A DNA stretch of 36,587 nt from Nitrospirota bacterium. GTDB taxonomy: Bacteria; Nitrospirota; Thermodesulfovibrionia; Thermodesulfovibrionales; UBA6898. A program made the position numbers and the translations under genes. The notes under the pieces were generated by a model that worked only from the letters and a program-made list of their open reading frames with translations, had not been told where the DNA came from and did no database searches. The stretch lies in contig JACRHE010000062.1 of the NCBI GenBank assembly GCA_016217695.1, positions 1-36,587 on the forward strand, read 5' to 3'. Within the stretch, counting starts at the first letter, position 1. Every line of letters starts with the position of its first letter. This document shows, piece by piece, positions 1 through 36,587 of the stretch.

Positions 1-441
1 AGAAAAGATAATGGCCAACAAAATGCAGGAATCGAGCCACGCTACAGGTGGAGGGTTAAGCATTGGAAAAATATAACCTAAGGATTCATCACTTGCCATA
101 TACTTTCGGGTAATGAGCTGATGAATGCACATCGCCTGAACAGTAAATAGCAAAAAGCTGTGAGTATACAAATTGTACTTGGCCTGAAGAGCGTACTGTT
201 TCAATATAACAACGATCCCAACCCCTTTGAAAAACACGACTTTCGGCAATGATACCGTAGGAGTCACCGGGAAGGAATTAAATATCTCATTTTCTTTGCC
301 TTCCTTGAGAATGATTGCCATTAGGAAAAAAATCCCCCATAGGGCAGCAGTCACGATGGCTAAGATGCTTATTATTTCCTGGCGAGAGCTAAAGTGAAAT
401 AGGGAAATGCATTGATAACAGCTGGCCAAAAACGTCATCAT
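1..441 (-). CDS. Truncated membrane protein of unknown function (runs off the left edge of the window)
   Basis: Not in the ORF track because it is open at the edge. Reverse-strand translation from ATG at 441: MMTFLASCYQCISLFHFSSRQEIISILAIVTAALWGIFFLMAIILKEGKENEIFNSF...LDSCILLAIIFS, with no stop to position 1. Hydrophobic segments suggest TM helices. ATG overlaps the stop of the upstream ORF (ATGA). Confidence 0.6.
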   Translation of the reverse strand, partial: MMTFLASCYQCISLFHFSSRQEIISILAIVTAALWGIFFLMAIILKEGKENEIFNSFPVTPTVSLPKVVFFKGVGIVVILKQYALQAKYNLYTHSFLLFTVQAMCIHQLITRKYMASDESLGYIFPMLNPPPVAWLDSCILLAIIFS

Positions 442-1058
442 GCCTGGAAGACGCAGTTCACCTCGGACATACTGCCCGGCAGTTTATCCCGGCTATCTAT
501 CTTCTGAGCTTCCTTCACAAGCACATCAAATGTTTTTCGGAGTTCAAAGACGACTGAGGGATCTTCATATATGCTGTAGGGACGCACCGTCTGACCGTGT
601 TCGTGTTTATCCTCCAAATATGCATAATCGTCGTCACATATCCTGAAATGCTGCGGAGGCTCTGTCCTATAACAGTAAACTTCAAATCTATCCTTGTTAT
701 TAAAAACGGTGTCCCAAAAAGCCGTGCTCTTTTCCATGGAGTCGTGGCACGCAGTAGGCCCGATCAGCATTTTCACCTTGAGGGACTGCAGCTTCTTCTG
801 AACAGCCGGGTCGGCAAAGACATCATGCAAAACCTTGGGCGCCGTCATGCCACAAACTAATTCATATTCGCTCTTGGCCCTATCGATTTCACTCTTTATG
901 AAGTTGCGCGCTTTCTTGTTATCGTTGGTACCCCGACCGAAATCGGTCTTGGAGCGATATAGAAGATATGCCAAGGGCCACACAAAAGCGAAGAATAAAG
1001 TGACAAATACTACGATACCCGCTATCGCTTCCCAGCGGTTGATGCTTTCAGGCAACAT
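438..1058 (-). CDS. Membrane-anchored, possibly PLD-like (degenerate HKD) protein
   Basis: 206-aa ORF with N-terminal TM segment (IAGIVVFVTLFFAFVWPLAYLLY). C-terminal part contains HFRICDDDYAYLEDKHEHG, resembling a single degenerate HxK/R-x4-D motif. Confidence 0.5.
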   Translation of the reverse strand: MLPESINRWEAIAGIVVFVTLFFAFVWPLAYLLYRSKTDFGRGTNDNKKARNFIKSEIDRAKSEYELVCGMTAPKVLHDVFADPAVQKKLQSLKVKMLIGPTACHDSMEKSTAFWDTVFNNKDRFEVYCYRTEPPQHFRICDDDYAYLEDKHEHGQTVRPYSIYEDPSVVFELRKTFDVLVKEAQKIDSRDKLPGSMSEVNCVFQA

Positions 1059-1348
1059 TGTTTGATCCCCTTATGTGCATTCCTTTCGTAAAATATACGG
1101 ATTCGCGTTTACCATGTCAAGCATTTTCTCTCGCTCTCGCAAGCAAGCCGCATGCCATTTAGACGCTTTCGATCTCAGCGCTCGCGATCCCCTTTTAATA
1201 TTTATCGTCAAATCCGAGCCGCTGCTTTAGGCGATTTGTCTATATGTCATGGCGATACGAGGATAACCGGGCAACTCAGCCTATCCTGAGCCATTCCTCA
1301 TTGAAAAAGTAATATATATACAAGACTGCAACTTAAGGAGGTCTCAGA

Positions 1349-1534
1349 ATGGCAAAGCCAATCGTTTCAATCAATGTTTTCAGTGGGACAACTCTTGAGG
1401 AGGCTGCCGAAAAAGCAACCCGGTTCTTTTCGGCAACCCCTCCCGACCAATTTAAAGGATTTCAAATAGTTAAAGAGGACAAGGAATATAAAATTCTCAC
1501 CTCTTCCTTTAATTGGAAGGACGCGGGAGATTAG
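1349..1534 (+). CDS. Small hypothetical protein (61 aa)
   Basis: ATG preceded by a strong Shine-Dalgarno (aaggaggtctcagaATG); in-frame stop at 1534. Confidence 0.6.
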   Translation: MAKPIVSINVFSGTTLEEAAEKATRFFSATPPDQFKGFQIVKEDKEYKILTSSFNWKDAGD

Positions 1535-1728
1535 AGATATTCTGATTCTTGATAAAATATTGCTAGTACCATATCAGGTCCTTGCATGTTGGGTGAAGAT
1601 ATTACAACTTCGGCAATTTCGATTGTTGGGTTTTGGCTGAGCCAAGAATTAATTCGTTCTTCCAGCTTCGGTATCTTATCTTCACTCTGTTCTTCGATAA
1701 ATAGCTTACATTGGTAGCCTTTCCGCAT
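1531..1728 (-). CDS. Small hypothetical protein (65 aa)
   Basis: ATG preceded by AAAGGAGAGTCC on the minus strand; convergent with and 4 nt overlapping 1349..1534. Confidence 0.6.
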   Translation of the reverse strand: MRKGYQCKLFIEEQSEDKIPKLEERINSWLSQNPTIEIAEVVISSPNMQGPDMVLAIFYQESEYL

Positions 1729-1756
1729 GGACTCTCCTTTCTGTGTTATTTAATAA

Positions 1757-1819
1757 ATTCAGCTTCTCGCAGTTCTTGGCCCACACCCTGCTTCGTGCGC
1801 TTTTGACCCCGAGCTGAAT
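1757..1819. repeat. Inverted repeat ATTCAGCT...AGCTGAAT (8-bp arms) upstream of the 65-aa ORF
   Basis: attcagct at 1757-1764 and agctgaat at 1812-1819 are exact reverse complements. Confidence 0.35.
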
Positions 1820-1890
1820 ATCATTTTTGTCTCCTACACTCTCAGGCTGCCCTGGACTAATGTGCAAAATGGATATCTATCCTCTCCTAT

Positions 1891-3582
1891 CTATCTTTCC
1901 TTGCGAAGTACGACACCTTCAATTCTTTTTAAAAGCCTTTGTCGCCACATTTGATAATGCTCATCCTCTTTATCCGTCGGATGTTTCTTGCGTAAAAAAG
2001 TGAGCCCCTGTTCTTGAAAGTATTTTTCGATCGCCTCAATTGCATCGCGCTTGACGAACATATCGAGGAACTGGAGGATCTCCTCCTGCGATATAGTGGC
2101 GCCATCGGGGTCTGTAAGAACATAGGTTGAAGTGGTCGAAAGCAGTCCGTTCTGGTTTATCTCAATGAGACATGTCGATCTCGACTTATAATTGAATCCG
2201 ACACGCAGGTATTTCCTTCTTATTTTATGCTCCTTGTCGGAAAACTCCCATAGGGATCCCTTCGCGCTCCTCCCAGAGCGTATGGGCATGGCAAGTGGAC
2301 CTACCATTTGAAAATCCTTGACATCCTCTTGTTTTGCGAGAGGATTGACCAAGTTCTGAAAGTCATCCAGGGAGAAACTCTCTTTGTGGCGTATCTCGGG
2401 TTCTAGGGGCTCAGCCGGCTTTATTTCGCCGTGTCTGACTTCTGGGTTTCCGTCTGCTTTAGATTCCTGTAAACTCAGATCGGCTTTCCCTTTACCAGTG
2501 GCCCCAGGAGGGACAGTTAAGCCTTCTTTACCAGTTTTTGTTTCATATTCTTTATCTATTATCATATTGTCTTTGTGGACATTCTTCGGAGGGGCTGAGT
2601 TCTTCACGTCGGCGTTTGTCAACTCGGAGGAGGGCACCCTAACGGTGACGATATTTGTTGTGCGTCGTGCCTTCGCTCTTCTTTTTACATCGACTGTTCT
2701 CGATTCCCCATGTATCCGCTCTATAGTAACTCTATCGAAATCGAAGGGGCTGTTTTCCTCAACAATTTCAAGAACCAGGATCTTCTCTTTGCCCAACTTC
2801 GGATAATAGCGGCAGACAGCCCGGACTACCATAGTAAGTTCCGTAGCGACGGGAAAGTCTGTGATGAGTGGAACGTTCGTATCGCTTCCGCGTTTCGGAT
2901 TGTGTTGGGTTTGCTGTCTCTGGCTATCCCGCAGTCTATTGACGATCGAATGCCATTGTCTATTAGCGTTTTTGTTCGTGGCAAACCTTATGATGTCCGC
3001 AGCATCGCGGTCGGCGGCGTTTGTCTTGAGGTGTATCTTGGCATGTCTGCTGATCGAGTTAACATGTAGGCTATTGGGCTCGTAAAGACCATTGAGGGAC
3101 TGAGCAAAAAGTTGACGGCACATCGAGGCAGAAGTGAAGTAATAGGTAGCGCCCAGAACAAAACATGGGAAAATGACTTCGTGAGTATCGTCTTCGATAA
3201 CGACGCAGTATTGGGACTTGCTGTAGATGACTCTGTCATGGCGAAGATCGTATAGATCGTCCGAGAATGCCTCTCCTGCGGTCTTGACAAACTTTCTTAC
3301 AGGCGATTTTGTCGAGATCCTGACCAGCTCTCCCTCCTCGGCAGGATTTTGGAGACGCTGGCCGTTTATATAGAAGGCCCCTGGAGCATATACGAATAGC
3401 TGTTCCGGGGCGATCTTGGTAGTCAGGTACTTGCCGTTCGCCTCTATATGCTTAAAAAGAACCCTGAACTGATGATCCAATGTGTCTAAATTTTGCACCC
3501 ACACCAGCCGAAAGATCTTGTCCTTGTTTTCTCCTTCCTGCATTTCTTCAATAACTAATGACGAAAGGTCGCTCTCGATCAA
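1891..3582 (-). CDS. tnsE: TnsE-like Tn7-family target-selection protein (563 aa, TTG start)
   Basis: By-eye resemblance to remembered Tn7 TnsE: the 'IPxxELARxLFxxxxxxxRxxF' region matches FPCFVLGATYYFTSASMCRQLFAQSLNGLY; a 'LVxEIxxxE' region matches ILVLEIVEENSPFDFD; the C-terminal 'LLEVDxSDxxxxLSTxxL' matches CLIEINQNGLLSTTSTYVL, followed by a late HP motif (KKHPTDK). It also sits next to a Tn7-like end. No alignment was run. Confidence 0.6.
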   Translation of the reverse strand: MIESDLSSLVIEEMQEGENKDKIFRLVWVQNLDTLDHQFRVLFKHIEANGKYLTTKIAPEQLFVYAPGAFYINGQRLQNPAEEGELVRISTKSPVRKFVKTAGEAFSDDLYDLRHDRVIYSKSQYCVVIEDDTHEVIFPCFVLGATYYFTSASMCRQLFAQSLNGLYEPNSLHVNSISRHAKIHLKTNAADRDAADIIRFATNKNANRQWHSIVNRLRDSQRQQTQHNPKRGSDTNVPLITDFPVATELTMVVRAVCRYYPKLGKEKILVLEIVEENSPFDFDRVTIERIHGESRTVDVKRRAKARRTTNIVTVRVPSSELTNADVKNSAPPKNVHKDNMIIDKEYETKTGKEGLTVPPGATGKGKADLSLQESKADGNPEVRHGEIKPAEPLEPEIRHKESFSLDDFQNLVNPLAKQEDVKDFQMVGPLAMPIRSGRSAKGSLWEFSDKEHKIRRKYLRVGFNYKSRSTCLIEINQNGLLSTTSTYVLTDPDGATISQEEILQFLDMFVKRDAIEAIEKYFQEQGLTFLRKKHPTDKEDEHYQMWRQRLLKRIEGVVLRKER

Positions 3583-3680
3583 CGTTTTCTATCCCTCTGA
3601 TAAATAAGCATTATTAGGCATTTCATTCGCGGCGGGGGTATATCATCGTAATGGTTCGAAAGGGAAGGTTATAGGGTCTT

Positions 3681-3727
3681 CAGTTGGATTATATTGGTTA
3701 CAGTTGGAATATCTTTGAAATCTTACA
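3681..3727 (-). other. Putative transposon terminal region with TnsB-type binding repeats
   Basis: CAGTTGGATTATATTGGTTA (3681-3700) directly followed by CAGTTGGAATATCTTTGAAA (3701-3720), exact 20-bp phase, then the terminal TGTAAGA (minus) at 3727-3721. Confidence 0.5.
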
Positions 3728-4590
3728 CCGCCTCCGATGAGCGCAACATCCGATATAGTATGATGGGGAGCGCGAAAAGGCCTCGTTGCCAAAAGAGGCT
3801 GGGCATCCTTGAGCAGCCCCGCTATGCTGTGGATCCTGGTTGTCTCCATCGCCTCATCAAAGGTCATATTGGGAAGGATCGAGGCAACGCGTTTTGCAAG
3901 CATCGTCTTTCCCGACCCAGGAGGCCCTACCATCAGGACGTTATGCCCTCCGGCTGCAGCAACCTCAAGCGCCCGCTTCGCATGCTCCTGACCTTTCACC
4001 TCTGAAAAATCATCCTCATAGACCGAATATGCCCTCATCGTCCCGGCTATATCGACAGTCACATGTGGAACCCCTTTTCCGTCCTTCAGAAAATCCACCA
4101 CTTCAGGAAGGCTCTTCATGCCAAAGACCTTTACCCCCCTGACCACAGCTGCCTCAGGCGCATTCTCGACAGGCAGGATGATCCCCTTCAGGCCTGAGTC
4201 CCTTACCATAATCGCCATCGAAAGGGCTCCCCTTACCGGTTTAATCCTGCCGTCGAGGGAGAGCTCGCCGGTAAAGAGATACCCGCTTAAGGCCTCGGGT
4301 TCAAGCAGTCCTTCAGAGGCGATGATACCCACAGCGACCGGCAGGTCAAAGGCTGAACCCTCTTTCTTGAGGTCAGCAGGCGCTAAATTTACGGTAATCT
4401 GCTTTAACGGAAAATTAAATCCGATGTTCTTGAGGGATGCTCTGACCCTGTCACGACTCTCCTTGACTGCTGCGTCGGGAAGTCCGACCATCGAAAAATG
4501 GGGAAGTCCCCGGTTGGATATATCGACCTCTACCTCTACGCTGAATGCCTCGATCCCAACTACACTTGCGCTTAATACCTTTGAAAGCAT
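3728..4590 (-). pseudogene. comM: ComM / YifB-type Mg-chelatase-like AAA ATPase, 5' fragment interrupted by insertion
   Basis: N-terminal ComM domain and Walker A (GPPGSGKTMLAKR) present. Homology ends at RPFRAPHHTISDVALIGGG, where intact ComM normally continues with [23 protein letters not shown]. The reading frame then runs into element sequence (VRFQRYSNC...), stopping at 3643. Confidence 0.85.
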
Positions 4591-4707
4591 GGAAACGACC
4601 CCCCGATCCGTATTTTTTTAAGAATAGCATTACGATTAAGGGAAGGCAAGCTGATTTTATTGGATAATATTGCAAAAAAAGTGACTTACGTTTTATTATT
4701 AGCGACC

Positions 4708-5157
4708 ATGAAGATAGATATCAGAAACGGCTTCATAAGAAACGCTGTCCTGCTCCTTGTAATCGGCATCGGCCTTCTTGCCTGCGGCAAAAAAGAGGTA
4801 AAACAGGTTTCGCCGGAATCAAAGACAACAACAGAGGCCTTTGCCCTCTCAGAGACCTTACGTATTTCCTTTATCAAGAACGACCGGGCAGCTCTTCAGA
4901 AAAACTCAACAGAAGACGGATTAAGAAATCTCTCAGCCAACAAAAAACCCTTTGATGCAGTAGAGCTTTCCTTTACGCCAAGATGGGTGGAACTGGAAGG
5001 CAATCAGATCCTCGTTAATATCACCTGGAAGAGCGTCTGGACCGCTGCCGGAAAGAACTTCTCTGACCGGGGAATGGCGGTCTTTGTCATGGAAGGAAGG
5101 CCTCTCAAACTCTCAAAGATACTCAGGTCAAACCCCTTTATCTTCCCGGAACAGTAA
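4708..5157 (+). CDS. Putative lipoprotein
   Basis: MKIDIRNGFIRNAVLLLVIGIGLLACGKKE: signal peptide with LLAC lipobox. The ATG at 4708 is a better start than the track start at 4660. Confidence 0.7.
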   Translation: MKIDIRNGFIRNAVLLLVIGIGLLACGKKEVKQVSPESKTTTEAFALSETLRISFIKNDRAALQKNSTEDGLRNLSANKKPFDAVELSFTPRWVELEGNQILVNITWKSVWTAAGKNFSDRGMAVFVMEGRPLKLSKILRSNPFIFPEQ

Positions 5158-5168
5158 GCAGGCTGCCT

Positions 5169-5381
5169 CTACCTGCAGGAGGTGCAGCTGCCCTTGCTGC
5201 AGGATGCGCAGCCTGGTGACGACCCTGCATAAGGCTTGTCAACCCCGCTCATCCCGAATGTGGACATCTTCTTTTTTACATCCACTGAGGAGCACTTGGG
5301 GCAGTCGACTTCCTTGTTTCCGAAGACCAGTTTCTCGAACTCTTCCCCGCACTGATTGCATCTGTATTCGTATATAGGCAT
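5169..5381 (-). CDS. FmdB-family zinc ribbon protein
   Basis: [30 protein letters not shown]: typical FmdB start with CxxC...CxxC. Confidence 0.85.
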
Positions 5382-5397
5382 ATCTTCACCTAACGAA

Positions 5398-6048
5398 CTA
5401 TTTCTTCTTAGGCACCTTCTCCCAGTCCTTAAGAAACTTGGCAAGTCCTATATCGGTAAGTGGATGCCTGATCAGCTGTGTTATCACCGAATAGGGTATT
5501 GTGGCTATATGAGCTCCCATCCTCGCCGCTGCAACAACATGCAGAGGGTTCCTTACGCTCGCGACTATTATCTCTGTCTCGAAAAGGTAATTCTCATAAA
5601 TGTCCACTATCTCGCTGACGATGCCCATGCCGTCGTGGCTGATGTCATCGAGACGGCCGACAAAAGGGCTCACATATGTGGCCCCTGCCTTGGCAGCCAG
5701 AAGGGCCTGCGTTGATGAGAAGACGAGTGTCACATTCGTTCGGATCTTCATAGCCGACAATTTCTTTACCGCCTTCAATCCCTCTTCGATCATGGGGATC
5801 TTGATAACGATATTCTTATGGATCTTTGCCAGGGACTTGGCCTCCTTTATCATCTCATCAGCCGTAATCCCGACAACCTCTGCACTGACAGGACCGTTGA
5901 CGATGCTGCAGATAGTCCTGAGAACATGCACCGGGTCCTTGCCTTCCTTTGCCATCAGCGACGGGTTTGTTGTTACGCCGTCAATGACTCCCAATTCACT
6001 GGCTTTTCTGATCTCTTCGATGTTTGCCGTGTCGATAAAGAATTTCAT
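5398..6048 (-). CDS. tal: Transaldolase (TalC/Fsa-like short form)
   Basis: [36 protein letters not shown]...; 216 aa, canonical family start. Confidence 0.9.
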
Positions 6049-6093
6049 AGATACCCCTCTGGAGATATTTTTTTGTTTATTATAACGGAAACA

Positions 6094-7329
6094 TCAGGGT
6101 TTTTCTCCAACCCGTTCCATCTGCGCCTTCAGTACGCTTTTTTTATCGGCCTGCCTGTAACAGTATGCCTCTTCAAGAATCTCTACCAGGTGCAGGACAG
6201 GCCTGTCAGTGACGGTCTGACTCAACTGCAAAATACATCCCGGACAGGAGGTAATGACCGTATCAGCCCTCGAATCGATTATGTTTTTTGTCTGCCTTTG
6301 CAAAAGGCTTCTGGATCTGTCCCTGTAGTAAAAGCAGTAGAGCCCTGCAAAACCGCAGCAGCCGGAATCCCGGGACTCAATGAGCTCAATGCCTGCCTTC
6401 TGTATCAGCTCTCTGGGCTCTTCCTGCATACCAAGGCTGTAACGCAGATGACAGGGGTCGTGGAAAAATGCGGTCTTGCCTATCCCCCCGGTTATCTCAA
6501 CCTTGTCCCTGAAGAATGCGGATATATCCATCGCCTTCTCAAGCCCCTTTCCGATCATCTTCGGATAATCAAACTTCAGATTCATTGTGCAGGTGGGACA
6601 GAGGCTCAGGATCGCCTCAACCTTGAGCCTGCTGAATACCTGATAATTCTTCTTCGCCTGCAGCACGGCCTCATCTTCAAGCCCAAGGCTCCTAAGCAGA
6701 GCTCCGCAGCAGACCTCACCTTTGGGGAGCACAACCTCATATCCCAGCTGCTGAAGAAGATTGATGAGGGACTCACCGAGGCTCGGGAAGATATAGTTGA
6801 CACTGCATCCGGTAAAGACAGCGACCCGTCCCCTCTTCTTCTGCACCTTGAAGACCTGCTCCAGTCTTCTCAGCGGAATCTCGGGAAGTGCGTGACTGAA
6901 GGGAATTATCCCCAGCTTCGCCAATGCAGGGACCAGGAAGTGCTGGCTCATTCGGGCGAGGGAAAAGGCCAGGTCCGGCCATTTCATGGATAACCTGAGA
7001 AATGCCCGCATAAACCCTCTCTTTTTATCGGTCTTTTCAAGCAGGGCCCTGCCGTAATATATTGCCGCCGGGATGTCTACGCCAAGAGGGCATTTACCTG
7101 TGCAGGCCCCGCAGAGCAGACAGCTGAATATGCGCTCATTCAGGAGCCTCGAAGGCTGTATTTTGCCTGTGAGCAGTCCCCTGAGAAGCATCAGCCTCCC
7201 CCTCGCTCCCAGCGGCTCCAGAGGATCGTCGGCGCTGGTCGGGCAGAGGACCCTGCAGCTTCCGCAGCGGACACATTTTGAGATATCCTTCAGGATGTTT
7301 GCAGGTTCTTTTGATCGGGTGCTATTCAT
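6094..7329 (-). CDS. glcF: (Fe-S)-binding protein, GlcF-like glycolate oxidase iron-sulfur subunit
   Basis: Two ferredoxin motifs (CVRCGSCRVLCP, CLLCGACTGKCPLGVDI) followed by CCG-type cysteine-rich domains (CCGALLRSLG, CCGFAGLY). Confidence 0.8.
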   Translation of the reverse strand: MNSTRSKEPANILKDISKCVRCGSCRVLCPTSADDPLEPLGARGRLMLLRGLLTGKIQPSRLLNERIFSCLLCGACTGKCPLGVDIPAAIYYGRALLEKTDKKRGFMRAFLRLSMKWPDLAFSLARMSQHFLVPALAKLGIIPFSHALPEIPLRRLEQVFKVQKKRGRVAVFTGCSVNYIFPSLGESLINLLQQLGYEVVLPKGEVCCGALLRSLGLEDEAVLQAKKNYQVFSRLKVEAILSLCPTCTMNLKFDYPKMIGKGLEKAMDISAFFRDKVEITGGIGKTAFFHDPCHLRYSLGMQEEPRELIQKAGIELIESRDSGCCGFAGLYCFYYRDRSRSLLQRQTKNIIDSRADTVITSCPGCILQLSQTVTDRPVLHLVEILEEAYCYRQADKKSVLKAQMERVGEKP

Positions 7330-7385
7330 GATCTCAGATTAACGGGTCATCAGATTATATAAGCGCATGCATGCTTCAGAAACCG

Positions 7386-8240
7386 TCAGCCGAGGGTGAT
7401 GCCGTTTGTTTCAGGAGCATTCTCAAGCACCCTGTTCATGCTCCCGCTTCTATATCCCTCAAGGTCAAGGGATACAAATTTATAACCCAGAGATTTCAGT
7501 GTTTCGACAACGAGCCTTCTTTTTCCCTGATCCAGGAAGATATACATGTCTTCCTCCCTCACCTCGATCCTGGCGGTCTCCCCGTAGTCCCTGACCCTCA
7601 CGTCAGACAGGCCGCAGGAGCGAAGATAGTCTTCTGCGTCCCTGACCCGCTGAAGGGCGGCTGCGGTTATTTTAAGGCCATAGGGAAACCTCGATGAAAG
7701 ACAGGGGGATGAAGGCTTATTCCATGATGAAAGGCCGAGCTCCCTTGAGAAATGCCTGACCTCTTCTTTCGAAATCCCGCATTCGACCAGCGGGCTCCTG
7801 ATCCCATGCGCCTCAGCCGCCTTCCTGCCGGGCCGGTAATCGTGCAGATCGTCTTTATTGCTTCCGTCAAATATGCGGCAGAACCCTTTTTCTTCTGCTA
7901 TAGTCCTTATTTTCCGGAAAAGTTCATCCTTGCAAAAAAAACATCTGTCAGGGGGGTTGCTCGCAAAGGCCTCGTTTCTGAGTTCCTCAGTCTGAATTAT
8001 AAGGTGCTCAACGCCGATATCCCGCGCAAAGGCGTCGGCGTCCAGCCTGTCTCTTTCAGGCATCGTCTCCGAGACGGCCGTTACAGCAAGGACCTTCATG
8101 CCCGACATCTTCATGGCCTTCAGGAGAAACGTGCTGTCAACGCCACCGGAAAAGGCGATTATCGCGCCTTCAGAATCCTTAAGAAGAGAGAGCAGTCTGG
8201 AGAATTTCTGTCCGGCAGGAGAGACGCGTCCCCCGTTCAC
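7386..8240 (-). CDS. larE: ATP-dependent sacrificial sulfur transferase LarE
   Basis: PP-loop AFSGGVDSTFLLKA, DRCFFCKDELF, and the KPSSPCLSSRFPYG motif. Confidence 0.85.
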   Translation of the reverse strand: MNGGRVSPAGQKFSRLLSLLKDSEGAIIAFSGGVDSTFLLKAMKMSGMKVLAVTAVSETMPERDRLDADAFARDIGVEHLIIQTEELRNEAFASNPPDRCFFCKDELFRKIRTIAEEKGFCRIFDGSNKDDLHDYRPGRKAAEAHGIRSPLVECGISKEEVRHFSRELGLSSWNKPSSPCLSSRFPYGLKITAAALQRVRDAEDYLRSCGLSDVRVRDYGETARIEVREEDMYIFLDQGKRRLVVETLKSLGYKFVSLDLEGYRSGSMNRVLENAPETNGITLG

Positions 8241-9742
8241 AGGGAACTGACCTCGTAATTTTCCTGGTGCATCTTGTTGTCTGCACGGATGATCACCTTC
8301 ACCCCGAACTGACTTTCTACATCCTCTATCCCGAGCATCTCCTCATCAGAGAGCATCTCTGCAACAACCGGGTGAGCTGTAATGATTATCTTCGGTGTGC
8401 CGTGTTTCGCCATCTTCTTTATCGTCCTCAATATCTCATAGCAAAGGGTCTCCGGGGACTTTACAAATCCCTTGCCTTCGCAGTACGGGCAGGTCGTGCT
8501 GAGGGTCCTTCCAAGGCTTTCCCTCACGCGTTTTCTGGTCATCTGTATGAGCCCGAGCTCCGATATATGAAATATGGTATTTTTTGCCCTGTCTTTTTTC
8601 ATCGCCTCGGTAAAGGCATTGAAAAGCTTGTCCCGGTTCTCAGGCTTGTCCATATCGATGAAGTCAATGATGATGATGCCACCAAGATTCCTCAGCCGGA
8701 TCTGGTAGGCGATCTCCTTTACCGCCTCAAGATTTGTCTTGAGTATGGTATCTTCGAGCCCTTCCTTGCCCACAAACTTGCCTGTGTTGACATCAATGAC
8801 CGTCATCGCCTCGGTGTGGTCTACTACGATATATCCCCCTGACTTCAGCCAGACCTTCCTGCCTATGGCCCTCGATATGTCCAGCTCTATGCCGAAGGCG
8901 TCAAAGATGGGCTCTGTCTCTTCGTACAGCTCGATCTTTCCGAGGAGCTTGGGGAAATAGGTCTTCACAAACTCGATGATCCGGCTGTATTCCTCCGGAG
9001 AATCTATGATGAGCCGTTCAACATCCTGGCTCATGAGATCCCTGACTGACCGGAAGACAAGATCAAGATCACTGTAAAGAAGGCCGCGTGCAGGCACCCT
9101 GTCTTTCTTCTCCTGGATGTTCCTCCAGAGGAGCAGAAGAAACTCCAGATCCTTCCTGATGTCCTCCTCAGTAGATTCTTCGCTGGCGGTTCTTATGATG
9201 AGGCCGTATCCCTCCGGCTTTATCGTGTCGACGATAGCCTTGAGCCTTGCCCGCTCTTCCTCATTCGATATTCTCCTGGAGATACCCACATGCTCGACAT
9301 CCGGCATCAGGACAAGATATCTGCCGGGCATTGTTATATATGAAGTCACCCTGGCGCCCTTGCTGCCGATCGGGTCTTTCGATACCTGTACCAGCAGCTC
9401 CTGGCCTTCCTGGATTATATCCTCTATAGTCATCTCGGAGCGGCACCTTCTTGGTATCAGCTCCAGGGAGGTCTCCTTGTCCTCGTCTTCGAAGAGCGGC
9501 GCATACTCGCCTGTATCAGCCTTGATGTCGGCTACATAGAGGAAGGCTGCCTTTTCCAGCCCGATATCGACAAAAGATGACTGCATGCCGGGAAGTATCT
9601 TTACCACCTTCCCCTTGTATATGTTTCCGACAAGAGAGGCGTCCCTCTTCCGCTCAACATAGAATTCAACTACCTGGCCTCCCTCAAGAAGGCCAACCCT
9701 TGTCTCACCTCTGGTAACGTTGATCAGGATCTCGCTGCCCAT
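8237..9742 (-). CDS. rng: Ribonuclease G (Rne/Rng family)
   Basis: MGSEILINVTRGETRVGLLEGGQVVEFYVER; S1-like region; GGYIVVDHTEAMTVIDVNTG; zinc-link TTCPYCEGKG. Start reassigned to 9742. Confidence 0.92.
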   Translation of the reverse strand: MGSEILINVTRGETRVGLLEGGQVVEFYVERKRDASLVGNIYKGKVVKILPGMQSSFVDIGLEKAAFLYVADIKADTGEYAPLFEDEDKETSLELIPRRCRSEMTIEDIIQEGQELLVQVSKDPIGSKGARVTSYITMPGRYLVLMPDVEHVGISRRISNEEERARLKAIVDTIKPEGYGLIIRTASEESTEEDIRKDLEFLLLLWRNIQEKKDRVPARGLLYSDLDLVFRSVRDLMSQDVERLIIDSPEEYSRIIEFVKTYFPKLLGKIELYEETEPIFDAFGIELDISRAIGRKVWLKSGGYIVVDHTEAMTVIDVNTGKFVGKEGLEDTILKTNLEAVKEIAYQIRLRNLGGIIIIDFIDMDKPENRDKLFNAFTEAMKKDRAKNTIFHISELGLIQMTRKRVRESLGRTLSTTCPYCEGKGFVKSPETLCYEILRTIKKMAKHGTPKIIITAHPVVAEMLSDEEMLGIEDVESQFGVKVIIRADNKMHQENYEVSSL

Positions 9743-12270
9743 ACCTCTTCCCCCTCCAGCGGCTCGACCCAACTGCCGTCCCATCCGAACATGGCGACCC
9801 TGGTGATATCGATATCCCTGGCCTGCAGGCCAAAGATTGCCTGTGACAGCTCATCAAGCCTGACCTTTGCACCGGCAATATCACGGACAGTGAGTCTGAC
9901 CGTCTCTTCATCAATCCTTTTAATATCTTCAACCATCTCCCTGATATTCATATGTTCCTGCTTCCTTTCAATCATGACTTCCTTCTCATTCAGAAACCCT
10001 TCAAAGGAAAGGCCGCTGCAGTGCTTCATATCATACATATATCTTATTATAAAGCTATCCAGGGATTTTTCCCTGCTGTACATTACGACCATCCTTCGCG
10101 CCAGGAGTCCCGCAGGCATTGTCCTGTTCAGGTCGGTAAGGGCCTGCCCGATCGCAACAGGAGGGATAAGCTCGATATCAAGATATTCACGCAGTCCGGC
10201 GATTCCGACCGACAGTGCAGGGCCAAAGGATATCTTCGGAGCAGGATGAAATCCGCCCGAATACTTCAGAGGAAGGTCTGCCCGTCGAAGGGCGCGCGTC
10301 ATCGCAACCGCCAGCTCGAGATGCGAGAGATACCTTGCCCTGCCGGTCTTGGAAAACTCCATCCTCACACGCATAAAATCATTCCGGCCGATCCCTGCGG
10401 GATGCTGAGGCAAAGGAGCCGGCCGGCCTTCCGGCGCCGCGACCTCAGGTGCTGTTAAATTTTCACTGCTGCTTGTTGTCTTATTTATTTCGTGTGCGGC
10501 AGGCTCACATTTCAGGCCGCAGACATTGCAGGCCTTCCTGCAGTCAGAGGTAAACTTTTCTGATATCGCATTCTGATATTCCCTCCATAGAAAATCCTTT
10601 GTCACCCCTGTGCTGATGAATTCCCAGGGCAGGACCGATCCTGAGCTGTATTCCCTCTCTGCGAAAGCAACGGCATTCACCCCGGAGTCCTCGATCGCCC
10701 TATTCCATTTTTCAAAATCGAAAACCTCTGTCCATGCATCCAGCCTGCAGCCTGCCTGCCAGGCCTTTTCGATCACCACTGAAAGGGTCTCATCTCCGCG
10801 GGCTATCATGGCCTCAAGAAGAGACATCTCTTCGGCATGGCCTTTGTACTTCACTCCCCTTCTGAGAAGCTCTTTTTTCAGATAGCTGTTTTTTCCCTTC
10901 AGGACAGACAGAGTGTTCTGTCCGAACCACTGAAAGGGCGTATGGGGTTTTGGTATAAAAGAGGATACACCGACGCTTATGTTTATGTTTCTGCCTCTCA
11001 GCCGCTTCGAGGTTCTGATCGCCTGAAGCACCATTTCAGGGATGGCCGCTATATCTGCATCAGTCTCGGTCGGCAGGCCTGTCATATAATAGAGCTTGAG
11101 GTTCTGCCACCCCTCTTTAAACAGGATCTCCAGGGCATTGAGGTATGTCTCCTCTGAAAAATCCTTGTTGATCACAGCCCTGAGCCTTTCAGTCCCTGCC
11201 TCAGGCGCGATCGTAAATCCGGTTTTTCTGACTGTCTTTATCTCTCTGAGCATGCCGCTTGTTACAGAGGCCACCCTCAGCGAAGGCAACGACATCGAGA
11301 CCCTTTTTTCGGAAAACCTTCTGTTGAATTCCTGCATGAGCTGCGGAAGACAGGAATAGTCCCCTGAGCTTAGGGAGGTGAAAGAGACATCCTCATATCC
11401 GGTGTTCCTCAGAGACCTTTCAGCGAGTTCAAGCACTTTTTCAGGGGATCTCTCACGTACAGGCCTGTAAGCCATGCCTGCCTGGCAGAACCTGCAGCCC
11501 ATGGAGCAGCCGCGTGCAATCTCGATATTTACCCTGTCATGGATGATACCGGCAAAGGGAACGACCGGCTTGTCAGGATAGGGGGCATCCTCGAGGGAAG
11601 TGACGACCCTCCGCCTGATCAGTCGGTCTTTCCCGAGGCAAGGGACAAAGACCCCCTCCACCGCAGAGAGTGCCTTCAGGAGACCATGCCTGTCGCTGCC
11701 CCCCTCATTTTTCCACTGATGATATATGGCAAGGATCTCCGGGACCGCTTCTTCACCATCGCCGATCAAAAAGGCGTCTATGAAGACCGACATCGGCAGG
11801 GGGTTCAGAGTAGCGGGGCCTCCTGCAATGACAAGCGGACCCTGCCTTCTTTCCATTCGTTCTTCGGACCTCAGGGGGATGCCGCCGAGATCGAGCATAT
11901 TCAGGACTGTTGTATAGGATAGTTCATACTGGAGACTGAAACCCACGATATCAAAGTCCTTAAGCGGAAGACCGGATTCAAGCGAGGAGAGTAAGACCCC
12001 TTCTTTTCTCATGGCATCTTCAAGGTCTGTCCAGGGCGCAAATGCCCTTTCGGCAGAGGCGTAAGGGATGTTGTTGATAATGTGATACAGGATCTTGAGG
12101 CCGAGGTGGGACATGCCCACTTCATACAGGTCCGGAAATGCGAGTGCGACTTTGACAGGCGCCTTCTTATGAATGGAATTCAGCTCGCTGTTTATATATC
12201 TGCTGGGCCTAAGGAAAGACAAAAGGTTCACCACATAAAATACCACCCGAAAAGAGACTTTAGCAAGCAA
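9724..12270 (-). CDS. Radical SAM protein (TIGR03960-like) fused to a DUF2344/TIGR03936 domain
   Basis: KVALAFPDLYEVGMSHLGLKILYHIIN, radical SAM motif ARGCSMGCRFCQAGMAYRPVRERSPE, C-terminal RVRMEFSKTGRARYLSHLELA. N-terminal start is uncertain. Confidence 0.88.
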   Translation of the reverse strand: MLAKVSFRVVFYVVNLLSFLRPSRYINSELNSIHKKAPVKVALAFPDLYEVGMSHLGLKILYHIINNIPYASAERAFAPWTDLEDAMRKEGVLLSSLESGLPLKDFDIVGFSLQYELSYTTVLNMLDLGGIPLRSEERMERRQGPLVIAGGPATLNPLPMSVFIDAFLIGDGEEAVPEILAIYHQWKNEGGSDRHGLLKALSAVEGVFVPCLGKDRLIRRRVVTSLEDAPYPDKPVVPFAGIIHDRVNIEIARGCSMGCRFCQAGMAYRPVRERSPEKVLELAERSLRNTGYEDVSFTSLSSGDYSCLPQLMQEFNRRFSEKRVSMSLPSLRVASVTSGMLREIKTVRKTGFTIAPEAGTERLRAVINKDFSEETYLNALEILFKEGWQNLKLYYMTGLPTETDADIAAIPEMVLQAIRTSKRLRGRNINISVGVSSFIPKPHTPFQWFGQNTLSVLKGKNSYLKKELLRRGVKYKGHAEEMSLLEAMIARGDETLSVVIEKAWQAGCRLDAWTEVFDFEKWNRAIEDSGVNAVAFAEREYSSGSVLPWEFISTGVTKDFLWREYQNAISEKFTSDCRKACNVCGLKCEPAAHEINKTTSSSENLTAPEVAAPEGRPAPLPQHPAGIGRNDFMRVRMEFSKTGRARYLSHLELAVAMTRALRRADLPLKYSGGFHPAPKISFGPALSVGIAGLREYLDIELIPPVAIGQALTDLNRTMPAGLLARRMVVMYSREKSLDSFIIRYMYDMKHCSGLSFEGFLNEKEVMIERKQEHMNIREMVEDIKRIDEETVRLTVRDIAGAKVRLDELSQAIFGLQARDIDITRVAMFGWDGSWVEPLEGEEVWAARS

Positions 12271-12406
12271 CAGGCCGCTCGATTAAAGAAAAACCGGGGA
12301 CCTGCCGATTAGCAGAGATATAGTACATATATATGTGCAGGAGACCGTCGTTTAAGGTCTTTTCAGGCCGGGGCAAAGGAATCCCTGTCCCGTCTTTATT
12401 CTTTTT

Positions 12407-14842
12407 ATGGGAGAAATAATGACCCTGTCAAAGAAATTTGATGTCTATATGGCTGTTATTACCATCGTATTTGCCATCGCACTCGCAGTTTCCTATAATG
12501 CAGTAACCCTCATCAGCAACAAGATGTCTGCCCTTATCGATATATCTCACGAGTTCGATTACCTGACCCAGTTGAAGCATACGCTCATTGATCTGGAACA
12601 TGCAGTCGAGCATTTCATGCATATACTGCCCGGAAAGGGTTACAGCGAAGACGTCAAAAAAGGCCTTGCCGAACTTGAGCGTGCGCTGCGCTTCTCTGAA
12701 AATGTAAAGCTGGACGATGATGAAAAAGGGGTGATCGGATTTGCCAGGGAGCATTTCAGTGATTTTGCACTCACGGTTAACTGGCTGATAAAGGAGGGTG
12801 AGACGCCAGATGAAAAGAAAACCCGGCTCTACCAGCAGTGGAAAGAGAACTATCTCGATAAAATACGCGATCAGATAGACAGGCACTGGAAGGAAGATCT
12901 CAAAAGAGTAGGGGGCATGTCGATCGCTGCCGGGGCGGAAAAAGACAGATCCCTCCGGATCCTGTCATTGCTTTCCGCAGGCATGTTCCTGATCCTTGCC
13001 GCTGCGAGGCTGTTTGTCTCCAGAACAATAGTAAGACCCTTAAAGACCGTCGAAGGTGTCAGCACGTCTATCGCAAACGGGGATACGGCCAGGAGGATAG
13101 AAATAGCGTCAAGGGACGAGATGGGAAGTCTTTCAACGAGCATAAACAGCATGGCTGCTGCCATAGAGGACAAAATAAAGGCGCTTAATGCTTCTGTTGA
13201 AAAAGAGCAGGCGGTCGTCAGGGAGCAGACGATACTTAACGAACTTATGGGGTTTATCGTATCGGGAATCGATATTGAAAGGGTTCTCGATATCTTTTTA
13301 GGGAGGACAAGGGATCTGCTGAAGGCAGAACACGCCGGAATCTTCATCCTTGAAAACCGCGGGAAGACGCAGGCCCCTGAACTCAAGATCTTCCATAGTA
13401 CCTTCGAAAAAAATACGTCGCCTGAATGCGCTAAATCGATGCTCAACGGCGTATTCAGGACCGCCCTGAAAACCATGGAACCGGTCAGGATAAACGCATT
13501 ACCCGGAGAAGCCCCTCCAACCCACCTTGAGATGAGGAATATGATCGCAGTGCCTCTTTCTTCTGTTGATGAGCACCTCCTGGGATTAATTGTTCTGGTG
13601 AATAAAGAGGGTGGTTTTTCACAGGAAGACGAGGATATCCTTTTCGGCTTTTCATTCCAGGCGTTCCAGGCGATCACCATGCAGCAGGAAATTCTGGATC
13701 ATGCCAGGAAAGACGGTCTCACAGGCCTTTACAATCATCGCATATTCATGGAAGCGCTCAGTGAAGAGCTCGAACGGTCGAAGAGATACTCCCATTGCCT
13801 CGCACTTCTTATGATCGACATAGACCATTTCAAGACCTTTAACGATCTCTACGGCCACCAGTCAGGCGATGTAGTATTGGCGAAGGTAGCCGAACTCGTT
13901 TCCTGTTCTGTAAGAAGCACCGATTTTGGGGCACGTTACGGAGGTGAAGAGTTCAGCGTGATACTGCCTGAGACGACGGGCGCTCAGGCAGTGGTTGTGG
14001 CTGAAAGGATAAGGGACAATATCGGCAGGCATTCCTTTATCCTCAAAAACAACGAGTCCGTGCACGTGACGGTCAGCATAGGATACGCTGCCTATCCTGA
14101 CGACGCTGATATGCCGGATATACTCATTAAGAGGGCTGATCAGGGTCTGTATATGGCCAAGGAAAAAGGGAGAAACAGGGTCTGCAGATATACCCACCCC
14201 CTGTTCAAGACCGAAGAAAAGACGCCTGATCAGGCCGACGATGTACTTAGTGATGTATCCATCACAAGTATAAAGGAACTCGCAAAGGCGATAGATTCCA
14301 AGTCCCAGTATATGAAGGGTCACTCCTTCCAGGTTGCGGAGCTTGCGGTAAGGATAGGCAAACAGCTTGGCCTCAACGATGCGCAGGTAGAAGGACTGAG
14401 GATCGCGAGCCTGCTTCATGACGTCGGCAACCTCTCGATCCCGGACAATATACTGAACAAGACCGGTCCCCTCACCACTGAAGAGAAGAAGATTATCCAG
14501 GGACATCCAGGCCTCTCAGAGGTGCTCCTGAAGCATTATGCGCAATCAGAGTCCATTCTTCCTGCGATCCTTTATCATCACGAGAGATTTGACGGCAGGG
14601 GATATCCCCTCGGACTGAAGGGAAACGAGATCCCGCTGCAGGCCAAGATCCTTGGGGCTGTCGAGGCGTATCTGGCTATGGTATCTGACCGGCCTTACCG
14701 GGAAAAGAAGAACAGGTCCGAGGCGATAGCAGAGATAGAGGCTGAGGCCGGCCAGCAGTTCGACCCCCTGATCGCACGGATGCTCGCAAACGTCCTTAAA
14801 AAAGAGGATAAGAACACTACATCTCCCCTTCCCTTGACTTAA
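12407..14842 (+). CDS. HAMP-GAF-GGDEF-HD-GYP signalling protein
   Basis: N-terminal TM and HAMP (VRPLKTVEGVSTSIANGD), GAF, GGDEF (RSTDFGARYGGEEF with I-site RxxD), HD-GYP (HDVGNLSIPDNILNK, HHERFDGRGYP). Confidence 0.88.
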   Translation: MGEIMTLSKKFDVYMAVITIVFAIALAVSYNAVTLISNKMSALIDISHEFDYLTQLKHTLIDLEHAVEHFMHILPGKGYSEDVKKGLAELERALRFSENVKLDDDEKGVIGFAREHFSDFALTVNWLIKEGETPDEKKTRLYQQWKENYLDKIRDQIDRHWKEDLKRVGGMSIAAGAEKDRSLRILSLLSAGMFLILAAARLFVSRTIVRPLKTVEGVSTSIANGDTARRIEIASRDEMGSLSTSINSMAAAIEDKIKALNASVEKEQAVVREQTILNELMGFIVSGIDIERVLDIFLGRTRDLLKAEHAGIFILENRGKTQAPELKIFHSTFEKNTSPECAKSMLNGVFRTALKTMEPVRINALPGEAPPTHLEMRNMIAVPLSSVDEHLLGLIVLVNKEGGFSQEDEDILFGFSFQAFQAITMQQEILDHARKDGLTGLYNHRIFMEALSEELERSKRYSHCLALLMIDIDHFKTFNDLYGHQSGDVVLAKVAELVSCSVRSTDFGARYGGEEFSVILPETTGAQAVVVAERIRDNIGRHSFILKNNESVHVTVSIGYAAYPDDADMPDILIKRADQGLYMAKEKGRNRVCRYTHPLFKTEEKTPDQADDVLSDVSITSIKELAKAIDSKSQYMKGHSFQVAELAVRIGKQLGLNDAQVEGLRIASLLHDVGNLSIPDNILNKTGPLTTEEKKIIQGHPGLSEVLLKHYAQSESILPAILYHHERFDGRGYPLGLKGNEIPLQAKILGAVEAYLAMVSDRPYREKKNRSEAIAEIEAEAGQQFDPLIARMLANVLKKEDKNTTSPLPLT

Positions 14843-14869
14843 AAGAAGATTTAACGCTTTAATAATTCC

Positions 14870-15634
14870 ATGAAACCTTTTCGATATGCACTCGTAATAC
14901 TGTCCCTGTTTCTGCTTTCTTCCTGCTCCGGTAAGTCCCAGATACGCACCCTGGAGGATTTTAATGCGGAGAAGTCTTTTGAGAAGGCAAACAAGCTGAT
15001 AGATGACAAGGATTATGTCGAGGCACGCGCGATACTTCTTGAGATTAAAAACAGGGACCTGACAAAAAAGATCGCCCCGCTGGCCCAGCTCAGGATAGCT
15101 GATTCCTATGTGAAAGAGGATGAGTCGGAGCTGGCGGTCTCTGAATACAGGAAGTTTCTTGAGATGTACCCTGATCACAGGCATGCCTCCTATGCCCAGT
15201 ACCAGATAGCGATGGTCTATTTCAACCAGATCGAAAGCCCTGAAAGGGGATATGGCGGGGCTGCACAGGCCCTGGCCGAGTTTGAGAAGCTAAAGAGGGA
15301 CTTCCCCCGGAACCCCTACAAAGACCTGATCGATACCCGGATAGAGAAATGCAGAAATACGATCGCTGATTACGAATTCCTGGTCGGAGAGTTTTATCTG
15401 AAAAAAGGGTCTTACACCGCTGCTATAGAGCGTTTTGAGACGCTTTTGAAGACATTTCCTGATTACAAAAAAGAGGAATCAGTGCTGCTGAGTCTTGCGA
15501 TCTCTTACAAAAAGGCCGGACAAAAGGAAAAAGCCGAAGAAGTTTTAACCCGCCTGATAGAAAAATATCCGACCGGCCCTTTAACGTCTGAGGCGAAAAA
15601 GGAACTCTCTTCATTAAAGTCAGGCAAGAAATAG
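14870..15634 (+). CDS. bamD: BamD/YfiO-like outer-membrane assembly TPR lipoprotein
   Basis: Signal plus lipobox (LLSSCSG), tetratricopeptide repeats, typical FEKAxxLxxxKDYxEAR pattern. Confidence 0.65.
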   Translation: MKPFRYALVILSLFLLSSCSGKSQIRTLEDFNAEKSFEKANKLIDDKDYVEARAILLEIKNRDLTKKIAPLAQLRIADSYVKEDESELAVSEYRKFLEMYPDHRHASYAQYQIAMVYFNQIESPERGYGGAAQALAEFEKLKRDFPRNPYKDLIDTRIEKCRNTIADYEFLVGEFYLKKGSYTAAIERFETLLKTFPDYKKEESVLLSLAISYKKAGQKEKAEEVLTRLIEKYPTGPLTSEAKKELSSLKSGKK

Positions 15635-15651
15635 ATCAGAGAACTCCCCGC

Positions 15652-16305
15652 ATGTTTCAGTATTATCCTGTCTTTCTAAACCTGGAGCGCAAAAAAGCGG
15701 TTGTGGTCGGCGGGGGAAAGATCGCTGAAAGAAAGACCCTTTCCCTGATGGAATCCGGCGCGGAGATCACTGTCATAAGTCCGTCCCTGACCCCGCGACT
15801 CAAGACAGCAAAAGAGAAAAAGCTCATAAGGCATATCAGCAGGGCCTACCGGAATAATGACCTTAAAAATGCCTCTCTTGTTGTCGCGGCCACAGATTCC
15901 CCTGAGGTAAACAGACAGGTTGCAAAGGATGCGCCTGGCCTGGTGAATGTGGTGGATGTGCCGTCTCAGTGCAATTTCATAGCGCCTTCAGTTGTCAAAA
16001 GAGGAGACCTTATCATCGCTATATCTTCCAGCGGGGTGAGTCCTGCTCTTTCAAAGACCCTCCGAAAGGAGCTCGAAAAACTTTACGGCCCGGAATTTTC
16101 CGAATATCTGAGGTTCATAAAAAAGGTCCGGACAAAGGCCCTGTCGGAGATCAGGGAAAAGACCGGGCGTGAACGGTTTCTCAAATGGATAGGTTCAGAC
16201 AAAATGCTTAAGATGTTGCGGGACAAAGGGGTAGCAGCGGTAAAGGATGAGGTTTCAGGAGGACTTAAAGAGATCGTAGGAATAGAGTTGGGAAAGAAAA
16301 AATAA
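15652..16305 (+). CDS. Precorrin-2 dehydrogenase / sirohydrochlorin ferrochelatase-type protein (CysG N-terminal/Met8p-like)
   Basis: MFQYYPVFLNLERKKAVVVGGGKIAERKT...NVVDVPSQCNFIAPSVVKRGDLIIAISSSGVSPAL. Confidence 0.9.
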   Translation: MFQYYPVFLNLERKKAVVVGGGKIAERKTLSLMESGAEITVISPSLTPRLKTAKEKKLIRHISRAYRNNDLKNASLVVAATDSPEVNRQVAKDAPGLVNVVDVPSQCNFIAPSVVKRGDLIIAISSSGVSPALSKTLRKELEKLYGPEFSEYLRFIKKVRTKALSEIREKTGRERFLKWIGSDKMLKMLRDKGVAAVKDEVSGGLKEIVGIELGKKK

Positions 16306-16377
16306 CGCAAAGGGATAATGTATCACTTCATCGCCGTCCACGGCAAGGCCTCTGCATGCTGTATAATGTATTTCGCT

Positions 16378-19077
16378 CTAGTGTTCCTTTGCTGTCCCCT
16401 GTTCCCTCTCCCCCAGCTCCTTCACCCTCTCCCTCAGCAGATTTGCGAAGTGCTGATAGTCATCCACACCAGCGGGCTTCTTTGTAAAATCGACATCAGA
16501 GGCATGCAGAGGCCTTCCGAAGACCACCCTGATCCTGCCGGGTCTCGGAAGTTTACTGTCCCTCCGCATCGCCTCAAATGCGCCGTGGATATAGACAGGG
16601 ACAACAGAGACTCCCATCTCAACAGCGAGTATACCCACGCCTTTTTTAAATTCCATTAGGATCCCGTCGAAAGACCTTCCTCCCTCGGGAAAGACGGAAA
16701 GGGACCGGCCGTTTCTAAGCACATAGGCCGACATCTGGAGGGCCTTATTGAGATATGACGCTGCATCTATTGGAATGACATGCGCGGTCTTTGCAAGCCG
16801 GCCCTTGAGAAAGCCGGTAAAATACTCGCTCAGCCCGAGGGAGTATATCTGCCGGAAAAAAGAGAAGGGCAAAGAGAGTATGACCGCAAAACCGTCAAGA
16901 TAACTCGTATGATTAGGAGTCAGGATAAAATTCCTTCCTGAAGGTATATTCTCTGCACCCTTTGCCTCGAGCCTGAAGAAAAGGCGGAAGAAAAGTCTTA
17001 ACATTATATACAGGGCATGTGCCGCGCCTGTCCTGCCTTCCTCTTCCCCGAGAGATACCATCCCGAGGTCCTTCTCTGACGGAGACTTCAGGAGGAGTTC
17101 TCTCCATCCTGCCTTCTCCGGAACCGCTGCCTGATAACCTGTCACTGCCAGGGCCTTAACCTTTTCTGCAAGCTCTCCAACAGTATGTACGTCGGCAATA
17201 AAATCTTCAGGGAGCTGAACTGAAAATGCCTTTTCGAGTGCGACAAGCAGCTCGATCTTTGAGAGGGAATCAAGCCCGATATCAAGCTCCAGATTGTCAC
17301 CGGGCAAGACCCTCTGACCCACCTTAATGAACTGTCCAAGTATGAGTACAACCTGCTGGACCGTCTCGTCGGAGAAGGCAGCCTCTTTCCCGGATGGCTT
17401 TTCAGCGGCCTTCTCAGGGGTGCGTATAAGGTCTTTTATCATAAACCTCCGCAGCTTGCCAAGCGGAGTCCTGGGCAGGGGATCGGCATAAAGGGAAAAG
17501 CCATTTAATCTCATATATGACGGTATGCTGCCGGATATCCTGTTGAGCTCCCATTTCAGGGATTCCTGGATATTGGTGATCCTGGCCTTTTTTGCGTATT
17601 CAAGATCAGGGACAATAACCGCGTGAAGCCCCTCTGTTATGCCGCCTTCTTCAAGGCCGATAACGCATATCTCTTTAATGAGAGGTAATTCCCTATAGAG
17701 TTTCTCCACGTCCTCAGGATAGATGTTCTTCCCTGAGCTGAGTACTATAACCTCCTTGGAACGGCCGGTGATAAACAGATATCCATCCCTGTCAACCCTG
17801 CCTATATCGCCTGTCCTGAACCACCCCTCCTGTATGGCGTCAGCAGTTGCCGAAGGATTCCTGTAGTATCCCTTCATTACCATGGGTCCTCTTGCCAGGA
17901 TCTCGCCCTCTCCGGCGCCTGCGGGATCATCTATCCTGATCTCGACAGACGGCAGCGGCTTGCCTGCAGAGCCCGGCTTTCTCTTTGAAAAAGGGTTAAA
18001 CGTCAGCACAGGCGAGGTCTCTGTCAGGCCATACCCTTCCAGCACTGTAAACCCAAGGGCCTCAAGGTCCTTCATAATCTCAGGGTCCAGCCTTGCACCT
18101 CCGCTGGCAAGAAATCTGAACCTGCCCCCAAATGCCGCATGTGCAGACCTGAATATAACCCTGCCGATATTAATACCCAAGCCCTGCCTGAGCAGACCTG
18201 AGAGCCTATGAACTCGCGATAAGAGCGAGGACAAAGGCCGGGGCATATTCCGTATCTTCTGCATGATGCCATTTCTTATCATGCCGAGGAGCTGCGGTAC
18301 GCCTATCACTATGCTGACCCCTCTTTCCCTGATCGCAGACATGAGGTCAGGCCCTTTCAGACTTTCCGGATAGGTTATGGATGCGCCAAGAAATACCGGC
18401 ACAAGAAATGTGCACATGAACGCATAGGTATGGTGCAGAGGAAGGACAGAAAGGACATTATCCTCATGAGATACCACCTGCGCCTCGATCAGAGCCTCTG
18501 CATCCGAGCAGAAGTTTCTGTGCGTAAGAACAACGCCTTTGGGCATGCCTGTTGTGCCGGAGGTATATATAATGGATGCAACATCCTCCGGCCCCCTTTT
18601 GGGGAAGTCGGCTACATGCTTTGCAGATATGACCGATTCGTACTCAGGCAGGTCGATATTTACAGCAGCAAGGTTCTTCCTTGTCTGCTCAGGGAGCATT
18701 TCCAGGCTGAGCATGACATGATCTGCGGTCTTTTGGCTGTAAAAAATCATCTTTGCCCCGGAATCTTCCAGGAGATTTTTTATCTCGGCCGGACCCAGCT
18801 GGGCGTCGACAGGCACGGCAACGGCCCCTGCTGTTATGACAGCAAGATAGGCGATACACCATTGAGGCCGGTTCTCGGAGATGATCGCAGCCCTGTCGCC
18901 TGAAGTGATCCCGGAGTTCATCAGAAATGACGCAGAGGATGCCACCTGGGCTGAGAATGTTTCATAGGTAAGTGTTTTCCAGGCTGCATCAAAATAATGA
19001 AAGGCGGTATTGCCGGGATAGAGCCTGGCCGCCCTTAAAAATGCCTCTGTAATATTATGGGCCAGTTTGGTGTCCAT
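16378..19077 (-). CDS. AMP-dependent acyl-CoA/ACP synthetase - acyl carrier - PlsC acyltransferase fusion
   Basis: AMP-binding core YTSGTTGMPKGVVLTH; carrier site ELDIGLDSLSKIELLVALE; PlsC motifs NHTSYLDG and FPEGGRS. Confidence 0.88.
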   Translation of the reverse strand: MDTKLAHNITEAFLRAARLYPGNTAFHYFDAAWKTLTYETFSAQVASSASFLMNSGITSGDRAAIISENRPQWCIAYLAVITAGAVAVPVDAQLGPAEIKNLLEDSGAKMIFYSQKTADHVMLSLEMLPEQTRKNLAAVNIDLPEYESVISAKHVADFPKRGPEDVASIIYTSGTTGMPKGVVLTHRNFCSDAEALIEAQVVSHEDNVLSVLPLHHTYAFMCTFLVPVFLGASITYPESLKGPDLMSAIRERGVSIVIGVPQLLGMIRNGIMQKIRNMPRPLSSLLSRVHRLSGLLRQGLGINIGRVIFRSAHAAFGGRFRFLASGGARLDPEIMKDLEALGFTVLEGYGLTETSPVLTFNPFSKRKPGSAGKPLPSVEIRIDDPAGAGEGEILARGPMVMKGYYRNPSATADAIQEGWFRTGDIGRVDRDGYLFITGRSKEVIVLSSGKNIYPEDVEKLYRELPLIKEICVIGLEEGGITEGLHAVIVPDLEYAKKARITNIQESLKWELNRISGSIPSYMRLNGFSLYADPLPRTPLGKLRRFMIKDLIRTPEKAAEKPSGKEAAFSDETVQQVVLILGQFIKVGQRVLPGDNLELDIGLDSLSKIELLVALEKAFSVQLPEDFIADVHTVGELAEKVKALAVTGYQAAVPEKAGWRELLLKSPSEKDLGMVSLGEEEGRTGAAHALYIMLRLFFRLFFRLEAKGAENIPSGRNFILTPNHTSYLDGFAVILSLPFSFFRQIYSLGLSEYFTGFLKGRLAKTAHVIPIDAASYLNKALQMSAYVLRNGRSLSVFPEGGRSFDGILMEFKKGVGILAVEMGVSVVPVYIHGAFEAMRRDSKLPRPGRIRVVFGRPLHASDVDFTKKPAGVDDYQHFANLLRERVKELGEREQGTAKEH

Positions 19078-19241
19078 CTTTCAGGGAAGCATCACAAGCC
19101 GGAGCTCATAAAGGGATTGAAAATGTATTGTTGTCACTCCGACTTGTTCGGAGTCCTTCTTCGGAAAGATGCCGGCCGGGCATAACAGCATGAAAAGAAT
19201 TTTAGAGACAATTATCGCTGTTCCAGCAGACCCTGCAGCCG

Positions 19242-20552
19242 TCACTTCGTATATTGAGGTTCTATGTTGCTGACGAATATATCTACCAGTTCAGGATCGA
19301 ACTGTGTGCCTGCCTTGCGCTTCAGCTCTTCGAGTGCCTCTGAAAAGTTTACTGGAACACGGTAGGAGGTTGTGCTGATCATGGCATCAAAGGCCTCTGC
19401 TATGGCTATGATCCGTGCCTCAAGGGGTATCTCCTCTCCCTTGAGTTGTGAGTGATACCCGAATCCGTCATACCGCTCCTGGTGGTAAAGGATAAAAGGC
19501 GCGATTTCCGCATAAAAGGTGATAGGCCGTATCATCTCATATCCGACAACAGGATGCCGGATGTACTCCTCTTTCTTGTACGCATCATCGGAGCTGATCT
19601 TCAGGAAACCGACATCATGGAGGAGCGAGGCAAAATAAAGCTTCTTCTTCTCTTCCTCGGTCATGCTAAGCCCCCTCGCCATGATATTGCTGTATCTCGC
19701 AACCCTCCTGGAATGCCCCTTTTTGTCCGGGAGGTGAAAGTCTATGGCCTCAAGCAGCATGTCTGTCAGATGAATCTCATAGTTTTTCTGATCTTCAAGG
19801 AATTTAGTCTTTATTATGGATATGGCAGCCTGTTCAGCCAGGTATGTGATGATCTCCTCATCTCTTCCGCGGTAAGAATGCCCTCCCTTTTTGTTCAGCA
19901 GCTCAAGTACGCCGATAACCCCTGTCCTGGTCTTTAAGGGCACGCAAAGGATAGACTTTGTTTCATACCCTGTCAGTGTATCGATCTCCGGGTTAAACCT
20001 CTCGTCTTTTGTAACGTCAGGGATGCGCAGGGTGATCCCCTTTTCAGCTACCCAGCCGGTGATACCCTTCCCCTTCACCACAGGTGTGCCGACGAGCTTT
20101 GAACCCACTTCGCCGCGCACAAGCTTGAAAACGAGCACGTCATTTTCCATCAGCAGGAGTGAGCCTGCATCAGAATTGGTTATGGACAGGGCATAATCCA
20201 TGATCTTTTCGAGGAGGATATCTCCATATACCTCTTCACGGAGGTCACTGGTTATATTGAGTATCCTGTCGAGCTTTGTGCTGTAATCCTTGATGATCCT
20301 GAGAACCTGCCTTGAGGTATTTATTGCCAGATAGAGACAAAAAAGGCTGAGCAAAAAAGTCGCTGCAACAATGAAGGCGCCTGAGGTCTCAGGCAGAAAA
20401 TCCAGCTGAGAACGGAGGGGGTTGTAAAGATGATGAGCGATTACAGCAAAAAGGATAAGGACAATAAAGGTTATTATCGAAACTGTTAGACGGATCTTCT
20501 TCTTTATTTCCTGAATAGCAGAGCTTTTTTCAGCAAGGTTATCTTCAGGCAT
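19242..20552 (-). CDS. TM-GAF-HD-GYP-like protein
   Basis: Two TM helices, GAF (GWVAEKGITLRIPDVTKDERFNPEIDTLTGYETKSILCVPL), HD domain (SLLHDVGFLKI, YHQERYDGFGY). Confidence 0.82.
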   Translation of the reverse strand: MPEDNLAEKSSAIQEIKKKIRLTVSIITFIVLILFAVIAHHLYNPLRSQLDFLPETSGAFIVAATFLLSLFCLYLAINTSRQVLRIIKDYSTKLDRILNITSDLREEVYGDILLEKIMDYALSITNSDAGSLLLMENDVLVFKLVRGEVGSKLVGTPVVKGKGITGWVAEKGITLRIPDVTKDERFNPEIDTLTGYETKSILCVPLKTRTGVIGVLELLNKKGGHSYRGRDEEIITYLAEQAAISIIKTKFLEDQKNYEIHLTDMLLEAIDFHLPDKKGHSRRVARYSNIMARGLSMTEEEKKKLYFASLLHDVGFLKISSDDAYKKEEYIRHPVVGYEMIRPITFYAEIAPFILYHQERYDGFGYHSQLKGEEIPLEARIIAIAEAFDAMISTTSYRVPVNFSEALEELKRKAGTQFDPELVDIFVSNIEPQYTK

Positions 20553-20665
20553 ACTAAACTTTACTTTAGAACAACAAATATGTCAATAATTACCTTTAAA
20601 TATCGGGCACATACGCAATATCTAAAAACTTGAATATTTATATCCCAACCTATAAAATTAAACAG

Positions 20666-21955
20666 ATGAATATTCTCGGCAAGAATAAAGAGCTCTCTGC
20701 TTTTCTGAAGAAGCTCCAAACAAGAGGTTCCGGAGAAGATCAGGCTGTTGAAAAGACTGTCGGAAAGATCCTGAGAGATGTCAGGACCGGCGGCGACAGG
20801 GCCGTTCTTCAATATACCTGCAGGTTCGACTATGCAGGGACCAAAAGACTCAGGCTGGGCGCCCCGGAAATCAGGCGTTATGCGGCAAAGGCTGACCCTG
20901 TAATAGTGAAGGCTCTTGCTTTGGCAGCTGCGCGAATAAGGAAATTCCATGAGATGCAGAAAGAGGAATCCTGGTCTTTTACCGAAGGGGAGGCAATTCT
21001 TGGGCAGTCCATACGGCCGCTTAACCGGGTAGGGGTCTATGTGCCGGGAGGTAAGGCCGCTTATCCTTCTACTGTGCTCATGAATGTCATCCCTGCCCAG
21101 GTCGCAGGCGTAAGGGAAATCGCTCTCTGCGTCCCTGCCTCAGAAGGACTTATCAATCCCTATGTAATGGCAGCGGTAAAGATGCTGGGTATTGAGGAGG
21201 TCTACAGGATAGGAGGGGCGCAGGCTATCGGGGCTATGGCATACGGGACAAAGACCATAAAAAAGGTCGACAAGATAGTCGGTCCCGGCAATATATATGT
21301 GGCAACCGCCAAAAAGCAGGTCTTCGGAATGGTTGATATCGACATGATCGCCGGTCCCAGCGAGATCCTGATAATCGCCGATGACTCGGCTGACGCCTCC
21401 TTCCTGGCGGCAGACATGCTGAGCCAGGCAGAGCATGATGAGCTGGCATCCGCTGTCCTGGTCACCCCTTCCAAAAGGCTCGCTAAAGACGTGGCCGGCG
21501 AGATAGCAAAACAGCTGCCGCTTCTGAAGAGAAAAAAGATCGCGACGGCTTCGCTTGAAAAATACGGCGCCGCCATAATAACAAGGGACCTGAAACATGC
21601 TGCCAGGCTCTCGAATGCCATTGCACCTGAGCACCTTGAGATCATGACCGAAAAACCGATGGACATCCTGCCGCTGATCGAAAATGCAGGGGCCATATTC
21701 CTCGGGCCCTGGACGCCTGAGGCACTGGGAGACTACGCTGCCGGGCCTAACCATACTCTTCCGACAGGCGGAACTGCAAGGTTCTTCTCACCCCTCGGCG
21801 TATATGATTTTTATAAAAGGTCCAGCCTGATCGGATTCACAAAAAAGGGGTTTCTGAAACTCGCACCAACTGTGGAAAAGATCGCCGACATAGAGGGGCT
21901 GGAAGCGCATGCAAATACGATACGGATACGAAAAACAAGAAAGGATGTACCATGA
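20666..21955 (+). CDS. hisD: Histidinol dehydrogenase
   Basis: [71 protein letters not shown]. The track ORF starts at 20630; the internal ATG at 20666 gives a typical N-terminus. Confidence 0.95.
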
Positions 21956-22836
21956 AAGCAAAGTCAAAAGTTCTTAAACTCGGCCTTCCCAAGGGCAGCC
22001 TTCAGGAATCTACCCTGAAGCTTTTCCGGAAGGCGGGATATCATATCTCGGTATCGAGCCGCTCCTATTATCCTGTTTTTGAAGACACACAGATCGAATC
22101 TATGCTGATAAGGGCCCAGGAGATGGCCAGATACGTTGAAAGCGGCATACTCGATTGCGGCCTTACCGGCTATGACTGGATCATGGAGCAGGCTGCGGAC
22201 GTCAGGCAGGTTGCTGAACTTAACTATGCCAAGGAAGGCCTCAGACCTGTGAGATGGGTGATCGCTGTGCCGAACGATTCAAAGATAAAGAGCGTGAGGG
22301 ACCTCAACGGCAAGAGAATAGCAACGGAGCTTGTCGGCTTCACAAAGAGGTACCTGAAGTCTAAAAATGTTAAGGCCGAGATCGATTTCTCCTGGGGCGC
22401 CACTGAGGTGAAGCCCCCCCATCTTGCTGATGCAATCGTGGAGCTGACAGAGACCGGGACCTCCCTGAGGGCGAACAACCTCAGGATCGTCGAGACGATA
22501 CTGGAGTCGAGCACGCGGTTTATCTCCAATAAAAAGGCCTGGCAGGACAGATGGAAGCAGCAGAAGATGGAAAATATAGTCATGCTTCTTAAAGGAGCGC
22601 TTGCTGCAGAAGAAAAGGTGGGGCTCAAGATGAACGTCTCGAAAAAGGACCTCAGACGGGTCATGAGTCTTTTGCCTGCAATGCATTCCCCGACCATATC
22701 GGCGCTCTCCGATGCAGGCTGGTATGACCTTGATGTGGTGCTCGACGAAAGGATAATCTGCGACCTGATCCCGAAGCTGAAAAAGGCAGGGGCCTCAGGC
22801 ATAGTGGAATATCAGCTGACCAAGGTAATACCGTAA
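21952..22836 (+). CDS. hisG: ATP phosphoribosyltransferase (long form with C-terminal regulatory domain)
   Basis: [22 protein letters not shown]; length 294 aa; C-terminal [20 protein letters not shown]. Overlaps the hisD stop by 4 nt. Confidence 0.93.
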
Positions 22837-22985
22837 TCGCTGATCAATGCTTCACCTATATCGTGGAATGACTCCATCTTCTTTTTAGGCTCATTGCGAA
22901 AATAGAGCTCAGGTATCAGCCAAATGTAAGATGCACTACGCGACACAGTGGGCTCCAACCAAACTGCTTGACGTGCAACTGAGGA

Positions 22986-23204
22986 CTATTCCTGCCTTGG
23001 AAAACCATCATTTTCGAATCTCTCTTTTAGTGTGAGCAGAAGCTCGCCTTGCCGTGAATTAGGGATTCTTCTCGGTATGCTGCAAGCAAGGCGGAGTAGC
23101 TTTTCATCTTCTGCGGTGAATTGAAACGTGCATGGAATTTCATCGCTGCCCCGAAAATAAGTGACGATAGCCCCCGGCGAATCGCCAATATTTCTGAGAG
23201 GCAT
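22986..23204 (-). CDS. Small uncharacterised protein (72 aa) coupled to helicase
   Basis: Start codon overlaps the helicase stop codon at 23204; same strand. Confidence 0.6.
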   Translation of the reverse strand: MPLRNIGDSPGAIVTYFRGSDEIPCTFQFTAEDEKLLRLACSIPRRIPNSRQGELLLTLKERFENDGFPRQE

Positions 23205-26200
23205 CAGCCACCTCTACGGTTATCTTCAAACATATCGACAGGCATAGGATGAATTAATCGCCAAACCATCTTAATGGGTCGCTCGCTCTCATAACTGACT
23301 CGCTCCACAGGCCCAAGATAAGTAAACGGTATAGTAACGCCATTCCGCTTTTTCTGGTCTCTGGCAAAAACCAAAATCGTGTAACCCCGCTCTGCGTGAT
23401 GAATAAGATTCTGGCCTGTTTCTGACTGTTGAGCCGTGTTTGACTGTGACTCCCAATGCAACAGCTCTCTGCTTATGGGGTAATCTGCATACATGGTACT
23501 CGGAGAGAATTCGCGCTCAGTTTTCTGATAGGTTATCAGGAGAACATACGCCTTTATTATTGGGAAATGAAAAACTCCGACACCTCTTTGGCCTGCTGTT
23601 TGGAGTGTTGCCTGTCCTAATCCGGCCAGAATGTCTGTGCTTCCGTATTGAGCATGTAGTTCAAACGGGCAGGCAAAGGGCAAAACAGGAATGTGTCCAC
23701 TGACCTCTGAATTATCCTGCGACCAAGCAAGAACTTCTTCCAGATCAAAGAGTATGGATGGATTCATTGAAAACCGTGAAAACGCATCTTCAAGAGAGGT
23801 GATATCAAGATTATTTCCCGTATCTCCCCATATTCGATAGTAAATTGACATAGCAGAATCTCCAGCAAGTTCCATAGCCTCGCTGACAGCGCCTTCCGAA
23901 ATCTTGGCAATAACATTACGCAATAGCGCAATTTCTTTTGGGCCACTGATGAACGCTGCCCTCACCAGTGCCTTTTTGAGCCGAGCCAGATCCGGATCAG
24001 TTGGAATCGGCGACAGTTGTGCCCTTGCCTTCCAACCACTCCATGACTCACTAACAAGGAGCGTCTCAGGTTCGTAATCGTGGTAGCTGACAAAATTGCC
24101 GAAGGTCAGTTCTTGTCCGGTCTCGCTGGCGAATGTCTGCAGCCGATCGGGTATCTGCACCATAAGATTCCTAAGGTTTTCCCTAATATTTTGGAGGACA
24201 TATTCCCGGGACTGGCGATCAAGCTGGATGGAACATCCTGGGGGTAGGTGCGGGAAGTCCATCGCCACTTCTCGATCTATCGCATAACGGTGTTTGGGCA
24301 GCAGTGCTCGGAATCTGGTGTCCATACGGTAGCGCCGATGTACCTGCCCCACAAAATCAAGAACCGTGAGGCACTCTTTCTCTGGCGCATGTCGAAGACC
24401 TCGCCCCAACTGCTGAAGGAATACGGTCAAGCTCTCTGTGGGACGCAGGAACATAACCAGATTGATCTCCGGAATATCGAGACCTTCGTTAAGCACATCG
24501 ACGGTAAACAGGAAGATGAGACTGCCATTTTTGAAGTTCGAGATCATACTCTCGCGGTCATCAAGTGAAAGGCCAGAAACAAGCGCTGCAGAAGGTATTC
24601 CTCGGTCATTAAATTTCTGAGCCATGTAGAGCGCATGGTTAATGGTGACGCAGAAGCCGATTCCCCTGGCGCTGGTGCGATAGTCGGGCTGATAGCGTTC
24701 TAACGCCTCCATTATCGCATCGAGTCGACGCAAGGCATGTCCTTGATCAAGGGTATAGACGTTTTCAAGTTCTGATCTGCTATAGTTGCCGTTGGTCCAG
24801 AAACGGTCATTATCGATTGCAACCGGGTCTGAAACACCAAAATAATGGAACGGACAGAGGAGTTTCTCCTCCAGTGCCTCCGGAAGGCGGATTTCTGCCG
24901 CAAAGGTGTTGTGAAAATCGGCGGCCACGGATTTTCCGTCCATCCGTTCCGGAGTAGCGGTTAGACCGAGAAGTATCGCTGGAGTAAAATGCTCAAATAT
25001 GGAACGGTAGCTGTCCGAGGCGCCGTGATGGACCTCATCAATAACTATATAATCGTAGAAGCCTTCTCCAACCAGTTTCCAGAGCTCTCGGTTCGTCAGC
25101 ATCTGAATCGAGCAAAACAGGTGCTCCCTGCGAACCGCTTCAGAATCCCCAACAAGTAGTTCACCGAAACTGTGGTCACGCAGCACGTTTCGGAAGGTTA
25201 TGAGCGCCTGCTCCAAAATTTCCTTGCGGTGTGCCACGAACAAGAGTTTTGCCTTACGGTTAAGTCCCTTGTAAAATCGATAAAAATCGAACGCGGCAAC
25301 CACGGTCTTGCCAGTTCCGGTCGCTGCTATAACCAGATTTTTATAACGCTGATGCATTTCACGTTCCCGCTCCAAGGCATCAAGGATGCGCTCCTGGAAT
25401 GGATGCGGAGTAAGATCGAAAAAAACCAATGGAATGCCGGCTTTTCTTGTGCGTTCACGGACAATTGCATCCCTGAAACGATCAGGCTGCTCAGGGTCGA
25501 ATGGAATAAATTCTCTGCTATTCCAGTAGGTCTCGAATTCCGCCGTAAACTTTTCCAGGATATGCCCCATGTCCTGGGCCGTTACCTTAAGGTTCCACTC
25601 CAGACCGCTGGTAATTGCTGCGTTGGACATGTTTGCGGAGCCGATATAGGCGGTTGAAAAATCTGATTTGCGCCGAAAATGATAAGCCTTGGCATGAAGC
25701 CTCGTGCGTTCCGTATCGTACGAGACGCGCACCTTGACGTTTGGCATTTCCGCCAGCCATTCGACAGCCGGTGCATCGGATGCGCCCATGTATGATGTTG
25801 TGATGACCCGGACCGGAACGTCACGCAGGCGCAGATCTTCAAAAGCCGGCATCAGCAGGCGCAGACCAGACCACTTGATAAATGAGACCAGAATGTCGAC
25901 ACCGTCAGCAGACTTCATCTCTTCAAATAGTTCGTGGGCAAGCTGGGGTTCCTGAGGCGAACCGGTGAACAGGCTGCTTTCCGTCAAAGAAGACTGAGGG
26001 CGCGGAATTCCTGAAGTGCCATAATTGGAAGGGGTGATCTCAAGGAGTACCGGTTTTTGCACTGGAATGAGTCTATGCTTTTCAAGATGGCCTCTGCCTG
26101 GCTCCCCAGCAACTTGACTAAGAATCTTGTTGCAGAGTGCAAGTCGTTTTTCTGGATCGGACTCTTCTCGTAGAGCCTGCTCAAGCACCTTTGCCACGAA

Positions 26201-26335
26201 AGTAGCATAGCGGGCCGGCTGCTCTTCTGGATCAAGTTTCCCAAATACCGTTCTTAGTTCTGGATACTGGGCAAGCAGATCGCCGAGGTATTCATCAAGA
26301 AGAGCTTCGTAAATACCGTGGGCAATTGGCTTCAT
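23204..26335 (-). CDS. PLD-nuclease / SF2 helicase / DUF3427-type protein
   Basis: HKD-like LHAKAYHFRRKSDFSTAYIGSANMSNAAITSG; Walker A AATGTGKTV; DEVHHGASDSYR; helicase C-terminal QQLGRGLRHAPEKECLTVLDFVG; C-terminal region like DUF3427. Confidence 0.85.
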   Translation of the reverse strand: MKPIAHGIYEALLDEYLGDLLAQYPELRTVFGKLDPEEQPARYATFVAKVLEQALREESDPEKRLALCNKILSQVAGEPGRGHLEKHRLIPVQKPVLLEITPSNYGTSGIPRPQSSLTESSLFTGSPQEPQLAHELFEEMKSADGVDILVSFIKWSGLRLLMPAFEDLRLRDVPVRVITTSYMGASDAPAVEWLAEMPNVKVRVSYDTERTRLHAKAYHFRRKSDFSTAYIGSANMSNAAITSGLEWNLKVTAQDMGHILEKFTAEFETYWNSREFIPFDPEQPDRFRDAIVRERTRKAGIPLVFFDLTPHPFQERILDALEREREMHQRYKNLVIAATGTGKTVVAAFDFYRFYKGLNRKAKLLFVAHRKEILEQALITFRNVLRDHSFGELLVGDSEAVRREHLFCSIQMLTNRELWKLVGEGFYDYIVIDEVHHGASDSYRSIFEHFTPAILLGLTATPERMDGKSVAADFHNTFAAEIRLPEALEEKLLCPFHYFGVSDPVAIDNDRFWTNGNYSRSELENVYTLDQGHALRRLDAIMEALERYQPDYRTSARGIGFCVTINHALYMAQKFNDRGIPSAALVSGLSLDDRESMISNFKNGSLIFLFTVDVLNEGLDIPEINLVMFLRPTESLTVFLQQLGRGLRHAPEKECLTVLDFVGQVHRRYRMDTRFRALLPKHRYAIDREVAMDFPHLPPGCSIQLDRQSREYVLQNIRENLRNLMVQIPDRLQTFASETGQELTFGNFVSYHDYEPETLLVSESWSGWKARAQLSPIPTDPDLARLKKALVRAAFISGPKEIALLRNVIAKISEGAVSEAMELAGDSAMSIYYRIWGDTGNNLDITSLEDAFSRFSMNPSILFDLEEVLAWSQDNSEVSGHIPVLPFACPFELHAQYGSTDILAGLGQATLQTAGQRGVGVFHFPIIKAYVLLITYQKTEREFSPSTMYADYPISRELLHWESQSNTAQQSETGQNLIHHAERGYTILVFARDQKKRNGVTIPFTYLGPVERVSYESERPIKMVWRLIHPMPVDMFEDNRRGG

Positions 26336-26745
26336 GTAATAGCAGCTTTTAGACTATCGATGTAAGTTTGAATTACAGGCAAATCGGCATCAGCCCAGTC
26401 AAGCGCATGAAGGTCTTCCGGTGGGAGCCAGGAAAGAGCTGCATGTTCATGTAATGTTATTTCTCCGGATGCTATTGTGCAGACAAACGGATGAAGTGTG
26501 ACAGTAAAGTTTTGGTAGCTATGTGTATGCTGCGGCAGTGCTCGTCCCACGGTTATAGAAAGCCCAAGTTCCTCAATAAGTTCTCGTCGCAGACATTCAG
26601 CTGGTAGCTCGCCAGGTGCGATCTTGCCGCCGGGGAATTCCCACTTGAGAGGCAGGCTCATCGTGGTGCTTCGCTGCGTTGCAAGCACAGAGCCCCCTCT
26701 TTCAATGATTGCGCAAGCTACCTGCAAGCGTTTCATGATTGACAT
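26332..26745 (-). CDS. NUDIX hydrolase (MutT/NudG-like)
   Basis: Complete Nudix box GKIAPGELPAECLRRELIEELGL. Stop overlaps the helicase start (ATGA). Confidence 0.92.
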   Translation of the reverse strand: MSIMKRLQVACAIIERGGSVLATQRSTTMSLPLKWEFPGGKIAPGELPAECLRRELIEELGLSITVGRALPQHTHSYQNFTVTLHPFVCTIASGEITLHEHAALSWLPPEDLHALDWADADLPVIQTYIDSLKAAIT

Positions 26746-27232
26746 TCAAAGGCAGTTACAATTTTCCAGCCCATATGTTTTAATTGCCTGATGTGTTCAG
26801 TATCAAGCTGTTTGTTCCGTCTAATTTTGTCAGTCCACCATTTCCTGCGTGTCTGCGGTATCACGTAATACTTACACCCCTCATGCCCATGCCAGAAACA
26901 CCCATGTATAAATATAACAGTTTTAAAGAGCCCGTTGCGCAAATGCCGTTTATGCTTCGACAAGCTCAGCATGAACGGTAAATAATTCAATGTTTTCAAC
27001 ACATGCTCCGTTCTCCCTGAGCCTGTCGAAGGGCAAATTTCAGGTTTGTGCAACAGGCTCTAAACTTCGGAAAAACCAAGTCGGGCTTGCCTGGCAGAGT
27101 CTTGTCATACAGCATGTATCTGAAACCCTTTCCAAACAGATACTTTCTTACAAGAAGTTCCGGTTTTGTATCCTTGCTCCTGATCCTCGACATATTGAAG
27201 CTTCTGGTTTTCTTATCATGAACGTCTGCCAT
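26733..27232 (-). pseudogene. vsr: Very short patch repair endonuclease Vsr, disrupted by a MITE-like insertion
   Basis: 5' part MADVHDKKTRSFNMSRIRSKDTKPELLVRKYLFGKGFRYMLYDKTLPGKPDLVFPKF and 3' part KTVIFIHGCFWHGHEGCKYYVIPQTRRKWWTDKIRRN...GWKIVTAFEC are in different ORFs. Removing 137 bp joins them in frame (120 aa). Confidence 0.92.
26928..27060. mobile_element. 133-bp MITE-like element with terminal inverted repeats and TAAA target duplication
   Basis: Left GAGCCCGTTGCGCAAA, right (rc) GAGCCTGTTGCACAAA (14/16 identical); TAAA at 26924-26927 and 27061-27064; no ORF of its own; internal hairpins. Confidence 0.9.
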
Positions 27233-27261
27233 TTCAAGCTATTTCAGCTATCTTCGTCATA

Positions 27262-28437
27262 TTAAATACTTTCCCTTCGCCTTTCCAACATCCTGCTTGC
27301 CCGTTCGATCTCCTCCGCCAGGATCTTTTCATCCGGCAGTACTGTCTTATATTCTGCAGCAAGAACCTTGTTCTGCAGACCTTCAAGCGCGTAGCGCGCA
27401 ACAGAGTGATCCTTCCGGGCGCAGAGGATCAGCCCCACAGGCGGGTTCTCGCCGGGGTGGGCCCAGTGTTCGCGTGCATAGTTGAGATAAAGGTGCATCT
27501 GTCCCGCATCTGCATGAGTGAACTTGCCGAGCTTGAGGTCGATGATCACCAGGCAGCGCAGGCGGCGATGAAAAAAGAGAAGGTCGACGCGGTACCATTC
27601 GTCGCCTACACGCAGACGCCGCTGCCTCCCAACGAACGTAAAATCACCGCCGAGTTCGAGAAGAAAAGATTCGAGCTGCCGGATGAGGGCCTCTTCAAGA
27701 TCGCTTTCAGAATACTCGTCCCTGAGCCCGAGGAATTCGAGCACAAAAGGATCTTTAATTTCTTCCTCCGGCGTAACAGCATCACCCGGCAAAGGGACAG
27801 AACCCTTTTTGAGCATGGCCGCTTTGTTGCGTGAAAGCGCTGTCCTTTCGTAGAACTGGGAATTGATCTGCCGCTCCAACTGGCGTACTGACCACCCTCC
27901 TCGAAGGGCCTCGTTTTCGTAAAATGACCGGGCTTCGGAGGCCTTCACGGACAGTAGTAAAACATAGTGCGACCATGGAAGCGGAAATCTGTTGGCGATA
28001 TCTTTCAGCGAGAATTTTGCATACGGTGTCTGCATTATTTCATGCGGAGATTCAGGCGGCTGCGTCGGGCAGATTGGCAATTCGGCAGACAGTGTCTGCC
28101 GAATTGGCCAGTTCACATAAAACAGGCGGAAAGTTCGTAGATTACGAAGTGAAAAGCCCCTTCCAAAACGAGAGCTTAGATCAGCAGAAAGCCGTTGCAG
28201 CAACTCTTCCCCATAGAGAGCCCGTTTCTTCCCTCTTTGTTCGTGTTCCACGATTCTTCGCCCAATCTCCCAATAGGTTGCGGTCATAACGGCATTGGTG
28301 GCGCGTACACTAGTCCGGCGTGCCGCTTCGAGAAGTTCGCTTACTCCGGACAGTACAGAATCATATCCTGCCAATGTCCCTGCTTTTGCAGCAACTTTTA
28401 TCTTGTTGTCCATCATGCCTTTAGTCCTATAACTCAT
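27262..28437 (-). CDS. DUF1016 / YhcG-family PD-(D/E)XK nuclease-like protein
   Basis: N-terminal ATYWEIGRRIVEHEQ.GKKRALYGEELLQRLSADLSSRFGRGFSLRNLRTFRLFY; C-terminal nuclease core DLLFFHRRLRCLVIIDLKLGKFTHADAGQMHLYLNY and PVGLILCARKD. Confidence 0.92.
   Translation of the reverse strand: MSYRTKGMMDNKIKVAAKAGTLAGYDSVLSGVSELLEAARRTSVRATNAVMTATYWEIGRRIVEHEQRGKKRALYGEELLQRLSADLSSRFGRGFSLRNLRTFRLFYVNWPIRQTLSAELPICPTQPPESPHEIMQTPYAKFSLKDIANRFPLPWSHYVLLLSVKASEARSFYENEALRGGWSVRQLERQINSQFYERTALSRNKAAMLKKGSVPLPGDAVTPEEEIKDPFVLEFLGLRDEYSESDLEEALIRQLESFLLELGGDFTFVGRQRRLRVGDEWYRVDLLFFHRRLRCLVIIDLKLGKFTHADAGQMHLYLNYAREHWAHPGENPPVGLILCARKDHSVARYALEGLQNKVLAAEYKTVLPDEKILAEEIERASRMLERRRESI
28078..28106. repeat. 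29-nt near-perfect palindrome inside the DUF1016 CDS
   Basis: caattcggcagaca-g-tgtctgccgaattg: 14-bp perfect arms with a 1-nt centre. Confidence 0.85.
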
Positions 28438-28443
28438 CCCATT

Positions 28444-28962
28444 TTACCCCTTTTCCCCAGCCCGCCTAAACCCTATCTTCCCCTTCTTCGTCTCGGGTTG
28501 CGCCATGAGCCCGCGTATCGCATCAAAAACGACTTTGAACTGCGCGTCGTATTTCTTTTCCATCTCAGCTAGTTTACGGGCAAGGTCCTTATGAGTTGCC
28601 AGCATTTCGCGCAACTTGACGAACGCCCGCATTATCGCAATATTGACCTGAACCGCTCTTTCACTGTGAAGCACAGACGCCAACATTGCCACGCCCTGTT
28701 CTGTAAAGACGTATGGAGTATAGCCGCCAAGGTGCTTTCGGGAAGGTATCGCATTTTGCGATACCATAACTTCGATCTCCTGTTCGTTCAGTTGAAACAT
28801 GAAGTCCTCCGGAAATCGTGCCAGGTTCCTTTTTACTTGCTCTCTCAGGCGAATCGGCTTGACTCCGTAAAGAACAGCCAGATCTTTATCAAGCATAACC
28901 TTATGCCCGCGTATCAGGTATATCTTTCCCTCGATGACATCAGCAGGAACCAGCTCTTTCAT
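28444..28962 (-). CDS. ORF6N-domain DNA-binding protein
   Basis: [49 protein letters not shown]...[20 protein letters not shown]. Confidence 0.92.
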
Positions 28963-29207
28963 GTACCCCTCCGCACTATTATCTCCCCTTGAAACATAAA
29001 CATTTATAGCAGCTGCCGTATTTTATCACAGCAGCATAAATTGAGAAAGACGAAATGTACGCCGCCCTTGGGGGCTTGCTCTTTCGAGTCTGAAGGCGTT
29101 GTTCCAAAATCGTCTTTATCATAATTCCAGTATAAAGGAGAACCTCCCCCAAAGAGTGTCCTATGTCAGAGGCTAATTCTAATGCCGCAGTGCGCTATAA
29201 TTTAGCC

Positions 29208-30245
29208 ATGAACAGAGGCATCCTCGAAATCGACGGCGGCTTCGGCGAGGCCGGCGGCCAGATATTAAGGACAGCCCTGAGCCTCTCCTGTCTCCTGGGC
29301 AGACCTTTCCGGATGTTCAATATAAGGAAGGGCCGCGGAAAACCCGGTCTTATGCCGCAGCATCTCACCTGCGTGCGCGCCTTACAGCAGATATCAAAGG
29401 CAAAGGTCTCAGGCGATTCCCATGGCTCCACAGACATTACGTTTGTCCCCTCAGAAACGGAGCCGGGCGAATACGTCTTCGATATACAGACTGCAGGCTC
29501 CACATCGCTTCTCCTGCAGGCGATCCTTCCCCCTCTGGTCTTTGCCAAAGGCAGTTGCAGCATCACCCTGAAAGGAGGGACGCATGTACCTTTCAGCCCT
29601 ACCTTTCAGTACATCAGCGAAGTCTTTATACCTATGCTGCACAGGCTCGGCATCGAGGTCCATGCCCGGATCGAAAGATACGGTTTTTATCCGAAAGGAG
29701 GAGGTGAGATAAGGATAGAGACCATACCTTCAAAATCCGTATCAGCGATCAATCTTCCTGAAAGGGGAGAAATAAGGGAGGTCAGCGGAGTCTCGGGAGT
29801 TGCAAGCCTGCCGATCAGCATAGCAGAGCGCCAAAAAAATTCCATGGTCCGGATCATCTCCGGACACGGCCTGCAAGCTGATATAGAACTGGTCGAAGTC
29901 TCATCTTTCGGCAAGGGGACATTTGTATTTCTCAAACCTGAGGCAGATAATTGCATCGCAGGCTTTTCATCTCCCGGCGAAATCGGGAAGCCTGCAGAAA
30001 AGGTAGGGGGAGAGGCAGCAGCGGAATTCCTGGACTATTTCTTCAGTGGCGCATGCCTTGATCCTCACATATCAGACCAGATTGTCCCATATCTTGCCCT
30101 CGCAAAAGGCTCATCTGCCTTTACCACATCCCGCATTTCAAACCATCTTCTTACAAACCTCTGGCTCATAAGGCAATTCACAGGCACGGAATGTATTGTG
30201 GATGGGGAAAAGGGAAAACCCGGCAGGATCACTCTTTGCTCTTGA
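29208..30245 (+). CDS. rtcA: RNA 3'-terminal phosphate cyclase
   Basis: ILEIDGGFGEAGGQILRTALSLSCLLGRPFRMFNIRKGRGKPGLMPQHL; HVPFSPTFQYI. Alternative upstream start at 29163. Confidence 0.93.
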   Translation: MNRGILEIDGGFGEAGGQILRTALSLSCLLGRPFRMFNIRKGRGKPGLMPQHLTCVRALQQISKAKVSGDSHGSTDITFVPSETEPGEYVFDIQTAGSTSLLLQAILPPLVFAKGSCSITLKGGTHVPFSPTFQYISEVFIPMLHRLGIEVHARIERYGFYPKGGGEIRIETIPSKSVSAINLPERGEIREVSGVSGVASLPISIAERQKNSMVRIISGHGLQADIELVEVSSFGKGTFVFLKPEADNCIAGFSSPGEIGKPAEKVGGEAAAEFLDYFFSGACLDPHISDQIVPYLALAKGSSAFTTSRISNHLLTNLWLIRQFTGTECIVDGEKGKPGRITLCS

Positions 30246-30272
30246 CTCAAAATCAGCAGGCGAATAAAATCA

Positions 30273-30348
30273 TGGTGGGCAGTCGCAGAATCGAACTGCG
30301 GACACGAGGCTTTTCAGGCCTCTGCTCTACCGACTGAGCTAACTGCCC
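30273..30348 (-). tRNA. tRNA-Phe (GAA), CCA encoded
   Basis: Minus strand: GGGCAGT TA GCTC AGTCGGTA GAGC A GAGGC CTGAAAA GCCTC GTGTC CGCAG TTCGATT CTGCG ACTGCCC A CCA. Cloverleaf is consistent, anticodon GAA. Confidence 0.95.
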
Positions 30349-30391
30349 ACGGACTATAAATATACCCGTTAGCTTTTTTAATTGTCAACAG

Positions 30392-31939
30392 ATGAAGGAC
30401 TCTATTATAAAAAAAACAGCGGCATACTTCCCTGCTTTTGTCTCGGGGATACTCGTAATACTTGCCTTTCCAGTATTCGATATATACCTCCTTGCCTGGA
30501 TCGCATTCGTTCCCCTGCTCGTGTCTCTGTGGGGTAAAACCGCCAGGGAGGCATTTCTCTCAGGCTATCTCTTCGGTGTCGTCTCTTTTTTCGGAACCCT
30601 CTACTGGATATATCACTCAGTATCCGTATACGGAAGTATTCCTTTTCCTGTCAGTATCTGCATAGTCTTTCTCCTGTGCTGTTATCTGGGGCTCTTCCCT
30701 GCTCTCTTTGCAGTGCTTTTCCGCTCCATGCTGAAAAAGACAAAACTGCCGGCCCTGCTTATCGCTCCTGTTATCTGGGTTGTCCTTGAATTCCTCCGCT
30801 CCTATGCCCTGACAGGCTTTCCATGGTCAAGTATCGGATACAGCCAGTACCGTTTTCTCCCTGTTATCCAGATATCCGACATAACAGGCATATATGGCGT
30901 CTCTTTCCTTATCCTCGCAATAAACGGCTCTTTCGCAGACCTCTTTTTGCTGAAAAAACGCCTCAGGGAGATGCCTCTCTTCCCGCTTTCCTATTCCATA
31001 ATCGGATTCTCCTCTCTGATCATCCTCCTTGTCGTAACTGCCGGATACGGGATATGGAGGCTCGGACAGGAAAGGGAAGGCCATCCTGTTAAGACAAGCG
31101 TTATCCAGGGGAGTATAGAACAGGACAAGAAATGGGAGCCGGTCTATCAGAATGAAGTCCTTGATATCTACTCCGGTCTTTCACAAAGGGCTGCTGAGAC
31201 ATCTCCACAGCTCATTGTCTGGCCCGAGACCGCTGTCCCTTTTTTCTTTGACTATGATGCCGCAAACACCGGGAACCTGACCCGTCTTCAGGAAGGCCTG
31301 GGTACTCATCTGCTGTTCGGCAGCGTTCTCGTCAAGGAGCGGTCCCTGGAAAAAACGCTTCTTTCGAACAGCGCCGTTCTGCTCGACAAAGGGGGAAAAA
31401 CCATCTATATCTATGATAAACTACATCTGGTTCCCTTTGGAGAATATGTTCCTCTGAGAAGTATTCTTTTTTTCATAGATAAACTCGTAACAGGTATAGG
31501 AGACTATATTCCGGGCAGTTCATATGTCCGGGCAGGAACTGAATTCGGAAGTTTCGGGACCCTGATATGCTATGAGGTCATTTTCCCCGGACTTGTGAGG
31601 AAGTTCTATACGAAAGGCGGCGACTTTATCGTAAACATCACAAATGATGCCTGGTTTGGAAGGACCGCAGGTCCCTATCAGCATTTCAGCATGGCTGTAT
31701 TCCGGGCGATCGAGAACAGAAAGCCCCTGATCCGTGCCGCAAATACCGGGATTTCCGGATTCATCGACAGCAGCGGCAGGATACTCTCAAGGACGGAGCT
31801 GTTCGAGAGGCGGGTTTTAACTGGTACGGTAAAAACGGATAATACGCTGACCTTTTATACAAAATACGGCGACCTCTTCTCGTATCTTTGTATAGTGATA
31901 TTTATTATCCTTTCGATAAATATAAAAGCATGGAGGTAG
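30392..31939 (+). CDS. lnt: Apolipoprotein N-acyltransferase
   Basis: Multiple TM helices followed by a nitrilase domain: LIVWPETAVPFF, YDKLHLVPFGEYVPLR, LICYEVIFPGLVR, NITNDAWFG. Confidence 0.92.
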   Translation: MKDSIIKKTAAYFPAFVSGILVILAFPVFDIYLLAWIAFVPLLVSLWGKTAREAFLSGYLFGVVSFFGTLYWIYHSVSVYGSIPFPVSICIVFLLCCYLGLFPALFAVLFRSMLKKTKLPALLIAPVIWVVLEFLRSYALTGFPWSSIGYSQYRFLPVIQISDITGIYGVSFLILAINGSFADLFLLKKRLREMPLFPLSYSIIGFSSLIILLVVTAGYGIWRLGQEREGHPVKTSVIQGSIEQDKKWEPVYQNEVLDIYSGLSQRAAETSPQLIVWPETAVPFFFDYDAANTGNLTRLQEGLGTHLLFGSVLVKERSLEKTLLSNSAVLLDKGGKTIYIYDKLHLVPFGEYVPLRSILFFIDKLVTGIGDYIPGSSYVRAGTEFGSFGTLICYEVIFPGLVRKFYTKGGDFIVNITNDAWFGRTAGPYQHFSMAVFRAIENRKPLIRAANTGISGFIDSSGRILSRTELFERRVLTGTVKTDNTLTFYTKYGDLFSYLCIVIFIILSINIKAWR

Positions 31940-31940
31940 T

Positions 31941-33048
31941 ATGCATATTCAGTCTGAGTTAAAAGAAGACCTTTCATCCCTCAGGGCCAAGACAGAGGCC
32001 TTAAGAGGTTATCTTTGATGTAACAAAGAAAAAGGAGGCCATAGAAAAGATCTCCCTTGATCTTGCCCTCGAAGAGATATGGTCTTCGCCGGAAAAGAGC
32101 AGGGTACTTCTTAAGGAAAAATCCAGGATCGAGGGCATTGTTGCACCCTTTGAGACTCTCGAAAAAAAGATCTCCTATATCGAGGAATCTATAGGGATCC
32201 TCGAAGAAGAGGGAGGAGACGTCTTTTTAAAAGAGATAAAAAAAGATCTCGAAACCCTGAAGGAAGACATAGAGACCCTTGAACTGCGAAACCTGCTTTC
32301 AGGACCTCTGGACAAAAACAACGCCATCCTCACGATCCATCCGGGAGCAGGCGGAACAGAGAGCCAGGACTGGGCGCAGATACTGATGAGGATGTATCTC
32401 AGATGGGCGGAGAGACACGGATACAAGGTCCAGATTGTGGATCTGCAGCAGGGGGAAGAGGCCGGGATAAAAGGCGCAACGATTATCTTTGAAGGAGATT
32501 ACTCCTTCGGATATCTCAGTGCCGAGGCAGGAGTGCACAGGCTCGTCAGGATTTCCCCCTTTGATGCCAACAAGAGGAGACATACTTCTTTTGCGGCCGT
32601 CATAGTATATCCCGAGGTGGAAGAGGATATAGATATCGAGATACGGGAAGAAGACATCAGGATGGACACCTACCGGGCCTCAGGCGCCGGCGGCCAGCAT
32701 GTCAACAAGACCTCCTCTGCTGTCAGGCTCACCCATATACCGACAGGGCTGATCGTTGCCTGCCAGAACGAAAGGTCCCAGCATAAGAACAAGGCGGTCG
32801 CGATGAAGATCCTGAAGGCAAGGATCTATGACCTTGAACTGAGGGCAAAGGAAAAAAAGATAGAGGATATGGTAGGAGACAAAAAAGATATTGCCTGGGG
32901 AAACCAGATCCGTTCCTATGTGCTTCAGCCCTACAGGCTGGTTAAGGACCACAGGACAGGCCTTGAGATCGGAGACGTTGACTCGGTTCTCGACGGCAGT
33001 ATCGACCGGTTTATAAAGGAGTTCCTTAAGACAAAGGTCAGGAAATAA
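31941..33048 (+). CDS. prfB: Peptide chain release factor 2, expressed via +1 programmed frameshift at codon 26
   Basis: ATG at 31941 (GGAGGT upstream). Frame 1 reads ...EALRGYL-TGA (stop 32016-32018); +1 frame continues DVTKKKEAIEKISLDLALEE...GAGGTESQDWA...GAGGQHVNKT... to 33048. Confidence 0.93.
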
Positions 33049-33094
33049 TAAATCGTGCAACAAATGTTCCTGCAAAAACAATAAAAGTAAACCC

Positions 33095-33169
33095 TGTCAT
33101 TTCGACCGACGGGAGAAATCCTAATCTTACTAGCTGTTGCAGGATTCCTCACAGCTGTGAGGAATGACA
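33095..33169. repeat. Intergenic repeat with terminal TGTCATT/AATGACA and an internal 22-nt perfect palindrome
   Basis: TGTCATTTCGACCGACGGGAGAAATCC...GATTCCTCACAGCTGTGAGGAATGACA; palindrome ATTCCTCACAGCTGTGAGGAAT at 33144-33165. Confidence 0.7.
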
Positions 33170-33236
33170 AAACGATTCTTGATAGAGGCTCAAAGAGGAA
33201 TTTGAGTGAAATTTTACGAAGTTAATAGGAGGGGAG

Positions 33237-34247
33237 ATGATTAAAGAGGCTATCAGTCTGCTGGTCAGTAACATCAGCCTTTCAGAATCCGAAATGGCTG
33301 AATGCATGAAGGAGATAATGGAGGGTAAGGCTACAGACTCTCAGATAGGGGCCTTCCTTACAGCCCTGAGGATCAAGGGAGAGACGGTTGAAGAGATAAC
33401 CGGCGCGGCCCGGATCATGCGTGACAAGGCAGCGCGGATAAAGGCCCCGGAGGGAGTGCTCGACACATGCGGCACAGGCGGAGACATGTCTCATACCTTC
33501 AATATCTCGACAACCACAGCCTTTGTCGTTGCTGCTGCCGGAGTGCCGGTGGCGAAACACGGCAACAGGGCTGTATCCAGCAAATCAGGGAGCGCTGACG
33601 TGCTTGAATCCCTCGGCATAAAGATAGACCTTGCCCCTGAAAAGGTTGAGACCTGCCTCTTTGAGACAGGCTTTGGATTCCTCTTTGCACCTCTATTCCA
33701 CCCGGCAATGAAATATGCGATCGGTCCGAGGCGGGAGATGGGGATACGCACTGTCTTTAATATCCTGGGGCCCCTGACGAATCCTGCTGATGCCAGGCGT
33801 CAGATACTCGGCGTATTCACAAGCAGGCTGACAGAGCCTCTGGCAAAGGTTCTGGGAAATCTCGGAGCAGAAGAGGCGATGGTTGTTCATGGTGAGGATG
33901 GTCTCGATGAGATCACGATATCAGACGGCACAAAGGTATCGTGGCTGAGGCAGGGAACCGTGGAAAACCTTATCTTTTCTCCTGAGGATTTCGGCATAGA
34001 GAGAGGCAGGATCGATGATCTGGTTGGCGGAAGCAAGGATGAAAACGCCAGGGTAACCCTGGAAATCCTTAAAGGAGAAAAAGGCCATAAACGGGATGTG
34101 GTAGTTATAAATTCCGCTGCTGCACTTATGGTCTCCGGCAGGGTGCCGGGCATTGCCGAGGCCGTTGATAAGGCAAAGGAAGCGATCGACTCAGGCGCGG
34201 CCATGGCAAAGCTTGAACAGATAAAAAAGGCAACTAACTCGCTATAG
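33237..34247 (+). CDS. trpD: Anthranilate phosphoribosyltransferase
   Basis: LDTCGTGGDMSHTFNISTTTAFVVAAAGVPVAKHGNRAVSSKSGSADVLESLG; GGGGAGATG start. Confidence 0.95.
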   Translation: MIKEAISLLVSNISLSESEMAECMKEIMEGKATDSQIGAFLTALRIKGETVEEITGAARIMRDKAARIKAPEGVLDTCGTGGDMSHTFNISTTTAFVVAAAGVPVAKHGNRAVSSKSGSADVLESLGIKIDLAPEKVETCLFETGFGFLFAPLFHPAMKYAIGPRREMGIRTVFNILGPLTNPADARRQILGVFTSRLTEPLAKVLGNLGAEEAMVVHGEDGLDEITISDGTKVSWLRQGTVENLIFSPEDFGIERGRIDDLVGGSKDENARVTLEILKGEKGHKRDVVVINSAAALMVSGRVPGIAEAVDKAKEAIDSGAAMAKLEQIKKATNSL

Positions 34248-34272
34248 TTCAGCCCAAAACTGCCTGCAAACA

Positions 34273-35475
34273 ATGACCGACCTATTCAGGATAATCCTGA
34301 CTTTTATCCTAATCCTGCTCCTGCTCAGGAAAAAACTCCATCTGGGATATGTGATGCTCATCGCCTCAGCAGTCCTTTTTTTCCTTTACCGGATGGACAT
34401 CAGGTGGATAAGCCGGACAGTCGGAAAGGCAGTGGCAAATGAGGTTACGCTCAAGCTTCTGCTGGCTCTTTCCCTGATCAGGATTTTCGAGCTCATACTC
34501 AGAGAAAAAGAAGTGCTTTCGAGGATGATGTCAGCTGCGAAGGGTTTTTTCAGGTCCAGAAGGGCAGTCATCATATCCATGCCCATGCTAATAGGCATGC
34601 TGCCTTCTCTGGGCGGGGCATATTTTTCAGCGCCGATGGTGAAAGAGGCGACTACAGGGCTGAAGATGAGTCAGGAAGAGAAGGCCTTCATCAACTACTG
34701 GTTCAGGCATCCATGGGAATATATCCTCCCGCTTTATCCCGGGATCCTTCTTGCCTCAGCAGTCTCTAATATGCCTTTATATACGATCATAGCCGCTAAC
34801 CTGCCGTATGCGCTTGTCTTGCTTTTAACGGGATTCTTTTACAGTATGAGGGGGGTGAGCAGAAAGAATATCCCCGCAGCGTCCGGACAGAGGGATGCCC
34901 TGACAAAGGGTTTGAAAAGCTTTCTGCCGGTCCTGGCTGTGCTCCTCCTGGTTGTTGCCCTCCGCATCGAGCTCCATTATGCCCTGCTTGCCGTCATACT
35001 TCCGCTCATCCTCATGTACCGTTACCGGCTGAAGGATATACTTCGTATAACACGCCACGGATTCGCCCTGGACGTTATTGTCATGATCTTCGGCATAATG
35101 CTTTTTAAGGAGGCGATGGAGGCATCCGGGGCTGTTAAGAACCTCAGCGGTTTTTTTCTTGAAGAGGGTGTCCCTCTCCTGCCAATCGTCTGCCTGCTGC
35201 CTTTTCTGACCGGCCTGCTGACCGGCCTGACAGTGGGGTTTGTCGGAAGCACGTTTCCCCTGCTCATAAGCGTTACAGGCGGCGCATCAATAGCCATGAT
35301 ATCTTTGGCCTTTGCGTCAGGGTTTATAGGGGTTCTTCTTTCTCCGGTGCACCTTTGCCTCGTACTTACAAAGGAGTATTTCAGGGCTGATCTCTGGGGT
35401 ATATACAGGAAGATCGTGCCTTCAAGCCTTGTGATATTCATATCAGCATGCGTCGAATATATATTGCTGCGCTAG
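34273..35475 (+). CDS. DUF401-family integral membrane protein
   Basis: Multiple TM helices; MLIGMLPSLGGAYFSAPMVKEA...NYWFRHPWEYILPLYPGILLAS. Confidence 0.8.
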   Translation: MTDLFRIILTFILILLLLRKKLHLGYVMLIASAVLFFLYRMDIRWISRTVGKAVANEVTLKLLLALSLIRIFELILREKEVLSRMMSAAKGFFRSRRAVIISMPMLIGMLPSLGGAYFSAPMVKEATTGLKMSQEEKAFINYWFRHPWEYILPLYPGILLASAVSNMPLYTIIAANLPYALVLLLTGFFYSMRGVSRKNIPAASGQRDALTKGLKSFLPVLAVLLLVVALRIELHYALLAVILPLILMYRYRLKDILRITRHGFALDVIVMIFGIMLFKEAMEASGAVKNLSGFFLEEGVPLLPIVCLLPFLTGLLTGLTVGFVGSTFPLLISVTGGASIAMISLAFASGFIGVLLSPVHLCLVLTKEYFRADLWGIYRKIVPSSLVIFISACVEYILLR

Positions 35476-35529
35476 GGCATATGTGACTGATTTATGCTAT
35501 ATTTATATGAAATCACGGGGAAAAATTAA

Positions 35530-36587
35530 ATGCTGAAAGAACTTCGGATCAAGAACCTGGCGATCATCGACGACCTGACTGTCAGATTCGAGAGAGGTCT
35601 TAACATCCTCACCGGCGAGACAGGCGCAGGCAAATCAATCATTGTTGACGCGCTCGGGCTTGCGCTCGGGGACAGGGCCCAGTCCGACCTCATAAAATCA
35701 GGAGAAAAAGAGGCGACTGTTCAGGCCTATTTCGAGCTCGAAGATCCGGGGTCATTCCCTGACATAGGCGTTGATACGGCGGAAGGGATCTTTCTGAGGC
35801 GGGTCCTTTCCTCCGGCGGCAAGAGCAGGGCATATATCAACGATACTATGGTAACACTTCAGACCCTTGCAGAGGCAGGCAAGACCCTTGTCGACATTCT
35901 GAGCCAGCATGAACATCAGAGCCTTCTGACCCCTGAAAAACAGAGGATGCTTCTTGACTCGTACGGAAAGCTCCAGCCTCACACAGAAGAGGTCTCGTCT
36001 CTCTTCCACGAAATTCAGACCCTGAGCGCAGAATGCACTGAACTCAGGGAAAGGGTCAGGGAAAGGGCCCACAGGCTCGACCTCCTGAGGTTTCAGATCA
36101 GCGAAATAGATGAGGCAGCCCTGCAGCCCGGCGAAAAAGAGGTGCTTGAGGAGGAAAAAAAGATTCTGTCGAATATGAACAGACTCAATGAGCTGACTGA
36201 GACCGCCTATGTCCTGCTATACGATGCAGAAGGTTCCTGCACTGAAAAACTCTCAAAGGCCATAGGGAAGATAAGGGAGATGGCTGCAATCGACAGTTCG
36301 GTGGAGGAGACCCTTAAGATGCTCGAATCAGCCCTGCCTCTTGTTGAAGATGCGTCGGCCGGCGTCAGGGGTTACAGGGACAGATATGATTTTGAACCCG
36401 GGAGGCTCGATGCCGTTGAGGAGAGGCTTGAACTTATCAGGAAGCTCATAAAAAAATATGGCGCTGACATAGAGGCGGTCCTGCGATATCGTGACGAGGC
36501 AGAAAAAGAGCTAACAGCCCTTGAATCAACAGACGAGAGGCTGGCCTCATCAGAGAAGGCCCTTGAGGAAAAAGAAGAAGAACTCAT
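35530..36587 (+). CDS. recN: DNA repair protein RecN, N-terminal part (truncated by the window edge)
   Basis: MLKELRIKNLAIIDDLTVRFERGLNILTGETGAGKSIIVDALGLALGDRA...LSQHEHQSLL; open to the end of the window. Confidence 0.93.
   Translation, partial: MLKELRIKNLAIIDDLTVRFERGLNILTGETGAGKSIIVDALGLALGDRAQSDLIKSGEKEATVQAYFELEDPGSFPDIGVDTAEGIFLRRVLSSGGKSRAYINDTMVTLQTLAEAGKTLVDILSQHEHQSLLTPEKQRMLLDSYGKLQPHTEEVSSLFHEIQTLSAECTELRERVRERAHRLDLLRFQISEIDEAALQPGEKEVLEEEKKILSNMNRLNELTETAYVLLYDAEGSCTEKLSKAIGKIREMAAIDSSVEETLKMLESALPLVEDASAGVRGYRDRYDFEPGRLDAVEERLELIRKLIKKYGADIEAVLRYRDEAEKELTALESTDERLASSEKALEEKEEEL

Follow-up and report, generated by a model that had tools for sequence, protein, structure and literature searches.

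A Tn7-like transposon interrupting comM in a Nitrospirota bacterium, with probable target selection by TniQ in place of TnsF

The window analyzed here, a 36,587-nucleotide stretch of Nitrospirota DNA, carries a comM gene interrupted by a mobile element. The first 3,727 bases are quite probably the left, TnsE-bearing end of a Tn7-like transposon inserted in comM, whose TniQ would read the comM target without TnsF and for which TnsE would provide a second route. The comM gene helps bacteria recombine DNA that they have taken up. Insertion into comM has so far been explained by the selector TnsF (Tn6022, Tsy) or by a crRNA (I-B1 CAST). An element that, in a distant lineage, enters comM at nearly the same base but has no TnsF hints at an additional route, and it offers a natural comparison for the gain of specificity by TniQ.

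The split comM gene and its junctions

The minus-strand ORF at positions 3643 to 4590 corresponds to ComM through residue ~288 (...DVALIGGG, ...RPFRAPHHTISDVALIGGG) and then switches in mid-frame to 27 unrelated residues (VRFQRYSNCNQ...), as an earlier, sequence-only reading of this DNA had described. Pfam analysis of the truncated frame identified ChlI (4.5e-46), and the Mg_chelatase profile was covered only at positions 1 to 96 of 207. The interruption lies between window bases 3727 and 3728, at the GGG codons that precede Walker B. The junction reads GGAGGCGG/TGTAAGATTT along the ORF and ...ATCGGAGGCGG/TGTAAGATTTCAAAGATATTCC in the comM sense (slashes mark junctions), with base 3727 as the outermost base of the element.

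The window is the entire contig C4 of a 3.04-Mb draft genome of 221 contigs, estimated to be 87% complete, and the 3′ half of comM thus could not appear in it. The continuation noted earlier as missing is present on contig C116 (15749-16039, minus strand), as the sole match to the ComM C-terminal family searched across the genome, and its frame continues to the normal ComM end. The sequence upstream of this half is ...TTCTTACA/GGCGGTCAG, and the 3′ junction in the comM sense is ...TATATTTCTTACA/GGCGGTCAGACACC. GGCGG forms an exact 5-bp target duplication with one copy per junction. The 3′ half, a second TGT...ACA end and the GGCGG duplication of about 5 bp had all been predicted for an extension of the contig, and all three were found on C116.

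When the two comM flanks are joined, they encode a 510-residue protein that aligns over residues 1 to 510 with intact ComM proteins of relatives and is up to 86% identical to them. Such a comparison with uninterrupted relatives had been proposed, and it shows the joined protein to be collinear with theirs. In most of the 40 relatives compared with it, some of them from the same family, comM is intact and collinear; as judged from these alignments, this is the empty site. The exact 5-bp duplication, the 7-bp terminal match, the TnsB-like repeats at both ends, the tnsABC-tniQ genes at the second end and a matching junction in a relative together establish that the junction is more than chance.

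That relative, G288, belongs to another genus of the same family. Its comM is cut at the same base (...GGCGGCGG/TGTAAGATTACAAAGATATTCCAACTGTAACCAATATAATC), and its TnsE is 56% identical to that of the window; past the tnsE-comM end, its assembled part has no DNA match to the window. Since comM is intact in G213, of the same genus as G288, the insertions in G288 and in the present genome appear most simply to be independent.

As Walker B and the C-terminal half are lost, the insertion should abolish ComM function. Divergent or long heterologous DNA that enters the cell would then recombine less readily, which may protect the element from removal by transformation. In Acinetobacter baumannii, loss of comM is associated with lower transformation and has been argued to guard elements from deletion by transformation (PMC11472951).

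Table 1. Features of the window, followed by two comM genes of other genomes that are interrupted twice.
Feature	Position	Strand	Basis or remark
Left-end segment of the Tn7-like element, running off the contig at base 1	1..3727	-	Remainder on C116:16400-47834
Cargo ORF running off the contig, no family	1..441	-	Pfam
Cargo ORF, 206 aa, no family	438..1058	-	Pfam: none above cut-off; PADLOC: no match
Small cargo ORF, 65 aa, no family	1531..1728	-	Pfam
tnsE, divergent, 563 aa, on the strand opposite to tnsABC, ~145 bp from the left end	1891..3582	-	Foldseek, Pfam
Element-derived codons (27) and stop, read-through of the truncated comM frame	3643..3727	-	ORF translation
TnsB-site-like end repeat 2, GTAACCAATATAATCCAACTGAA	3679..3701	-	Motif comparison
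TnsB-site-like end repeat 1, ATTTCAAAGATATTCCAACTGTA; motif recurs four times in the right end	3699..3721	-	Motif comparison
Left terminal sequence TGTAAGA; right end at C116:16400 starts with the same 7 bases	3721..3727	-	End comparison
One GGCGG copy of the target-site duplication; the other is on C116 beside the comM 3′ half	3728..3732	-	Junction sequences
comM 5′ part, first ~288 codons	3728..4590	-	ORF, Pfam, alignment of joined halves
comM interrupted twice, Cyclobacteriaceae (L156, L145, L133)	G402:C3:32761-92634		
comM interrupted twice, Pseudomonas grimontii (L157, L153)	G410:C26:14213-53993		

Ends, transposition genes and cargo

The known sequence of the element consists of 31,435 bp on C116 and the 3,727 bp of the window, separated by an unassembled gap. 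The strand and order of C116 and C4 are consistent with one single element; placed end to end, the two contigs share no overlap. The end repeats are ~23 bp long, with a consensus near AAGATATTCCAACTG, and their asymmetric layout, two at the left end and four at the right, is as would be expected for Tn7 ends. The Tn7-superfamily TGT terminus proposed earlier for the junction was borne out, with TGTAAGA at both ends and tnsABC-tniQ on C116.

At the right end, tnsA, tnsB, tnsC and tniQ lie together (L008 643-5337), tnsC being of the TniB family. Pfam detected TnsA (1.4e-12), TniB/TnsC (1.2e-59) and TniQ (3e-28). The Pfam domain of TnsB is weak (0.015), with full-length homology at 1e-109, 37-38% identity to annotated Tn7-like transposases, and DDE residues D231, D317 and E353 that are invariant in the alignment. 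The element thus combines the hallmarks of a Tn7-like transposon, namely TnsA, TnsB, TnsC and TniQ near one end, a 5-bp duplication, TGT/ACA ends and repeated TnsB sites. By analogy with established Tn7 biology, TnsB and TnsA would excise the element and TnsB would join it to the target, with TnsC as the bridge.

The 563-aa protein of the left end is identified, from its predicted structure, as a divergent TnsE target selector. The Pfam TnsE_C profile scored 0.018, under the cut-off, and a sequence search of the PDB returned only a chance match to ThreeFoil; TnsE was recognized by structure comparison instead. The structure model is confident in the C-terminal domain only, and the top seven Foldseek matches are all to the C-terminal domain of TnsE (9d5l, 5d17, 5d16), at probabilities of 0.99-1.00 and a best E value of 9e-3, with nothing else close. 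The protein is 56-63% identical in two relatives whose elements have the same end. A TnsE query against plasmids gave no matches.

The cargo on C116 includes an RHS-repeat protein, zinc-dependent phospholipase C-like proteins and an integrase-core fragment. A c-di-GMP-I riboswitch precedes the 2353-aa RHS-repeat protein (L008:15822-15901; C116:31822-31901, minus strand). Putative defence-type cargo is found at L009:11859-17612 (C116:41859-47612), with a metallo-beta-lactamase-fold protein (PDC-M48B model, 4.5e-135), a calcineurin-like phosphoesterase, an LmuA-like protein and an E2-E1-JAB fusion; the metallo-beta-lactamase-fold proteins and the E2-E1-JAB protein are likely a defence module.

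Selection of comM as the target

TniQ, not TnsF, is the likeliest selector of comM in this element. We propose that TniQ itself reads the comM DNA around the Walker B codons, which would result in insertion at the GGG codons, and that TnsE would open a second route that leads to conjugating elements. The positive controls G400 and G409 were strongly detected by a TnsF profile constructed for this analysis, which placed TnsF directly behind tniQ in nine elements; TnsF has this position in every TnsF-bearing element seen. The profile gave nothing significant in the sequenced parts of the present element or in the whole present genome (G000), and no TnsF-like frame follows tniQ. In the tree of TnsB proteins, the element falls in a starred 17-row clade, mostly of Campylobacterota, that has no TnsF row and includes L019, also inserted in comM. 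The profile found no TnsF in G288 or in most relatives, nor in the genomes of L017, L018, L019, L039, L041, L042, L045, L046 and L048.

In genomes of Thalassospira (G403), Undibacterium (G404) and Cyclobacteriaceae (G402), TnsF-less elements lie between two comM halves of a single contig; the halves are 41 kb apart in G403 and 48 kb apart in G404. Capture of comM without a detectable TnsF is therefore not peculiar to the present draft genome. The duplication register ACA/GGNGG is common to the present element and L019, and begins 1 bp before that of the TnsF-bearing elements examined (GNGGN). The elements with the nearest TnsB, L017 and L018, were not found in comM, indicating that site specificity cannot be read from the TnsB tree. 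A TniQ query returned nothing in named genomes and only two weak, distant matches in its phylum. A fold search with TniQ matched TnsD and many TniQs alike, and thus does not separate direct DNA reading from partner-dependent targeting.

The main alternative, which we consider unlikely, is that an ordinary Tn6022-type element entered comM by means of TnsF and that its TnsF gene is hidden in the gap between the contigs or has since been lost. The comM selector of Tn6022 has been shown by experiment to be TnsF (PMC10293859). The present element occupies the same gene at nearly the same base, its left-end TnsE is on the opposite strand as in Tn6022 (PMC10293859), and its missing middle could hold a displaced selector gene, TnsF or other. 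Against this, the place directly after tniQ where TnsF would be expected is sequenced here and lacks it, the profile found none in G288 or across the TnsF-less clade, and the three genomes with both comM halves on one contig show interruption by elements without TnsF.

Comparison with Tn6022/AbaR bears on the same question. Both have tnsA, tnsB, tnsC, tniQ, a remote, opposite-strand tnsE near the left end, TGT...ACA ends and a 5-bp duplication, and both interrupt comM ahead of Walker B (PMC10293859). The present element differs in that no TnsF was detected behind tniQ or in the rest of the sequenced genome, in its TnsB clade, in a duplication that begins 1 bp earlier and in a host other than Acinetobacter. 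Of the traits that define the Tn6022/AbaR group (Faure et al. 2023), the comM insertion before Walker B and the opposite-strand TnsE near the left end are present, while a TnsF operon with a short TniQ was not found in the sequenced part, and the transposase tree does not group the element with those that bear TnsF. The element works like Tn6022/AbaR, yet it is not a full member of that group. The sequence-only reading had recognized an AbaR/Tn6022-like site in a different background. This holds for the superfamily, for what is essentially the same comM site and for the non-Acinetobacter host, but the duplication is shifted by 1 bp (GGCGG versus GNGGN), and the kinship is not simply with that group, given the TnsF-less TnsB clade.

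RNA-guided insertion by a CRISPR-associated Tn7-like element carrying a comM crRNA, of the type I-B1 kind, is very improbable. Guides against comM are known in I-B1 CASTs (PMC11406308), but no cas gene is among the Pfam matches of the sequenced cargo, no tandem array was found in L009, and no match of at least 13 bases links the sequenced element to the comM site. Still less probable is placement by TnsE with comM as a chance target: a TnsE is present and the element of relative G359 lies beside conjugation genes, but recurrence contradicts placement by TnsE only, as one and the same comM base was hit by this element family at least twice independently, and many other insertions lie at nearly that base. 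An assembly chimera at 3728, conceivable in so fragmented a draft, has a negligible probability and was rejected on the second junction, with its matching duplication and end, and on the same junction in the independently assembled G288.

Relatives of the element and the sites they occupy

Selection of comM by TniQ with TnsE as a second route can be set against the location of related elements. In G359, from another family of the order, an element with the same left end and a 63% identical TnsE (L123:3100-18210, G359:C17) is inserted in an AAA_13 gene beside TraK, TrbI and thioredoxin/TraF-like genes. This conjugative context would be in line with a TnsE that guides the element to transfer-proficient DNA. 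Together with the comM insertion in G288, it suggests that the element family may have two pathways, one to comM and the other to conjugative elements. Searches for TnsB gave nothing in either G288 or G359, so the transposase ends are unassembled or lost there.

Among other elements, L014, on plasmid pHRV44 of Nitrosophilus labii, resembles the present one in its tnsABC-tniQ genes, distant, far-side opposite-strand TnsE, lack of TnsF and membership of the same starred 6-row TnsB clade. It differs in being plasmid-borne, in lying outside comM and in having two tnsAB pairs, with TnsB 37-38% and TniQ about 29-31% identical; its two tnsA-tnsB pairs are in tandem and precede a single tnsC-tniQ. L019, from a Campylobacterales MAG, shares the clade, the comM insertion, its register and the lack of TnsF, and differs in sequence (TnsB 40%, TniQ 33% identical) and in having its comM halves on separate contigs. 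With prototype Tn7 the element shares the TnsABC machinery, a TniQ/TnsD-family selector together with TnsE, and asymmetric ends with repeated TnsB sites; unlike in Tn7, its tnsE is divergent and at the opposite end, and the target is inside comM rather than downstream of glmS. The tyrosine-recombinase transposon Tsy, which is not a DDE/TnsABC element, also uses comM near Walker B (PMC10293859); no tyrosine recombinase was found in the sequenced part of the present element.

TnsE genes are present in 30 of 399 Campylobacterales genomes, and 30 loci were sorted by what lies past the left end. Of these, 17 (L160-L172, L174-L176, L188) are at the 3′ end of mnmG and two (L177, L189) at that of argJ, both genes remaining essentially whole. 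The interior of dprA is occupied in four and the GGG codons of comM in two, and five have no assigned site. In G401, the two halves of dprA lie 34.6 kb apart on a single contig; the insertion between them is marked by a GTTTC duplication and has tnsABC-tniQ at one of its ends and TnsE at the opposite one. Interruptions of dprA are found at L023/L158/L159 (G401:C8:271719-306839), L179, L180, L181 and L187; the insertion point is at about the same codons (after ...NTI) in three of the four and elsewhere in one.

Two of the four recognized sites, comM and dprA, are natural-transformation genes and are disrupted, and the mnmG and argJ sites are gene ends. Switching among fixed sites in Campylobacterales fits targeting by a variable TniQ. 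In the literature searched, outside which lie most subscription journals, dprA, mnmG and argJ are not mentioned as Tn7-like sites, which is weak evidence of novelty. With dprA as a second interrupted site in the clade, the idea that elements disable transformation for self-preservation becomes testable outside Acinetobacter. Tentatively, with slightly less than even confidence, we suggest that in this TnsF-free, TnsE-bearing clade TniQ, or another selector, evolves new sites, repeatedly comM and dprA, and that disabling transformation is a recurrent strategy.

Several further arrangements were observed. In Sedimenticola sp., a single 980-codon frame of a comM-inserted element matches both TniQ and TnsF, a natural fusion (L022:12679-15618). 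The TnsF-less comM element of Thalassospira xianhensis (L046:13583-16608) has a phage-integrase-family protein and a 690-aa protein of unknown kind beside tniQ on the opposite strand, a possible other selector. The TnsF element L013 of A. baumannii has no comM half within its 42 kb. Insertions of Tn7-like elements in comM also occur in Planctomycetota (L061, with TnsF) and in Cyclobacteriaceae of the Bacteroidota (L041, without TnsF), making comM a site across several phyla. Finally, in each of two genomes a single comM holds two insertions, one at the residue-288 site and the other near residue 88 (Table 1).
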